A stretch of DNA of 64,000 nucleotides from Polynucleobacter sp. AP-Kolm-20A-A1. GTDB taxonomy: Bacteria > Pseudomonadota > Gammaproteobacteria > Burkholderiales > Burkholderiaceae. A program made the position numbers and the translations under genes. The DNA is taken from assembly GCF_018688315.1 (NCBI RefSeq), contig NZ_CP061315.1, positions 372,001-436,000 on the forward strand, given 5' to 3'. This document shows, piece after piece, positions 1 through 64,000 of the stretch (the stretch's first letter is position 1; the number at the start of each line of letters is the position of its first letter). The notes beneath the pieces were generated by a model. It was not told the origin of the DNA. It searched no databases and saw only the letters and a program-made list of their open reading frames with translations.

Positions 1-1
1 C

Positions 2-595
2 AAGTGGGATAAGTGGTCGATTGTGAACAACCCATTGGGTATGGATTTGCATCACAGCACTGTTGGCATCATTGGTATGGGACGTATTGGTCAGGGTATT
101 GCTAAACGCGCATTAGGTTTTGGCATGAATGTGATTTATCACAACCGTAGCCATCTATCGGATGCTGATGAAAAAGCTTGCGGCGCAAACTATGTTTCCA
201 AGGAGGAGCTGCTGCGAACTGCTGATCACGTCGTTTTAGTTCTGCCTTACACAGCACAGAGCCATCACACCATTGGTGCAGCAGAAATTGCACTCATGAA
301 ACCTACTGCAACCCTGATAAACATTGCCCGCGGAGGAATTGTGGATGACGCAGCTCTAGCGCAAGCGCTGAAAGAAAAGAAGATTTTTGCTGCCGGTTTA
401 GACGTATTTGAGGGTGAGCCTTCGGTTCATCCGGAATTGCTCAAATTGAGTAATGTTGTGCTGGCCCCCCATATTGCTAGCGCAACAGAAAAGACGCGTA
501 GAGCGATGGTGGATTTGGCTATAGAAAACTTACGCACTGCATTGGATGGTAAAAAGCCGCCAAGCTTAATTAATGCTGAAGTACTGAAGACTTAA
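2..595 (+). CDS. D-isomer-specific 2-hydroxyacid dehydrogenase, 3' part
   Basis: NAD(P)-dependent reductase of the D-2-hydroxyacid dehydrogenase family (glyoxylate/hydroxypyruvate reductase-like). The frame is open from base 2 with residues KWDKWSIVNNPLGMDL, which match the segment preceding the Rossmann domain, so the gene begins before the window and the GTG at 23 is not the start. Visible motifs are the dinucleotide loop GIIGMGRIGQG, NIARGGIVDD with its substrate-binding Arg, DVFEGEPSVHPELL with the catalytic-region Glu, and the catalytic His in LAPHIASAT. The C-terminus is complete. A convergent terminator follows. The exact substrate cannot be read from this fragment. Confidence 0.9.
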   Translation, partial: KWDKWSIVNNPLGMDLHHSTVGIIGMGRIGQGIAKRALGFGMNVIYHNRSHLSDADEKACGANYVSKEELLRTADHVVLVLPYTAQSHHTIGAAEIALMKPTATLINIARGGIVDDAALAQALKEKKIFAAGLDVFEGEPSVHPELLKLSNVVLAPHIASATEKTRRAMVDLAIENLRTALDGKKPPSLINAEVLKT

Positions 596-620
596 ATAAG
601 TTGGTGTGACGGATAAAAAT

Positions 621-643
621 AAAGCCGAGTCATGCTCGGCTTT
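621..643. terminator. bidirectional intrinsic terminator
   Basis: A 9-bp perfect inverted repeat (AAAGCCGAG / CTCGGCTTT) with a 5-base loop and A- and T-rich flanks. It sits between the convergent dehydrogenase gene and the small membrane-protein gene, so it probably ends transcription from both sides. Confidence 0.85.
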
Positions 644-663
644 ATTGATTGAAGTATGTGAAT

Positions 664-957
664 TTACTCGGCTTCGATTTCTTCTGGAAGATCGCGTAGC
701 GCTAATTCAATGCCACCGAATTTTCCAGCAACCCAGTTATAAACCTTGCAAGCAATCCACAGCAATCCAAAGCCTAGTAAGGCATTCAGAATTAAAGCGG
801 AGAGCACTGTAAAACCAGGGATTGCGCCATCACGAATGAAGGCAACAAACAGGGCCAATAAAACGATTGGAACGGAGAAGCAGAGGTAAACCAACACTAA
901 GGTTTTGGCAGTGTGTGCTGGATCTAGAAATACAAGTTCTTTTTTGCTAAGTTTCAT
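664..957 (-). CDS. small two-helix membrane protein of unknown function
   Basis: Unrecognised protein of 97 residues. A charged N-terminus (MKLSKKELVFLDPAHTAK) precedes two hydrophobic stretches at about residues 19-43 and 48-72, followed by an acidic tail (LRDLPEEIEAE). This predicts a small inner-membrane protein with two helices. It lies 12 bases after moeA on the same strand, so it is probably the last gene of the moaA-mobA-moeA transcript, ending at the terminator at 621-643. No domain or catalytic motif is visible, and position alone does not show a role in molybdenum metabolism. Confidence 0.7.
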   Translation of the reverse strand: MKLSKKELVFLDPAHTAKTLVLVYLCFSVPIVLLALFVAFIRDGAIPGFTVLSALILNALLGFGLLWIACKVYNWVAGKFGGIELALRDLPEEIEAE

Positions 958-969
958 AATGACGCAATC

Positions 970-2280
970 TTAAAGCAGTCCATCAAAAAGCGCTATATCT
1001 ACCCAGTCTCCAGCGGCAATATTTTCTTGGTCATGGCCAAGAATGACAAAGCAGTTCGCCTCACTCATCGAGCGCAAAATGCCAGCTCCCTGGCTGCCAG
1101 TAATTTTGACTGTTGGCCTACCTTCCGCGTTGCGCCCCAAGATGGCGCGCTGAAACTCGGTACGCCCCGCTTTTTTCCGAATAGGCTCTACCGAGATGGC
1201 CTGCATCAGAGGAGGCTCTGTTTGGGCAGCCCCGTTGAGTTGCAAAAGGGCGGCGCGCACAAATTGATAGAAGGTGACCATTACGGCAACCGGGTTACCT
1301 GGTAAGCCAAAGAATAAGGTTGAACAAGATTTTCCTGGTACTGCTTTGAGTGTTCCAAAGGCCATAGGCCGTCCTGGACGCATCGCAATTTTCCAGAAGC
1401 CTACGTCTCCAAGTTCTTGCATGATTTGCTTGGTGAAGTCAGCCTCCCCAACAGATACGCCGCCAGAAGAAATCAATACATCTGCTTTAGTTGCGGCATC
1501 AATAAATGCTGCTTTCAGCGAGGAAGGGTCATCACGCACGATGCCGCAATCCACAATCTCCATATTGAGACGGTTGAGCAGTCCGGTGAGGCTATAGCGA
1601 TTGCTGTCATAAATGCTGCCAGATACCAAAGGTTGACCGAGGGCGCAAAGTTCATCTCCTGATGACAGGATGGCAACCTTGAGTTTGTGCCTTACTGGAA
1701 GTGTTGCAATTCCGAGTGATGCCGCTAAACCAATATCAGAGGGACGCAATAAACGACCCGCAGCAATCGCGGACTTTCCCTTTTGTAGATCTTCGCCGCG
1801 CAAGCGACGGTTATTGCCCGGCTTTAATTGGTTTTGCTGAAATGTAATGTTGTGCTGATCTTGTGCACCAACGAGCTCTTGCGGAATGACGGTATCGCAA
1901 CCAGTTGGCATGAGGGCGCCAGTCATGATTTTGAGGCATTCACCAGGGCCGATGCTGCCTTCATAGGGTTTGCCAGCCAGAGCAGTGCCAACTAGCTTAA
2001 GTGAAACTTCAGGCTCTTTGGTGTCAAGGCATTTACCGTTAAAAGCAAAGCCGTCCATGGCAGAGTTATCTGCTGCAGGAACGTCTATCGGCGAAAGTAG
2101 GTCTGTAGCCAGAATGCGATTGATTGCTTGATCTAAAGAGACTGTTTCAATCTCAGTGATGCCGCCAATTGAAATTGATGTTTTGATGAGCTCATCGACG
2201 AGTTTGGCAATCGCTTTGCGCGCTTCATCAACGTGAAGTGATGAAGTTAGGAGAATGGGATCGTTTGGTGAAAGACTCAT
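970..2280 (-). CDS. moeA: molybdopterin molybdenumtransferase MoeA (copy 1)
   Basis: Catalyses insertion of molybdate into adenylylated molybdopterin, the last common step of molybdenum cofactor synthesis, in the cytoplasm. The 436 residues carry the family hallmarks: DNSAMDGFAF near residue 70, GEDLQKGKSA, the MPT-binding domain with SSGDEL and SSGGVSVGEADF, and GLPGNPVAVMV. The C-terminal domain IV is present. The start codon overlaps the mobA stop as ATGA, so translation is probably coupled. A second MoeA of 412 residues lies at 54708-55946; they differ clearly in sequence and are paralogs, not a recent duplication. Confidence 0.95.
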   Translation of the reverse strand: MSLSPNDPILLTSSLHVDEARKAIAKLVDELIKTSISIGGITEIETVSLDQAINRILATDLLSPIDVPAADNSAMDGFAFNGKCLDTKEPEVSLKLVGTALAGKPYEGSIGPGECLKIMTGALMPTGCDTVIPQELVGAQDQHNITFQQNQLKPGNNRRLRGEDLQKGKSAIAAGRLLRPSDIGLAASLGIATLPVRHKLKVAILSSGDELCALGQPLVSGSIYDSNRYSLTGLLNRLNMEIVDCGIVRDDPSSLKAAFIDAATKADVLISSGGVSVGEADFTKQIMQELGDVGFWKIAMRPGRPMAFGTLKAVPGKSCSTLFFGLPGNPVAVMVTFYQFVRAALLQLNGAAQTEPPLMQAISVEPIRKKAGRTEFQRAILGRNAEGRPTVKITGSQGAGILRSMSEANCFVILGHDQENIAAGDWVDIALFDGLL

Positions 2281-2882
2281 ACGAAGGTTTCTTCCAAATG
2301 CTTTAACTCTTCTGGCGTGTTGACGTTTGCAAAAGCGTTGGCATCTTCAAATATCACTGTGCTGTTGCGCAACTCTTTAAACCAACGATCAATTTTAAGA
2401 TCTCCTTTTGCAAGGAAGGTTTCCAGCGAGGGTAATACATCGGCGCGCATCAAGCAAAACACAGGCTGCGCCCATACCTTGCCATCCGATTCTTTGGTAG
2501 ATGCGTAAACAATTTGAAAGTCGCCTCGCTCCATTTCCTGGGCTAGCTTGGTCGCCAGATCTTTAGGGAGTAGTGGCGAATCACAAGGCGTTGTAAGGAG
2601 ATAGCGGGTTTTGCAAGCTTTGAGACCTACCGAGAAGCCGGCTAATGGTCCTGAAAAGTCAGGAGTCTCATCCATGATCACAGCGTAGCCATAGGCTGCG
2701 TACTTAGTGATATTGCGATTGGCATTTATGAGAATTGGGCCAACCTGAGGTTTGAGGCGAGTAATCGTAGATTCGATCAAAGGCTTTTGCAGGAAAGGGA
2801 TTAAGCCCTTATCAATACCACCCATTCTTTGGGCGCGGCCACCTGCCAAGATAAGACCGGTTATGTGCTCAGCCTGAATCAT
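2277..2882 (-). CDS. mobA: molybdenum cofactor guanylyltransferase MobA
   Basis: Transfers GMP from GTP to Mo-molybdopterin, giving the dinucleotide cofactor used by DMSO-reductase-family enzymes. The nucleotide-binding signature LILAGGRAQRMGGIDKGL lies at the N-terminus and matches the LAGGxxxRMGGxDKGL pattern. The segment around TTPCDSPLLPKDLA is the metal-site region. At 201 residues it has the usual length. Its ATG overlaps the moaA stop by one base (TAATG) and its stop overlaps the moeA start, so the three genes form a compact operon. Confidence 0.94.
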   Translation of the reverse strand: MIQAEHITGLILAGGRAQRMGGIDKGLIPFLQKPLIESTITRLKPQVGPILINANRNITKYAAYGYAVIMDETPDFSGPLAGFSVGLKACKTRYLLTTPCDSPLLPKDLATKLAQEMERGDFQIVYASTKESDGKVWAQPVFCLMRADVLPSLETFLAKGDLKIDRWFKELRNSTVIFEDANAFANVNTPEELKHLEETFV

Positions 2883-4009
2883 TAGCCGCCAATGTAAGAC
2901 ATTTCGACCTTGCGATTGCCAGTCGATGAGTTTGCTGTCTGAGATCCTCGGATCTCAGAGTAATGGTCATTGCGCTGTGCCCAGGTACTCATGATGGCAT
3001 TAGCAATTTCTAAATCGCTTTTTCCTGAGCGTAGTAAGGTTTTGAAATCAAACCCTTCGTTCGCAAATAAGCAGAGATACATTTGGCCGTCAGTGGAAAT
3101 ACGAGCGCGCGTGCATTCGTGACAGAAGGTTTGCGTCACGCTAGAGATCACGCCAACCTCACCGGAGCCATCCACGTAGCGCCAGCGTTGAGCAACTTCG
3201 CCTGTGTAATTCGCTTCAATGGGTTCTAGCGGGAAGCGCTCATGAATTCTGGCGATCACTTCTTTAGAGGGAAGTACCTGCTCCATATTCCAGCCGTTAG
3301 AGCTGCCAACGTCCATGAATTCAATGAAGCGCAGAATGACACCGCTACCTTTAAAGTGCTTGGCCATAGCAACGATCTCATGATCATTAGTGCCTTTTTT
3401 CACGACCATATTCACTTTGATATTTTTAAAGCCAACCTCTTGTGCGGCTTTAATTCCATCCAATACATCGCTGACTGGAAAATCGACATCATTCATTTTT
3501 TTGAAGATGTCATCATTTAGACCATCAAGACTGACGGTTAATCTTTGTAGGCCGGCTGCTTTTAGGGCAGCAGCCTTCTTGCGCAAGATGCTGCCATTCG
3601 TAGTTAAGGTGAGATCTAGTGGTTTGCTTTCTAAAGAGCGAACCTTGGCTAACATCTCAATCAGAATCTCTAGGTTTTTACGAAGTAGCGGCTCTCCACC
3701 AGTGAGGCGAATCTTTTCAACACCTAATGTGGCAAAAATTGAGGTGAGACGAGTAATTTCTTCGAAGCTGAGTAATTCTTTTTGAGAGAGGTATGGGTAG
3801 TTTTGATCAAATACTTCTTTAGGCATGCAATAGGTACAGCGGAAATTGCAGCGGTCCGTTACGGAGATGCGTAAGTCACGTAAAACCCTGCCGCGAGTGT
3901 CTGTTGTCCGGCCATGAGGCTCGATAAGCTGAGTGCCAATAGACGGCACAAGCCCTTTGCCTTCATCAATGCGAATGGGGATTACTTTTGGGATTGCCTT
4001 TTCAACCAT
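2882..4009 (-). CDS. moaA: GTP 3',8-cyclase MoaA
   Basis: Radical-SAM enzyme that cyclises GTP in the first step of molybdenum cofactor synthesis. It shows the SAM cluster motif CNFRCTYC, the GGEPLLR motif, the C-terminal second Fe-S cluster ([18 protein letters not shown]) and the conserved terminal Gly-Gly (SYIGG) that reaches the active site. I place the start at the ATG giving [10 protein letters not shown]. The frame can extend 15 codons upstream to a TTG at 4054 that has a better AAGGA ribosome site, so the start is uncertain. It lies downstream of rne on the same strand and could be partly read through from it. Confidence 0.95.
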
Positions 4010-4102
4010 GATCTCAATTATGGCTGTGAAACGGGGTTTCTGCCAAACCGCCAAATATCCTTGTGGGATAAATGACGGTCTGGAGAAAAAGCTTTAGATG
4101 GC

Positions 4103-6757
4103 TTAAACCGTTTTTTCTTGGCCGCCGGTTTCAACTAAAACCATAGGGCCATCAGGAAGGCTGGCAGCAGGCTTAGGCGCTCTGCCTAAGTTGTGAGCAG
4201 CTGGTTCCGCCTGAATCTGACTTTGTGCTTCAGCATGTTTGGATGAATCAGTAGCTACCCAGATCATTCCGGCAGACTGTACAACGCTATGCAAAGGCGT
4301 TTCTTCAAGTGCCTGGAAGGCAACTTTTGGAAGTTCGGGTGCAGGCTTAGCAATGACTTCTACCGGAGCTGCAACTGCCGCAACTGGCGCTGGAGTTGAT
4401 GCAGCAGGAGTAGATTCTTGTGCAGGACGATTTGATTGACGTGGAGCACGCGGCGCACGCTCTTGTCGCTCATGCTTTTCTGCAGCAGGTTTTGCATTGC
4501 CAAAACTGTTGGCAATGTTCTGAATCGGCATTGATGCAGACACACCAGCCATGCCAACAGGAGGGCCTGTAAATGGACTGGCTGATACAGTTGTTGAAGT
4601 GTTAGCTGATGCAGGCGCTACATTGTTATTTGCTTCGCCATTCTCAGTGCGCTCACCACGTTGTCCACGACCACGACCGCGACGATTGCGACCACGACCG
4701 CGACGCTCTTCGCCTTCGGCGCCAGGAGTGGCTTCACTGCCTGGAGCTGCTTCAGTAGCTGGAGTTACAGCGGCTGGGTTAGCTTGGTTGCGATTGCCTT
4801 CTTGACGCTCTGGTTTAGGACCATTTTGGTTGCGATTGCCGTTACGGTTATTACGATTGCCGTTACGGTTGTTATTGCCGCCTTCAGTAGCTGCACCTTC
4901 GGCTGCATTTGCTGCCGGACGCTCAGCGCGATCACCGTTGCGCTCACCGCGACGATTGCGACCGCGGTTGCGATCACCACCATTGCGGCCTTGATTACGA
5001 CCACGATTATTACTTGGTGCTGGTTTCTCTTCTACCGCTGGAGATGAGGAGAAAAGCTTCTTGATAAAGCCAAAGAAACCACCAGAGCTTTCGGTCGCCG
5101 CTTTTTCAGCGCGCGCAGGGCGTGGCTGGCTAATTGGTGCGGGTTGAGTTGGTGTAATGCCTTTTACTGCAGCTTCAGGACGCACTTTAACGTCAGCATC
5201 TTTTTTGCTAACCGTTGTGTCTGTCTCGAGTTCGCGAGCAGCTTCTTCAGCCATGACGTAGCTGGCTTTTTGATCATCCAGACGTGGGTCATCGTGACGC
5301 AAACGCTCTAACTTGTAATGCGGTGTTTCTAGGTGCTTGTTTGGAACCATCAAGACGTTCACTTTGAAGCGAGTCTCGATCTTAATAACTTCAGCACGTT
5401 TTTCATTCAAGAGGAACGCAGCCACTTCGACTGGAACCTGAGTATGAATAGCTGCTGTGTTCTCTTTCATTGCCTCTTCTTGGATGATGCGCAGAACTTG
5501 CAGTGCAGAGGATTCGGTATCACGGATGTGGCCAGTGCCGTTACAACGTGGACAGGTTACATGGCTGCCTTCAGACAGGGCTGGGCGCAAACGTTGGCGG
5601 GACATTTCCATCAAACCAAATTTGGAGATCTTGCCCATCTGAACGCGTGCACGGTCATGGCGCAGCGCATCGCGCAAACGATTCTCAACATCTTTCTGTG
5701 CTTTGCTCGATTCCATATCAATGAAGTCGATCACGATCAGGCCACCCAAGTCACGTAAACGTGCTTGACGGGCGATTTCATCAGCAGCTTCTAAGTTGGT
5801 GCGAGTAGCAGTCTCTTCAATATCAGAGCCACGGGTTGCGCGTGCAGAGTTGACGTCTACAGAAACCAAAGCTTCAGTGTGGTCGATCACGATTGCGCCG
5901 CCAGATGGCAATGGCACAGTACGTGAGTACGCAGTTTCAATTTGGTGCTCAATTTGGAAGCGTGAGAACAAAGGCACATCATCGTGATAGCGCTTTACTC
6001 TTGGCAAATTGTCAGGCATCACCACAGACATAAATGCTGCAGCTTGTTCGTAGATGTCATCGGTATCGATGAGGATCTCGCCAATATCTGGCTGGAAGTA
6101 ATCGCGAATAGCACGAATTACTAAGCTAGATTCGAGGTAGATCAATAGCGGCGCTGAGTTGCCTTTGGCGGCTTCATCAATCGCTTTCCACAATTGCATG
6201 AGGTAACTTAAGTCCCATTGCAATTCAGTAGCATCGCGACCAATACCTGCGGTACGAGCGATGATGCTCATACCATCAGCTACTTCTAATTGAGACATGG
6301 CTTCACGGAGTTCTTGACGATCTTCACCCTCAATACGGCGGGATACGCCACCTCCACGTGGGTTATTTGGCATCAATACCAAATAACGGCCTGCCAGGGA
6401 GATAAAGGAGGTGAGGGCGGCGCCTTTTTGGCCGCGCTCTTCTTTTTCTACCTGAACAATGATTTCTTGACCTTCGCGTAAGGCATCCTTAATGGATGCA
6501 TTGCGGACGTCGATGCCCTCTTTAAAGTAACTACGGGCTACTTCCTTGAATGGTAAAAAGCCGTGGCGTTCTTCACCGTAATTGACAAAGCAAGCCTCCA
6601 GGGAGGGTTCAATGCGGGTAATAACACCTTTGTAGATATTGCCTTTGCGTTGTTCACGACCGGCAGCTTCGATATCAATATCAATGAGTTTTTGACCATC
6701 AACGATGGCAACTCGCAACTCTTCTTGTTGAGTTGCATTAAACAACATGCGTTTCAT
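4103..6757 (-). CDS. rne: ribonuclease E
   Basis: Single-strand endoribonuclease and degradosome scaffold; acts on rRNA, tRNA and mRNA at the inner membrane. The N-terminal catalytic half has the S1 domain (about residues 35-120), the DNase-I-like acidic motifs VSVDVNSARAT and VIDFIDMES that bind the catalytic metal, and the Zn-link CPRCNGTGHIRD. The C-terminal half (about 515-884) is low complexity: Arg/Asn/Gly-rich runs such as NGNRNNRNGNRNQNG, then Pro/Ala-rich sequence, typical of the disordered RNA-binding scaffold. Short linear motifs such as RAEKAATESSGGFFGFIKKL at about 550 may be membrane or partner contacts. Start chosen from MKRMLFNATQQEELRVA, which has the ribosome site AGGAGAG. 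Confidence 0.96.
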   Translation of the reverse strand: MKRMLFNATQQEELRVAIVDGQKLIDIDIEAAGREQRKGNIYKGVITRIEPSLEACFVNYGEERHGFLPFKEVARSYFKEGIDVRNASIKDALREGQEIIVQVEKEERGQKGAALTSFISLAGRYLVLMPNNPRGGGVSRRIEGEDRQELREAMSQLEVADGMSIIARTAGIGRDATELQWDLSYLMQLWKAIDEAAKGNSAPLLIYLESSLVIRAIRDYFQPDIGEILIDTDDIYEQAAAFMSVVMPDNLPRVKRYHDDVPLFSRFQIEHQIETAYSRTVPLPSGGAIVIDHTEALVSVDVNSARATRGSDIEETATRTNLEAADEIARQARLRDLGGLIVIDFIDMESSKAQKDVENRLRDALRHDRARVQMGKISKFGLMEMSRQRLRPALSEGSHVTCPRCNGTGHIRDTESSALQVLRIIQEEAMKENTAAIHTQVPVEVAAFLLNEKRAEVIKIETRFKVNVLMVPNKHLETPHYKLERLRHDDPRLDDQKASYVMAEEAARELETDTTVSKKDADVKVRPEAAVKGITPTQPAPISQPRPARAEKAATESSGGFFGFIKKLFSSSPAVEEKPAPSNNRGRNQGRNGGDRNRGRNRRGERNGDRAERPAANAAEGAATEGGNNNRNGNRNNRNGNRNQNGPKPERQEGNRNQANPAAVTPATEAAPGSEATPGAEGEERRGRGRNRRGRGRGQRGERTENGEANNNVAPASANTSTTVSASPFTGPPVGMAGVSASMPIQNIANSFGNAKPAAEKHERQERAPRAPRQSNRPAQESTPAASTPAPVAAVAAPVEVIAKPAPELPKVAFQALEETPLHSVVQSAGMIWVATDSSKHAEAQSQIQAEPAAHNLGRAPKPAASLPDGPMVLVETGGQEKTV

Positions 6758-7146
6758 AACACTCTCCTATGGGGGAGGGCGTCGTTGCGCGCTAGCGTTA
6801 GGGGACAAGTTAAGAACCACTTAGGACTGAGCCTAAGGCGGTTTATGAGTGTGGATCATGCAAATCTAAGCATTTTTTGCTTAGTTCACCAAGTTAACGC
6901 TTGGTTAATTCGGTGCCACACTTGACGATCGCCGCAGAGACCTCCTTTAGGTCATCAATGCAGGCGCGCGCCTGAAAACTGTCTTCTAATCGCGGGTCGC
7001 GGCATACGGCACACCAACCCTGCGCCTCATTACAACGGGGGAGGGGCAACCCCGGGAGTCTATTAAAGGGCGACTCCAAGCTCCACGATTCAAACCTGAC
7101 TTCAGGTTGGTCTCGGGCCAATAAATTGGCTAGAGCGTTGATTATA
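6758..7146 (-). promoter_or_regulatory. long structured 5' leader of rne with candidate promoter
   Basis: Between rne and rluC there are 465 bases without a convincing gene. On the minus strand a TATAAT hexamer at 7141-7146 would start an rne transcript near 7134, giving a leader of about 380 nt. Near its 3' end are three consecutive short hairpins: 6821-6838 (CTTAGG/CCTAAG), 6866-6884 (CTAAGCA/TGCTTAG) and 6888-6905 (ACCAAG/CTTGGT). The E. coli rne leader is about 360 nt and mediates autoregulation through hairpins, so a similar role is inferred. The -35 box is not clear. Bases 7147-7222, before rluC, hold no recognisable feature. Confidence 0.5.
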
Positions 7147-7222
7147 CGGCACAAGTTGAATGACAATGGGGTATCGTTGAGTCCCTTGTCATCCTCTGTC
7201 GAGGTGGCCAGAGAGATAAATC

Positions 7223-8254
7223 ATGAAACCCGACCCAGTATCCAAGCCAAAAGCAGCCCTAACTAAAGCCCCAGCCGCAGTCCATTTGCAGACTATTGGC
7301 CCGGAAGAGGCTGGCCAGCGCTTAGATAACTATCTATTGCGTTGGGCCAAAGGGGTTCCTAAAAGCCATGTTTACCGAATTATTCGGTCTGGCGAGGTGC
7401 GGGTGAATAAAAAACGGGCAGAACCCACAACTCGCCTCATTGAGGGTGATGTGGTCCGTTTGCCCCCAGTCCGGATTGCTGAGCCATCCCAAATGGCGGC
7501 CGTTAATACCGCCCAAACCAAATCTCGGGCGCGAGGCTATTCTGACAAAATGCCTATCCTTTTTGAGGACGAGGCACTCTTAATAGTAGATAAACCTGCC
7601 GGATTAGCTGTGCATGGTGGTTCCGGAATTGCGCTGGGTGTTATTGAAACTTTGCGGATTACCCGTCCTGAGCTCAAGTTCTTGGAGTTAGTGCATCGCT
7701 TGGATCGAGATACCTCTGGTGTTTTGTTGTTGGCAAAAAAGCGTAGCGCCTTGGTGGAGTTGCATCGCCAAATTCGTGAAGGTCAAACTGATAAGCGTTA
7801 TTACTTGCTTGCACATGGTGAAATTGTGCAAGGTGCGCAGGTTATGCAACTCAAATACCCATTGCATAAATATCTGCTGCCCAATGGAGAGCGCCGTGTT
7901 CGTGTCGACCCAGATGGGTTGCCAAGCCATACTGCTTTGCGCGTCATCAAGTCCATGAAGCGAGAAGATGCAGCTATTACATTGGCTGAGGCGCAATTAA
8001 AGACTGGTCGTACCCATCAGATTCGGGTGCATCTACAAAAGTTAGGGCACGCCATTTTGGGTGACGATAAATACGGCTTTGAAGACTTAGACAAATTGAT
8101 TAAATCAAAGCGTTTGTATCTGCATGCCCATCTTGCCGGCTTTACTCATCCACGCACTGGTGAAAAGATGCGTATTGAGTCGCCGCTGCCATCAGAGTTT
8201 GCGGCCATGATGAAAAACTTCCCACCATCAACTCAAGATGTCTCCAGTGAATAA
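7223..8254 (+). CDS. rluC: 23S rRNA pseudouridine synthase, RluC type
   Basis: Isomerises specific uridines of 23S rRNA to pseudouridine. The order is an N-terminal S4 RNA-binding domain (AGQRLDNYLLRWAKG to about residue 90), then the RluA-family catalytic domain with the Asp-bearing motif VHRLDRDTSGVLLLAKK near residue 160, and LKTGRTHQIRVHLQKLGH. At 343 residues the length is normal. It is divergent from rne, a neighbour arrangement seen in many proteobacteria. The end overlaps the next gene by 17 bases. RluC rather than RluD is inferred from the position beside rne. Confidence 0.92.
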   Translation: MKPDPVSKPKAALTKAPAAVHLQTIGPEEAGQRLDNYLLRWAKGVPKSHVYRIIRSGEVRVNKKRAEPTTRLIEGDVVRLPPVRIAEPSQMAAVNTAQTKSRARGYSDKMPILFEDEALLIVDKPAGLAVHGGSGIALGVIETLRITRPELKFLELVHRLDRDTSGVLLLAKKRSALVELHRQIREGQTDKRYYLLAHGEIVQGAQVMQLKYPLHKYLLPNGERRVRVDPDGLPSHTALRVIKSMKREDAAITLAEAQLKTGRTHQIRVHLQKLGHAILGDDKYGFEDLDKLIKSKRLYLHAHLAGFTHPRTGEKMRIESPLPSEFAAMMKNFPPSTQDVSSE

Positions 8255-8912
8255 AGCAGATCGCCGCTATGACCTGATTGTGTGGGACTGGGATGGAACC
8301 ATTATGGATTCCACGCCAACCATCGTGCATTGTATTCAGCAAGCATGCCGTGATTTAGGGTTCAAGGCGCCAGACGATACTTTGGCGAGCTCGGTGATTG
8401 GTTTGGGTATTCAGGATTCCTTGCGAAGAGCGGTGCCGTGGATTGAGCCGATTCATTTTCAAAAACTCACCGATCGTTTTCGCTATCACTACTTGGCAAA
8501 AGATCATGAGTTGGATCTCTTTGTTGGCATTCGTGAATTACTAGAAAAACTCCGCGATGATCAGTATTTATTGGGAGTAGCAACTGGCAAATCTCGCGTG
8601 GGTCTAGATCGCTCTTTGAAGCACCATCAAATTGGGCATCTTTTTCATGAAACACGCACGGCAGACGAATCATTTTCTAAGCCGCATCCCGGGATGCTGT
8701 TGGAGTTATCAGATGTCACGCAGGTTCCTACCCGTCGCATGCTCATGATTGGCGATACCACTCATGACTTGGATATGGCAGCTAATGCTGGTGTCGATGC
8801 GGTAGCGGTTACCTATGGGGCGCATCCACCTGAAACGCTCAAGACCTCGCAGTCATTGGCGCACGTCAATGATGTTGCTGAACTTGCGCAATGGCTTAAA
8901 CAGAATTTGTAA
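8238..8912 (+). CDS. HAD-superfamily hydrolase, phosphoglycolate-phosphatase-like
   Basis: Phosphatase of the haloacid dehalogenase superfamily, 224 residues. Motif I is DWDGTIMDS, with the nucleophile as the first Asp. Motif II is GVATGKSR, motif III Lys lies in SKPHPGML, and motif IV is IGDTTHDLDMA. An alpha-helical cap separates motifs I and II. The gene starts inside the end of rluC, so it is probably co-translated; a GTG at 8247 is an alternative start. Proteins like this beside rluC are often named Gph-like, but the substrate is not shown by the sequence. Confidence 0.85.
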   Translation: MSPVNKADRRYDLIVWDWDGTIMDSTPTIVHCIQQACRDLGFKAPDDTLASSVIGLGIQDSLRRAVPWIEPIHFQKLTDRFRYHYLAKDHELDLFVGIRELLEKLRDDQYLLGVATGKSRVGLDRSLKHHQIGHLFHETRTADESFSKPHPGMLLELSDVTQVPTRRMLMIGDTTHDLDMAANAGVDAVAVTYGAHPPETLKTSQSLAHVNDVAELAQWLKQNL

Positions 8913-8968
8913 TGTAGTAATTGAATTAGCAAGTAAGCAGGTAAGCAAAGGAAACAAAGGAAACAAAG

Positions 8969-9916
8969 ATGGAAAACAACCCAAATCCGAATTGGGAGCG
9001 TCAAGCTCTTGAGCATTTGTTATTAGAGAATTTAAAGGAGACACGCAAAGCGCGTCGCTGGAGGGTGGTATTGCGCATCCTCACTTTGTTAGTGATTGTC
9101 GCTGTCCTGCTGTCTGTATTTGATTTTCATTTGCCAGGTCGTGGCATGAATATGGAAAAGCACACTGCTTTGGTAACGCTAGAGGGTGAGATTTCATCTA
9201 GTTCAATGGCTAATGCCATGGACATCAATTCCTCATTGGTAGCTGCATTTGAAAACGAGCATAGTGCTGGTGTTGTCATGAGAATCAATAGTCCTGGCGG
9301 CTCTCCAGTTCAGGCTGGAATGATCAATGATGAAATTCACCGCTTGCGTAAGTTGTATCCCAATAAGCCGTTCTATGTCGTAGTTGAAGATATTTGCGCC
9401 TCGGGTGGTTATTACGTTGCTGTTGCTGCCGATCAAATCTTGGTGGATAAAGCGAGCCTGGTTGGATCTATCGGCGTCATCATGGAGGGCTTTGGCTTTA
9501 CCGGTTTAATGGATAAGTTGGGCGTCACACGTCGCATGATTACTGCGGGCTCGAACAAGGGCATGATGGATCCATTTAGCAAAGAAGATCCCAAGCAAGT
9601 TGAAATGGTCAAAACCATGATTGATGAAATTCATCAGCAATTTATTGCGGTAGTGAAAGAAGGACGTGGTGCTCGCTTAAAAGAATCTGCTGATTTATTC
9701 TCTGGCCGCATTTGGAACGGCGAGCAAGCGGTGAAGATTGGTTTAGTGGATGGCTACGGCACAGTGGATACAGTGGCGCGTGATGTTTTCAAGGCGCCAG
9801 ATGTGCTTGACTACACCATGAAAGAAAACTTTGCGGAGCGTGTTGCTAAGCGCTTTGGTGCGGAGGCTGGTGCTGCGGCTGGTAAGGCTTTAGTAAAAAC
9901 ACCAGACCTCAAGTAA
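8969..9916 (+). CDS. sppA: signal peptide peptidase SppA, S49 family
   Basis: Inner-membrane serine protease that degrades signal peptides left after secretion. A single transmembrane segment lies at about residues 31-50 (VLRILTLLVIVAVLLSVF). The peptidase domain has the nucleophile Ser in ICASGGYYVAVAADQI and the SIGVIMEGFGF segment. At 315 residues this is the short single-domain form, not the duplicated E. coli form. The catalytic Lys was not placed with certainty. The leader before the ATG holds short direct repeats of GGAAACAAA that include the ribosome site. Confidence 0.9.
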   Translation: MENNPNPNWERQALEHLLLENLKETRKARRWRVVLRILTLLVIVAVLLSVFDFHLPGRGMNMEKHTALVTLEGEISSSSMANAMDINSSLVAAFENEHSAGVVMRINSPGGSPVQAGMINDEIHRLRKLYPNKPFYVVVEDICASGGYYVAVAADQILVDKASLVGSIGVIMEGFGFTGLMDKLGVTRRMITAGSNKGMMDPFSKEDPKQVEMVKTMIDEIHQQFIAVVKEGRGARLKESADLFSGRIWNGEQAVKIGLVDGYGTVDTVARDVFKAPDVLDYTMKENFAERVAKRFGAEAGAAAGKALVKTPDLK

Positions 9917-9952
9917 GCCAGTAAAAATCAGAGCTCAACAGAGTCCATCAAG

Positions 9953-10723
9953 TTAGGCCAACAGTAGAAATACAGTTGGCCTATTTTGTAATGAGGCGCA
10001 TGCAGCTTCATTCGGATAGCGCTTGCGCCAGTCCGCAATCGACAGCGTTGTAATCATTTCAGATTTCAGACTCAGATCTACGCCAAGACAAAGCAAGCTT
10101 TGTGGCGCTAAAGAATTTAAACAGGCCATCAGCATCGCAGTATTGCGATAGGGCGTCTCAATCCAAATTTGAGTTTGCTGTAATTTACGAGATTCAATCT
10201 CAAGCTGTTTTAGTTTAGTTGTGCGCTCATGGGTGTCGTGCGGTAAGTAACCCTGAAATGCAAAACGTTGCCCATTTAAACCGCTCGCCATCAGACCGAG
10301 CAAGATGGAGCTGGGGCCAACCAGCGGTTTAACTTGTGCACCAAGTTTATGTGCCGCTAACACTAGCTCTGCGCCAGGATCTGCCACGCCGGGTACGCCA
10401 GCCTCAGACATGAGGCCCATATCATTGCCAGCAAGCAATGGTTTGAGTAAGTCCGCTGGCTTTACTGCATCTCCATACTTTGCATTTCGTGCGGCACCGC
10501 GCCACTCACTCATTTGCATTTCTTGAATAGTGCAGGCTAATGGAGAAACGCTATCAATTGCTTTTAACAATGCACGCGCTGTTTTTGCGTCTTCCACAAT
10601 CCAGTGTTTTAGCTTCGCTGATTGCGCAATAGTTTCGCTGGGAAGCACCCATGGCAATTGCTCGACACGTGCATCATCACCTAAGGTGTTAGGAATCAAA
10701 TATAGGGTGCCAAGCTTTGTCAT
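9953..10723 (-). CDS. SAM-dependent methyltransferase of the tetrapyrrole methylase/RsmI superfamily
   Basis: Predicted methyltransferase of 256 residues related to RsmI, which methylates C1402 of 16S rRNA. The N-terminus GTLYLIPNTLGDDARVEQL is a variant of the RsmI GTLYxVxTPIGN motif. The SAM-site segment GLMSEAGVPGVADPGAELV and the core ending VGPSSILLGLMASGLNGQRF are clear. The protein is shorter than classical RsmI and the N-terminal motif differs, so it may be the separate YraL-like subfamily. It is convergent with sppA and 27 bases after the Maf gene on the same strand. Confidence 0.8.
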   Translation of the reverse strand: MTKLGTLYLIPNTLGDDARVEQLPWVLPSETIAQSAKLKHWIVEDAKTARALLKAIDSVSPLACTIQEMQMSEWRGAARNAKYGDAVKPADLLKPLLAGNDMGLMSEAGVPGVADPGAELVLAAHKLGAQVKPLVGPSSILLGLMASGLNGQRFAFQGYLPHDTHERTTKLKQLEIESRKLQQTQIWIETPYRNTAMLMACLNSLAPQSLLCLGVDLSLKSEMITTLSIADWRKRYPNEAACASLQNRPTVFLLLA

Positions 10724-10750
10724 GAATGATGTTTTCTGTTGATTGCTTTT

Positions 10751-11368
10751 TTACTGCTGAGTATTTTTTGGCGGGATTGCAAAACCTGCATCACGCAATA
10801 AGCCGGTTAAAGCAATAAGCGGTAAGCCAATTAACGCAGTGGGGTCGTCACTCTTAATAGACTCGAGCAGGCTGACTCCAAGGCCTTCTGACTTAGCGCT
10901 ACCTGCGCAATCATAAGGTTCTTCTGCAAGCAAGTAGGATTCCAAAACACTATCGGGAAGTTTGCGAAAAGTTACTTCAGTAGGAACGCACAATGTAGTT
11001 TGCGTATCACCCTTCATTAGGCACAGCGCTGTTTGGAAAATCACTGTTTGACCACGCATCAGTTGTAGTTGGGCTAATGCCCTTTCAAAATTTCCTGGTT
11101 TGCCAATAGCGGCACCACAAAGATCTGCCACTTGATCGGAGCCAATCACCCAGGCATGTGGATGATCTTTTGCAACAGCCGCTGCTTTAGCTTGTGCGAG
11201 ACGAAGCGCTAAATCAAGAGTGCTTTCGCCGGTGAGCGGTGTCTCATCTACCTTTGGTGAAATCACTTCAAATGGAATGCGCAGACGCTCTAAAAGTTCG
11301 CGACGATATTTGGATGTAGAAGCCAAGATGAGGCTTGGGTTTTGGGACGCATTGGTGGAGGTACTCAT
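10751..11368 (-). CDS. Maf-family nucleoside triphosphate pyrophosphatase
   Basis: Hydrolyses modified or non-canonical nucleoside triphosphates to monophosphates. It shows LILASTSKYRRELLERL at the N-terminus, the conserved KVDETPLTG segment and the catalytic-region Asp in VIGSDQVADL. The conserved ELL-R segments and the C-terminal KSDDPTALIGLPLIAL are also present. At 205 residues it has the normal length. The sequence is closer to the YceF (7-methyl-GTP pyrophosphatase) branch, and its location next to the DUF177/rpmF genes is the usual yceF context. It is transcribed away from the DUF177 gene. Confidence 0.88.
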   Translation of the reverse strand: MSTSTNASQNPSLILASTSKYRRELLERLRIPFEVISPKVDETPLTGESTLDLALRLAQAKAAAVAKDHPHAWVIGSDQVADLCGAAIGKPGNFERALAQLQLMRGQTVIFQTALCLMKGDTQTTLCVPTEVTFRKLPDSVLESYLLAEEPYDCAGSAKSEGLGVSLLESIKSDDPTALIGLPLIALTGLLRDAGFAIPPKNTQQ

Positions 11369-11411
11369 GTTTAGCTGTGCTTTCTAGTGCGCCTTCATTT
11401 AGACTGATGCT

Positions 11412-11987
11412 ATGAATCGTAATCAAGTTTTACCTCAAGTCGAACTATCTGCCGAGCCCAGCGCTTTAAAAAAGGTGGATTTTTGCGCCCCCCAATCCTA
11501 CACAGGGTCTGGTTTTTTAAGCATCCCAGATTTGCCAAGGGTGGCTGAGGAGGCTTCTGCCATCAACCCTGGGGACGGCTTTGATTGGTCCGTAAGAACC
11601 CATTTTGAGGATTCTCCAGGTAGTGAGCCACGCCAAATACTGGATTTGGGTCTAAAAGGACGCCTTCACCTAGTTTGCCAGCGCTGTTTGCAGGATTGCG
11701 CGGTAGATTTTGACGAAAGTCGCCGATTTATCCTGGTCGCTACAGAAGAGGAGGCTGATTCCCATCCCCTGGAGGATGAGGAGCAAGAGCCGCTGGTCGT
11801 TAGTCAGCATTTCAACCTCCTAGAAACTATAGAGGATGAGATTTTGCTGTCTTTACCCTTGATTCCTAAGCACCCAGATGGATTTTGTGAGCCTCACGCC
11901 TCAACCTTTGGCGATGAGGGGGTGGAAGAGGCTTCAAATGAGCGTGAAAATCCCTTTAACATATTGAAAAATATGAAGAAAAACTGA
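11412..11987 (+). CDS. DUF177 (YceD-like) protein
   Basis: Family of unknown biochemical role that almost always lies directly before rpmF and is linked genetically to 23S rRNA or ribosome assembly. The 191-residue protein has the metal-binding-like CQRCLQDC at about residues 88-95 and an acidic central part. The end of the family domain is seen at LPLIPKHPDGFCEPH. The start ATG gives MNRNQVLPQVELS. It is the first gene of the run leading to rpmF and plsX. Confidence 0.8.
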   Translation: MNRNQVLPQVELSAEPSALKKVDFCAPQSYTGSGFLSIPDLPRVAEEASAINPGDGFDWSVRTHFEDSPGSEPRQILDLGLKGRLHLVCQRCLQDCAVDFDESRRFILVATEEEADSHPLEDEEQEPLVVSQHFNLLETIEDEILLSLPLIPKHPDGFCEPHASTFGDEGVEEASNERENPFNILKNMKKN

Positions 11988-12060
11988 AATCAGGAGTTCT
12001 GTTTTAGCTGTTGTTTTGAGTGCGGTTTGTCGATAAATCAAGCATTTACATGCTTTTCCA

Positions 12061-12069
12061 TGCTAGAAT
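12061..12069 (+). promoter_or_regulatory. candidate extended -10 promoter for rpmF
   Basis: TGC followed by TAGAAT, an extended -10 element, about 24 bases before the rpmF ATG and 18 before its GGAG ribosome site. No good -35 box is visible at the right distance, consistent with an extended -10 promoter. The same TGCTAGAAT string occurs before the S6 operon. Confidence 0.4.
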
Positions 12070-12092
12070 GTCGCCTTGCTTAGGAGTTCAAT

Positions 12093-12272
12093 ATGGCCGT
12101 TCAACAAAACAAAAAATCACCTTCCAAACGTGGCATGCATCGTGCGCACGACTTTTTGACCGCACCTGCTACGGCTGTTGAAGCCACAACTGGTGAGGCT
12201 CATTTGCGCCACCACATTTCACCAAACGGCTACTATCGTGGTCGTAAAGTTGTTAAAACCAAAAACGACTAA
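12093..12272 (+). CDS. rpmF: 50S ribosomal protein L32
   Basis: A 59-residue protein starting [19 protein letters not shown], the hallmark N-terminus of bacterial L32, and ending with the basic segment [13 protein letters not shown]. The segment following the N-terminus ([11 protein letters not shown]) is of the zinc-free type: there are no Cys pairs. A TAGGAG ribosome site precedes the ATG. The gene lies between the DUF177 gene and plsX, the standard arrangement. Confidence 0.96.
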
Positions 12273-12293
12273 TTTTTTAGTCAAAACAGATAG

Positions 12294-12317
12294 AAGCGGC
12301 TCCAGTAAAAGCCGCTT
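12294..12317 (+). terminator. intrinsic terminator after rpmF
   Basis: An 8-bp stem (AAGCGGCT / AGCCGCTT) with an 8-base loop followed by a T run, 21 bases after the rpmF stop. It probably lowers read-through into plsX, keeping L32 expression above that of the lipid genes. Confidence 0.8.
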
Positions 12318-12355
12318 TTTTCTTGGATAAATCACTTGCAGCAATCAATGAGTTT

Positions 12356-13369
12356 ATGAGCGTTACTCTTGCTATTGATGCCATGGGCGGAGATCATGGA
12401 GTTGTCGTGACGGTTCCAGCTGCCTGCGATTTTTTAGAAAAACATTCTGATGTGAAGATTGCCTTGGTGGGTGATCCCGATTTAATCAAGCAAGTCTTGA
12501 GTAAATCCCCAAAAGCTCCGATGGAGCGAATTCAAATTATTCCCGCGAGTGAAGTTGTGTTGATGGATGATCCCATCGAGGTGGCTTTGCGTCGTAAAAA
12601 AGATTCTTCAATGCGCGTTGCGATTGAGCAAGTGAAAGAGGGCGCTGCTGATGCAGTGATCTCTTCCGGCAATACCGGTGCGTTGATGGCGATTTCTCGC
12701 TACATCCTGAAAACCCTTGAGGGCGTTGATCGTCCGGCCATTGCTACTGCCATTCCTAATGAGTTGGGGCGCGGTACCACTATGTTGGATCTCGGTGCAA
12801 ATGCAGACTGTGAGCCAATGCACTTGGTTCAATTTGCTCAGATGGCAAACGTCATGGTGCAAGTTGTTGATGGCAAACAGAATCCTTCAATTGGCCTCCT
12901 GAATATTGGCGAAGAAGTCATTAAAGGCAATGAAGTTGTTAAGCAGACTAGCGAACTTTTACGTCAAACCAATTTAAACTTTTACGGCAACGTAGAAGGC
13001 AACGATATTTTTAAAGGTACAACCGATATTGTGGTGTGCGACGGGTTTGTTGGTAACGTCGTTCTCAAGGCAAGCGAAGGTTTAGCAAAAATGATGAGCG
13101 GCATGATTCGTGAAGAATTTAATCGTTCGTTGCTAACTAAATTGATGGCTATTTGCGCAATGGTGCCTTTGCTTAGAGTGCGCAAGCGTGTTGATCATCG
13201 TCGTTATAACGGTGCGGTATTGTTGGGTTTACGTGGCTGCGTCATTAAGAGCCATGGATCTGCTGATCGCTTTGCGTTTGGTTTTGCCTTAGATCGCGCT
13301 TATGAGGCGGCTAAAAATCGCATGGTGGAACGTATTGCTGCAGCCTTTGTGGTGGAGACAAAAGTATGA
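12356..13369 (+). CDS. plsX: phosphate acyltransferase PlsX
   Basis: Peripheral membrane enzyme that converts acyl-ACP to acyl-phosphate for phospholipid synthesis. The N-terminus after the chosen [18 protein letters not shown], is the family signature. Further motifs are [39 protein letters not shown] and the HGSADRFAF segment near the end. The frame is open upstream to a TTG at 12323, but that codon abuts the rpmF terminator and lacks a ribosome site, so the ATG at 12356 is preferred. The stop overlaps fabH as ATGA. Confidence 0.94.
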
Positions 13370-14352
13370 GCATCTTTGCAAGAATCGCCGGAACTGGAAG
13401 CTATCTTCCGGAAATGCGTTTAACAAACCAGGATTTGGTTGAACGCTTAGCTAAGACAGGTTTGGAAACCAGTGATGAGTGGATTACCACTCGTAGCGGT
13501 ATCTCTGCGCGTCACTTTGCTGCTGAAAATGAACTCACTAGCGATCTCGCTGTGAAAGCTGCGCAAGCTGCTTTGGTGAGCGCCGGCATTACTTCTGAAG
13601 ATTTGGACCTCATTATTTTGGCTACTTCTACGCCAGATCATTTGGGCGGCTTTCCAAGTACTGCTTGTGTAGTGCAAGATAAGTTGGGCGCACACACTTC
13701 TTGCGCTGCTTTTGATGTCCAGGCGGTATGTGCTGGTTTCACATATGCACTCGCTATTGCTGATGCGTTTATTCGTTCTGCAACCTATAAAAAAGTATTA
13801 GTCATTGGTGCAGAAACTTTTTCGCGCATCCTAGATTTCCAAGATCGTGGCACTTGTGTTTTATTTGGCGATGGCGCTGGCGCAGTGGTGCTTGAGGCTT
13901 CAAAAGAAGCTGGCATTCTGTCTACTGCATTGCATGCTGATGGAAGTCAGCGGGATATCTTGTGTGTCCCAGGACGATCTGGTAATGGCAAGGTACATGG
14001 TTCCCCATTTATGACCATGGATGGTCAGGCGGTATTTAAATTGGCTGTGAAGGTATTGGAACAAGTAGCGCACGAAGCACTTGAGAAGGCCAACCTTAAG
14101 CCAGAGCAAATCGATTGGTTGGTGCCACACCAAGCCAATATCCGCATCATGGAAGGGACTGCTAAGAAGATGGGTATGTCCATGGATAAAGTCATTGTGA
14201 CAGTCCATGAGCATGGCAACACTTCTGCGGCATCCATCCCATTGGCGCTAGATGCTGGCGTGCGTTCTGGCCAAATTCAACGTGGTCAACATCTCTTATT
14301 AGAGGGTGTTGGCGGCGGATTTGCTTGGGGCGCGGTTGCACTCAAGTATTAA
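13366..14352 (+). CDS. fabH: beta-ketoacyl-ACP synthase III
   Basis: Starts fatty acid synthesis by condensing acetyl-CoA with malonyl-ACP. The catalytic triad is visible: Cys in [14 protein letters not shown], His in [12 protein letters not shown] and Asn in [11 protein letters not shown]. The N-terminal [15 protein letters not shown] and [10 protein letters not shown] are family hallmarks. The length of 328 residues is normal. It overlaps plsX by four bases, so translation is likely coupled. Confidence 0.96.
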
Positions 14353-14407
14353 GAACTTATTATTTCTTTTATTCATTTATTAGTTTCTTATTTAGCGAAT
14401 TAATCTC

Positions 14408-15343
14408 ATGACATTTGCATTTGTATTCCCAGGCCAAGGTTCCCAATCAGTGGGCATGCTCAATTCGATTTCTGAGCGCCCAGAAGTGCGCGCAACATTA
14501 CAAGAAGCTTCTGAAGCCTTGGGTGAAGACGTTGCTAAATTAATTGCTGAAGGTCCTGCTGAGGCTTTGTCCTTGACTACCAATACTCAGCCAGTTATGT
14601 TGACTGCTGCTGTAGCGTTTTATCGTGCTTGGTTAGCTGCTGGTGGTTCTGCCCCTAAGGTCATGGCTGGTCATAGTCTTGGCGAGTACTCAGCATTAGT
14701 AGCATCAGGCGTAATTTCATTTAAGGATGCCGTGCCATTGGTGCGCTTTCGTGCAGAGGCAATGCAAACTGCGGTGCCGGTTGGTACTGGCGGTATGGCT
14801 GCCATTTTGGGTTTAGATGATGCAACTGTCATTAAAGTTTGTGCTGAAGCTAGTGCTGCCTCTGGTGGTGTTGTAGAGGCGGTAAATTTCAATGCACCAG
14901 GACAAGTGGTGATTGCAGGTGCTAGTGATGCTGTTGCTAAAGCGTGTGAGCTATTAAAAGCTGCTGGCGCTAAGCGAGCTTTGCCTTTACCAGTTTCTGC
15001 GCCGTTCCATTCATCTCTATTGCAACCAGCCTCTGAAAAACTCAAAGGCTACTTGGCAAATATCGAATTTAAAGCCCCAATTATTCCCGTGATCAATAAC
15101 GTAGATGTAGAAATCTTGAATGATCCTGCTGCGATTAAAGATGCATTGGTGCGCCAAGCTGCGAAACCAGTGCGTTGGCAAGAAACCATCCAGGCTATGG
15201 CTGGGCAAGGTATCACGCAGGTAGTGGAGTGCGGTCCTGGCAAAGTATTGGCTGGCTTAACTAAGCGCATTAATGATCAAGTTACCGGTGTGCCAGTATT
15301 TGATGAAGCTAGCTTGATTGAAGTTCTAGCAAGTCTTAAATAA
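14408..15343 (+). CDS. fabD: malonyl-CoA:ACP transacylase
   Basis: Transfers malonyl from CoA to ACP. It has the N-terminal FVFPGQGSQSVGM, the nucleophile elbow GHSLGEYSALVASG, and the catalytic His in APFHSSLLQPA. The malonyl-binding Arg lies in VRFRAEAMQ. The length of 311 residues is normal. It lies 55 bases after fabH in a gap rich in A and T without a clear terminator, so it is probably part of the same operon. Confidence 0.96.
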   Translation: MTFAFVFPGQGSQSVGMLNSISERPEVRATLQEASEALGEDVAKLIAEGPAEALSLTTNTQPVMLTAAVAFYRAWLAAGGSAPKVMAGHSLGEYSALVASGVISFKDAVPLVRFRAEAMQTAVPVGTGGMAAILGLDDATVIKVCAEASAASGGVVEAVNFNAPGQVVIAGASDAVAKACELLKAAGAKRALPLPVSAPFHSSLLQPASEKLKGYLANIEFKAPIIPVINNVDVEILNDPAAIKDALVRQAAKPVRWQETIQAMAGQGITQVVECGPGKVLAGLTKRINDQVTGVPVFDEASLIEVLASLK

Positions 15344-15394
15344 AATCTAGATAAAAGAAATCTAAAGAAACAAAAAGAACAGCGGAAGACAAAT

Positions 15395-16138
15395 ATGAAT
15401 CTCGACTTAAGTGGACAAATTGCCTTGGTAACTGGCGCCTCACGGGGTATCGGGCAGGCGATTGCGGATGAGTTAGTAAAGTGCGGCGCAAAAGTGATTG
15501 GTACTGCTACCTCCGAAAGTGGAGCAAAAGCAATTGATGAGCGCTTAAAAGCATCGGGCGGTGCCGGCAAAGTATTGAATGTGACTGCGCCGAACGCTTG
15601 CGAAGAAATTATTGATTTAATTGTTAAAGAGTATGGCGGCATCAATATTTTGGTTAACAACGCTGGCATCACTCGCGATAACTTAGCAATGCGCATGAAG
15701 GGTGATGAGTGGACGGATGTAATCGACACCAACTTAAGTTCAGTTTTCCGCCTGTCACAAGCGGTTATGCGTCCAATGATGAAGGCTCGTGGTGGCCGCA
15801 TTATTAATATCACTTCAATTGTGGGTCATATGGGCAATCCTGGCCAAGCCAACTACGCTGCTGCAAAAGCGGGTGTTTCTGGTATGACCCGTGCTTTAGC
15901 TCGTGAAATTGGCAGTCGGAATATCACCGTGAACTGCGTTGCCCCTGGATTTATTGATACCGATATGACACGCGCCCTGAGCGAAGAGCAGCAAAACGCC
16001 CTAAAAGTGAACATTCCGTTAGCTAGACTGGGTAGTCCTGAGGATGTGGCCCAAGCGGTGGCATTTTTAGCCTCTCCAGCCGCTGGATACATTACGGGGA
16101 ATACCCTACACGTCAATGGCGGGCTCTATTTAGCCTAA
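15395..16138 (+). CDS. fabG: 3-oxoacyl-ACP reductase
   Basis: NADPH-dependent short-chain dehydrogenase that reduces 3-oxoacyl-ACP in chain elongation. The cofactor loop TGASRGIGQAI, the NNAGITRDN segment, the catalytic Ser in NITSIVGHMGNPGQ and the YAAAKAGVSG motif are all present. The length of 247 residues is normal. The C-terminus GNTLHVNGGLYLA is the typical FabG ending. Confidence 0.96.
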   Translation: MNLDLSGQIALVTGASRGIGQAIADELVKCGAKVIGTATSESGAKAIDERLKASGGAGKVLNVTAPNACEEIIDLIVKEYGGINILVNNAGITRDNLAMRMKGDEWTDVIDTNLSSVFRLSQAVMRPMMKARGGRIINITSIVGHMGNPGQANYAAAKAGVSGMTRALAREIGSRNITVNCVAPGFIDTDMTRALSEEQQNALKVNIPLARLGSPEDVAQAVAFLASPAAGYITGNTLHVNGGLYLA

Positions 16139-16173
16139 CGGCAAAGCGAGGATTTGGTCATTTTTCGGCGAAT

Positions 16174-16202
16174 TTGCTAATTCGGTCCGCCAAACTGATA
16201 AA
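16174..16202 (+). promoter_or_regulatory. candidate promoter for acpP
   Basis: TTGCTA at 16174-16179 and GATAAA at 16197-16202 with a 17-base spacer, about 40 bases before the acpP start. A separate strong acpP promoter is common because ACP is needed in large amounts. The match to consensus is moderate. Confidence 0.4.
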
Positions 16203-16240
16203 ATCCTTTTCATCGTTTTTTACAACCCCTGGGGAAATTA

Positions 16241-16480
16241 ATGGACAACATCGAACAACGCGTTAAGAAAATCGTCGCTGAGCAATTAGGCGTCGCAGAA
16301 GCAGAGATCAAAAATGAATCTTCTTTTGTGAACGACTTGGGCGCTGACTCTCTTGACACTGTTGAGCTGGTTATGGCTTTGGAAGATGAATTCGGCATCG
16401 AAATTCCTGATGAGGAAGCTGAAAAGATCACTACAGTTCAGCTCGCGATCGACTTCGCTAAATCAAAAGCTCAGGGTTAA
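16241..16480 (+). CDS. acpP: acyl carrier protein
   Basis: A 79-residue acidic carrier of fatty acyl intermediates. The phosphopantetheine attachment Ser lies in [18 protein letters not shown], and the C-terminal [16 protein letters not shown] is typical. It is modified by AcpS, encoded at 25255-25647. The ribosome site GGGG lies just before the ATG. Confidence 0.97.
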
Positions 16481-16501
16481 TTCCCTAGCCTAGGTATTAC
16501 T

Positions 16502-17749
16502 GTGTCAGCATCAAATGGCCGACGCCGGGTAGTAGTTACCGGCCTTGGTCTCATCTCACCTGTTGGTAATTCAGTTGATGTAGCTTGGTCTAATTTGCTC
16601 GCGGGCAAATCAGGCATCGCTACCATCACGAAGTTTGACCACACTCCGCTTAGCGTTCATTTCGCTGGAGAGGTGAAAGATTTCAATGTTGAAGAATATG
16701 TTTCTGCTAAAGAAGCGCGCCATATGGATACCTTTATCCATTACGGCATTGCTGCTGGTACGCAAGCTATTCGCGACAGCGGTCTAGAGATTACCGAGCA
16801 AAACGCCGAGCGTGTTGGCGTAATGGTTGGCTCTGGCATTGGCGGCTTGCCAATGATTGAGGAGACCGGTGCAGAGCTTTTAGCTCGTGGCCCTCGTCGC
16901 ATCTCGCCATTCTTTGTTCCGGGCTCAATCATTAATATGATTTCTGGCCACCTCAGTATTTTGTTTGGCCTTAAAGGTCCGAACGTAGCTGCAGTGACTG
17001 CCTGTACTACTGGTTTACACAGCATCGGATTAGCTGCGCGTTTAATTCAGTATGGTGATGCTGACGTCATGGTTGCTGGTGGCGCTGAATCAACTATTTC
17101 TGCCTTAGGTGTTGGCGGCTTTGCTTCTGCAAGAGCCTTATCAACACGTAATGATGATCCTGCAACTGCATCACGTCCTTGGGATAAAGATCGCGATGGT
17201 TTTGTTCTTGGCGAAGGTGCTGGTGTAGTGGTACTCGAAGAGTATGAGCATGCCAAGGCACGTGGCGCAAAAATTTATTGCGAACTGCTTGGCTTTGGCA
17301 TGAGTGGCGATGCGTATCACATGACTGCACCAAATATGGATGGCCCACGCCGTTGCATGGTTAATGCAATGCGTGACGCTAAATTGAATCCAGATCAAAT
17401 TCAGTATTTAAATGCTCACGGAACTTCTACACCGCTTGGTGACAAGAATGAAACCGAAGCAATCAAAGCAGCTTTGGGTGATCACGCTAAAAAGGCTTTA
17501 ATCAACTCCACCAAGTCCATGACGGGCCACCTTTTGGGCGGCGCTGGCGGCTTGGAGTCTGTTTTCACAATTCTGGCTCTTCATAACCAGAAATCACCGC
17601 CTACTATCAACATCTTCAATCAAGATCCTGAGTGTGACTTGGACTACTGCGCCAATACTGCTAGGGACGTGAAGATTGACCATGCAGTCAAAAACAATTT
17701 TGGCTTTGGGGGTACTAACGGTACCTTGATTTTCGGCAAATTGACCTAA
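16502..17749 (+). CDS. fabF: beta-ketoacyl-ACP synthase II
   Basis: Condensing enzyme of fatty acid elongation. The Cys-His-His triad is visible: Cys in [12 protein letters not shown], His in [14 protein letters not shown] and His in [13 protein letters not shown]. The start is a GTG giving [20 protein letters not shown]. The length of 415 residues is normal. It lies 21 bases after acpP. In Burkholderia the next genes are rpoE-rseA-rseB; here the protease gene follows directly. Confidence 0.96.
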
Positions 17750-17799
17750 TATTCTCTTTATCTTCATCGTTGGTTTTCACCAAGTAGGTCTATAGCATT

Positions 17800-19248
17800 A
17801 TGAAAAAGCACTTTATTGCGCTCTTGGCTATTTTGAGTCTGGGGCAAGTCACATTTATTCCAACTGCATCTGCACAAAATCCTCGGGTAACAATTCCTGA
17901 TTTTGCCGATTTGGTTGAGCGCGCCAGTCCAGCGGTAGTAAATATTCGGACCACTGAAAAAGTTGCAGTACAACAGACTCAAGGCGGCATCCCAGGAATG
18001 CCTGAAGACCAAGCTGAATTCTTTCGTCGTTTCTTTGGTGTTCCGATTCCAGGAATTCCAAATGGACCAAAGCAAGCGCAACCAAGCCCAGGCAAACCAC
18101 AAGAAGCAGATCGTGGCGTAGGCTCAGGTTTCATTATTGAATCGAATGGTTTGATTTTGACGAATGCACACGTAGTTGAAAGTGCTACTACCATCTACGT
18201 GACCTTAACAGACAAGCGCGAATTTAAAGCGAAGTTGTTGGGTATGGATAAGCGTACTGACGTAGCAGTTCTCAAAATTGAAGCACGCGATTTACCAAGA
18301 TTGCCGCTGGGAGATTCTTCTAGAGTGCGTGTTGGTGAATGGGTTCTTGCGATTGGTTCTCCATTTGGCCTTGAGAATACGGTGACTGCAGGCATTGTCT
18401 CTGCAAAGAGCCGCGACACAGGTGACTACTTACCCTTCATACAAACTGACGTTGCAGTCAACCCAGGAAACTCTGGAGGCCCACTGTTAAATACCGCAGG
18501 TCAAGTCATTGGCATCAACTCACAAATCTTTAGTCGCTCTGGCGGCTACATGGGGATTTCATTTGCGATTCCAATTGATGAGGCAATGCGAGTTGCAGAT
18601 CAATTGCGTACTAACGGAAAAATGACTCGTGGTCGCATTGGTGTTGCTTTAGGTGAAATGACAAAAGAAGTGGCCGAGAGTTTGGGTTTGGGTAAACCTC
18701 GCGGCGCCTATGTGCGCAATGTTGAACCAGGTGGTCCTGCTGCCGTAGGTGGCATTGAGTCTGGCGATGTCATTTTGAGTTTTAGCGGGCGCGATATTTC
18801 TAAGTCAACTGATTTGCCTCGGGTGGTTGGAGAGACTAAGCCAGGCACAACTGCCAACGTTCAAATTTGGCGTAAAGGTTCGACTCGTGATTTATCGGTG
18901 ACGGTCATCGATACAGATGCTTCTGCATCAGCCAGTAAAAAACCAGATGCATCCCCAAGTAATGGCGCTAGCGTCAATGCTTTTGGAGTGGCAGTGAGCG
19001 ATGTCTCGGACGCCAAAAAGAAGGATTTGAATATCAAGGGTGGGGTTGAGGTCACCGGCTTGGGTGATGGGCCCTTGGCTAGGGCTGGTATTCGTCCTGG
19101 GGACGTCATTATTCGGATTGCAGATGCCGATATTACGGGCGTGAAGCAGTTTGAGTCCCTGGTGAAGGGTTTGGACGCCAACAAGGCCGTTCCGGTCTTT
19201 ATCCGCCGCGCAGATAGCACCTTGGTCATCCCGGTCAGGCCGAAATAA
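17800..19248 (+). CDS. periplasmic serine protease of the DegP/MucD (HtrA) family
   Basis: Periplasmic protease and chaperone for misfolded envelope proteins. A signal peptide (MKKHFIALLAILSLGQV, cleavage near ASAQ) is followed by a chymotrypsin-like domain with His in LTNAHVV, Asp in KRTDVAVLK and the nucleophile in NPGNSGGPLL. Two PDZ domains follow at about residues 285-375 and 395-480. The length of 482 residues fits MucD. It lies 50 bases after fabF and before lepA. The sigma-E genes that usually precede it are missing here. Confidence 0.93.
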   Translation: MKKHFIALLAILSLGQVTFIPTASAQNPRVTIPDFADLVERASPAVVNIRTTEKVAVQQTQGGIPGMPEDQAEFFRRFFGVPIPGIPNGPKQAQPSPGKPQEADRGVGSGFIIESNGLILTNAHVVESATTIYVTLTDKREFKAKLLGMDKRTDVAVLKIEARDLPRLPLGDSSRVRVGEWVLAIGSPFGLENTVTAGIVSAKSRDTGDYLPFIQTDVAVNPGNSGGPLLNTAGQVIGINSQIFSRSGGYMGISFAIPIDEAMRVADQLRTNGKMTRGRIGVALGEMTKEVAESLGLGKPRGAYVRNVEPGGPAAVGGIESGDVILSFSGRDISKSTDLPRVVGETKPGTTANVQIWRKGSTRDLSVTVIDTDASASASKKPDASPSNGASVNAFGVAVSDVSDAKKKDLNIKGGVEVTGLGDGPLARAGIRPGDVIIRIADADITGVKQFESLVKGLDANKAVPVFIRRADSTLVIPVRPK

Positions 19249-19384
19249 CCCTAATTTGGGCTTAAAAATGGGGTTAGGCGTCTTTTGGGCGCCACCCATT
19301 ACAATCACTTTAAGACGACTTTTTGCAGCGCATCATTGTGGTGCGTTCTGACAAGGCGTTTTTTGAATGACCTATTAAGACGCT

Positions 19385-21190
19385 ATGGATTTAATCCGCA
19401 ATTTTTCTATCATCGCCCATATCGATCACGGCAAATCCACGCTTGCTGATCGCATTATTCAACTTTGTGGCGGTCTTTCTGATCGCGAAATGGAAGCTCA
19501 AGTTCTCGACTCAATGGATATTGAGCGTGAGCGTGGTATCACCATTAAAGCGCAGACTGCAGCTTTAAATTACAAAGCCAAAGACGGCAAGATTTACAAC
19601 ATTAATCTGATTGATACCCCGGGGCACGTCGACTTTTCTTATGAAGTGAGTCGCTCTTTGTCTGCTTGTGAAGGCGCATTGCTGGTGGTGGATGCAAGCC
19701 AAGGTGTTGAAGCTCAAACCGTCGCTAACTGTTACATGGCCCTTGAGCTTGGTGTCGAAGTTGTGCCGGTCCTCAATAAGATTGACTTGCCGCAAGCTGA
19801 TCCTGATCGCGCCAAAAAAGAAATTGAAGATGTGATCGGCATTGATGCCTCGGAAGCGGTAACCTGCTCAGCCAAAACGGGCCTGGGTGTTGAGGATGTC
19901 ATCGAAGAAATGATTGCTAAGGTGCCGCCACCGCAAGGCAGCGCGACAGATCCATTGCAAGCATTGATTATTGATTCCTGGTTTGACAACTACGTTGGCG
20001 TTGTCATGCTGATACGTGTAGTTAATGGCACCTTGAAGCCAAAAGAAAAAATTACCTTAATGGCAAATGGTTCAAGCCATTTGGTCGAGCACGTCGGCGT
20101 GTTTAGTCCGAAGTCGGTGGATCGTCCAGAGTTGTCTGCCGGTCAAGTAGGCTTTGTGATTGCTGGTATTAAAGAATTAAAAGCTGCTAAGGTGGGTGAT
20201 ACGGTTACGCATTCTCCTGGGCAACAAGGTCGTGTGCCTGCTGCTGAACCTTTGCCAGGTTTTAAAGAAGTGAAGCCTCAAGTTTTTGCTGGTTTGTATC
20301 CAGTGGAGTCGAGTGAATACGATCAGCTGCGCGAATCATTAGAAAAGTTGCAGCTAAACGATGCTTCACTCTTGTATGAGCCAGAGGTATCTCAGGCTCT
20401 TGGTTTTGGATTCCGCTGCGGTTTCTTGGGTTTGCTGCACATGGAGATTGTGCAAGAGCGCTTAGAACGTCAGTACGGCATGAATCTCATTACTACCGCG
20501 CCAACGGTGGTGTACCAAGTAGAGCAATCCGATGGCACGATTGTGTCCGTCGATAATCCGTCAAAGATGCCAGAGGCCAGCAAGATCAATACGATTCTTG
20601 AGCCTATCGTGACGGTCAATTTGTATATGCCCCAAGAGTATGTGGGTGCAATCATCACCTTGTGCGTGGGTAAGCGCGGCATTCAGATGGATATGAATTA
20701 CCTCGGTCGTCAGGTCAAGCTCACTTATGAGCTGCCAATGGCGGAGATTGTTTTGGACTTCTTTGACAAGATGAAATCCATCTCACGTGGTTATGCCTCA
20801 ATGGACTACGAGTTCAAAGAATATCGTCCAGCAGATGTAGTGAAGGTCGACATCCTCATTAATAGTGAGCGGGTAGATGCCCTCTCAGTGATCGTACATA
20901 GAAGCAACAGCCAGCATCGTGGTCGTGAGGTAGTTGCTAAGATGCGCGGCATTATTCCTCGTCAAATGTTTGATGTCGCTATTCAGGCTGCAATCGGCAG
21001 CAATATCGTTGCACGTGAAAACGTCAAGGCTTTACGTAAAAACGTCTTGGCCAAGTGTTATGGCGGTGACATCTCCCGTAAGCGCAAATTGCTAGAGAAA
21101 CAAAAAGAAGGTAAGAAGCGCATGAAGCAGGTTGGTAACGTGGAGATTCCACAAGAAGCCTTCTTGGCTATTTTGCAGGTGGAGGATTAA
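19385..21190 (+). CDS. lepA: elongation factor 4 (LepA)
   Basis: Ribosome-associated GTPase that binds stalled or misplaced ribosomes. The G motifs are clear: [25 protein letters not shown] and [12 protein letters not shown]. The LepA-specific C-terminal domain ends [14 protein letters not shown]. The length of 601 residues is normal. The stop overlaps the lepB start by one base (TAATG). The 136 bases before it hold a weak hairpin (CGCATCA/TGGTGCG) but no clear promoter. Confidence 0.97.
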
Positions 21191-21996
21191 TGAACTTCGC
21201 CCTCATCCTTTTTATTCTGGTAATTCTTTCTGGTATTGCTTGGGTTGCTGACAAGCTGGTCTTTGCGCCTAAGAGACGTTTAGCGGGCATCGACCGTATG
21301 CCTTTGTGGCTCGAATACACGGCCGGCTTCTTCCCAGTGATTTGCGCAGTATTTGTATTGCGCTCTTTTATTGTGGAGCCGTTCAAGATTCCGTCTGGCT
21401 CGATGATTCCGACATTGCAAATTGGCGACTTTATTCTGGTGAACAAATTCACTTATGGAATTCGTTTGCCAGTGATTAATCAAAAAGTAGTCGATCTTGG
21501 CTCACCCAAACGCGGTGATGTTGTTGTGTTCCGTTACCCACGCGATGAGTCCGTTGATTACATTAAGCGTGTAGTAGCTCTGCCTGGTGATGAAATCACG
21601 TATGAAAATAAACGCCTCACCATCAATGGGCAGGCCTTGCAATATAGCGGTGGAGAGCCTTACCTCGATCCCGAAAATATGCGCTATGCCAAGCGCTTCA
21701 CTGAAACTTTCCCTGCGGACTTGGGCGGCAATCGCCATGAGATTTTGAATGATCCAGATCGTCCAGCTACCGTGTTTCCAACTGAGCGTTTTCCAGGGGC
21801 TGAGTTCTGTCAGTACCAGCCATCCGGATTAACCTGCAAGGTTCCTGCTGGCCATTACTTTGCCATGGGCGATAACCGGGATAACAGTGCAGACTCGCGT
21901 TATTGGGGCTTTGTGCCCGACAAGAACATTGTTGGTAAAGCCTTCTTTGTATGGCTGAACCTGGGTAATTTGCGTCGCATTGGCGGATTCGAATAA
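21190..21996 (+). CDS. lepB: signal peptidase I
   Basis: Inner-membrane protease that removes signal peptides from exported proteins. Two membrane segments lie at about residues 1-20 and 40-60. The nucleophile Ser is in [15 protein letters not shown], the general base Lys in [13 protein letters not shown], and the C-terminal motif [14 protein letters not shown] is present. The length of 268 residues is normal. It is coupled to lepA and followed after five bases by rnc. Confidence 0.96.
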
Positions 21997-22001
21997 ACAT
22001 T

Positions 22002-22793
22002 ATGAACGCGCGCGCTGTCATTGATACCGCACCACTGCAAGAGCGCCTTGGCTATGTCTTTAAAAAGCCAGAGTTGCTTAATCAGGCGCTAACTCATCGT
22101 AGTCATAGTAAAAAGAATAATGAGCGCCTTGAGTTTTTAGGCGACTCTATTTTGAATTGCGTTGTTGCTGAAATGCTCTACGAGCGTTACTCAGATTTGG
22201 ACGAGGGTGACCTCTCCAGGGTGCGCGCTAATTTGGTAAAGCAGCAAGCCTTATATGAAATCGCTCAAACTTTATCTTTATCAGATTACCTACGCTTAGG
22301 CGAAGGTGAACTCAAGAGCGGTGGCTTTCGTCGCCCTTCGATTTTGGCTGATACTTTAGAGGCTGTTACTGGCGCCATCTTTATGGACGGTGGCTTTGAG
22401 GCTGCCAAGATTTGCTTGCGCAAGTTGTATTCAATTATTTTGGCCAATGTTGATCCTAAGACTTTAGGTAAAGATGACAAAACGCTATTGCAAGAGTGTT
22501 TGCAAAGTTATCAATTGCCGCTGCCGGCTTATAACGTTACCGGCACCACTGGAGCCGCACACAATCAGCAGTTTGAAGTGGAGTGTTTGATTCCAAGTCA
22601 TAAAGTGGCTGTAAAAGGTGAGGGTGCTTCACGCCGCGCTGCAGAGCAAGCAGCAGCAAAACTGGCTTTGATTGCCATGCTAAAAGCATTGCCACAAGAA
22701 TCTCGCAAACCCAAGAAGACTCGGTCAGCCAAAAAGAAAGCGGCTAAAAAAGAAGTAACCGAAGAGCAGTTCAATCTTAAGCTGAAGGGCTAA
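22002..22793 (+). CDS. rnc: ribonuclease III
   Basis: Cleaves double-stranded RNA in rRNA processing and mRNA turnover. The catalytic signature [11 protein letters not shown] lies near residue 40, with the second acidic cluster around [15 protein letters not shown] double-stranded RNA-binding domain follows at about 155-230. The C-terminal extension beyond 235 is rich in Lys ([15 protein letters not shown]), longer than in E. coli and probably adds RNA affinity. It lies in the standard lepB-rnc-era order. Confidence 0.96.
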
Positions 22794-22795
22794 TC

Positions 22796-23731
22796 GTGTT
22801 TAGATGCGGCACTATCGCCATTGTTGGGCGTCCTAATATGGGTAAATCAACACTCTTAAATGCGTTGGTTGGCCAGAAGATCAGCATTACTTCTCGCAAG
22901 GCGCAAACTACCCGTCATCGTATTTTGGGTATTCAGAATCGTGAAGAAGCCCAGTTCATCTTTATCGATACACCGGGTTTTCAGACGCGCCTTATGAATA
23001 CCTTGAACAAGGCACTGAATCGTACTGTAACCACTGCTTTGCAAGATGTGAATGTGGCGTGCTTTGTGGTTGAGGCGGGTTACTTTGGTGAAGATGATAA
23101 AAAAGTATTGAAGCTACTTCCGGACGACTTGCCTGTTGTGCTGGTGCTCAATAAGCTGGACTTGTTTAATAGCCGTTTTCAGACTCCATCAGAGCGTGAC
23201 CAAGCTTTGTTGAACTTTATTAAAGATATGGCCCGTCCTTGGTGTGAATTGGGCGGCCACGAAGATCAAAAATGTGAGTTTGCTGAAATCGTGCCGATGA
23301 GCGCTAAAAGTCCTGGCGATATCGAAAGATTGCTAGATGTGCTTGAGGGCTATCTTCCTGAGGCGCCAGCTGTCTACGATGGCGATACTATTACCGACCG
23401 CAGTGAACGCTTCTTAGCCGCTGAAATTCTGCGTGAAAAAGTATTCCGCTTTACCGGTGAAGAGTTGCCTTACACCAGCACCGTAGTGATTGATCAGTTC
23501 AAGATGGACGGCAAAATGCGTCGCATTGCGGCAACGATTTTGGTGGATCGCGATAGTCACAAAGCCATGATCATTGGTCAAAAAGGTGAGCGATTAAAGA
23601 AGATCTCCACGGATGCGCGTATTGATATGGAAAAGCTCTTTGATGGCAAAGTCTTTTTAGAGACTTGGGTCAAAGTGAAGCGTGGCTGGGCAGATGATCG
23701 CGCTGAATTGCGGGCTCAGGGTCTGGAATAA
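22796..23731 (+). CDS. era: GTPase Era
   Basis: Binds the 3' end of 16S rRNA in 30S assembly. Start is GTG, two bases after the rnc stop. The G motifs are [19 protein letters not shown] and NKLD. The KH domain contains [18 protein letters not shown]. The length of 311 residues is normal for the family. Coupling with rnc is conserved in proteobacteria. Confidence 0.96.
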
Positions 23732-23736
23732 ATTTA

Positions 23737-24471
23737 ATGGCCTCGATTCGTGTTGCTGACGAACCTGCTTTTGTATTGCATAGCATTCCCTATAAAGAGA
23801 CCAGCTTAATTCTGGATGTCTTTACTCGGCAATATGGCCGTATGGCTTTAATTGCTAAGGGTGCAAAGCGTCCACATTCCACATTGCGTCCAGTCCTGCA
23901 GCGCTTTCAGCCTTTGCTAGTTTCTTGGAGTGGTAAATCTGAGCTGCGCACATTAACAAAATCCGAATGGGTGGGTGGTATGCCATCCCTAGTGGGCGAT
24001 GCCCTTCTGTGCGGTTTTTATCTCAATGAGCTATTAGTCAAGTTTTTGGCGCGCGAGGATGATTATGAAAAACTCTACGATCGCTATGCAGAAACAATTA
24101 ATGCTTTATCGAATCTAGAATTTGAATCTAAGGGCTTAGAAGAAATTCTGCGGCCATTTGAGTTGTCTTTATTACAAGAGACAGGTTATGCCGCTGCCTT
24201 GGATCGCTGTGTTGAGACCAACGAAGCTCCGGAAGCTCAGCAGCAGTATGTCTATCAGCCTGAGCGTGGCGTACGTCCTGTACAGGTGGATGATCCAGGA
24301 CATTGGCCTGTATTAACTGGAAAGTCGCTCCTGGCCATTGCTGTCGGTGATTTTTCTGATCCAGAGACACTTTCTGAGAGTAAGCAATTGATGCGATTTC
24401 TCCTTGGTCTGCATTTGCAAGATCAGGTGTTGACTACCCGTCAAATTTTGATTGATTTGAAGAAAATCTAG
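23737..24471 (+). CDS. recO: DNA repair protein RecO
   Basis: Helps RecR load RecA at single-strand gaps. The N-terminal OB fold is marked by FVLHSIPYKETSLILDVFTRQYGRMALIAKG, and the helical domain contains GFYLNELLVKFLAREDDYEKLYDRY. The zinc-finger Cys set found in Gram-positive RecO is absent, as in most proteobacteria. The length of 244 residues is normal. It lies 5 bases after era. Confidence 0.93.
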   Translation: MASIRVADEPAFVLHSIPYKETSLILDVFTRQYGRMALIAKGAKRPHSTLRPVLQRFQPLLVSWSGKSELRTLTKSEWVGGMPSLVGDALLCGFYLNELLVKFLAREDDYEKLYDRYAETINALSNLEFESKGLEEILRPFELSLLQETGYAAALDRCVETNEAPEAQQQYVYQPERGVRPVQVDDPGHWPVLTGKSLLAIAVGDFSDPETLSESKQLMRFLLGLHLQDQVLTTRQILIDLKKI

Positions 24472-24483
24472 TAATCTACACAG

Positions 24484-25227
24484 ATGACATCCCCGCACGC
24501 TTTAGAACTTGGCATCAATATCGACCACGTCGCTACCTTGCGCAATGCAAGGGGAACGATTTATCCCGATCCATTGAAGGCTGCAAGATTGGCTGAAGAG
24601 GCTGGCGCAGATCTGATCACTCTGCATTTGCGGGAAGATCGTCGCCATATTAAGGATGCCGATTTATTAGCTTTGCGTCCGCTCATTAAAACCCGTATGA
24701 ATCTTGAATGCGCAGTCACCCCTGAGATGATTGATATCGCATGCCAAGTAAAACCTCATGATGTCTGCTTGGTCCCCGAGAAGCGTGAAGAGGTAACAAC
24801 AGAAGGTGGCCTAGATGTCTTGGGTCACTTCGAGGCGGTTAAAGCCGCCACTAAGAAATTAATTGATGCTGGTATTCGGGTGTCTTTGTTTATTGATCCA
24901 GAAGAAAAGCAAATTCAGGCTGCAAAAGATGTAGGCGCAACCGTAGTGGAGTTGCATACTGGGCGTTATGCAGATTTATCTGGCGTCGATCAAGTCAAGG
25001 AGCTAGAGCGCATTCGTAAGGCGACAATATTTGGAAAAAGTATTGGCATGAGAGTGAATGCTGGCCATGGTTTGCATGAGGGTAATGTAAAACCTATTGC
25101 TGCCATTGCTGAATTATCCGAGCTCAATATTGGTCATGCCATCGTTGCTGAGGCTTTGTTTAAAGGTTGGCAAAAAGCGATTGTTGACATGAAAGCCCTG
25201 ATGGCTCAGGGAAGAGCAAACTCTTAA
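24484..25227 (+). CDS. pdxJ: pyridoxine 5'-phosphate synthase
   Basis: Condenses 1-deoxyxylulose 5-phosphate with 3-amino-2-oxopropyl phosphate to give pyridoxine 5'-phosphate. It has the N-terminal [28 protein letters not shown], the catalytic Glu region [11 protein letters not shown] and HTGRYADL. The length of 247 residues is normal. The recO-pdxJ-acpS order is conserved in proteobacteria. Confidence 0.96.
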
Positions 25228-25254
25228 GAACGCTAAATAGTTACAAAATCAAAA

Positions 25255-25647
25255 ATGATCATCGGTATCGGCACAGACATTCTGCAGATTGAGCGCTTAC
25301 AAGCTGCTTACGATCGCACCAATGGCCGACTTGCTGAAAAGATTCTAGGGCCTGATGAGATGTTGGTGTTCAAGCATCGCCTTGCTAGAAATCACAAACG
25401 GGGCATCGCCTTTTTGGCAACCCGTTTTGCTGCCAAAGAAGCATTTTCAAAAGCAATTGGATTGGGGATGAGAATGCCGATGACTTGGCGCTCCCTTCAA
25501 ACCTTAAATGAATCCAGCGGTAAACCAGTTACTTCGTACCTGGGTGCTTTAGCCGACTTCATGCAGGAGAAGGATTGGGAAGCTCATGTCACAGTGAGTG
25601 ATGAGCAGGATATGGCAATTGCGCACGTCATTGTTACGCAAAAATAA
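25255..25647 (+). CDS. acpS: holo-ACP synthase
   Basis: Transfers 4'-phosphopantetheine from CoA to the Ser of AcpP. The metal-site Asp lies in [15 protein letters not shown] and the Glu in [14 protein letters not shown]. The length of 130 residues is normal. It follows pdxJ by 27 bases, and its substrate protein is encoded by acpP 9 kb upstream on the same strand. Confidence 0.95.
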
Positions 25648-25656
25648 GAGGAAGAG

Positions 25657-26733
25657 ATGAGTAAGTCAAAGATGGCCCCAGGCCCGGTTACCTTAGATGT
25701 GGTTGGTCATGAGCTTAATGCTGAAGATCGTCGTCGGATCTTGCATCCGCTTACTGGTGGCATCATCTTGTTTGGTAGAAATTTTGCCAATCGAAAACAG
25801 CTCACAAAATTAACGGCTGACATCAAGAAGCTACGCCCGGATGTATTGATCTCGATTGATCATGAGGGTGGGCGTGTACAGCGTGCTAAGACAGATGGCT
25901 TTACTCACCTACCAGCTATGCGCAAGCTTGGAGAGCTCTGGTTATCTAAAACCAAATCCACTCATGCCGCTGAATCTGCTGCATTGGCAATGGCAGCGGC
26001 GACGGCCTGTGGTTATGTGCTTGCAGCCGAATTGCGTGCTTGCGGCGTTGACTTTAGCTTCACGCCAGTACTCGATCTCGATTTTGGCCGAAGCGGTGTG
26101 ATTGGAGATCGTTCTTTTAGTCGCGATCCTCAAATGGTATTTGCATTAGCCAAGAGTCTTAATGAGGGTTTGCGTTTAGCTGGCATGGCTAACTGTGGAA
26201 AGCATTTTCCGGGGCATGGCTGGGCGGAGGCAGATTCTCATGTGGCAATACCAGTCGATGAACGCTCTTTGCAAGAAATTTTGAATGATGATGCCAAGCC
26301 ATATGAGTGGCTAGATCTTAGTTTGGCGTCAGTGATGCCAGCCCATGTGATCTACCCTAAAGTGGATAAGAACCCAGCGGGCTTTTCGAAGATCTGGTTA
26401 CATTCCATTCTGCGTCAAGAGTTGGGATTTGAGGGTGTAATCTTTAGTGATGACCTTTCGATGGAGGGCGCTAGCGTAGCGGGCTCAGTAGTGAAGGGTG
26501 CTGAGATGGCTTTAGAGGCAGGTTGTGATGCAGTATTAATTTGCAATCGCCCTGACTTAGCTGATCAGTTGCTCTCTAAGCTAAAGGTATCCAAAGCAAA
26601 ATTAAGCGAGTCTGCAACGCGCTTAAACCGTTTGATGCCCACTGCATCGGCCCTTAACTGGCAAGACCTTCAGGGTGAAGTTGAGTATCAACATGCAAAG
26701 GGTTTGCTGCAGCAGTTAAAGCTGATTGCCTAA
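25657..26733 (+). CDS. nagZ: beta-N-acetylhexosaminidase
   Basis: Cytoplasmic glycosidase that removes GlcNAc from anhydro-muropeptides during peptidoglycan recycling. It has SIDHEGGRVQRAK, the catalytic-loop signature KHFPGHGWAEADSH and the nucleophile Asp in IFSDDLSMEGAS, typical of the GH3 NagZ branch. The length of 358 residues is normal. It starts 9 bases after acpS and ends before a strong terminator. Confidence 0.95.
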   Translation: MSKSKMAPGPVTLDVVGHELNAEDRRRILHPLTGGIILFGRNFANRKQLTKLTADIKKLRPDVLISIDHEGGRVQRAKTDGFTHLPAMRKLGELWLSKTKSTHAAESAALAMAAATACGYVLAAELRACGVDFSFTPVLDLDFGRSGVIGDRSFSRDPQMVFALAKSLNEGLRLAGMANCGKHFPGHGWAEADSHVAIPVDERSLQEILNDDAKPYEWLDLSLASVMPAHVIYPKVDKNPAGFSKIWLHSILRQELGFEGVIFSDDLSMEGASVAGSVVKGAEMALEAGCDAVLICNRPDLADQLLSKLKVSKAKLSESATRLNRLMPTASALNWQDLQGEVEYQHAKGLLQQLKLIA

Positions 26734-26751
26734 GCAAATACTGTGACAATA

Positions 26752-26777
26752 AAAAAGCCCGGCATGCCGGGCTTTTT
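26752..26777. terminator. bidirectional intrinsic terminator
   Basis: A 12-bp perfect inverted repeat (AAAAAGCCCGGC / GCCGGGCTTTTT) with an AT centre, lying between the convergent nagZ and efp genes. Both directions carry a T run. Confidence 0.92.
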
Positions 26778-26796
26778 AACTACTGTAGTGTGCTGA

Positions 26797-27357
26797 TTAG
26801 TTAGCGCGGCTACGGTATTCACCGGTGCGAGTATCGATTTCGATCTTGTCGCCAGTGTTGCAGAACAATGGAACTTGTAATTCATAGCCAGTTGCCAATT
26901 TTGCGTTCTTCAATACTTTACCTGAGCTAGTATCACCTTTAACTGCTGGTTCTGTGTAAATGATTTCACGAACCAAAGAGTTAGGCATTGCTACGGAGAG
27001 TGCTTTACCTTCGTAGAACACTACTTCACATGGCATACTTTCTTCGAGGTAGTTCAATGCATCACCCATGAACTCGGCTTCAACTTCGTATTGGTTGTAG
27101 TCGCCATCCATAAATACATACATTGGATCTGCGAAGTAAGAATAGGTGCATTCTTTCTTGTCGAGAATCACCACATCAAACTTGTCATCGGCCTTGTAAA
27201 CACCTTCGTTTGGTGCGCCAGTTAACAAGTTCTTGAATTTCATTTTTACAACTGAAGAGTTGCGGCCAGAGCGGCTGTATTCGGCTTTTAAAACGACCTG
27301 GGCATCGGTGCCGATCATCACTACGTTACCAACGCGGAGTTCTTGTGCTGTTTTCAT
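26797..27357 (-). CDS. efp: elongation factor P with Arg32
   Basis: Prevents ribosome stalling at polyproline. The 186-residue protein has the N-terminal KOW-like domain, then two OB domains. The tip of the loop reads [14 protein letters not shown], with Arg at position 32. This is the modified residue in the EarP-dependent branch, unlike the Lys34 branch of E. coli. Its modifying enzyme EarP is encoded 88 bases upstream on the same strand. Confidence 0.96.
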
Positions 27358-27444
27358 CTTGCTGTTCCTGGGGGCAGAGCTATTTTTCTGCGGTTTTTAT
27401 CAAAAACAAGATTGTAACCGCCCGCAAGCCTTTATTGCTTGGGA

Positions 27445-28515
27445 TTAGGTGGCAAAGCTCACCAGACGTGCTGGCAGGCCTCCATCCCCCTGTTTTTCCA
27501 GTAATTGGGTGCGCCAGAGCTTGGCATGATCACTCCAGACCTCTAAGTTGCTAAACCATTCGCTAGGCATTGCCCAGGTCATTGCGCCAATGGTGGCTAG
27601 ACGTAGCGCTTGATTAGCCTCCTCCAGATATAGATCTAGAAAAGCCGCTAACTTCACCTCATGTGCTCGATCTTCTTGTGGGTAGATATGCCAGATGAAT
27701 GGCTTACCCGCTAACTGGGCGCGAATAAAAGAATCCTCTCCGCGAACGATATTGAAGTCGCATTGCGAGAGTACCCAGTCATAGTCATCCTGTGAAACAA
27801 AGGGTATTGATAGTAATCGCAGATTGTCTGGTAGCGAGAGCGGCTGTTCGCCGTACAGATTTAATTGTTCAGCATGGCCATGGGCCAGCAAGACATCAAC
27901 TTCTTCATCAAGGCTGCCTAAATTTTCCAACCATTTTTTTAGGGGAGCACCAGGGTAGCAAAAAACACTGATGCGTTTGGCACCAGGTCGCAGCTGTGAC
28001 CACACTGTTTGTAGATCGCCCGGGATATTCTCTTTGACTAATTGACCCTCTGGCGGGATCGGATCTAGCAACAGTCCGCCCACCTCATCCTGAAATCCTG
28101 GAAAGAAAAAGTACTTTGGTATACCGTGCGATTGAGGGGAGGCTTTACCGTGAAACTCAATCACCCAGGGCTCAGCACTCAAATACTCTAAGTTGATGAT
28201 GATGGGTTTAATGGGGGCGATAAATAAGCCTGCGAGGTAGCGCTCTGGTAAGTCGCAGCCAAATGCCTCAATCACTACATCGGGAGTCTCAACGGGGTGA
28301 CGTGCGTTGTTACAGCTTGCCTCCCAAGGAAGAAATTCAATTTTTTGCTTAACGGATGGATCTACTCCAGAAGCGAGTAAATTAAGGGTTGGCAGATCAT
28401 CGCAAAAAATACGGACCTCTTGGCCATGAATGCTTGATAAGCTTCGGGCTAGACGCCAGCAAACACCGGCATCACCATAGTTATCGACGATTTGGCAGAA
28501 AATATCCCAACGCAT
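27445..28515 (-). CDS. earP: EF-P arginine rhamnosyltransferase EarP
   Basis: Transfers rhamnose from dTDP-rhamnose to Arg32 of EF-P. The N-terminus [26 protein letters not shown] is the family signature; its Asp in DNYGDAG corresponds to the residue tested as catalytic. The C-terminal GT-B half has [26 protein letters not shown], the nucleotide-sugar site. About 356 residues, as expected. I choose the ATG at 28515; the frame extends two codons to a TTG. The start codon overlaps that of uvrC on the opposite strand. Confidence 0.95.
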
Positions 28516-30424
28516 GAGCAATTCGCTTTTTGAAACCCTTCAGCAGGATGTTAAACGGCTACCCGGATTGCCGGGGGTATATCGCTTCTTTGATGAGGCG
28601 GGGCATATTCTGTATGTAGGCAAAGCACGTAACCTCAAAAAACGGGTGTCTAGTTATTTTCAGCGCACCCAGTTGTCACCACGTATTGAATTGATGGTGG
28701 GCAAAATTGCGCGCTATGAAACAACAGTAACACGGACCGAGACTGAAGCTCTTATTCTAGAGAACAATCTGATTAAAGAGTTAGCGCCGCCATTCAATAT
28801 TCTCTTTAGAGACGATAAGTCATACCCATATGTCATGCTTACTGGGCACCAGTTTCCTCGGTTGGCTTCTTATCGTGGCAAGGTGGACAAGCGCAACCAT
28901 TACTTTGGCCCATTCCCCAATAGCTGGGCTGTGCGTAATAGCGTACAAATTCTGCAGAAGGTTTTCCGCCTGCGTACCTGTGAGGACTCTGTATTCAAGA
29001 ATCGCAGTCGTCCTTGTCTCTTGCATCAAATTCATCGCTGTAGCGCCCCATGCGTAGGCCGTCTGAGCGTAGAGCAGTATGGGCAAGATGTAGCTCAGGC
29101 CACCCGTTTTTTAGAGGGTGATCACACTCGCGTTTTGTCAGAGCTTGAAAAAGAAATGCATGCGCACAGCGAAGCAATGGAATTTGAAATGGCTGCAGTG
29201 CTGCGTGATCGTATTACTGATCTTTCAAGCGTCTTGCAGCAACAGGCAATGGATACGGTTGCCGAGGGTGAAGGTGATGTCGATATTATTGCGGTCGCTC
29301 GGATGGAGGGAATGGTTTGCGTGAACCTGGCCATGGTGCGTGGCGGCCGTCACTTAGGTGATAGGGCGTACTTCCCTAAAGGGTTGCGCACAACATCTGG
29401 TGAGTTGCCATCCCCAGCAGAAATATTGGAAGCTTTTATTGCTCAGCATTATTTAGAGGAAAACGCTGAAGATGCTACGACCAATCTAATTCCACCGGTC
29501 TTGGTTTTGAATCACCCCTTGCAATCTGCGAGTGATGATGTGACCAAGTTAAGCGAGTCGCCACCTGAAGATTTGCATGAACTATTAAATGTGCAGGCCG
29601 GTAGAAAAATCACATTCTTGCACCAGCCTCAAGGCCAAAGACGCCACTGGCTGGCTATGGCTGAAGGCAACGCCAAGATTGCTTTGACAAAGCGCCTAGT
29701 GGAGACTGGTGGTCAATTGGCTAGAGCGCGTGCGTTAGCTGATATTTTGGGTCTTGAGTTGGAAAGTCTTGAGCAGTTGCGAATCGAATGTTTTGACATC
29801 AGTCATACGTCGGGAGAAGCAACTCAAGCCTCTTGTGTGGTGTATGCCAAGAATGCGATGCAATCGAGCGAGTATCGTCGTTTCAATATCAATGACATCA
29901 CTCCAGGTGATGATTACGCAGCTATGCGCCAGGTACTGCAAAGACGCTATGCAAACTTTCAGGAACTACCAGTAGAAAAAATACCGCAAGTGATTTTGAT
30001 TGATGGCGGCAAAGGTCAGGTCGAAATGGCAAGACAGGTTCTATCTGAATTTGGTATGGATATTGGCCTCATTGTGGGAGTTGCAAAAGGAGAGGGTCGC
30101 AAGGTTGGCTTGGAGACTTTAATTTTTGCCGATGGCCGCAAGGCGCTTGAACTTGGTATTGATAGTGCGGCACTATTGCTGGTTGCGCAGATTCGTGATG
30201 AGGCGCATCGCTTTGCCATTACAGGCATGCGTGCAAAGCGCGCTAAGGCCAGGGTGGTTTCGAGGCTCGAAGAGATTGAAGGTATTGGCGCCAAGCGCCG
30301 GCAGAAGCTGTTGGCACGCTTTGGAGGTTTAAAAGGGGTGGCCAACGCCAGTATTGAAGAGATTGCTAGTGTTGAGGGGGTCTCCATTACGCTTGCAGAG
30401 CAGATTTATCGTCAACTTCATTAG
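28514..30424 (+). CDS. uvrC: excinuclease ABC subunit C
   Basis: Makes both incisions in nucleotide excision repair together with UvrAB. An N-terminal GIY-YIG nuclease ([20 protein letters not shown]) makes the 3' cut. A UvrB-binding segment lies near residues 195-235 ([20 protein letters not shown]). The RNase-H-like domain with [17 protein letters not shown] makes the 5' cut, and HhH motifs end the protein. The 636 residues are full length. The start codon shares bases with the divergent earP start. Confidence 0.95.
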
Positions 30425-30458
30425 TCAGTAAGCGGGACATTTGGTTTATGCTTAGCAA

Positions 30459-31034
30459 ATGCCATTCAATCTACCAATCGCCTTAACCTGGTTGCGTGTA
30501 GCAGCAATTCCGCTGCTGGTAGCTGTCTTTTATCTCCCTGGCCAATGGCTAACCCCGTTTGAGAAAAATTTCATTGCAGCACTGATTTTTACGCTTGCTG
30601 CAGTAACAGACTGGTTGGATGGATTTTTGGCGCGCCGCTTAAAACAAGAATCTGCGTTCGGACAATTCTTAGACCCTGTTGCGGATAAATTAATTGTTGC
30701 CGCAGCTTTATTGGTACTTCTCAATATGGACCGTGTTCAGGTCTGGGTAGCACTGATTATTATTGGTCGCGAAATCACGATTTCCGCTTTGCGCGAATGG
30801 ATGGCCCTCTTAGGAGCCGGCAAAAGCGTCGCAGTGCACATGGTTGGCAAGCTCAAAACTACGGCTCAACTGATTGCAATTCCATTTTTATTGTTGAATG
30901 ACGCCTTATTTGGCTGGTTAGATTGCGCCAGAATCGGAACCTGGTTAATTTGGATTGCCTCCTTTTTAACGCTTTGGTCGATGTTTTATTACCTCAAGAA
31001 AGCGTTGCCGCAACTTGTCGGCAAAGTGGATTAA
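30459..31034 (+). CDS. pgsA: CDP-diacylglycerol-glycerol-3-phosphate 3-phosphatidyltransferase
   Basis: Inner-membrane enzyme that makes phosphatidylglycerophosphate. The CDP-alcohol signature DWLDGFLARRLKQESAFGQF continuing LDPVADK has all the metal-binding Asp residues (DxxDG...AR...G...D...D). Several membrane helices are visible. The length of 191 residues is normal. It follows uvrC by 34 bases, the usual uvrC-pgsA pair. Confidence 0.95.
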   Translation: MPFNLPIALTWLRVAAIPLLVAVFYLPGQWLTPFEKNFIAALIFTLAAVTDWLDGFLARRLKQESAFGQFLDPVADKLIVAAALLVLLNMDRVQVWVALIIIGREITISALREWMALLGAGKSVAVHMVGKLKTTAQLIAIPFLLLNDALFGWLDCARIGTWLIWIASFLTLWSMFYYLKKALPQLVGKVD

Positions 31035-31053
31035 ATCCCCTAAAACTCAAGAC

Positions 31054-31071
31054 GGGCGGGGTTGAGCGCCC
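31054..31071 (+). terminator. weak terminator-like hairpin after pgsA
   Basis: GGGCG and CGCCC around an 8-base loop, followed by TTAATC. It lies between pgsA and the tRNA genes. The stem is short and the T run poor, so termination here is tentative. Confidence 0.35.
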
Positions 31072-31152
31072 TTAATCAATGCCGTACTTTGATGCCTTCG
31101 AGCGGAAATAATGCTTTCTTTCAGATTGTTTGTTAAACTACTGCCCTGTTAT

Positions 31153-31228
31153 GCGGGAATAGCTCAGCTGGTAGAGCGATACCTTGCCAAGGTATAGGTC
31201 GGGAGTTCGAACCTCCTTTCCCGCTCCA
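31153..31228 (+). tRNA. tRNA-Gly (GCC)
   Basis: A 76-base cloverleaf with acceptor stem GCGGGAA/TTCCCGC, D arm AGCTCAGCTGGTAGAGC, anticodon arm ATACC-TTGCCAA-GGTAT with anticodon GCC, T arm GGGAGTTCGAACCTCC, discriminator T and an encoded CCA. A weak -10-like TAAACT at 31134-31139 precedes it. Confidence 0.97.
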
Positions 31229-31277
31229 AGTTCGATGGGAAGCCCTCAAAAGCTTCCCATTTTTGATTTAAGTATCT

Positions 31278-31351
31278 GGCGCGTTGGCCGAGTGGTTAGG
31301 CAGGAGCCTGCAAAGCTTCGTACGGGGGTTCGATTCCCTCACGCGCCTCCA
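31278..31351 (+). tRNA. tRNA-Cys (GCA)
   Basis: A 74-base cloverleaf with acceptor stem GGCGCGT/ACGCGCC, D arm GGCCGAGTGGTTAGGC, anticodon arm GGAGC-CTGCAAA-GCTTC with anticodon GCA, T loop GTTCGATTC and an encoded CCA. It is 49 bases after tRNA-Gly and probably on the same transcript. Confidence 0.96.
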
Positions 31352-31436
31352 GTAATTTGCCTTGACGAAATGGGCGCATCACCTAAAATGCTTTTAAATA
31401 AGCTAAGTAAATTTCGCCAATCACCTAAAGCAAAAC

Positions 31437-31898
31437 ATGATTAAAACCAATACTCTTAAAGTTAGTGCAATAGCATTGTTCTTGTCTGCTTTATTGGGCG
31501 CTTGTGCTAGTTCAGGTGACTCTCCTTCAGGCTCTCCACAGGAAGTTCAAGAAGTCCAAACTCAGTTGCTGGGTGACATGTTATTGCCACAGGGTGCGCG
31601 CTTAAATGGCACTGAGTCGATCATCATTGGTCGCGGTAATGAATGGGTTGGTAGAGCGATTGTGAATGCATTGCAAGGCTCTACAGATGTTTATGCTTTC
31701 TTCCAATCCGAATATCCGAAGAATGGTTGGACAACAGTGACTGCTGTTAAAGCGAAAACAAGTATCTTGGTTTTCACAAAGGGCGACAGAACTGCAACGA
31801 TTGAAATAGTCGATGGTTCATTTGGCGGTCCTAAGTCAGTAATTGTGATTACATCGTCACCTAAGAATGCAAACGTACTAGCACCTGCTCGTAAATAA
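31437..31898 (+). CDS. small lipoprotein of unknown function
   Basis: A 153-residue secreted protein with a lipoprotein signal peptide (MIKTNTLKVSAIALFLSALL) and lipobox LGAC, so the mature N-terminus is an acylated Cys followed by ASSGDSPSGSP. The mature domain of about 110 residues mixes helix and strand (VYAFFQSEYPKNGWTTVTAV, ILVFTKGDRTATIEIVDG), resembling small alpha/beta domains of envelope lipoproteins. No catalytic motif is seen. It is a single gene between the tRNAs and a terminator, convergent with lexA. Confidence 0.8.
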   Translation: MIKTNTLKVSAIALFLSALLGACASSGDSPSGSPQEVQEVQTQLLGDMLLPQGARLNGTESIIIGRGNEWVGRAIVNALQGSTDVYAFFQSEYPKNGWTTVTAVKAKTSILVFTKGDRTATIEIVDGSFGGPKSVIVITSSPKNANVLAPARK

Positions 31899-31922
31899 TT
31901 TAGTTGCTGCAGCAGGAAACAA

Positions 31923-31948
31923 AAAAGGCCTCTTCACAGAGGCCTTTT
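31923..31948. terminator. bidirectional intrinsic terminator
   Basis: An 11-bp perfect inverted repeat (AAAAGGCCTCT / AGAGGCCTTTT) with a 4-base loop, between the convergent lipoprotein and lexA genes. Confidence 0.9.
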
Positions 31949-31965
31949 GCTTTAGGGGTTGTAGC

Positions 31966-32685
31966 TTAGAGCCCTTCAGCCCTTATTAAGCCAACGGCTT
32001 GCCCTTCAATAGCAAAGTTCGGTTGACGGCTGTCTACCAAGATATTTTTGAAGTCCGGGTTTTCTGCTTGCAACTCAATGACCATGCCATCGGCAGTTTT
32101 CTTTTGTTGCCAGCGTTTCACAGTGACTTCATCATCGAGGCGTGCAACGACAATATCACCGTTACGCACTTCAGTTGTTTTTCTAACAGCCAAATAATCA
32201 CCATCCAAAATTCCAGCATCGCGCATGCTCATACCTTTTACTTTCAGCAAGTAATCGGCACCTTTGCTAAATAAGCTTGGATCAATTGGAACTTGTTTTT
32301 CAATATGCTCAACAGCCATGATTGGTGAGCCGGCAGCAACTCGTCCAATCAATGGCAGTGTGAGTTGTTGTAGCGCGCCAGATGGTAAAGACATCTGACG
32401 ATATTTATTGCTGTGATGGGTTTGATTGAATCGCTGTGGAATGCGAATGCCGCGTGACGTACCTGGCGTTAATTCGATATAACCTTTTTTTGCTAGTGCG
32501 CGAAGATGTTCTTCGGCAGCATTTGCAGAGGCAAATCCCAGTTGCGTGGCAATCTCTGCACGAGTCGGTGGTAAACCGCTCTCATCGATGGCTTTAGTGA
32601 TCAACTCCAAAATCTCATTCTGACGTGGAGTGAGCTTGGGGAGGGCAGTCAGCTCCTCCGGAAAATCGACTGTATTTATGTCCAT
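31966..32685 (-). CDS. lexA: LexA repressor
   Basis: SOS-response repressor that cleaves itself when RecA is activated. An N-terminal winged helix ([20 protein letters not shown]; recognition helix in [20 protein letters not shown]) is followed by the S24 peptidase domain. The Ala-Gly cleavage site is in [14 protein letters not shown], the Ser in [12 protein letters not shown] and the Lys in [10 protein letters not shown]. At 239 residues it is longer than the E. coli protein, with 16 extra N-terminal residues and an inserted segment near 90-105. No ribosome site precedes the ATG. Confidence 0.95.
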
Positions 32686-32686
32686 A

Positions 32687-32702
32687 CTGGGATTGTATAC
32701 AG
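32687..32702 (-). promoter_or_regulatory. SOS-box-like operator at lexA
   Basis: CTG-N10-CAG, the core spacing of the LexA box, lies one base before the lexA start codon. On the minus strand it reads CTGTATACAATCCCAG, which keeps the left half CTGTATA but has a weaker right half. It overlaps the -10 hexamer, as expected for autorepression. Confidence 0.65.
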
Positions 32703-32720
32703 CAGTTTTTGATAATTCAA
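32692..32720 (-). promoter_or_regulatory. lexA promoter
   Basis: On the minus strand TTGAAT (32715-32720) and TACAAT (32692-32697) are spaced by 17 bases. Transcription would begin about 7 bases further on, at or within a base or two of the ATG of lexA. Confidence 0.6.
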
Positions 32721-32744
32721 GCTATTTAAGGGGGATAATGGGGT

Positions 32745-33821
32745 ATGAGCTCACAAGAAAACACCTCTGAAAATTCACCTCATATCCTAGTCTTAGGCAT
32801 GGGGGGGACGATTGCCGGCTTGGCCTCTAGACCAGAGGATAAGCCTTTGGAATATGTGGCAGGACAGGTTGAGGTGGGTTCTTTGCTGGCTCATATTCAG
32901 TCTGCAGTGCCTGAGGGTATTCAGCTGGTTTCCAGGCAATTGGCGAACATCAATAGCTGCAACCTAACGGAGGCCTTACTCACCCAACTGGGAGAGGCTG
33001 TCAGGGAAGCGCTTGCTAATGCCTTGGTTACAGGCGTAGTGCTTACTCACGGAACCGACACAATTGAGGAGACTGGCGTCTTCTTGCAGCTGACTTGTGG
33101 CAAATATGCTGAAAATTTAGGCAAAAGAGTAATCTTGACTGGCGCCATGTTGCCGGCCAATGCGCCTAAGGCTGATGGACCCTCCAATTTGTTGGATGCC
33201 ATTCGCTGGGCCTCAACCCCAATTGATGACTGCCCTGGTGGTATCTATGCCGTCATGGACGGTCGAGGTTGTATGGCCATGGATCTATCAAAACGGCACG
33301 GTAGCGCGCTCAATGCGCCTATTCAAGCCTCACCTAGTAGCTCGGTGGGCTTGATTAATCCTTCCTGGTTATCCGGAGTCAAGGCGGTTCAAGCTCTCTG
33401 GACCGAGGATTGGCCTATCCCTAAGGAGGGTGAATGGCCTTGGGTGGAGATTTTGACCAGCCATGCGGGCGCGCGTCCGGAAACTATCACACACTGGCTG
33501 AACTCCAAGGTGAAGGGCTTGGTCTTGGCGGGAACGGGCATGGGTAGCCTTCATGATGCCTGGCGTGAATCTTTGGTAGCCGCTGTAAAACATGGGATTG
33601 CACTGGTCAGAACCAGTAGAACTGGGGCGGGAGAAGCGCAAGCCAATTTGCCAGAAAAAGATATTCCCGGTTGCCTGGCCTCGGGCAGTCTTTCTGCCCC
33701 AAGAGCTCGGATTGCGCTGCAATTAGCCTTGAATGCTGAAAAACAGGCTCAAACCGCTGGTAAATCCCTGACTTGGCAGGATTTTTTTGCTAGAATAGCG
33801 GTCTTGCCTGTAATCAGGTGA
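32745..33821 (+). CDS. L-asparaginase
   Basis: Hydrolyses L-asparagine to aspartate and ammonia. The first catalytic Thr is in LVLGMGGTIAGLASR and the second catalytic motif is LTHGTDTIEETGVFLQ; the TGAMLPANAPKADGPSNL segment is also typical. No signal peptide is visible, so the enzyme is probably cytoplasmic. At 358 residues it is slightly long for the family. It is divergent from lexA with only 59 bases between starts. Its 3' end contains the likely promoter of the S6 operon. Confidence 0.9.
   Translation: MSSQENTSENSPHILVLGMGGTIAGLASRPEDKPLEYVAGQVEVGSLLAHIQSAVPEGIQLVSRQLANINSCNLTEALLTQLGEAVREALANALVTGVVLTHGTDTIEETGVFLQLTCGKYAENLGKRVILTGAMLPANAPKADGPSNLLDAIRWASTPIDDCPGGIYAVMDGRGCMAMDLSKRHGSALNAPIQASPSSSVGLINPSWLSGVKAVQALWTEDWPIPKEGEWPWVEILTSHAGARPETITHWLNSKVKGLVLAGTGMGSLHDAWRESLVAAVKHGIALVRTSRTGAGEAQANLPEKDIPGCLASGSLSAPRARIALQLALNAEKQAQTAGKSLTWQDFFARIAVLPVIR
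33768..33796 (+). promoter_or_regulatory. candidate promoter of the S6 operon
   Basis: CTGACT (33768-33773) and TAGAAT (33791-33796) with a 17-base spacer and an extended TGC before the -10. It lies inside the last 55 bases of the asparaginase gene. Transcription would start near 33803, giving a leader of about 145 nt before rpsF. Confidence 0.55.
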
Positions 33822-33868
33822 GAGCTGTAAAAGTGTTGTAAGCAGTACCTACAATTTGTTACTACCTT

Positions 33869-33925
33869 GTCACACTGGCGCTAACTTTAATAAACCATCG
33901 AAAGTTAGCAAGACGCCCAGGTGAC
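33869..33925 (+). promoter_or_regulatory. structured leader of rpsF, possible r-protein autoregulatory element
   Basis: Two coaxial stems: an outer helix from GTCAC-A-CTGGCG (33869-33880) pairing with CGCCCAG-GTGAC (33914-33925), and an inner 8-bp helix CTAACTTT/AAAGTTAG (33881-33888, 33901-33908) closed by a 12-base loop. CAAGA forms a one-sided internal loop. It ends 21 bases before the rpsF ATG. S6:S18 binding leaders are known before rpsF in many bacteria, but I do not see the conserved CCG element of that motif clearly, so the identity is inferred. Confidence 0.5.
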
Positions 33926-33946
33926 TTTATCCTTAAGGAGTGTTTG

Positions 33947-34321
33947 ATGCGTCATTATGAAATCGTCTTTATCGTCCATCCGGACCAAAGCGAGCAAGTA
34001 CCAGCGATGATCGATCGTTACAAAGCTACATTAGCAGCTGCGGGCGGAAAAATTCATCGCATGGAAGACTGGGGTCGTCGTCAGATGGCTTACATGATCG
34101 ACAAACTTGCTAAAGCCCACTACGTTTGCATGAACATTGAGTGCGACCAGAAAACTCTGGAAGAGCTTGAGCATGCGTTCAAATTTAACGATGCTGTTTT
34201 GCGTCACCTCATCATCAAGACTAAGAAAGCTGAAACAGAGCCTTCCATCATGATGAAAGAAGTGCAACGTGAAGAAGCGCGCAAATCAGCTCAATCTGAC
34301 GCTCCTGTAGCGGCAGCCTAA
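33947..34321 (+). CDS. rpsF: 30S ribosomal protein S6
   Basis: Small-subunit protein that binds 16S rRNA together with S18. The N-terminus [25 protein letters not shown] and the segment [22 protein letters not shown] are family signatures. An AAGGAG ribosome site sits before the ATG; a TTG three bases earlier is rejected as the start. The C-terminal tail is Ala/Glu-rich. First gene of rpsF-priB-rpsR-rplI-dnaB. Confidence 0.97.
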
Positions 34322-34380
34322 GTTAGAAATTTGAAGAGGAATACACAGGCTAGAAAACGTATCAGAGAAGCGGAGCGGCG

Positions 34381-34674
34381 TTGAATCATTTCACCCTAAC
34401 TGCAATCTTGGTATCTAAAGACGCGATTCGATTTACACCAGCAGGAATACCGGTGATGCATTGCCAGCTAGAACATAGCGGCCAAGCAAACGAGGTAGGA
34501 GTGGCAAGGAAAATTCAGATGAACGTTGAAGCCATCACGATCGGTCCGATACAAAAGGATTTAGAGCGAATGGATTTAGGAACTGAGGCAGTGTTTGAGG
34601 GATTCTTAGCACCCAAGACTCTACGTAATCAAAGACTTGTTTTCCATATTACCCATATTCAATTGAAAAATTAA
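34381..34674 (+). CDS. priB: primosomal replication protein PriB
   Basis: OB-fold protein that stabilises PriA at stalled forks during replication restart. The 97 residues start at a TTG ([19 protein letters not shown]) with GGAG nine bases upstream. The segment [17 protein letters not shown] matches the PriB/SSB-like family. Its place between rpsF and rpsR is the normal one in beta- and gammaproteobacteria. Confidence 0.92.
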
Positions 34675-34687
34675 AGAGGAAATCATC

Positions 34688-34960
34688 ATGGCGTTTGGAA
34701 AGAAACCCGATTTCAAAAAGAAACCAGCTCAGAACCCATTGTTCAAGCGTAAGCGTTATTGCCGTTTCACTGTTGCTGGCGTAGAACAGATTGACTACAA
34801 AGATGTAGATACATTGAAGGACTTCATTGGCGAAAACGCTAAGATCACTCCTGCTCGTTTGACAGGCACAAAAGCTAAATATCAGCGTCAGTTAGACACT
34901 GCTATCAAGCGTGCTCGTTACTTGGCTTTGTTGCCATTCTCCGATCAACACAAGAAATAA
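34688..34960 (+). CDS. rpsR: 30S ribosomal protein S18
   Basis: Binds the 16S platform with S6. The 90 residues contain the conserved segment [18 protein letters not shown], then [18 protein letters not shown] and the basic [12 protein letters not shown] ending. AAAGAGGAAATC precedes the ATG as a good ribosome site. Confidence 0.97.
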
Positions 34961-34973
34961 TTAGGAGCCCTCA

Positions 34974-35426
34974 ATGCAAATCATTCTTTTAGAAAAAGTA
35001 ACAAACCTGGGCAACCTCGGCGACATCGTTCGCGTTAAAGACGGTTTCGCTCGTAACTTCTTAATCCCACAACGTAAAGCTCGTCGTGCAACTGAAGCAG
35101 CTATCGCTGACTTTGCAGTGCGTCGTGCTGAGTTGGAGAAATTGGCTGCTGAGAAATTGGCTGCCGCTGAAGCAGTTGGCATCAAGCTCAAAGACTTGGT
35201 TCTCGAAATCGGTCAAAAAGCAGGTGTTGACGGTCGTTTGTTTGGTTCTGTAACCAATCACGATATCGCTGATGCGTTGAAAGCTAAAGGCTTCACAATT
35301 GAGAAGTCTTCAGTTCGTTTGCCTACTGGCCCATTGAAAATGGTTGGTGATCACCCTGTAGCGGTTGCTGTTCATACCGACGTAGTTGCAGACATCACTA
35401 TTCGTGTAGTTGGTGAGCAAGCTTAA
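34974..35426 (+). CDS. rplI: 50S ribosomal protein L9
   Basis: Large-subunit protein bound near the L1 stalk. The N-terminal domain [19 protein letters not shown] and [16 protein letters not shown] are clear. The long connecting helix ([20 protein letters not shown]) and the C-terminal domain [16 protein letters not shown] follow. The length of 150 residues is normal. Confidence 0.97.
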
Positions 35427-35450
35427 GTTTTAGAACTGTAAATAAGCCAC

Positions 35451-37946
35451 ATGGCTGAATCCCGTTCACGTTCCGTTACGCTGAATCCCGGCATGATGGG
35501 TCCTGGGGATGCAGTCGTGCAGGCTTTAAAAGTTCCGCCGCATTCTGTAGAAGCCGAGCAATCTTTGCTCGGCGGTCTACTAATCGATAACTCCTCATGG
35601 GATAACCTTGGCGGAGTATTAAACGATAAAGATTTCTATCGCCCTGAACATGCTTTGATCTACAAGGTCATTGCTCGTTTGGTTGGCGACAATCATCCTG
35701 CCGACGTCATCACTGTTTACGATGCCGTTAAATCTGAGCAGGGTGGTGATTTGATCAGCATTGACTACCTCAACTCTTTAGCTCAAAACACCCCAAGCGC
35801 TGCAAACATTAAAGGCTACGCCGACATTGTTCGTGATCGTAGTATTTTGCGTCGCTTGATTGAGGTTTCTGACAGTATTGTTAATTCTGCGTTTGTGCCT
35901 GAAGGCCGAACAGTGAGAACGCTGTTGGATGAAGCGGAGTCTCGTATTTTGCAAATTGGCGAAGAAGGTAGTCGTAAGGCTGACTATCTTGAGATTGAGC
36001 CTTTGCTTCGTTCCGTGGTTGCCCGTATTGATGAGCTATACAACCGCCAAGGCGGTAGCGACATTACAGGTATTGCAACTGGATTTTTAGATTTAGACAA
36101 ACAAACAAGTGGCCTGCAAAAAGGCGACCTGGTGATTGTTGCAGGCCGTCCTTCTATGGGAAAAGCACAACCTCTGGATGCAAAAGTGAAGACGGTTGAT
36201 GGCTGGAAGTTAATGGGTGACTTGCGTTTCGGAGATCGTCTTGCTTCTGTAGATGGTCAACATTCGATGGTTACTGGTATTTATCCGCAGGGCATGAAGC
36301 AGATATATAAAGTGACTTTTTCTGATGGTCGTCAAGCCGAGTGTTGTGATGAACATCTATGGCGTGTCATGTATCGAGAATGGTCTGAGCCTCGCGTCAT
36401 CAACACTGTCCGCTTAATGGAAATGCTGCAATGTGTTCGATATAAAAATAGACTATGGATTGATCCAGTCTCGGGCGATTTTGGCCACTCGAATGCATTG
36501 CCAATTCATCCGTGGGTTTTGGGTGCATTGCTGGGCGACGGAACATTGGCGCTATCTCATAGTAGTGTGATGTTTTCGACTAAATCACCTGAGCTAGTTG
36601 AGCGTATCAATATGCTTGCGGGTTATGAGATGGAGCTAGTGCATGCGAATGCATACGACTGGAGACTCGTCTCGAAAGAAAGAATTGCTGCTAATGGTCA
36701 AAGAGCTGCTGTAAAGACAAATCACTTTAGGGCTGCTCTTGATGAGTTAGGCGTACTAGGTTGCAGAAGTTTTGATAAATATATTCCTGCCACTTATCTT
36801 GAGGCCAATAAAACTTCTCGTCTCGCATTATTTCAAGGTTTGATGGATACGGATGGCTGGATTGAGAAGTGGGGTTCCATTCGCTTCTGTACGGCAAGTA
36901 AGCAATTGTCTGAAGATGTGGCAACTCTAGCCAGATCTTTGGGCGGCTTTTGCTCAATAACGCAGAAGCAATCTAGCTACACCTATAAAGGTGAAAAGAA
37001 GCAAGGTCGCTTATCTTATGTTTTAAATATGAGTTTTGGCCCTGGTTTTGAGGCTTTCACTTTGCCTGAAAAGAACGAAAGACTGAGGGTAAGCTGGGAT
37101 CGTCAGCGCAGACTTTCATTTCAGAGTATTGAGCCTTCCAGGATGTCTGAGGCGCAATGTATTTCAGTTAGCCACCCCCAAAGAACTTATGTAACGAATG
37201 ATTATGTCGTTACTCATAACACTGCATTTGCTTTAAACATTGCCGAGAACGTTGCATTGGCAGAAGGTTTGCCTGTTGTCGTGTTCTCGATGGAGATGTC
37301 AGGCGAGCAATTGGCTGCCCGTTTATTGGGTTCAGTAGGGCGCGTAGACCAGGGTCGTATGCGTACTGGTAAGCTGCAAGACGATGAGTGGCCGCGCGTT
37401 ACTGATGCGATTGCCCGTTTGAGTAATACCCAAATTTTGATTGATGAGACTGGCTCTTTATCTAGTCTTGAGTTGCGTGCCCGTGCACGTCGAATTGCCA
37501 GAAACTTTGGTGGCACACTTGGTCTCGTAGTAATTGACTACTTGCAGTTGATGAGTGGTTCTGGCTCTGAGAACCGTGCAACAGAGATTTCTGAAATCTC
37601 TCGCTCGCTCAAGTCACTTGCAAAAGAATTGCAGTGCCCAGTAGTTGCACTCTCTCAGTTAAACCGTGGCCTTGAGCAACGTCCTAACAAACGTCCAATC
37701 ATGTCTGACTTGCGTGAATCCGGCGCTATTGAGCAAGATGCCGACTTAATTATGTTTATCTATCGTGATGAGGTTTATCACCCTGATACCACCACCGATA
37801 AAGGTGTTGCTGAAATTATCATTGGTAAGCAACGTAACGGCCCAATCGGCACAGTGCGCTTAAGTTGGCAAGGCCCGTATACCAAGTTTGATAACTTAGC
37901 GATGGGATCCATCGGATACTCTTCTGGTGGTTACGAACCGTTCTGA
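35451..37946 (+). CDS. dnaB: replicative DNA helicase DnaB with an in-frame intein
   Basis: Hexameric 5'-3' helicase of the replication fork. The N-terminal domain (PPHSVEAEQSLLGGLLIDN) spans residues about 20-130. The RecA-like ATPase begins near 195. Walker A is split: GRPSMGK ends at residue 238 and T-AFALNIAEN resumes at 591, with a 352-residue intein between. Removing it gives a normal 479-residue DnaB with GRPSMGKT. Later motifs are VIDYLQLMSGSG (Walker B), ALSQLNRGLEQRPNKRP and SDLRESGAIEQDADLIMFIYRDE. The unspliced precursor lacks an intact ATP site, so helicase activity must depend on splicing. It is last in the S6 operon, 24 bases after rplI. Confidence 0.96.
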   Translation: MAESRSRSVTLNPGMMGPGDAVVQALKVPPHSVEAEQSLLGGLLIDNSSWDNLGGVLNDKDFYRPEHALIYKVIARLVGDNHPADVITVYDAVKSEQGGDLISIDYLNSLAQNTPSAANIKGYADIVRDRSILRRLIEVSDSIVNSAFVPEGRTVRTLLDEAESRILQIGEEGSRKADYLEIEPLLRSVVARIDELYNRQGGSDITGIATGFLDLDKQTSGLQKGDLVIVAGRPSMGKAQPLDAKVKTVDGWKLMGDLRFGDRLASVDGQHSMVTGIYPQGMKQIYKVTFSDGRQAECCDEHLWRVMYREWSEPRVINTVRLMEMLQCVRYKNRLWIDPVSGDFGHSNALPIHPWVLGALLGDGTLALSHSSVMFSTKSPELVERINMLAGYEMELVHANAYDWRLVSKERIAANGQRAAVKTNHFRAALDELGVLGCRSFDKYIPATYLEANKTSRLALFQGLMDTDGWIEKWGSIRFCTASKQLSEDVATLARSLGGFCSITQKQSSYTYKGEKKQGRLSYVLNMSFGPGFEAFTLPEKNERLRVSWDRQRRLSFQSIEPSRMSEAQCISVSHPQRTYVTNDYVVTHNTAFALNIAENVALAEGLPVVVFSMEMSGEQLAARLLGSVGRVDQGRMRTGKLQDDEWPRVTDAIARLSNTQILIDETGSLSSLELRARARRIARNFGGTLGLVVIDYLQLMSGSGSENRATEISEISRSLKSLAKELQCPVVALSQLNRGLEQRPNKRPIMSDLRESGAIEQDADLIMFIYRDEVYHPDTTTDKGVAEIIIGKQRNGPIGTVRLSWQGPYTKFDNLAMGSIGYSSGGYEPF
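36165..37220 (+). mobile_element. class 3 intein with LAGLIDADG homing endonuclease domain, in the DnaB P-loop
   Basis: A 352-residue insertion, DnaB residues 239-590. It begins with Ala1 (AQPLDAKVKTVDGWKLMGDL, block A), so it has no Cys/Ser/Thr nucleophile at position 1. Block B is ECCDEHLWRV with His64 and Trp66. Block F is AQCISVSHPQRTYVTNDY with Cys332. Block G is VVTHN, with Thr350, His351 and Asn352, followed by extein Thr. The Trp-Cys-Thr triplet plus Ala1 defines the class 3 mechanism, in which the block F Cys attacks first. Endonuclease motifs: LGALLGDGTL at 119-128 and LFQGLMDTDGW at 222-232, both with their acidic residue. Both splicing and homing parts look intact. Confidence 0.93.
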
Positions 37947-37975
37947 GAAAAAAAGAAATATAAAAACAGATCAAT

Positions 37976-38002
37976 AAAAAGCCTCGCAACGCGAGGCTTT
38001 TT
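37976..38002. terminator. intrinsic terminator after dnaB
   Basis: A 12-bp perfect inverted repeat (AAAAAGCCTCGC / GCGAGGCTTTTT) with a 3-base loop and a T run. It ends the S6-dnaB operon and also serves the convergent small-protein gene. Confidence 0.9.
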
Positions 38003-38033
38003 TAATGCTTAAAATAAATTTACTCAAACGAAT

Positions 38034-38297
38034 TTATTTCTCGCCTTCACACTTTTTGATAGATGCGGCTTTTGCTGCGCCATAGAGTGGCTTGCCGTCT
38101 TTGCTAACTGCTTTTGCTTCGCAATCGTTAGGCTTGGCATCACCCATACATTTCTTCACGGAGGCATCTTTAGCGGCGCCATAAATTGGCTTACCGTCTT
38201 TACTAACTGCTTTTGCTTCGCATTCTGCCTGAGAGAGCGCAAATGCTGGGGCTGTAAAGCTAAGGGCAAGACCTAAAGCAATAATGATTTTTTTCAT
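38034..38297 (-). CDS. small exported protein with two 33-residue Cys-bearing repeats, PsiF-like
   Basis: An 87-residue protein with a signal peptide (MKKIIIALGLALSFTAPAFA). The mature part is two copies of a 33-residue unit, CEAKAVSKDGKPxYGAAK followed by xASxKKC, starting at Cys26 and Cys59. Each copy holds two Cys 24 residues apart, suggesting one disulfide per repeat in the periplasm. The pattern Cys-x2-Ala/Lys-rich-x-Lys-x-Cys resembles the PsiF repeat family, known as a phosphate-starvation-induced protein in E. coli, but its function is not known. The two copies are also very similar at the DNA level, indicating recent or constrained duplication. A good AAGGAG ribosome site precedes the ATG. 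Confidence 0.8.
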   Translation of the reverse strand: MKKIIIALGLALSFTAPAFALSQAECEAKAVSKDGKPIYGAAKDASVKKCMGDAKPNDCEAKAVSKDGKPLYGAAKAASIKKCEGEK

Positions 38298-38458
38298 CTG
38301 AATTCTCCTTGGTTGAATGATTTAACTATATCTATTTATAAGTCTTAAAACGATTATTTATGAACAATCGATAGGTTGATATTAGCCTAAGGGTTAATAG
38401 ATATTAACTCCATGGGGAATTATGATTTGATTAAATTAACATTAAATAAAGACTAGAT
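38298..38458. promoter_or_regulatory. AT-rich divergent intergenic region
   Basis: A 161-base region between the divergent PsiF-like gene and the autotransporter gene. It is strongly AT-rich, with several TATA- and TTAA-rich strings (for example TATCTATTTATAAG near 38326 and TTAACATTAAATAAAG near 38436), compatible with two back-to-back promoters. No single pair of hexamers stands out. Confidence 0.35.
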
Positions 38459-40516
38459 ATGACTCTATTCAGCCGGCTTGTATTTGTACGGTTTCTTGCA
38501 AGCTCGTTTTTGGCATTTATTTTTTTTATTCCCAGTCTTTCCATCGCGGCGAATGGGAGCTGTCTTGTAACAGCCCCGACCCCCGTTCCGGTTGGTGCTA
38601 ATCCTTATGTACCAGTAAATGGACAAACTGTTGAATGCTCGCCCGGTGGAGCAGCAGCCACTGCTGGCGTGATATCCGCGCCAAATACTACGACGCAAGG
38701 AAATGGGGTAAATGTATTAATTAATGCAACCACACAGCTCACTATTGATGGTTCAACTGTGGGTCTGGGAAGTGGTGCTGTTGTCAATAACAATGGCTCA
38801 TTGGATACCAGTTCTTTTTATAACGGTTATGGTATTTCGGCTGGCGCTAATGGTCGCTCTCAGGCTGGTGGTAATGAGTTGAATAACAACGGAAGTATTG
38901 TTACAAAGGGTGGAAATGCTGCGGGTATTTACATTAGTGCCACAAATGCTACTTCCATTGGAAACAGCATCTTAAATGCAGGATCTATCAACACGTCAGG
39001 CGCAAATGCTGCTGGCATTCGCCTTAATTCCGGATCTAAAACTGGCGTTAATTCGATTGTCAATTCGGGAACCATTTCTACAGCGGGCGCATCTGCGAAT
39101 GGCATTGATATTTTGGGCTCAGCACAAGTAACCGTTGAAAATACGAATACGATTACGGCTTCCGGCGCCAATTCGTTTGGTATTTACAACCTTGGAAACC
39201 TTACCACTTTAAATAATTCCCAGGGAGGCTCTACTCCTCTGACATATTCTGGGGTGCTGCCATTAAATTACAACGTTATCGTCACCAATCCAACAACTTA
39301 CGGCAAGTTAGATGCGTCGGCTGGAACGGTTTCAGGTGTTATGAATTTCGGTATTAAATCTGGCTCAACTTTAACTAGTGGCACAACGTATTCCACAGTT
39401 TTATCCGGCATCAAGATTAATAACCTTGGCAATTCTTATGGTACTTTTGGAGCTTATCAGTGGGCGTTAGTGCATCGTGTAGGCGCCTCTGCAAATCAAA
39501 CAGACTTGGTGATTCTCAATACACCGCAGCCAACATTGGCCGCCTTAGAGACTGTCTTGGCAGCCAACTCTTATTTGATTGCTCCAATTTATTACGATAC
39601 TCAAACATCATTGGTTTCGCTGGGTAATACGCTACAAGGCTTATTTGCAATGCAGTCAGCAGGCGTTGTGAATGGGATGTCCTATGACTGTTCGCTATTT
39701 GGCGCCAATAATTTTTGCGTTTCTGCGGGCGGTCGCTATACCAACGTAAGCACTTATCCAGATAACACTACAAGTGCATTGTTGATCGGAGCTTATCGTT
39801 TCTCATCAAGCTTGCGAGTCGGTGGCTATCTTGATCAAAATCTTTCACAGAGCACTCCTGGTGGAGTTGCTCAGTTAGGTAATGCCACTCCGATGGTTGG
39901 TGTATTTGGCGTGTGGTCACAAAACCCAGATGGCACGGGTGTTGAGGCAAAAGTTTCAGCAGGTTATGCCACCAAGGGTGCCACATTAACTCGTCCAGTA
40001 GTCGGCGTATCTGAGGCAGGCTCTGGATCGACCAATTTGACTGCACAAGGCGTTCAAGCTCAGCTGAAGTATGGATTTGCCGTAGGGAATAAATCAGTAG
40101 TGTCACCTTATGCAGGTATGCGCTATATGGTTGGTGGAATGGGTGGTTACAGTGAGGCTCAATCAAGCACAGTTTCTAGTCCGCTAACCTATAGCTCTAT
40201 TAGTAATTACACAACTACTGCATTAGCTGGATTAATTGCTAATCATCGCTTAAGTGAAAAAGTCATGTTGGTTGGTAGTGCTGGCGCCGAAAAAGATGTC
40301 AATGCCAATGTTGGAAATTTAATCACTAGTGGCAATGGTGATTTTAATATTGCCATGAATAATAACTATCGCAGCTTACGTCCAACAGCTAGTCTCGCAG
40401 CGTTTTATGATTTAAGCGCAAAAGAAAGACTTGGGTTAACTGGCATTTATCGCCAAGAGTCTTATCAAGCTGTGACATCAACTACAGTGTTGGCTACCTA
40501 CACAGTAGGTCTCTAG
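38459..40516 (+). CDS. type V autotransporter with beta-helical passenger
   Basis: Predicted surface protein of 685 residues. A long N-terminal signal region (MTLFSRLVFVRFLASSFLAF, cleavage near SIAANG) is followed by a short passenger. Residues about 100-260 hold about five imperfect repeats of the type LNNNGSIVTKGGNAAGIYIS and IVNSGTISTAGASANGIDIL, which predict beta-helix rungs rich in Asn, Gly and Ser. From about residue 400 alternating hydrophobic strands (FCVSAGGRYTNV, VSPYAGMRYMVGGMG, TALAGLIANHRLS) form an autotransporter beta-barrel ending ATYTVGL. Two Cys pairs are present. The ribosome site is weak. It ends six bases before the convergent nlpC-family gene with no terminator between. 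Confidence 0.82.
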   Translation: MTLFSRLVFVRFLASSFLAFIFFIPSLSIAANGSCLVTAPTPVPVGANPYVPVNGQTVECSPGGAAATAGVISAPNTTTQGNGVNVLINATTQLTIDGSTVGLGSGAVVNNNGSLDTSSFYNGYGISAGANGRSQAGGNELNNNGSIVTKGGNAAGIYISATNATSIGNSILNAGSINTSGANAAGIRLNSGSKTGVNSIVNSGTISTAGASANGIDILGSAQVTVENTNTITASGANSFGIYNLGNLTTLNNSQGGSTPLTYSGVLPLNYNVIVTNPTTYGKLDASAGTVSGVMNFGIKSGSTLTSGTTYSTVLSGIKINNLGNSYGTFGAYQWALVHRVGASANQTDLVILNTPQPTLAALETVLAANSYLIAPIYYDTQTSLVSLGNTLQGLFAMQSAGVVNGMSYDCSLFGANNFCVSAGGRYTNVSTYPDNTTSALLIGAYRFSSSLRVGGYLDQNLSQSTPGGVAQLGNATPMVGVFGVWSQNPDGTGVEAKVSAGYATKGATLTRPVVGVSEAGSGSTNLTAQGVQAQLKYGFAVGNKSVVSPYAGMRYMVGGMGGYSEAQSSTVSSPLTYSSISNYTTTALAGLIANHRLSEKVMLVGSAGAEKDVNANVGNLITSGNGDFNIAMNNNYRSLRPTASLAAFYDLSAKERLGLTGIYRQESYQAVTSTTVLATYTVGL

Positions 40517-40521
40517 TCGTC

Positions 40522-41058
40522 TTATTGGGGCGTGAAACGTCGCGCCTCAGTGAACTTCGCCGCCCAGTATGGTGAGGTAATGTAGTCAAGGCGCACCGTT
40601 CCGCCAGCGCTAGGTGCGTGCACAAATCTGCCTTGCCCCACATAGATTCCTGCATGAGAGTATTTTTCTCCAGTGGTGTTAAAGAACACTAAATCACCAG
40701 GCGCAGGAGGTTGGCCTTCGATGCTTACACCTTTGGTGCTCATCAATTGAATCGTGCGCGGTAGTTTGATCCCTGCCGCTTTGTTATAGACGTAAACAAT
40801 GAGGCCACTACAGTCAAAACCGCCTTTAGGGGTATTGCCACCATAGCGGTAAGGTACATCTACCAAACCCACTGCCGCAATAGAAATATCCTCGGTGCCA
40901 ACACTGGTGTCTTGCTTGAATTGAGAAACTCTAGAGGAGGATCCTGATTTGCCGCCGAATGTGCTGCATCCACTTAGGATGAGTAAGCTACAAATAAAAA
41001 TGCCGCACCCCAGGAGAGTGCGGCATGAGAGAGGTTGCTTAGAGTGCGTCAGCAGCAT
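40522..41058 (-). CDS. NlpC/P60-family lipoprotein endopeptidase
   Basis: Predicted peptidoglycan hydrolase of the Spr/MepS type that cuts peptide cross-links or stems. A lipoprotein signal peptide ends at the lipobox LSGC. The NlpC/P60 domain has catalytic Cys in GGFDCSGLIVYVYNK, His in KYSHAGIYVGQG and the third polar residue around VHAPSAGG. I choose the ATG at 41058, which overlaps the phoH stop; the frame extends to a GTG at 41082 without a ribosome site. The signal-peptide codons coincide with a terminator-like hairpin (41000-41026). Confidence 0.88.
   Translation of the reverse strand: MLLTHSKQPLSCRTLLGCGIFICSLLILSGCSTFGGKSGSSSRVSQFKQDTSVGTEDISIAAVGLVDVPYRYGGNTPKGGFDCSGLIVYVYNKAAGIKLPRTIQLMSTKGVSIEGQPPAPGDLVFFNTTGEKYSHAGIYVGQGRFVHAPSAGGTVRLDYITSPYWAAKFTEARRFTPQ
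41000..41026 (-). terminator. intrinsic terminator-like hairpin inside the nlpC coding region
   Basis: Read on the minus strand: a 9-bp perfect stem ATGCCGCAC/GTGCGGCAT, a 9-base loop, then TTTTATTTG. It begins 13 bases after the phoH stop. It also encodes the hydrophobic part of the downstream lipoprotein signal peptide, so it may end the phoH transcript or attenuate nlpC expression. Confidence 0.65.
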
Positions 41059-42691
41059 GATCCGCAAGACGTGAGCGCTCACCGCGTGCCAGGGTCACAT
41101 GACCACCATGACGCCAGCCTTTGAAGCGATCCACTACATAAGTGAGTCCAGAAGAGCCTTCGGTTAAGTAAGGCGTATCAATCTGGGCAATATTACCTAA
41201 GCAGACAATTTTAGTTCCTGGGCCTGCACGCGTTACCAGGGTTTTCATTTGCTTTGGAGTTAAGTTTTGTGCTTCATCAATAATCACAAACTTACTAACA
41301 AAAGTTCTGCCGCGCATGAAGTTCATACTCTTTACTTTGATGCGTGAGCGAATGAGCTCCTGTGTGGCGGCACGACCCCATTCACCGGCTCCGCCATCTT
41401 CATTGCGCTGAAGCACTTCAAGGTTGTCATCAAACGCACCCATCCAAGGCTGCATTTTTTCTTCTTCAGTTCCTGGTAGGAAGCCAATGTCTTCACCAAC
41501 CGGGACGGTTGCACGGGTGATGATGATTTCGTTATAGCGTTTGCTATCCAATACTTGCTCAAGACCAGCGGCCAAAGCGAGTAAGGTCTTCCCGGTGCCG
41601 GCTTGGCCTAGTAGGGTTACAAAATCAACATCTGGATTCATGAGGAGATTCATGGCAAAGTTCTGCTCGCGGTTGCGTGCAGTAACGCTCCATACATTGT
41701 TCTTCTGATGAGAGAAGTCTCTTAACGTCTGCAGGAGAGCGGTCTTGCCATTGATTTCTCTTACCTGTGCATAGAAGGGTGTTGAGCCATCAGGATTTTC
41801 TTGGTAGACAAACTGATTCACCAGCATGCTTTGCACGGCTGGACCCGTAACTCTGTAGAACATCGTTCCAGATTTAGAGTCTGCCCAGCTTTCCATATCT
41901 TTGCCATGCTTAGGCCAGAAATCTGCGTTCAGCTGCATAACACCGGCATACATCAAGTCACGATCTTCTAGTACTTGATCGTTGAAGTAATCTTCTGCAG
42001 GCAAACCTAATGCACGCGCTTTAATGCGCATATTGATATCTTTTGATACCAGCACTACCTCTTGGCCTTTGCGAGTTTTCTGTAACTCGCTAACTACTGC
42101 CAAAATCAGGTTGTCACCTTTGCCTTCAGGTAGACCCTCTGGCAAAGCTTGAATGGCTAATTTGGTTTGAAAAAACAGGCGACCAGTTACGTCTGTATTG
42201 CCTAGTTTGTTGAGTGGGATACCTTCATCTAATGTGCCGCTAGTACCAGCAATGAGTTGATCCAGGGATCTGCTGACAGTACGGGCATTGCGGGCTACTT
42301 CAGTCATACCCTTCTTATGGTTATCTAACTCCTCAAGAGTGGTCATCGGTAGATACAGGTCATGCTCCGAGAAGCGGAATAAGGAGCTTGGATCATGCAT
42401 CAATACATTGGTGTCTAAAACGAATAGGCTAGGGGGTCCAGTGCGAATTACACGTTTTGGCTTTGCTGGTGCAGTCACTTTCTGTTCATTGCGAACTGGA
42501 CTACGATCAGCTTTAATTTTTTCGAGAGCAACTTCTGCTGCTGATAAATCTTCTTCGGCTTCACTGGTCCAATCGGAGGCTTCTACCACCACTGGTTTTG
42601 CTGGAGCGGGGCGTTTCTTTAAATCAGGAGTATCTTTGCGACTGAGTTTCACTTGATCAGCAATTTGAGTGGGGATTGGGGGCAGTGGCAT
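41039..42691 (-). CDS. PIN domain-PhoH ATPase fusion protein
   Basis: A 550-residue protein of the PhoH2 type. After a charged, Pro/Lys-rich N-terminal 80 residues comes a PIN nuclease domain (SLFVLDTNVLMHDPSSL; further acidic residues in LEELDNHKKGMTEVARNAR). The PhoH ATPase/helicase domain has Walker A LGQAGTGKTLLALAAG, then ITRATVPVGEDIGFLPGTEE and Walker B VIIDEAQNLTPKQMK. Related proteins are RNA helicase-nucleases. The ATG at 42691 follows AGGAGAG; the frame extends 13 codons further but through the leader hairpin. Its role here is not shown. Confidence 0.92.
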   Translation of the reverse strand: MPLPPIPTQIADQVKLSRKDTPDLKKRPAPAKPVVVEASDWTSEAEEDLSAAEVALEKIKADRSPVRNEQKVTAPAKPKRVIRTGPPSLFVLDTNVLMHDPSSLFRFSEHDLYLPMTTLEELDNHKKGMTEVARNARTVSRSLDQLIAGTSGTLDEGIPLNKLGNTDVTGRLFFQTKLAIQALPEGLPEGKGDNLILAVVSELQKTRKGQEVVLVSKDINMRIKARALGLPAEDYFNDQVLEDRDLMYAGVMQLNADFWPKHGKDMESWADSKSGTMFYRVTGPAVQSMLVNQFVYQENPDGSTPFYAQVREINGKTALLQTLRDFSHQKNNVWSVTARNREQNFAMNLLMNPDVDFVTLLGQAGTGKTLLALAAGLEQVLDSKRYNEIIITRATVPVGEDIGFLPGTEEEKMQPWMGAFDDNLEVLQRNEDGGAGEWGRAATQELIRSRIKVKSMNFMRGRTFVSKFVIIDEAQNLTPKQMKTLVTRAGPGTKIVCLGNIAQIDTPYLTEGSSGLTYVVDRFKGWRHGGHVTLARGERSRLADHAADAL

Positions 42692-42709
42692 GGACTCTCC
42701 TAAAAGAAA

Positions 42710-42739
42710 AAACCGCCAAGCGGAGTGCATTGACGGTTT
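42710..42739 (-). terminator. terminator-like hairpin directly upstream of the phoH ribosome site
   Basis: On the minus strand AAACCGTC pairs with GGCGGTTT (8 bp including one G-T) around a 14-base loop, followed by TTTCTTTT and then AGGAGAG and the phoH ATG. It is either the distant terminator of bcp or an attenuator in the phoH leader. A CCGCC segment about 50 nt upstream could pair with GGCGG as an alternative fold. Confidence 0.6.
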
Positions 42740-42923
42740 ATTACGAAACTAGTTGCAACGATGTTCAAAAAACGGCGGGGGTTGCTCTCCAAACCTGTTC
42801 TGAAATATTCAGGTTTCTGATTCAAACGGATTGTCAGACTTTCCCGTCGTTTACGGTGCATATGAATCACTTTACCCCAAATTTTGGGGTTTGCAAGCAC
42901 CTCAGAACAAATTGTTGTAAAAA

Positions 42924-43391
42924 TTATTTAGCGTCTTGGGCTGCTTGTAATACTTCTGTCACATGCCCCGGAACCTTGAGTCCGCGCCACTCTTTGACAA
43001 GCTTGCCGGATGAGTCGAATAGGAAGGTGCTGCGCTCGACCCCACGGACTTGTTTGCCATACATATTCTTCATCTTCATAACGCCAAAGATCTGACAAAG
43101 CTTTTCTTCGGTATCGGCCACTAACTCAAAAGGGAGTTGTAATTTGCTACGGAAGTTGTCATGTGATTTGAGGCTATCTCGGGAAACCCCTACCACCAAG
43201 GCATTGGCTTTTGTGAAGGCTTCAATGTTGTCCCTGAATTCACCTGACTCGGCAGTGCAACCAGGCGTCATATCTTTAGGATAAAAATAGAGAATCAGTT
43301 TTTTGCCTTTTGCAGACGCTGGTGAAAACGTTAGTCCAGAAGTTGCTGGAATGGCGCACTGTGGCATCGGTTTACCAATTGCTACTGTCAT
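42924..43391 (-). CDS. bcp: thiol peroxiredoxin, Bcp/PrxQ family
   Basis: Reduces hydrogen peroxide and alkyl hydroperoxides with thioredoxin. The peroxidatic Cys is in KDMTPGCTAESGEFRDN near residue 46, and the Arg of RGVERSTFLFDSSG is conserved. No Cys lies five residues after the peroxidatic one, so resolution is by another thiol (a Cys occurs at KLCQIFGV). The length of 155 residues is normal. It follows arnD by 41 bases, perhaps on the same transcript. Confidence 0.93.
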   Translation of the reverse strand: MTVAIGKPMPQCAIPATSGLTFSPASAKGKKLILYFYPKDMTPGCTAESGEFRDNIEAFTKANALVVGVSRDSLKSHDNFRSKLQLPFELVADTEEKLCQIFGVMKMKNMYGKQVRGVERSTFLFDSSGKLVKEWRGLKVPGHVTEVLQAAQDAK

Positions 43392-43432
43392 GATGATCCT
43401 TCTTTAGTTATTTTGTCTCTAGTTTTGTTGGA

Positions 43433-44350
43433 TTAATTATTCTGAATAATTAAATCGCCGCTGCGATTAGGGATTTCACCCCAAGTAAGTGGTAGTAAAG
43501 CTATTTTATCGAGTTGCTTGGTAGCTTCCCAGGATTTATGAAGTTCGCCCATCGTTACCAAATCATGGCCTTGATTTAGCCATCCGGCTAATAGCTGCTC
43601 AAATGCCGGCAGAAGCTTTTGGCCTTCAAGCTCGGCATGCAAGGTAAAGACCTGATCATTGGGATTACTTTGGGTGATTTCCAGCAGCTTTTTAACTGCA
43701 CCAAACTCATCAGCGCCATCAATGCCAATCAGCTCATCAAAGGTGGGCAGTGTCGTTGGGTATTGCACGTGCTTGGCTTTGCCTGAGGGTAGAGCAAGGC
43801 GATAGGGCATTAAATTAGGTTCTGCTCTACCGTCAGAAGAATAAGTAATGCCCCATTGATCGAGTTGCTCAAATGCAGCTTCGTTCATCTGCCAACCAGC
43901 GGCACCATAGGTCACTGGCGCGTGACCAAAAATTTCTACAAAACGATCCCAACTTTTTTGCATCATTGCTTTGGTCCAGGATGCATCCTGATTACGCACT
44001 GCATCCTGCCAGGCAACATGATCCCAAGTGTGGATGCCAGTCTCGTGACCAGCTTGATCAATAGCGCGCATTTCTGCGGTAGCTTTTTTGCCAATATCGG
44101 GACCGGGAATTAGAACGCCATAGAGCAGGGTTTTAATGCCATAGTGTTCGACAACGGAAGTTCGACTCACTTTTTTCAAAAAGCCCGGGCGAAAGACTCG
44201 CTTTAATGCCCAGCCAGTATGGTCAGGCCCAAGACTAAAGAGGAAGGTTGCCTTAAGTCCAAAGCGCTCCAGAGTGCGAGCTAGATTCGGTGCACCTTCT
44301 TTGGTGCCGCGTAAGGTATCAACATCAACCTTGAGAGCAATCTTAGCCAT
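43433..44350 (-). CDS. arnD: ArnD, deformylase of undecaprenyl-phosphate Ara4FN
   Basis: Removes the formyl group from undecaprenyl-phosphate-L-Ara4FN at the cytoplasmic membrane. It is a polysaccharide-deacetylase-fold protein starting MAKIALKVDVDTLRGTKEG, with the metal-binding Asp in KVDVDT, the His pair in GHETGIHTWDHVAWQD and a late catalytic His in FTLHAELEG. The length of 305 residues is normal. It lies directly after the split arnA genes in a single-strand run. Confidence 0.92.
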   Translation of the reverse strand: MAKIALKVDVDTLRGTKEGAPNLARTLERFGLKATFLFSLGPDHTGWALKRVFRPGFLKKVSRTSVVEHYGIKTLLYGVLIPGPDIGKKATAEMRAIDQAGHETGIHTWDHVAWQDAVRNQDASWTKAMMQKSWDRFVEIFGHAPVTYGAAGWQMNEAAFEQLDQWGITYSSDGRAEPNLMPYRLALPSGKAKHVQYPTTLPTFDELIGIDGADEFGAVKKLLEITQSNPNDQVFTLHAELEGQKLLPAFEQLLAGWLNQGHDLVTMGELHKSWEATKQLDKIALLPLTWGEIPNRSGDLIIQNN

Positions 44351-44372
44351 GAACCTTGAGGTTTACTTTCTC

Positions 44373-45419
44373 TTACTCTTTATCGACCAAGCTACGCGCT
44401 TTTTCTACATCTTCGCGATAGGCTTCAAAAATATTCTTGAGCGCATCAGACATCGTAGTGGTTGGCTTCCAACCTAGTTCGCTCATCGTGTTATCAATTG
44501 CTGGCACGCGATTTTGTACGTCTTGATAGCCTTCACCATAGTAGGCGCCAGAAGTGGTTTCTACAATCTTCACTTCATTAGCGGTCTTTGCATATTCAGG
44601 AATGCTGCGAGCAATTTCTAGCATCTGATTGGCGAGCTCACGAATTGAGTGATTGTTCTTTGGGTTACCAATGTTGTAGATTTTGCCGTTAGCAATACCA
44701 TCTTTGTTATCAATGATGCGCATTAACGCATCGATGCCGTCGTCAACATAGGTAAAGGCGCGTTTCTGGGCGCCACCATCAACGACGTTGATAGACTCGC
44801 CGCGAACAATGTGACCCAAGAACTGAGTGACCACGCGTGAAGAACCTTCTTTTGGTGTGTAGATACTATCTAAGCCAGGGCCAATCCAGTTAAATGGGCG
44901 GAAGAGGGTGAAGCGCAAGCCTTCCATGCCATAGCCCCAGATCACACGGTCCATTAGCTGCTTGGAGCAAGCGTAGATCCAACGCGGTTTGTTGATTGGG
45001 CCATAAACCATATTAGATTTAGCAGGATCAAATTCGCTGTCTTCACACATTCCATAAACTTCGGAAGTTGATGGAAACACCAAATGCTTTTTATATTTCA
45101 CTGCAGAACGTACGATTGGAAGATTTGCTTCGAAGTCGAGTTCAAATACTTTGAGTGGTTGCTGCACATAAGTTGCAGGAGTTGCGATTGCAACTAAAGG
45201 TAGGATGACATCGCATTTGCGAATGTGATATTCAACCCATTCTTTATTGATGGTGATGTCACCCTCAAAGAAGTGCATGCGAGGATGATTAACTAAGTCA
45301 CCAAGGCGATCATTTTGCATGTCCATGCCATAGACGTCCCAATCGGTTGTCTCTAGAATGCGCTTTGAAAGGTGGTGGCCAATAAAACCGTTAACACCAA
45401 GAATGAGTACTTTTTTCAT
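44373..45419 (-). CDS. UDP-glucuronic acid oxidative decarboxylase, ArnA C-terminal domain as a separate gene
   Basis: Converts UDP-glucuronate to UDP-4-keto-pentose, the first committed step to L-Ara4N. It is an extended short-chain dehydrogenase of 348 residues with the NAD loop ILGVNGFIGHHLSKRIL, the catalytic Tyr/Lys in STSEVYGMCED and RWIYACSKQLMDR, and RPFNWIGPGLDSI. These match the C-terminal half of bifunctional ArnA. In E. coli this domain is fused to the formyltransferase; here it is an independent gene 25 bases after it. Confidence 0.9.
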   Translation of the reverse strand: MKKVLILGVNGFIGHHLSKRILETTDWDVYGMDMQNDRLGDLVNHPRMHFFEGDITINKEWVEYHIRKCDVILPLVAIATPATYVQQPLKVFELDFEANLPIVRSAVKYKKHLVFPSTSEVYGMCEDSEFDPAKSNMVYGPINKPRWIYACSKQLMDRVIWGYGMEGLRFTLFRPFNWIGPGLDSIYTPKEGSSRVVTQFLGHIVRGESINVVDGGAQKRAFTYVDDGIDALMRIIDNKDGIANGKIYNIGNPKNNHSIRELANQMLEIARSIPEYAKTANEVKIVETTSGAYYGEGYQDVQNRVPAIDNTMSELGWKPTTTMSDALKNIFEAYREDVEKARSLVDKE

Positions 45420-45444
45420 CTTTACTGCCTCGTTTTAATCTAAT

Positions 45445-46314
45445 TTATTTGCTTGCTGGAAACCATTCCAAAACTTCAACAACTTGATGGTCACCACAAA
45501 TGCCGAATACCCGATTATCAACCACTTGGATGCCGCAAACCCCAAGATCGAGATTGGCTGGAAATGGCCCTTTTAGGCTTGTGCGGGCCACAATCATGGC
45601 AAGACCCTCATGATCAGTAAATGCGCCTGGATATGGGGGTGCAACGGCTCTAACCAGGTCATGAACCTGTTTAGCTGTCTGATTCCAGTGAATTTGGCCA
45701 TCCGCAGGCTTTCTGCCCCCGAAATAACTCCCTTTTTGGAGTTCATTGGGCTGGCGGGGAACATTTCCCTGGATCAGGCTTGGCAAAACCTGGTGGATGA
45801 CGCTTACAGCAGCCTGATTAACTTTTCCAAATACATCGGTGGCTGTCTCGTCGGGGCCAATGCTGACTGCTACTTGTCCAACAATATCTCCGGCATCAGG
45901 TTTTGCTTCCATGATGTGCAAGGTGGCGCCAGTTTCAGTTTCCCCATGAAGGATGGCCCAATTTACTGGTGCGCGTCCTCGATACTTGGGGAGCAACGAG
46001 CCATGCATATTGAGTGCAGCAATCTTGGCGCATGCCAAAATCTGCTCCGGAATCATAAAGCGATAGTAGAAAGAAAAAATGTAATCAGGTGCCATTGCCT
46101 GAAGCTTCGGAATTAAATTCGCAAGTTCTTTGACATTGGGTGTGATGTAGGGAATATTTTTTTCGGTACAGAGTTTGGCTACGCTACCAAACCACACATT
46201 TTCATTGGGATCATCTTGATGGGTAACTACAAGATCGACTTGTATGCCGGCATCAAGAAGTGCTTTCAGGCAATTAACGCCTACATCGTGATAAGCAAAG
46301 ACGACTGCGTGCAA
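45445..46314 (-). CDS. UDP-L-Ara4N formyltransferase, ArnA N-terminal domain as a separate gene
   Basis: Formylates UDP-L-Ara4N with 10-formyltetrahydrofolate, giving UDP-L-Ara4FN. The 289-residue protein starts MHAVVFAYHDVGVNCLKALLDAG. The formyltransferase catalytic segment shows Asn and His in ALNMHGSLLPKYRGRAPVNW and the Asp in TGATLHIMEAKPDAGDIVGQ. A C-terminal OB-like domain follows. It ends 25 bases before the decarboxylase gene; both have proper starts and stops, so the split is natural and not a frameshift. Confidence 0.92.
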   Translation of the reverse strand: MHAVVFAYHDVGVNCLKALLDAGIQVDLVVTHQDDPNENVWFGSVAKLCTEKNIPYITPNVKELANLIPKLQAMAPDYIFSFYYRFMIPEQILACAKIAALNMHGSLLPKYRGRAPVNWAILHGETETGATLHIMEAKPDAGDIVGQVAVSIGPDETATDVFGKVNQAAVSVIHQVLPSLIQGNVPRQPNELQKGSYFGGRKPADGQIHWNQTAKQVHDLVRAVAPPYPGAFTDHEGLAMIVARTSLKGPFPANLDLGVCGIQVVDNRVFGICGDHQVVEVLEWFPASK

Positions 46315-47277
46315 TTATTTTTTCTCTAAAACAGTTTGCACAACATAACGTGGACGTTTACGAATCTGTTGATAGATACGACCAATATATTCGCCTAAAA
46401 GTCCAAGTCCAAAGAGCATGACGCCAATTAGGAAGAAGGTGAGTGCGAAGAGGGTAAATACTCCTTCAACCTCAGCGCCTAGAACAAAGCGGCGCACCAG
46501 CAGATAGGCGAATAGGCTGCCAGCAGCAAGGGATAGCAGCATGCCGAGGATCGAAAAGATCTGCAGCGGCATGATAGAAAAGCCGGTGACCAAATCAAAG
46601 TTGAGACGAATTAATTGATACAAGGTGTACTTGGACTCACCAGCAAAGCGCTCTTCATGTTTGACGGAGATCTCAACTGGATTTGCAGAAAAGGTATACG
46701 CCAAGGCTGGAATAAAGGTATTACTTTCATCGCATTGACGAACCAAATCAACAATACGACGGCTGTAGCCGCGCAACATGCAGCCTTGATCGGTCATCGT
46801 GATGCGAGTAATATTTTCGCGCAATCGATTCATGGCGCGTGATGCAAATTTTCTAAAGAAGCTATCCTGACGATCAGCGCGAATCGTGCCGACGTAGTCA
46901 TGACCTTTTAAAAGTTGCTCTGTGAGCGCATCAATCTCTTCCGGTGGATTTTGTAAGTCCGCATCCAAGGTGATGATGTATTCACCTTTAGCATATTCAA
47001 AGCCAGCCATGATCGCCATATGCTGACCAAAGTTGCTATGAAATAAAACAGCACGGGTGACATCGGGTCGCAACTCAACTTGCTTGGAAAGGATGCCGGC
47101 AGAGCGATCTTTGCTACCGTCATTAACAAAAACGATTTCGTAGGCAATCTTCCGTTTAGTAGCGAGCGCATCAAGCGCCGGATAGAGACGATCAAATAGC
47201 GCTTGGAGACCATCTTCCTCGTTGTAAACGGGAATAACAATGCTGAGTGTTGGGTTGGCAACTAGATTTGCAGTCAT
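46315..47277 (-). CDS. arnC: ArnC, undecaprenyl-phosphate Ara4FN transferase
   Basis: GT2 glycosyltransferase that moves Ara4FN from UDP to undecaprenyl phosphate. The catalytic domain has SIVIPVYNEEDGLQALFDRL and the DXD-type DADLQNPPEEID. Two C-terminal transmembrane helices (FSIMPLQIFSILGMLLSLAA; TFFLIGVMLFGLGLLGEYI) anchor it in the inner membrane. The length of 320 residues is normal. The stop abuts the formyltransferase start, so translation is coupled. Confidence 0.92.
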   Translation of the reverse strand: MTANLVANPTLSIVIPVYNEEDGLQALFDRLYPALDALATKRKIAYEIVFVNDGSKDRSAGILSKQVELRPDVTRAVLFHSNFGQHMAIMAGFEYAKGEYIITLDADLQNPPEEIDALTEQLLKGHDYVGTIRADRQDSFFRKFASRAMNRLRENITRITMTDQGCMLRGYSRRIVDLVRQCDESNTFIPALAYTFSANPVEISVKHEERFAGESKYTLYQLIRLNFDLVTGFSIMPLQIFSILGMLLSLAAGSLFAYLLVRRFVLGAEVEGVFTLFALTFFLIGVMLFGLGLLGEYIGRIYQQIRKRPRYVVQTVLEKK

Positions 47278-47318
47278 GCCGCAATTTTGCCTGATTCTGT
47301 GGGTCTAGCCTAAGAACA

Positions 47319-48482
47319 CTAGTTTTTGAGGTATTTCTGCAAAATTCCGACTAATCCCTTGGCTATACGGCCAATATCCTCATCCGCCATTGCAGGAAAC
47401 AAAGGGAGCGTTAGGATGGATTTGCCAATGCGCTCGGCAATGGGCGTGTCAGAGGTTTTGTAACCCTGGTTTTGATAAAGCGTAAAGCCAGTGATAGCAG
47501 GGTAATGAACGCCGGTACCAATACCAAGATCCTTTAACTCGGCCATGATTTGGGCGCGATCTGTATTTAATTGATCAAGCGGCAAAACCACTTGGAACAT
47601 GTGCCAGTTGCTATCAGTAAAGTTTTCAACTGGAAGCTCTAATTTCAAATCATCTAATGAGGCAGCTTTTAATTCAGCACGAATGACATCAAAGTATTGG
47701 CGCGCTAAGTCGGCGCGACGCGCTTGATATGCGGGGAGCTGTTTGAGCTGCTCAAGACCGATGGCTGCATTGACATCCGTCAAATTATCTTTTCCACCCA
47801 ATACGTCAACATCCATTCCGTCCATACCTTGACGGGTTAATCCTTGGAGACGGAATTTCTCAGCAAGCTTTGCTTCATCGACATTGTTTAAAACAAGACA
47901 GCCACCTTCAACGGTCGTCAGATTTTTGTTGGCCTGAAAGCTAAAGCTTACTAAGTCGCCAAAGCTGCCAATCTTCTTGCCTTGCCATTGAGATCCAAAG
48001 GCTTGGGCTGCATCTTCAATGACGCGCAGATTGTGTTGCTTAGCCAATGCGTAGAGTTGATCCATGTTTACCGGTAGGCCTGCCAAATAGACTGGCATGA
48101 TGGCGCGGGTCTTTGATGTAATAGCGCTCGCAACTTTAATAAGATCAATGTTGCGTGTTACTGGATCAATATCTGCAAATACCGGTTTTGCGCCAACACT
48201 CAAGATGACATTTGAGGTTGCTACCCAAGAGATGGGGGTTGTGATGACTTCATCGCCTGCTCCAATGCCTGCAACCTGCAATGCAATTTTCATTGTGGCG
48301 GTGCCATTAGCAAAGCAACGCACTGGACGACCACCAAAGTACTCACTTAGAGTCGCTTCAAACTCTGCCAACTTAGGGCCTGATGTCACCCATCCAGAGC
48401 GCAATACTTCTGATACAGCGTCAATCGTTTCTTGATTAAAGCTCGGACGCGTAAAAGGGATGAATGTTTGGTTGTTTGACAT
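47319..48482 (-). CDS. arnB: ArnB, UDP-4-keto-pentose aminotransferase
   Basis: PLP-dependent DegT/DnrJ-family aminotransferase that makes UDP-L-Ara4N using glutamate. It has FTRPSFNQETIDAVSEVLRSG at the N-terminus, EDAAQAFGSQWQGKKIGSFG, and the PLP Lys in SFQANKNLTTVEGGCLV. The length of 387 residues is normal. It lies between arnT and arnC, all on the minus strand. Confidence 0.92.
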   Translation of the reverse strand: MSNNQTFIPFTRPSFNQETIDAVSEVLRSGWVTSGPKLAEFEATLSEYFGGRPVRCFANGTATMKIALQVAGIGAGDEVITTPISWVATSNVILSVGAKPVFADIDPVTRNIDLIKVASAITSKTRAIMPVYLAGLPVNMDQLYALAKQHNLRVIEDAAQAFGSQWQGKKIGSFGDLVSFSFQANKNLTTVEGGCLVLNNVDEAKLAEKFRLQGLTRQGMDGMDVDVLGGKDNLTDVNAAIGLEQLKQLPAYQARRADLARQYFDVIRAELKAASLDDLKLELPVENFTDSNWHMFQVVLPLDQLNTDRAQIMAELKDLGIGTGVHYPAITGFTLYQNQGYKTSDTPIAERIGKSILTLPLFPAMADEDIGRIAKGLVGILQKYLKN

Positions 48483-48495
48483 GATGGTTTAGATA

Positions 48496-50187
48496 TTACT
48501 GCGTCAGACTTGATGTGTCAGGATGTTTCACAATAACTCTGCGCGAGTCCCGGCCGATTTCTACCATTGGGAAATTTTGAGCCTGAAGAGCGTCAAATTG
48601 CTCTGGAACCATGATGGCATAGGCAGTCTGATCTTCTTTCCAGCGGCTAATAAATGCATCGAGAGTTGGCATCCAGAGCTCGGGCTCTTGTTTGACGCCA
48701 AACTCGAGCTCATCTGGAGACTCCACCATGATCATGGTTCTGCCTAAATAGAAAGGCACTGTGTGATCTAGCAGGCGAACAGAATAGAAGTTCACTTTTT
48801 CTGGAATAGATGTTTTAACACTTTTCACAAGATCAACGCCGGATACTGCGCGTCCTAAAGTTTCGTGACCTGTTCCCGCAATGATCGCGCAGAGAAAAAA
48901 TCCACATGCAAAACTCACAATGCTTTGTATGCCATTGCGTTTGCTTTGCCATGCTGCATAGGCACTAAAGATAACTAGCGCCGCCAAAGCGGCGATCACC
49001 CAGTAAACATATTGTGCATAGGCTTCAATTTCATCAGGTCTTGCTTGTTTGCCAATAGCATCTAGAAAGAAAAAGCCAAAACATCCGAGCAAAGAAAATC
49101 CAAGCACTTGTAATTTCCATGGCAATGTCATGGTGTTGGTATGCCCAAGCAAGCGGTCAAGACGATTGCCAATAATTAATGCAAGTGCAGGAAAAATAGG
49201 GATGATGTAGCCAGGCAACTTTGAACGCGAGACGCTAAAGAATGCAAAGATCACCACAAACCAGCACACTAATAACCAGCCAGCAGAGAATTCGCGACGA
49301 CGCTCACTCCAGGCTTGCGTAATGGCACCAGGAATTTGCAAGACCCATGGAAGCAGGCCAATTAATAGCAGGGGTACAAAGTAATAAATTGGCCCTGTTC
49401 TACTGTGTGCATCTTGCGTAAAGCGCTGCAGATGCTCGTGAATAAAGAAGAACTCTAGAAACTCTGGATTGCGCTGCGCAACCAGAACAAACCAAGGGGC
49501 GGTGATTGCTAAGAACAAAATGGTGCCGCTAAATAAACGTAGGCGAGTCCAGATCTTCCAATCCCAAGTGCTAATCGAGTAGGCGATAAATACCATTGCA
49601 GGAATCGCTGCGCCAATAACACCCTTGGATAAAGTTGCGAGCGCCATAAAAATCCAGCAAGCCCACATCCAGTTGCGACAACTACTTTTGTTGTGAGAAG
49701 TTTGTGCAATCAATAGACTGCACAGTGCCGCTACTAAAAAAGAAGATAGACCCATGTCGAGTGAGTTGAAGTGTCCGCTGATGACCCACATCGGACTCGA
49801 AGCCAATGTCACTGCAGCCAACCATCCCGCTCTCGCGTTATAAATCCGTGCGCCAGTAAATCCGACTAAAAGAATAGTTAGGAAACCGGTGAGCGCAGTC
49901 CAAAGACGTGCTTGCCAATCACCAACCCCAAACACTTGAAATGCTGCAGCAGTTGCCCAAGCTTGCAATGGTGGTTTTTCAAAATACTTGTAACCGTTGT
50001 AGCGCGGTGTGACCCAGTCACCCGTAACCAACATCTCGCGGGCGATCTCTGCGTAACGTCCCTCATCAGATGGAATCAAGTGGCGGTAATTGAGGGTGCC
50101 AAACCACAATAAGCCGTAAATGATGACCAATAGCAAAATCTTGCCTGGGTGCAGGGCTGATGACTGCCGAATTTGGCCAAATTGCAT
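48496..50187 (-). CDS. arnT: ArnT-type lipid A aminoarabinose transferase
   Basis: Inner-membrane GT-C glycosyltransferase that attaches L-Ara4N to lipid A phosphates on the periplasmic side. About 11-12 membrane helices are visible. The first periplasmic loop carries the catalytic acidic motif HLIPSDEGRYAEIAREML and the GYKYFEKPPLQAW segment characteristic of the family. The length of 563 residues is close to E. coli ArnT. It overlaps the preceding small gene by one base. No ArnE/ArnF flippase genes are present next to it. Confidence 0.9.
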   Translation of the reverse strand: MQFGQIRQSSALHPGKILLLVIIYGLLWFGTLNYRHLIPSDEGRYAEIAREMLVTGDWVTPRYNGYKYFEKPPLQAWATAAAFQVFGVGDWQARLWTALTGFLTILLVGFTGARIYNARAGWLAAVTLASSPMWVISGHFNSLDMGLSSFLVAALCSLLIAQTSHNKSSCRNWMWACWIFMALATLSKGVIGAAIPAMVFIAYSISTWDWKIWTRLRLFSGTILFLAITAPWFVLVAQRNPEFLEFFFIHEHLQRFTQDAHSRTGPIYYFVPLLLIGLLPWVLQIPGAITQAWSERRREFSAGWLLVCWFVVIFAFFSVSRSKLPGYIIPIFPALALIIGNRLDRLLGHTNTMTLPWKLQVLGFSLLGCFGFFFLDAIGKQARPDEIEAYAQYVYWVIAALAALVIFSAYAAWQSKRNGIQSIVSFACGFFLCAIIAGTGHETLGRAVSGVDLVKSVKTSIPEKVNFYSVRLLDHTVPFYLGRTMIMVESPDELEFGVKQEPELWMPTLDAFISRWKEDQTAYAIMVPEQFDALQAQNFPMVEIGRDSRRVIVKHPDTSSLTQ

Positions 50188-50564
50188 TAGGCGGGCTCCA
50201 CCATCAGGGCTAGCAGGACTTGGCGTCCTTCGCCTACCAAGATGTTGTAAGTGCGGCAGGCGGCTTGAGAATCCATGATTTCAAAGCCGATTTTGGCCTC
50301 AATAAGAGATTTGAGGAGTTCCGGCCTAGGGAAATGCTGGCGGCTACCAGTCCCAATGAGGATTAATTCTGGTTTTAAATCAATGAGTTGCGAGAAATGA
50401 CCCGCTTCCAAATCAGCAAATGTCTGAGGTGGCCAATTTGAGATGGCGCCATCCGAACTAAGGACAACGGCATGGGCGTAAGGCGTCTTATTGATCTCTA
50501 CATAGCCATCGCCGTAGCCAGTGATCGTATTCGCTCCGGAATGGGGGTCAGATTGAAGCTTCAA
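50187..50564 (-). CDS. Mth938-like domain protein (DUF498)
   Basis: A 125-residue protein of the Mth938/NDUFAF3-like fold family with unknown bacterial function. The signatures are ITGYGDGYVEINKTPYAHAVVL, LKPELILIGTGSRQHFP and DSQAACRTYNILVGEGRQV. Start is a TTG, with AGAGAG upstream; no better start is available in frame. It is first in the minus-strand run and overlaps arnT, but the fold does not suggest a lipid A role. It is divergent from alaA with 79 bases between. Confidence 0.82.
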   Translation of the reverse strand: MKLQSDPHSGANTITGYGDGYVEINKTPYAHAVVLSSDGAISNWPPQTFADLEAGHFSQLIDLKPELILIGTGSRQHFPRPELLKSLIEAKIGFEIMDSQAACRTYNILVGEGRQVLLALMVEPA

Positions 50565-50643
50565 GTGGACTCTCTGTCATAATTATGTGGATTATAGCTA
50601 GCTGTTTTTTCTCATATTTCAAGAACTTACCCTTAAATTTATT

Positions 50644-51900
50644 GTGAAACCGATCCGAAAGTCCCAAAAGCTCGATAACGTCTGTTATGACATACGTGGG
50701 CCGGTGCTCGAGCTTGCTCAGCGCATGGAGGAAGAGGGTCACAAAATTATCAAATTAAACATTGGAAACGTAGGGGTTTTCGGTTTTGATCCTCCTGAAG
50801 AGATTCAGTTGGACATGATTCGCAATTTGAGTAATGCATCGGCATATTCCGACTCCAAAGGAATCTTCTCTGCTCGCAAAGCCATCATGCAGTACTGCCA
50901 AGAAAAAGGCATTCAAGGCGTGACCTTGGATGATGTGTATACCGGTAATGGCGTTTCCGAACTCATCGTTCTTTCGATGAACGCGCTCTTGAATGATGGC
51001 GATGAAGTATTGGTGCCAACACCAGATTACCCGCTGTGGACTGCAGCAGTGAGTTTGTCTAGCGGCACACCTGTTCACTATCTTTGTGATGAATCCAAGG
51101 ATTGGGCTCCAGACTTAAATGATTTGCGTAAAAAAATTACGCCACGCACAAAAGCGATTGTGGTGATTAACCCAAACAATCCTACTGGTGCAATTTATTC
51201 AAAAGAAGTTTTGCTTGAGTTAACTCAAATTGCCCGCGAACATGGTTTGATTTTGTTTGCCGATGAGATTTACGACAAGATGTTGTATGACGGTGAGAAA
51301 CATATCTCTCTCGCGTCTTTATCGACCGACGTAGTTACCATTACCTTTAACGGCCTTTCTAAGAATTACCGTTCATGTGGTTACCGTGCTGGTTGGATGA
51401 TCGTTTCAGGTGATAAAGAAATGGTTCGTGATTACATCGAGGGTTTAAATATGCTGGCCTCGATGCGTCTGTGTGCAAACGTTCCTGGCCAATACGCGAT
51501 TCAAACTGCCCTTGGCGGATACCAGAGTATTAATGACTTGGTTGGTGAGGGCGGTCGTCTTGCAAAGCAGCGTGATCTTGCATGGAAACTTATTACAGAT
51601 ATTCCGGGTGTTACTTGCGTCAAGCCAAAATCTGCTCTGTATTTATTTCCAAGGTTGGATCCAGAGGTTTATCCAATTGAAGATGACCAGCAATTTGTTG
51701 CCGATCTTCTAAAAGAAGAAAAAGTATTGTTAGTGCAGGGCTCTGGTTTTAACTGGGGCAAACCTGATCACTTCCGCGTAGTGTTCTTGCCTCATGAAGA
51801 TGTGCTTAAGGAAGCTATTGGCCGCCTTGCACGTTTTCTGGAGCGTTATCGTAATAAGCACAGCCGTAAGGCTTCTTCAACTGCAGCAAAGGCATCATGA
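50644..51900 (+). CDS. alaA: alanine-synthesising aminotransferase AlaA
   Basis: PLP enzyme of fold type I that makes L-alanine from pyruvate and glutamate. The GTG start gives MKPIRKSQKLDNVCYDIRGP, close to E. coli AlaA throughout. The PLP Lys is in FNGLSKNYRSCGYRAGW, with NPNNPTGAIYSKEV and FADEIYDKMLYDG. The length of 418 residues includes a short Lys/Ser/Ala-rich tail. The stop overlaps the hom start as ATGA, joining alanine and threonine genes. Confidence 0.93.
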   Translation: MKPIRKSQKLDNVCYDIRGPVLELAQRMEEEGHKIIKLNIGNVGVFGFDPPEEIQLDMIRNLSNASAYSDSKGIFSARKAIMQYCQEKGIQGVTLDDVYTGNGVSELIVLSMNALLNDGDEVLVPTPDYPLWTAAVSLSSGTPVHYLCDESKDWAPDLNDLRKKITPRTKAIVVINPNNPTGAIYSKEVLLELTQIAREHGLILFADEIYDKMLYDGEKHISLASLSTDVVTITFNGLSKNYRSCGYRAGWMIVSGDKEMVRDYIEGLNMLASMRLCANVPGQYAIQTALGGYQSINDLVGEGGRLAKQRDLAWKLITDIPGVTCVKPKSALYLFPRLDPEVYPIEDDQQFVADLLKEEKVLLVQGSGFNWGKPDHFRVVFLPHEDVLKEAIGRLARFLERYRNKHSRKASSTAAKAS

Positions 51901-53207
51901 AACCGATTCAAGTAGGTCTATTAGGTATTGGCACTGTTGGTGGTGGCGTATTCACTGTTCTCGAGCGCAACCAAGATGAGATTCAGCGTCGTGCTGGACG
52001 TGGTATTCGCATTAATACCGTTGCCGATTTAAATGTAGAACGCGCTAAAGAATTGGTTAAAGATCGCGCCCAAGTGGTGAGTGACGCTCGTGCGGTTATT
52101 AATAATCCTGAGATCGATATTGTTATTGAGCTCATTGGTGGTTACGGTATTGCTAAGGACTTGGTTCTTGAGGCAATCGCCGCCGGTAAGCACGTTGTAA
52201 CAGCTAATAAAGCATTAATTGCCGTTCACGGTAACGAGATTTTTAAAGCCGCCCATGCCAAAGGTGTGATGGTTGCATTTGAAGCTGCAGTTGCTGGCGG
52301 CATTCCAATTATTAAAGCTTTGCGTGAAGGCTTAACAGCTAACCGTATTGAATGGATTGCCGGCATTATTAACGGCACAACCAATTTCATCTTGTCAGAA
52401 ATGCGCGATAAAGGTTTGGATTTCGCAACAGTACTTAAAGAAGCCCAACGTTTAGGCTATGCAGAAGCAGATCCTACTTTCGATATCGAAGGAGTTGATG
52501 CTGCGCATAAAGCGACCATCATGAGTGCGATTGCATTTGGTATTCCAATGCAGTTTGAAAAAGCGCACATTGAAGGCATTACTAAATTAGATGCCATTGA
52601 CATCAAATATGCTGAGCAGTTGGGCTATCGCATTAAGTTACTTGGTATTGCCAAGAAAACTTCCACAGGTGTTGAGTTGCGCGTTCACCCAACCTTAATT
52701 CCTTCTAAGCGTTTGATTGCAAACGTTGAAGGTGCAATGAATGCCGTTCAAGTTTTTGGCGATGCCGTTGGCACTACTTTGTATTACGGTAAGGGTGCTG
52801 GCTCTGAGCCAACAGCGTCCGCGGTGATTGCTGACTTAGTGGACATTACACGCTTATTGAGTGCCGATGCTGAGCATCGCGTTCCTTACTTAGCCTTCCA
52901 GCCTGATTCTGTACAAGATACGCCAGTATTACCAATTGGCGAGATCACTACAAGCTACTACCTGCGTCTACGTGTTGCTGATCAAGCTGGCGTGCTAGCC
53001 GATATCACTCGTATCCTCGCTTCGCATGGCGTATCAATCGATGCACTTTTGCAAAAAGAGGCTGATGAGGGTGAGAGCCAAACCGACTTAGTTGCTTTGA
53101 CTCATGAAACTAAAGAAAAGAACATGCTTGCTGCAATCAAAGAGATCCAAGATCTCAAGACGGTTGCTGGCGAAGTGGTGAAGATCCGTTTAGAAAATCT
53201 GTCCTAA
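51897..53207 (+). CDS. hom: homoserine dehydrogenase
   Basis: Reduces aspartate semialdehyde to homoserine for threonine and methionine. It has the NAD(P) loop GLLGIGTVGGGVFTVLERN, ANKALIAVHG and the catalytic segment EAAVAGGIPIIKALREG, and NGTTNFILSEM. A C-terminal ACT domain at about residues 355-430 (YYLRLRVADQAGVLADITRI) suggests feedback inhibition by threonine. The length of 436 residues is normal for the monofunctional enzyme. Confidence 0.96.
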   Translation: MKPIQVGLLGIGTVGGGVFTVLERNQDEIQRRAGRGIRINTVADLNVERAKELVKDRAQVVSDARAVINNPEIDIVIELIGGYGIAKDLVLEAIAAGKHVVTANKALIAVHGNEIFKAAHAKGVMVAFEAAVAGGIPIIKALREGLTANRIEWIAGIINGTTNFILSEMRDKGLDFATVLKEAQRLGYAEADPTFDIEGVDAAHKATIMSAIAFGIPMQFEKAHIEGITKLDAIDIKYAEQLGYRIKLLGIAKKTSTGVELRVHPTLIPSKRLIANVEGAMNAVQVFGDAVGTTLYYGKGAGSEPTASAVIADLVDITRLLSADAEHRVPYLAFQPDSVQDTPVLPIGEITTSYYLRLRVADQAGVLADITRILASHGVSIDALLQKEADEGESQTDLVALTHETKEKNMLAAIKEIQDLKTVAGEVVKIRLENLS

Positions 53208-53226
53208 GTAAAATTCAGCAAAATAC

Positions 53227-54669
53227 ATGCGTTACCAATCTACTCGTGGCAATAGTCCACAGCAAACCTTCCTAGAAATTTTGTTAGGTGGATTAGCGCC
53301 TGATGGCGGCTTGTATTTGCCTACCCAGTATCCGCAAGTAACTGCCGCACAGTTGGATGCTTGGCGTGGCTTGTCTTATGCTGATTTGGCTTATGAAGTA
53401 TTGAGCCTGTATTGCGACGATATTCCTGAAGCAGATTTACGCGCACTCTTGCGGAAAACCTATACCGAGCAGGTGTATTGCAATGGACGTCCGCAAGATA
53501 ACGCGAGAGACATTACGCCACTGCATTGGCTAGGCGAAGAGCGGGGAACACGCATCGGTCTCTTGAGTCTCTCCAATGGACCAACGCTCGCCTTTAAAGA
53601 TATGGCGATGCAATTGCTCGGCAACCTCTTTGAATACGCTCTCAAGAAAAAAGGTCAGAAGCTCAATATTTTGGGCGCGACCTCTGGTGATACTGGCAGC
53701 GCTGCTGAATATGCAATGCGTGGCAAAGAGGGCGTAAAAGTATTTATGCTTTCACCACGCGGCAAGATGAGTGCATTCCAGTCTGCGCAAATGTATTCCT
53801 TGCAAGACCCCAATATTTTTAATTTAGCAGTATCTGGTGTCTTTGATGATTGCCAGGACATTGTTAAGGCAGTAAGCAATGATCATGCATTTAAAGCAAA
53901 GAACCAAATCGGCACCGTGAACTCCATTAACTGGGGTCGTGTAGTTGCTCAGGTGGTGTATTACTTCCAAGGTTATTTGTTAGCAACAAAATCAAGCTCT
54001 GAAAAAGTATCTTTCACTGTACCTTCTGGAAACTTTGGAAACGTCTGCGCGGGCCACATTGCTCGTATGATGGGCTTGCCTATCGAACACCTGATTGTTG
54101 CCACCAATGAGAATGACGTGCTGGATGAGTTCTTTCGTACTGGCATCTATCGTGCGCGCAAGTCTGCGGAAACATTGCATACCTCCAGTCCCTCAATGGA
54201 CATTTCTAAAGCAAGCAACTTTGAGCGCTTTGTATTTGATTTCATGGGGCGTGACGGTAAAGCTACTGCGGGCATGTTCAAGCAAGTCGATGAAGCCGGT
54301 GGTTTTGATATTTCCAAAGATGCGGTATTTAAAGAGCTTGGTCAGTACGGCTTCCAATCCGGTCGCAGTACCCATGAGAATCGCCTAGAAACCATTCGTG
54401 ATGTTGATCAACGCTATGGCGTCATGATTGATACTCATACGGCCGATGGCGTGAAAGTGGCTCGTGAGCATTTGCAAGCAGGCATTCCAATGATTGTTCT
54501 GGAGACGGCGCTACCAATTAAGTTTGAAGAAACGATTGAAGTGGCTTTGGGGCGCCCTGCAGAATGCCCGCCTGCATTTAGAGACATCAAGTCCAAGCCG
54601 CAGCGTGTAGAAAATATTGATGCTGATGTGAATCAGGTTAAAGCTTTCATCACAACACATCTAGATTAA
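53227..54669 (+). CDS. thrC: threonine synthase
   Basis: PLP-dependent conversion of O-phosphohomoserine to threonine. The PLP Lys is in GPTLAFKDMAMQLLGN, and GATSGDTGSAAEYAMRG and PSGNFGNVCAGHIARMM bind the cofactor phosphate. The length of 480 residues fits the long (class II-like) form. It lies 19 bases after hom. Its stop codon is inside a 10-bp inverted repeat. Confidence 0.96.
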   Translation: MRYQSTRGNSPQQTFLEILLGGLAPDGGLYLPTQYPQVTAAQLDAWRGLSYADLAYEVLSLYCDDIPEADLRALLRKTYTEQVYCNGRPQDNARDITPLHWLGEERGTRIGLLSLSNGPTLAFKDMAMQLLGNLFEYALKKKGQKLNILGATSGDTGSAAEYAMRGKEGVKVFMLSPRGKMSAFQSAQMYSLQDPNIFNLAVSGVFDDCQDIVKAVSNDHAFKAKNQIGTVNSINWGRVVAQVVYYFQGYLLATKSSSEKVSFTVPSGNFGNVCAGHIARMMGLPIEHLIVATNENDVLDEFFRTGIYRARKSAETLHTSSPSMDISKASNFERFVFDFMGRDGKATAGMFKQVDEAGGFDISKDAVFKELGQYGFQSGRSTHENRLETIRDVDQRYGVMIDTHTADGVKVAREHLQAGIPMIVLETALPIKFEETIEVALGRPAECPPAFRDIKSKPQRVENIDADVNQVKAFITTHLD

Positions 54670-54682
54670 TTTTTAATCTAGA
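54660..54682. repeat. AT-rich inverted repeat over the thrC stop codon
   Basis: TCTAGATTAA and TTAATCTAGA, perfect over 10 bp with a 3-base loop. The left arm ends in the thrC stop. It lacks a following T run, so it is not a standard terminator; it may shape the thrC-moeA junction in the mRNA. Confidence 0.5.
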
Positions 54683-54707
54683 AAATTCAAGTAATACTAA
54701 TTACTCC

Positions 54708-55946
54708 ATGACTAAGCCACCAATGTTGACTGCGCAGCAGGCTTTAGACCATTTACTTTCTCATGCTCAGCCTGTTAGCCAGAATGAGAAGGTTGCAATG
54801 CAAGCTGCCTTAGGTCGCGTTCTTGCTGAGAACGTGAATAGTCTGGTAGACGTGCCGCCGTTAGATAACACCTCAATGGATGGTTATGCCGTTCGTTGTG
54901 CTGATACCGCAACACCAGGACAAGTATTAAGAATTGCTCAGCGTATTCCAGCCGGCTCCATTGGAACCCAATTAGAACCAGGCACTGCTGCCAGAATTTT
55001 TACCGGCGCCCCTGTGCCTCCGGGCGCTGATGCTGTGATCATGCAGGAGGATTGCACAGTTGAAGGTCAATCCGACCGGGTAGCGATCAATATTGCTCCA
55101 ACATCGGGTCAGTGGATTCGTCGTAGAGGTGAAGATTTAACTGCGGGCAAGACTTGTTTGACTGCTGGTACATTTTTGCGTCCTCAAGAGTTGGGTGTCG
55201 CGGCTTCAGCTGGACTGACGCATCTGAATGTAAAGCGTCGTGTAAAGGTCGCCGCGTTCTTTACGGGTGATGAATTAGCGCTTCCGGGTGAGCCACTAAA
55301 ACCAGGCGGCATTTATAACTCCAACCGCGATACCTTACTGGCATGTCTCAGATCTTTAGGCTGTGATGCAACCGATTTAGGTATTGTTCCGGATCGTTTA
55401 GATGCTACGCGTGAGGCTTTACGCAAAGCCAGCAAAGATCACGATTTGATTATTACCTCTGGTGGTGTTTCGGTAGGTGAGGAGGATCACATCAAGCCGG
55501 CCGTGACTGCTGAGGGTAGATTGGATCTGTGGCAAATCGCAATTAAGCCTGGGAAACCCTTGGCATTTGGCGCAGTTCGTAAATCGAGCGAGCCGAAAGA
55601 TGGAGAGGCTTGGTTTATTGGTTTGCCTGGCAATCCAGTGTCGAGCTTCGTGACATTCTTATTATTTGTACGCCCCTTTATATTGAAGCTGCAAGGGCGT
55701 GAAGCAAAGCAAGCTCAGTCTTATTTGATGCGAGCAGACTTCGATTGGTTAAGAGCCGATCGACGCAATGAATTCTTGCGCGTCAGGATTAATGAGCAGG
55801 GCGGCCTCGATTTATTCCCCAACCAAAGCTCTGGGGTGCTCACTAGTGCCTCATGGGGTGATGGCTTAGTAGATTGCCCTCCAAATCAAGCGATCAAAGC
55901 TGGTGATCTTGTGAAGTACATCCCCTTTGATGCGCTCCTCAAATAA
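54708..55946 (+). CDS. moeA: molybdopterin molybdenumtransferase MoeA (copy 2)
   Basis: Same reaction as the first MoeA: molybdate insertion into molybdopterin. The 412 residues show DNTSMDGYAVRC, RRRGEDLTAGKTC, TGDELALPGEPL, SGGVSVGEEDH and GLPGNPVSSFVTF. It differs from copy 1 in many positions, including Ser/Thr and Phe/Tyr changes in the DNxxMDGxA motif. It is followed by moaD and moaE, so it belongs to the molybdopterin-synthase locus. Whether the two copies handle different metals or steps is not shown. Confidence 0.94.
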   Translation: MTKPPMLTAQQALDHLLSHAQPVSQNEKVAMQAALGRVLAENVNSLVDVPPLDNTSMDGYAVRCADTATPGQVLRIAQRIPAGSIGTQLEPGTAARIFTGAPVPPGADAVIMQEDCTVEGQSDRVAINIAPTSGQWIRRRGEDLTAGKTCLTAGTFLRPQELGVAASAGLTHLNVKRRVKVAAFFTGDELALPGEPLKPGGIYNSNRDTLLACLRSLGCDATDLGIVPDRLDATREALRKASKDHDLIITSGGVSVGEEDHIKPAVTAEGRLDLWQIAIKPGKPLAFGAVRKSSEPKDGEAWFIGLPGNPVSSFVTFLLFVRPFILKLQGREAKQAQSYLMRADFDWLRADRRNEFLRVRINEQGGLDLFPNQSSGVLTSASWGDGLVDCPPNQAIKAGDLVKYIPFDALLK

Positions 55947-55964
55947 TCGGTTTACGATTAGCGT

Positions 55965-56222
55965 ATGAAACTTGAATTACGATTCTTTGCCTCATTGCGT
56001 GAAGCTCTTGGCGTCTCGCAAGAGAGCGTTAGCACTCCTGATAGCGTAAAAACAATTGCTGAACTCAGGGCTTATCTGGTCCAGCGTGGTAATCCTTGGT
56101 CTGAAGTATTGGCTGACGGTAAAGTATTGCGCTGCGCTCTCAATCAACATATGGTTGATGCCAGTACTGCGTTGCAAGATGGTGCTGAGGTAGCGTTCTT
56201 CCCCCCAGTCACCGGAGGCTAA
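55965..56222 (+). CDS. moaD: molybdopterin synthase sulfur carrier subunit MoaD
   Basis: Ubiquitin-like 85-residue protein that donates sulfur to precursor Z via its C-terminal thiocarboxylate. It ends FFPPVTGG, the required Gly-Gly. The N-terminus MKLELRFFASLREALG is typical. It is one base before moaE, its synthase partner. Confidence 0.95.
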   Translation: MKLELRFFASLREALGVSQESVSTPDSVKTIAELRAYLVQRGNPWSEVLADGKVLRCALNQHMVDASTALQDGAEVAFFPPVTGG

Positions 56223-56223
56223 T

Positions 56224-56679
56224 GTGCTGATCAAGATTCAAGAAAGTGATTTTGATGTCAGCGCTGAGTTAGCAGCGCTTCGCAAGGGCGATCCTCGTGT
56301 TGGAGCGGTGGTTACCTTTTTGGGCACTGTGCGAGATATGAATGATGGTGCTCAAGTAAAGGGTATGACGCTTGAGCATTATCCGGGCATGACCGAAAAG
56401 GCTTTGGAAGAGATTCTTGATCAAGCTAAAGCGCGCTGGGATATCTATAACACCCTGGTGATTCATCGTGTTGGCCCCTTACTGCCTGAAGATCAAATTG
56501 TTTTGGTAGCTGTTACGAGTGCACATAGGGGCGAGGCCTTTGCTGCCTGCGAGTTCATCATGGACTACCTTAAAACAGCCGCCCCATTTTGGAAAAAAGA
56601 AGACACTCCTGAGGGTGCGCGCTGGGTGGATGCCCGCGTGACCGACGAAGCTGCAATGGCGCGTTGGGAAAAGAAGTAA
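56224..56679 (+). CDS. moaE: molybdopterin synthase catalytic subunit MoaE
   Basis: Forms molybdopterin from precursor Z with MoaD. GTG start. It has VGAVVTFLGTVRDMNDG, MTLEHYPGMTEKALEEI, HRVGPLLPEDQIVLVAVTSA and the active-site Lys segment KTAAPFWKKEDTPEGARWVDA. The length of 151 residues is normal. Convergent with the GIY-YIG gene. Confidence 0.95.
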   Translation: MLIKIQESDFDVSAELAALRKGDPRVGAVVTFLGTVRDMNDGAQVKGMTLEHYPGMTEKALEEILDQAKARWDIYNTLVIHRVGPLLPEDQIVLVAVTSAHRGEAFAACEFIMDYLKTAAPFWKKEDTPEGARWVDARVTDEAAMARWEKK

Positions 56680-56699
56680 TCTAAGCAATCACCCCCGTT

Positions 56700-56945
56700 T
56701 TACCTCGTTTTAAAAAACGCCAATTTCTCGCTTCTGGGAAGTTGTTTTAATTTGATCTCTGCCTTAGATGCCTCAGATCGATCTGGGTGCTCTTGAGTAG
56801 CCAAAAGGATGACTGGTCGACGAGACCTCGTATACCTAGCGCCTTGCCCTGAATTATGGGCTTCCAAGCGATGTTCAAGACGGTTCGTAATGCCGGCATA
56901 GTAAGTGCCGTCAGCGCATTCAAGAAGGTAAACAAGCCAGGTCAA
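56700..56945 (-). CDS. small GIY-YIG nuclease-like protein
   Basis: An 81-residue stand-alone GIY-YIG domain of the UPF0213 type. The motif reads VYLLECADGTYYAGITNRLEHRLEAHNSG, with the Tyr, Gly and the following Arg of the family. KAEIKLKQLPRSEKLAFF is the conserved C-terminal helix region. The role is unknown; related proteins may act in DNA repair. It is convergent with moaE, and its upstream side faces the clpB promoter. Confidence 0.85.
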   Translation of the reverse strand: MTWLVYLLECADGTYYAGITNRLEHRLEAHNSGQGARYTRSRRPVILLATQEHPDRSEASKAEIKLKQLPRSEKLAFFKTR

Positions 56946-56983
56946 AATAAGAGGAAATTAGGTTCAAAAAGGGCTGTAATACC

Positions 56984-57011
56984 CTTGAAATTGGCAATAT
57001 TGCCCTTATAT
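56984..57011 (+). promoter_or_regulatory. sigma-32 (heat-shock) promoter of clpB
   Basis: CTTGAAA at 56984-56990 matches the -35 element of heat-shock promoters exactly. After 12 bases comes CCCTTATAT (57003-57011), close to the CCCATnT -10. It is 40 bases before the clpB ATG, which fits RpoH control. Confidence 0.8.
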
Positions 57012-57050
57012 TCTATAGATAGATATACATGGAGTTGATGGGATATAAAA

Positions 57051-59654
57051 ATGAGAATCGATAAATTAACAACCAAATTTCAAGAGGCCTTAAGTGAGGC
57101 CCAGAGTATCGCTTTGGCCAAGGATAACCAATACATTGAACCGGCGCATGTGTTGCTGGCAATGCTGCGTGATTCTGATGGCGGCGCAAAAAGTCTATTG
57201 ACTCGGGCTGGCGTCAATGTGTCCGGTCTCGAAAAGGGCTTGGAAAAGATTATTGCTAACTTTCCGGAGGTTCAGGGCACCAGTGGTGAAGTACAAGTTG
57301 GTCGTGATTTAAGTAATTGGCTGAACTTGTGTGAAAAAGAGGCTAATAAACGCAATGATCAATTTATTGCTGGCGAGTTGTTCTTGCTAGTGGTGGCTGA
57401 TGACAAGGGTGAGCTCGGAAAAGTCGCCCGTGAAAATGGCTTAAATCGTAAATCGTTAGAAGCGGCTATTGATTTAGTGCGCGGAGGAGAATCAGTGAAT
57501 AGTGCAGATGCTGAAGGTCAACGTGAAGCCCTCAAAAAATACACGGTAGATTTAACTGAGCGCGCTCGTATGGGCAAGCTTGATCCAGTGATTGGTCGCG
57601 ATGATGAGATTCGTCGCACTATTCAGATTTTGCAGCGTCGTGGCAAGAACAACCCAGTGCTTATTGGTGAGCCTGGTGTGGGTAAAACTGCCATTGTTGA
57701 AGGTTTGGCGCAACGTATCGTCAATGGTGAGGTGCCTGAGACACTAAAGAACAAGCGCGTATTGGTATTGGATATGGCCTTGCTGTTGGCTGGCGCGAAG
57801 TATCGCGGTGAGTTCGAAGAGCGCTTAAAGGCTGTTCTTAGTGATGTTGCTAAAGATGAAGGTCAAACCATTATCTTTATCGATGAGATTCACACGATGG
57901 TTGGCGCTGGCAAGGGTGATGGCGCGATGGATGCCGGCAATATGCTTAAGCCTGCCTTGGCACGTGGCGAGTTGCATTGCATCGGCGCGACAACTTTAGA
58001 TGAGTATCGCAAGTACATCGAGAAAGATCCTGCGCTTGAGCGTCGCTTCCAAAAAGTGATGGTCGAAGAGCCTAGTGTTGAGGCAACCATTGCGATCTTG
58101 CGCGGCTTACAAGAGCGTTATGAGCTTCACCATGGTATTGAGATTACTGATCCAGCGATTGTGGCTGCAGCAGAGTTATCGCATCGTTACATTACCGATC
58201 GCTTCTTGCCAGACAAGGCTATCGATTTAATCGATGAGGCTGGTTCACGTATTCGCATGGAAATTGACTCTAAACCTGAAGTCATGGATAAGCTTGAGCG
58301 TCGCCTCATTCAACTGAAGATCGAGCGTGAGGCAGTGAAGAAGGAGAAAGACGAAGCTTCTCAAAAACGCCTAGGTCTCATTGAAGAAGAGATTAAGCGC
58401 CTTGGAGCCGAGTACGCCGATTTAGAAGAAATCTGGAAAGCAGAGAAGGGCGCTGTTTTAGGCGCCGCGAATCTGAAGGAAGAAATCGAGAAAGTCAAAG
58501 CGGATATCGCTAAGTTACAACGTGATGGCAAGTTAGAGCAGGTTGCTGAGTTGCAATACGGCAAGTTGCCAGAGTTAGAGGCTAAGCTCAAATCTGCGGC
58601 CGCTGCTGAAGCTAAGGGCGATAAAGATGGTGTGGTGAAGAATAAGTTATTACGTACTCAAGTTGGTGCAGAAGAGATTGCGGAAGTAGTTTCTCGCGCC
58701 ACCGGTATTCCTGTATCGAAGATGATGCAGGGTGAGCGCGATAAGCTACTGAAGATGGAAGAGTTATTGCATAAGCGTGTGGTTGGCCAAGAAGAGGCTA
58801 TTCGTGCGGTATCGGATGCTATCCGTCGTTCCCGTGCTGGTTTAGCTGAAGAGAATCGCCCATATGGATCATTCTTATTCCTCGGACCAACTGGTGTTGG
58901 TAAGACTGAGCTTTGCAAAGCATTGGCTGGATTCTTATTTGATAGTGAAGATCACCTGATTCGTATTGATATGAGTGAGTTCATGGAGAAGCATAGTGTT
59001 GCGCGTTTAATCGGTGCGCCTCCAGGCTATGTTGGTTACGAAGAGGGCGGCTATTTAACTGAGCAAGTTCGTCGTCATCCATATAGCGTGATTTTGTTCG
59101 ATGAAATCGAGAAGGCTCATCCTGATGTCTTTAACGTGCTCCTACAAGTGCTTGATGATGGCCGCTTGACAGATGGTCAAGGCCGCACTGTGGACTTTAA
59201 GAATACGGTAATTGTGATGACTAGCAATATTGGTTCGCACTTAATTCAGTCAATGACCGATAAAAAGCAATCTGAAATTAAAGAAGCTGTATTTGAGGAG
59301 TTGAAGAATCATTTCCGCCCTGAGTTCTTGAATCGTATTGATGAGATTGTGGTCTTCCATGGTTTGGATAAAGGCAATATCGCCAACATTGCGAAGATCT
59401 TGCTGAAAAACTTGTCAGATCGCTTGGCAAAAGTCGATATGCAGCTTGAGGTCAGTGATGCTGCTTTGAATAAGATTGCTGAGGTAGGTTTTGATCCAGT
59501 CTTTGGAGCAAGACCATTGAAGCGCGCTATTCAGCAGCACATTGAGAACCCGGTCTCCAAGATGATTTTGGAAGGCAAGTTCGGTCCTAAGGATGTGGTG
59601 CCTGTAGATGTCGATAAAGCGGGTGAATTTAGCTTTAGCCGTCAGGTTCACTAG
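57051..59654 (+). CDS. clpB: disaggregase chaperone ClpB
   Basis: Hexameric AAA+ machine that rescues proteins from aggregates with DnaK. An N domain (residues 1-145) is followed by AAA-1 with Walker A GEPGVGKT near 206, and [18 protein letters not shown]. The coiled-coil M domain spans about 400-525. AAA-2 has [17 protein letters not shown] near 612 and [15 protein letters not shown]. The length of 867 residues is full. Controlled by the sigma-32 promoter upstream. Confidence 0.97.
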
Positions 59655-59712
59655 TAGTAAGTAGTAAATACGTAGTTCAGCAGGATTTTCCCTGCGCCAG
59701 TAAACTCGGTAC

Positions 59713-60936
59713 ATGACTGTTGCGCTTAGTAGGCGTGCCAGTGATGTCCGGGTTATTGGTCTCATTAGCCTAGCTCACGGCAGCTCTCACTTCTTTCATT
59801 TAATTTTGCCTCCCATGTTTCCATGGCTGAGGGATGCCTTTGCATTGAGTTATGCCGAACTTGGTTTACTCATGTCTGTCTTTTTTGTAATTTCTTGCGT
59901 GGCACAAGCTAGCTCGGGATTTTTGGTTGATCGTATTGGGGCGAGACCCGTGTTATTTGGCGGCGTTGGATTATTGGTCCTCGCAGCTCTGATTTATTCT
60001 CAGAGCAATGGTTATGCCATGCTTTTGTTGGGGGCGGTCATTGCTGGTTGCGGTAACGGTATTTTTCATCCGGTCGATTACACGCTGATTAATCACAAAG
60101 TATCACCGCCCAATCTTCCATATGCTTATTCAATGCATGGTGTGACAGGATATTTGGGGTGGGCTGCAGCGCCAGCCTTCATGGTAGGCATTGCGCAACT
60201 GGCAGATTGGCGTATTGCCTTTATGTCGGCAGCAGTCCTGGAGGCATTTATTCTATTGGTTCTCTGGCTGAATAAAAATCAACTGATTGACAATGTCAAG
60301 GAGCGTCACGAAAGCAGTCATGCGAGCGCTCAGGCCGCCAATCCTAATAGCACCCCAGAAAGTGCATTTGCATTTCTGAGGTTGCCAGCAGTTTGGCTAT
60401 GTTGGGTTTTCTTCTTCTTTAGCATGGCATCAACCTCCAGCTTGCAGTCATTTGCACCAAGCGCACTCTTTAGTATTTATGAGGTACCTCTTAATGTGGG
60501 TAGCTACTACATTACTCTTTTGGCGCTAGGGAGTGCAGGGGGAGTTTTGTTTGGTGGCTATTTGGCTGCTAAGTTGCAAGCGCCAGAAAGAATCGTTTCG
60601 ATCTGTTTGTCTATTACGGTAGTGATGTGCTTGCTGTTAGCTACTGGCATTATGTCGATTGACCTTATACCGATTATTTTCTTTGCACTAGGTTTTGGTT
60701 ATGGGGTAGTTGCGCCTTCACGAGACTTATTAGTTAAAAAAGCAACCCCACAAGGTGTGGCTGGGCGTGTTTACGGCATCGTGTATTCAGGAATTGATTT
60801 GGGCGCAGCAGTTGGGCCTTTCATCTTTGGCTTCTTTATGGATGCTGGATTGCCCAAGGCACTATTCCTTGGAATCGTCGTATTCCAGCTCATGATCATT
60901 CCAACCGTCTTTAAGGTAAGCTCAACAAGTCGGTAA
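59713..60936 (+). CDS. MFS transporter of unknown substrate
   Basis: A 407-residue inner-membrane transporter with about 12 helices. The first helix carries HGSSHFFHLILPPMFPWL and the loop 2-3 signature GFLVDRIGARPVLFGG is clear. A long hydrophilic loop between helices 6 and 7 (about residues 195-220) separates the halves. The pattern resembles the fosmidomycin-resistance (Fsr) branch of MFS, but the substrate cannot be read. It is convergent with pxpA, ending 5 bases from it. Confidence 0.82.
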   Translation: MTVALSRRASDVRVIGLISLAHGSSHFFHLILPPMFPWLRDAFALSYAELGLLMSVFFVISCVAQASSGFLVDRIGARPVLFGGVGLLVLAALIYSQSNGYAMLLLGAVIAGCGNGIFHPVDYTLINHKVSPPNLPYAYSMHGVTGYLGWAAAPAFMVGIAQLADWRIAFMSAAVLEAFILLVLWLNKNQLIDNVKERHESSHASAQAANPNSTPESAFAFLRLPAVWLCWVFFFFSMASTSSLQSFAPSALFSIYEVPLNVGSYYITLLALGSAGGVLFGGYLAAKLQAPERIVSICLSITVVMCLLLATGIMSIDLIPIIFFALGFGYGVVAPSRDLLVKKATPQGVAGRVYGIVYSGIDLGAAVGPFIFGFFMDAGLPKALFLGIVVFQLMIIPTVFKVSSTSR

Positions 60937-60941
60937 GCCGT

Positions 60942-61661
60942 TTAAGCTAAAGCTGCCTTAATTCTTTTGGCAAACTCAACCGCATGTGGGTTGTCGCCAT
61001 GAATACATAAGGTGTCAGCTTGTAGTTTGATTTCACTACCATCAATTGCAATCACTTTTCCATCTTTTGACATGCCGATTACTTGATTGAGTGCTACGGC
61101 TTCATCTTCAATAACTGCGCCTACTTGCGAACGCGGGACCAGAAAACCCTCTTTGGTGTATCTGCGGTCTGCGAAAACTTCTTGCCACACCGGCACATTG
61201 AATTCCTTTGCCGCATCGATTATGCAGCTTCCTGCAAGACCATACAAAATAACTTCAGGCCCTAAATCTTTTACAGCTCGTGCTATGCCTCGTGCGAGCT
61301 TCATATCCTTAGCGGCTTGGTTGTATAAAGCGCCATGGGGCTTGACGTGATGTAATGTATTTCCGGCGGCATCAATAAAAGCTTTTAAGGCGCCGGCTTG
61401 GTAGAGCACATAGTTGTATGCGTCTTGTTCGGTGATGGCCATCTCACGTCGTCCAAACCCCTCTAAATCTGGAAGGCCCGGGTGCGCTCCGATAAGCACC
61501 CCTTTTTGAGTTGCCATTTCAACCAGTTTTTTCATGCGAGATGGATCGCCAGCATGCCACCCGCAGGCAATGTTGGTGGATGTAATGTAGTTGAGTAATA
61601 AGGCATCGTTACCCATTTCCCAGGCGCCAAAGCCTTCGCCCATATCGCTATTAATATCCAT
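60942..61661 (-). CDS. pxpA: 5-oxoprolinase subunit PxpA (LamB/YcsF family)
   Basis: Subunit of the ATP-dependent 5-oxoprolinase that converts pyroglutamate to glutamate. The N-terminus MDINSDMGEGFGAWEMGND and the segment NIACGWHAGDPSRMKK mark the LamB/YcsF family; HVKPHGALYNQAAKD is also conserved. The length of 239 residues is normal. It overlaps the pxpBC gene by one base (TAATG), so the subunits are translationally coupled. Confidence 0.93.
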   Translation of the reverse strand: MDINSDMGEGFGAWEMGNDALLLNYITSTNIACGWHAGDPSRMKKLVEMATQKGVLIGAHPGLPDLEGFGRREMAITEQDAYNYVLYQAGALKAFIDAAGNTLHHVKPHGALYNQAAKDMKLARGIARAVKDLGPEVILYGLAGSCIIDAAKEFNVPVWQEVFADRRYTKEGFLVPRSQVGAVIEDEAVALNQVIGMSKDGKVIAIDGSEIKLQADTLCIHGDNPHAVEFAKRIKAALA

Positions 61662-63403
61662 TATGTATTTCCGCTGGTTTGAATCATTGTTTGAATCGAG
61701 TTAATCGTTGATTCTTGTAACTTTAATGCTTCTGCATTTATGCGATCTGCTTCCTGAATATCAATAGGAATAAATCGTATTTTTTCACCAGGTTTGACTT
61801 GTGCCAATTTAACCAAATCAGCGCGAATAATCTCGGCTAGGCGCGGATATCCGCCAGTAGTTTGGTGCTCTGCCAGCATCACGATAGGTTCATGGGATGG
61901 CGGAAACTGTACAGTCCCAAACGTAATCGCTTGTGACGGGATATTGGGTAAATCTTTTTTGACTTTAAATTCACCCTGAAGGCGCAGGCCCATGCGATTA
62001 CTTTGATTACTCACAGTCCAGATAGTTGACCAAAATAATTCTCGCTCTTTAACGGAGACGAAAGCTAGGTGTGGACCAGCCAAACAATAGATTGGCGTAA
62101 TGACTTCGAGCGGAACAAAAGGTGATCTGACATGCCATTTTGCATAGCGTGGCAAAGCATCTTCTTTAAAGAGTGATTTTAAAAAGACGGACTTTAGCGG
62201 CGCTAGAGGATTTGTCAGTGATATGACCTGCCCTTTTTCTATGCGCTTTGGTCCGATATCTGCGCTGATGTGTGAGCCTGAGCGGCCGAGGATCTCCGGT
62301 AGCTGAAGTCCACCACCGATTGCCAATAGTGCTCGAAATCCAGGATTGAGTGGCGAGAACTTCAGAGTACTTCCTTTTGCTAGCCACACAGGGCGGTTTC
62401 CAGGGATACGTTGACCATTTACAATGCCATCGCAATGCCCTCCTACCCAGGCTACACAAGTTGCCTGATGAAATAAAAGTGTGGGTCCACTAGAAGTCAT
62501 TTCTATAGCAGCCATCTCCAACAGATTACCAACTAAAGCGTTTGCAAGGTGCAGTGAAGATAAATCGCATGCGCCTCCTGGCCCAACGGCCCAATGCGAA
62601 AGGCCTGATCTTGGTTCATCTTGAATACTTGTAAAAGTTCCCGACTGCAAAACCTCTATTGATCCTAGGCCTTTGCTTTTATCTAATGACCTAATAATTT
62701 CTTCTCGTGAATTTTTTTGATCTAATTTTTGAAACTCATCCAATGTAATTTCTTCAATTTGCATTTGATCGCCGGCCATGAATAATCCTGGCGGATGATT
62801 TTGGATGTCAAACATTTGATTGGGTGATCTACCAATCAAATTCCATCCGCCGGGTGTAGTTCGTGGATATATTGCGGTTTGTAGCTCGGCAATCGCAACA
62901 CTACCTTTTGGTACTGCAGGCCGAGGTGAGGATAGGCGAGGTAGGCGCAGCTTAGGGTTAAGGCCGCTGAAGTATGCAAAACCAGGCATAAAGCCCAGGA
63001 TATCGGCCGTGTAGAGGCTGGTTTTATGAAGATGAATTGTCTCTTCAACGGACAGCTTGCAGGCCTTAGCAATAGCGTGTAGATCCAATGCAACATCTGG
63101 GTGGTAGCAAACTTGAATGCGGTGAATCTTAGCCGGATAAGTTGAGCGCTTCTTTTGTTTCTCTCGTTGCTTATTAATTTTTTCCAGTTCTGCAAAAGCG
63201 TGTTGGCGCGTAAGACTCGGCTCATCAACTCCGCTCTGCAATTGGATAACCAATGAGTCTAATCCGGGCACGATTTCAGCGGCCCATAAGGGTTTGTCGG
63301 CCAATAGCAGTTTGCTCAGCTCGTGAATATCTTTCAAAGCTTGCGTTGATTTTGAGAAATCAATCAATATGCTGTGGTCACCAATTAGTGTGCAATGCAT
63401 CAT
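61661..63403 (-). CDS. fused PxpB-PxpC 5-oxoprolinase subunits (KipI-KipA fusion)
   Basis: A 580-residue fusion. Residues 1 to about 240 match PxpB/KipI (LGFMPGFAYFSGLNPKLRLP, then IYPRTTPGGWNLIGRSP). From about 255 it matches PxpC/KipA (VLQSGTFTSIQDEPRSGLSH, GPGGACDLSSLHLANALVG, and EHQTTGGYPRLAEIIRADL at the end). In E. coli and many other bacteria these are two genes. With PxpA it should form the complete enzyme that hydrolyses 5-oxoproline with ATP. A start without a strong ribosome site gives MMHCTLIGD. Confidence 0.92.
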   Translation of the reverse strand: MMHCTLIGDHSILIDFSKSTQALKDIHELSKLLLADKPLWAAEIVPGLDSLVIQLQSGVDEPSLTRQHAFAELEKINKQREKQKKRSTYPAKIHRIQVCYHPDVALDLHAIAKACKLSVEETIHLHKTSLYTADILGFMPGFAYFSGLNPKLRLPRLSSPRPAVPKGSVAIAELQTAIYPRTTPGGWNLIGRSPNQMFDIQNHPPGLFMAGDQMQIEEITLDEFQKLDQKNSREEIIRSLDKSKGLGSIEVLQSGTFTSIQDEPRSGLSHWAVGPGGACDLSSLHLANALVGNLLEMAAIEMTSSGPTLLFHQATCVAWVGGHCDGIVNGQRIPGNRPVWLAKGSTLKFSPLNPGFRALLAIGGGLQLPEILGRSGSHISADIGPKRIEKGQVISLTNPLAPLKSVFLKSLFKEDALPRYAKWHVRSPFVPLEVITPIYCLAGPHLAFVSVKERELFWSTIWTVSNQSNRMGLRLQGEFKVKKDLPNIPSQAITFGTVQFPPSHEPIVMLAEHQTTGGYPRLAEIIRADLVKLAQVKPGEKIRFIPIDIQEADRINAEALKLQESTINSIQTMIQTSGNT

Positions 63404-63510
63404 GATGGAGTGTTAGGGGTTTTCTCTAATTTGCCCTGCGGCAGGAATAATTGGGTTATAAAGATGGTACTCATTCATTAATTTAAAGCCTAAAAAATAA
63501 AGGAGACAAA

Positions 63511-64000
63511 ATGAGTCAACAACTGGACACCAGTCTGACTGGTTTTTATAAGGTCATGAACCCCAAGGAAAAGAAAACCTTTTGGGGATGTTTCTTGGGC
63601 TGGGCATTAGACGGCATGGACTTCATGATTTACCCCTTAGTAATTGGAACCATTATTGCAGTATGGCAGGTTGATCGCGGCATGGCTGGTCTTGCAGTAA
63701 CTGGAACTCTTTTGGCCTCAGCTTTTGGTGGATGGTTTGCAGGTTACTTGGCCGATCGAATCGGTCGCGTTCGCACACTTCAGTTCACGATTCTTTGGTT
63801 CTCTAGCTTTAGTTTAATTTGCGCATTCACACAAGACTTTAATCAACTCATGGTTGCTCGCGCACTCTTGGGTTTTGGTTTTGGTGGTGAGTGGGCTGCT
63901 GGTGCGGTTTTGATGGGCGAAACTATTCGCGCTGAATATCGTGGTCGTGCTGTAGGTACTGTTCAGTCAGCATGGGCGGTAGGTTGGGGCGCTGCAGTTC
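63511..64000 (+). CDS. MFS transporter, 5' part
   Basis: The frame runs from an ATG with a strong AAGGAG site to the end of the window. The 163 visible residues start MSQQLDTSLTGFYKVMNPKE. They include helix 1 (GWALDGMDFMIYPLVIGTII), the MFS loop GYLADRIGRVRTL and the helix 4-5 signature GFGFGGEWAAGAVLMGE. This pattern is close to MFS carriers for organic or aromatic acids. It is divergent from pxpBC; whether it imports a substrate for the 5-oxoprolinase is speculation. Confidence 0.88.
   Translation, partial: MSQQLDTSLTGFYKVMNPKEKKTFWGCFLGWALDGMDFMIYPLVIGTIIAVWQVDRGMAGLAVTGTLLASAFGGWFAGYLADRIGRVRTLQFTILWFSSFSLICAFTQDFNQLMVARALLGFGFGGEWAAGAVLMGETIRAEYRGRAVGTVQSAWAVGWGAAV

Follow-up and report, generated by a model that had tools for sequence, protein, structure and literature searches.

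Class 3 inteins of DnaB

Inteins that interrupt the P-loop of the helicase DnaB are already known. In Mycobacterium smegmatis, the class 3 intein DnaBi1 occupies the position named site b, the P-loop Ser doubles as the catalytic +1 residue, and oxidants, peroxide among them, act on the block F Cys to inhibit splicing (PMC6195587), as does zinc (PMC7360933). According to PMC5222942, class 3 inteins have Ser or Thr at +1. Position 7 of block B (B:7) is described as Gly or Asp in characterised class 3 inteins and as Ser in AceL NrdHF (PMC7891396). In connection with the phage link of class 3 inteins, transfer has been argued in PMC5050341, and a similar survey described empty beside occupied alleles in Halobacteria (PMC4071816). 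As far as these sources describe them, the site and the class, both represented by DnaBi1 at site b, and the link with phages are already published, and the class 3 DnaB inteins that they treat are mostly mycobacterial mini-inteins. No publication on inteins of Polynucleobacter, in DnaB or otherwise, came up in our literature search, which covered few subscription papers. In this study, we add natural-history evidence that speaks for homing in this genus.

The window analysed here is a stretch of 64,000 nucleotides from Polynucleobacter sp. AP-Kolm-20A-A1 (NZ_CP061315.1), and all coordinates are positions in it. We consider it highly probable that the only replicative helicase gene of this bacterium is interrupted, between the Walker A Lys and Thr, by a class 3 intein that is bifunctional in also carrying a LAGLIDADG homing endonuclease; both its splicing and its mobility are predicted. 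It shares class 3, site b and an alignable splicing domain with DnaBi1 (6bs8; 28% identity in the aligned part), whereas DnaBi1 is 139 aa long, lacks an endonuclease and has Ser at +1 and Asp at B:7, where the Polynucleobacter intein has Cys. The M. chimaera DnaB1 intein (6rix/6riy) is likewise a class 3 DnaB intein with an aligned splicing domain, but its chains of 145-146 aa leave no room for an endonuclease, and the identity is 26%. PI-SceI, the yeast VMA1 intein, is a class 1 intein with Cys1 and an extra DNA-recognition region. It combines a splicing domain with an inserted LAGLIDADG endonuclease in the same way, and our structural model aligned with it over 318-339 residues, at 17-20% identity and in another host protein.

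The interrupted dnaB gene

The gene order over 33944-37946 is rpsF, priB, rpsR, rplI and dnaB, and dnaB is translated as one forward-strand frame of 831 codons (35451-37946). The Walker A motif GRPSMGKT is split in this frame by an in-frame insert of 352 codons (36165-37220, forward strand), with GRPSMGK before it and TAFALN after it, exactly between the P-loop Lys and Thr as the initial annotation had placed it. Insertion between the Lys and the Ser or Thr of the DnaB P-loop is the mark of a site b intein. The N-extein (35451-36164, forward strand), of 238 codons, matches the DnaB N-terminal domain and TIGR00665 and ends in AGRPSMGK, with the Walker A Lys codon at 36162-36164. The C-extein (37221-37943, forward strand), of 241 codons and identified by translation and profile matches, begins with the +1 Thr (37221-37223), which is the Walker A Thr, and is followed by the stop codon at 37944-37946. 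The insert begins with AQPLDAKV and ends with VVTHN; without it, dnaB encodes a 479-aa protein that reads as DnaB. The GC content was 0.44 in the insert and 0.47-0.48 in the exteins, GC3 likewise differed little, and the insert is hardly detectable by composition alone.

There is a single dnaB in the genome (1.92 Mb, one contig), and its profile match comes as two pieces flanking the insert. A third DnaB_C match, weaker though above the cut-off, was considered as a second dnaB and rejected as RadA (TIGR00416). Since the only dnaB is interrupted, the sole replicative helicase found must arise by splicing. No other LAGLIDADG_3 match was present in the same genome at E 0.1. Downstream of dnaB, 37947-40600 is far more diverged from the sister genome G037 (68% identity across 2 kb, apart from two short pieces that match better) than is the upstream side (96.7%); an autotransporter beta-domain (PF03797) lies in 38459-40516.

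Splicing domain and class assignment

By alignment and structure comparison, the splicing (HINT) domain consists of an N-terminal part of residues about 1-105 (36165-36479), and, by structure comparison, of a C-terminal part of residues about 301-352 (37065-37220), both on the forward strand and with approximate limits set by us. The AF2 model matched 6bs8 and 6rix over this domain, as expected for a HINT fold. Position 1 is Ala in place of the Cys or Ser nucleophile, and Ala stands there in all 45 rows of alignment A1, which contains the window and 44 of the 78 insert-bearing loci found by pattern search. On the same strand, translation and alignments locate His64 (B:10) at 36354-36356, Trp66 (B:12) at 36360-36362, Cys332 (F:4) at 37158-37160 and Thr350-His351-Asn352 of block G at 37212-37220. 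Trp66, Cys332 and Thr350 (G:5), the WCT set of class 3, are invariant across A1; Trp66 aligns with Trp67 of MsmDnaB, and Cys332 is the predicted branch-point nucleophile by homology to Cys118 of DnaBi1 (PMC6195587). The +1 residue is Thr, one of the two that class 3 requires.

The initial annotation had named the missing nucleophile, the Trp66/Cys332/Thr350 set, His351-Asn352 and the +1 Thr, and each residue is as it claimed; its class 3 reading is also supported by the predicted fold. We regard the insert as a supported class 3 intein into which a LAGLIDADG endonuclease is inserted, the class being assigned by homology from the WCT set. The sequence may also be compatible with a class 2-like mechanism, in which Thr+1 attacks directly. 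In the class 3 reading, by homology to DnaBi1 and MchDnaB1, Cys332 would attack the Lys-Ala1 peptide bond with the help of His64 and Thr350 to form a branched thioester, and the N-extein would then be transferred to Thr+1. Cyclisation of Asn352 would release the intein, and an acyl shift would restore GRPSMGKT.

Endonuclease domain and selection

The LAGLIDADG homing endonuclease domain spans residues about 106-300 (36480-37064, forward strand; limits approximate and set by us). PF14528 matched above the cut-off and PF05204 just under it, and the domain also matched PI-SceI. Translation and alignments place the first motif, LGALLGDG, from residue 119 with Asp125 (36519-36542, forward strand), and the second, LFQGLMDTDGW, from residue 222 with Asp230 (36828-36860, forward strand), so the two motifs and their acidic residues are intact, in agreement with the first reading of the sequence. 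Both aspartates are kept in 60 of the 61 genus rows with intact-class inserts, the window included. The exception, L272, is otherwise intact and has DTNG for DTDG, perhaps an early loss of the endonuclease.

The median dN/dS over 1770 pairs of 60 inserts was 0.040, 0.049 and 0.022 for the splicing domain, endonuclease and exteins, respectively; many of these pairs are saturated and they are not independent of one another. In the 140 pairs with dS <1 throughout, the medians were 0.038, 0.047 and 0.008, respectively. The medians changed little when L250 and L251 were dropped. By these values, the endonuclease is under purifying selection, with about the same constraint as the splicing domain. 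As a control, we took three relatives in the genus whose motifs are decayed (LLGSI, LLGCI and LLGSV, with DTDG absent) and whose splicing residues are retained. Of the three pairs, two gave an endonuclease dN/dS of 0.24 and one was saturated, and the splicing domain gave 0.11-0.17 in all three. The endonuclease is raised more in dN (0.16-0.62, against 0.08-0.22 for the splicing domain), but the contrast is only moderate because the splicing-domain dN/dS is raised too.

Double inserts were also seen. The DnaB frames of L199, L200 and L201 (G042, G161 and G021), of 966-971 codons, hold a P-loop class 3 intein with decayed endonuclease motifs and, further down the C-extein, a short class 1-like insert with a Cys start and an HN end before Ser.

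Occupied and empty alleles in the genus

A search of 186 genus genomes with the insert gave 76 matches, of which 70 were full-length (75-100% identity, the window's own included). The other six were four larger DnaBs at 40-41% (G147 and three that were read), a fragment in G149 and a 31% match in another protein in G052. A search of the same genomes with the joined flanks found 95 with an uninterrupted site (counted by hand from the table). Occupancy was then scored in every genus genome with at least 90% completeness and at most 5% contamination; of these 144 genomes, 142 could be scored, G119 had a weak match only and G121 no match. Among these 142 species-level genomes, 64 were occupied, 61 by intact-class inserts and three by inserts with a decayed endonuclease, and 78 had exactly empty sites, which answers the earlier suggestion to look for empty sites in related strains. 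All 64 inserts have the AQP start, CC in block B, the Trp and the THN end.

The nearest extein to the window is an empty allele, L088 of G037. The DNA identity between the two is 96.7% upstream, 95.8% in the N-extein and 92.0% in the C-extein, and the extein dS is 0.31. This pair is among the 14 of 46 sister pairs that are discordant for occupancy. On the whole extein tree (142 rows), at least 34 occupancy changes were needed, compared with 46.9 (sd 3.2) after shuffling, and none of 1000 shuffles was as low; occupancy is therefore partly inherited, whole empty clades included. In the inner clade around the window (101 rows, 57 inserts), the count was 30 against 33.1 (sd 2.5), 15.6% of shuffles were as low, and occupancy is near-random. 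The window's own clade (40 rows) had 12 changes against 13.7. These counts point to frequent gain or loss, are blind to which of the two took place, and come from a quick tree whose long branches lie mostly outside the inner clade. A first test used 67 rows, namely the 30 nearest empty loci and insert-bearing ones retrieved with patterns of eight residues, and needed 20 changes where shuffles needed 22.2; it was replaced, as its rows had been picked by closeness to the window.

Two further loci deserve mention. L203 (G156) has a 631-codon frame with an empty P-loop site and a short class 1-like insert at a second DnaB site, which was read in L203 only, with G144 and G054 also listed. In L202 (G052), a class 3-like intein of 31% identity interrupts the P-loop of a protein that looks terminase-like by eye, with GK before and Ser after it; the dnaB of G052 is empty at the P-loop site.

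Evidence for lateral movement

Four loci, L005, L013, L014 and L037 (by length, the same contigs as L253, L267, L270 and L254, respectively), form six pairs, each with an intein dS of 0.10-0.16 and an extein dS of 0.47-0.92; an earlier comparison gave similar values. Five of these pairs were plotted, and their third-position differences fall where the intein begins and climb back some 30 codons beyond its end, in the C-extein. This pattern would be expected of an insert that moved with a short co-converted tract. An intein dS below half of the extein dS, with extein dS >0.4, was found in 18 of 1488 usable pairs, mostly among L253, L254, L267, L270, L271 and L279; pairs with extein dN >0.15 had been dropped and the exteins were compared ungapped. 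The low ratios of L250, L251, L205, L289 and L291 were an indel artefact (extein dN >0.15) and were not used, and an earlier count of 44 low-ratio pairs, affected by the ungapped-extein artefact, was discarded. The usual pattern is an intein dS above the extein dS (medians 1.66 and 1.24, respectively). For the window's own copy, no donor was matched: its lowest dS over the 59 other inteins is 0.85, that is, a recent donor is absent from the set, and third-position divergence between the window and L088 is raised just past the site (0.37).

Occupied and empty dnaB side by side are as expected of an element that is still moving. In the predicted homing cycle, the conserved P-loop sequence of an intein-free dnaB would be the target cut by the endonuclease, and break repair would copy the intein into this empty allele. 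Alternatively, the intein may still splice but have an endonuclease that is no longer active, and the scatter may stem from losses long ago and from exchange of dnaB segments by homologous recombination. The phylogenetic signal in whole-tree occupancy, the three relatives with decayed motifs yet intact splicing residues, and the DTNG of L272 would all suit this explanation. We nevertheless think it rather unlikely, considering that both aspartates are retained in all intact-class rows but one, that endonuclease and splicing domain have similar dN/dS, and that low divergence extends from the N junction to only about 30 codons of the C-extein, which suggests that the insert moved and not a long segment. 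The empty sister alleles, the near-random inner-clade occupancy and the purifying selection on the endonuclease strengthen the earlier proposal of a possibly active homing element.

The genus brings together, in a single gene, a full-length, apparently mobile class 3 intein, empty alleles and three alleles with a decayed endonuclease, and so allows different stages of a homing cycle to be set side by side. What splicing costs, and whether it is regulated, could be compared between the window and G037 or in other sister pairs with closely related dnaB backgrounds, and some members are isolates, judging by their strain names. We believe that homing could be studied well in this natural system.

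Splicing and control of the helicase

Lys(-1) and Thr(+1) form the Walker A pair, so ATP binding should need splicing. This geometry would make splicing a gate on the helicase, for which M. smegmatis offers a precedent (PMC6195587); alternatively, splicing may be fast and constitutive. A stronger proposal is that splicing is a regulated switch, in which redox or zinc effects on Cys332, perhaps together with Cys60 or Cys61, delay helicase activation under stress. Peroxide and zinc inhibit DnaBi1 at the same site via its block F Cys (PMC6195587, PMC7360933), and Cys60 and Cys61 occur in all 64 insert-bearing genus rows. The genus rows are a less biased set than A1, in which the conservation of the two residues is partly circular, as ECCDEHLW was a search pattern, and was discounted. 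Empty and occupied alleles among close relatives argue against a needed regulatory role. Cys61 (36345-36347, forward strand) aligns with B:7, the place of Thr in the class 1 TxxH motif and of Asp62 in DnaBi1. In a survey less biased than A1 (120 listed of 5187 matches, 99 parsed and 21 not), B:7 was Cys in 93 of the 99 parsed relatives and Thr or Ser in six, and position 60 was Ala or Val in eight, which disfavours a disulfide. Overall, we judge a regulated switch unlikely. The alternation of Cys with Thr and Ser at B:7 would suit hydrogen bonding more than a disulfide. It is more doubtful still that Cys61, by homology beside the scissile bond, forms a redox or metal latch with Cys332, so that a mobile parasite also redox-gates the only replicative helicase; if true, the intein would be caught between parasitism and domestication. 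Finally, a reading of the insert as a normal part of DnaB, or as an error of assembly, is already refuted by the exact empty alleles, which are uninterrupted DnaBs with the same GRPSMGK|T junction, and by the 70 full-length genus matches, and the modelled intein fold also argues against it.

Relatives outside the genus

Inserts at the same dnaB site were found in other Burkholderiales and in a few MAGs of other phyla. In a sample of 399 genomes from the order, only 30 matched the insert at all, many of them weakly, and six of the 30 belong to the genus itself. The DnaB inteins of Burkholderia, Trinickia, Paraburkholderia, Limnobacter and others share the site, the signature and a length of 342-370 aa, but are 47-71% identical to that of the window. 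Two near-full-length DnaB inteins have a damaged LAGLIDADG, namely L068 (Trinickia soli, DTNG) and L073 (a Paraburkholderia MAG, GDS and DTCG), and are apparently losing the endonuclease.

Tori and Perler reportedly proposed a phage link of class 3 inteins in 2011. Among 50,697 phage records, 669 matched the insert, all at <60% identity. We read 23 loci, 18 of them out of 80 on viral contigs and five out of the 20 phage records listed. All 23 have a Walker A-like GK before the insert and a THN|T end, and 22 have the block B H.W. These inteins interrupt the Walker A GK|T of ATPases (terminase, helicase, DnaB) and thus resemble the window's intein in site and THN|T end, but they are at most 42% identical among the matches listed, lie in varied host proteins and sometimes have a residue other than Ala at position 1. 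Loci with GK before and THN|T after the insert fit the phage link. A relative of the intein at 37% identity was also seen in plasmid records of Enterobacter, Citrobacter, Klebsiella and an uncultured bacterium (H21-H25), the annotated feature in H21 being traD.
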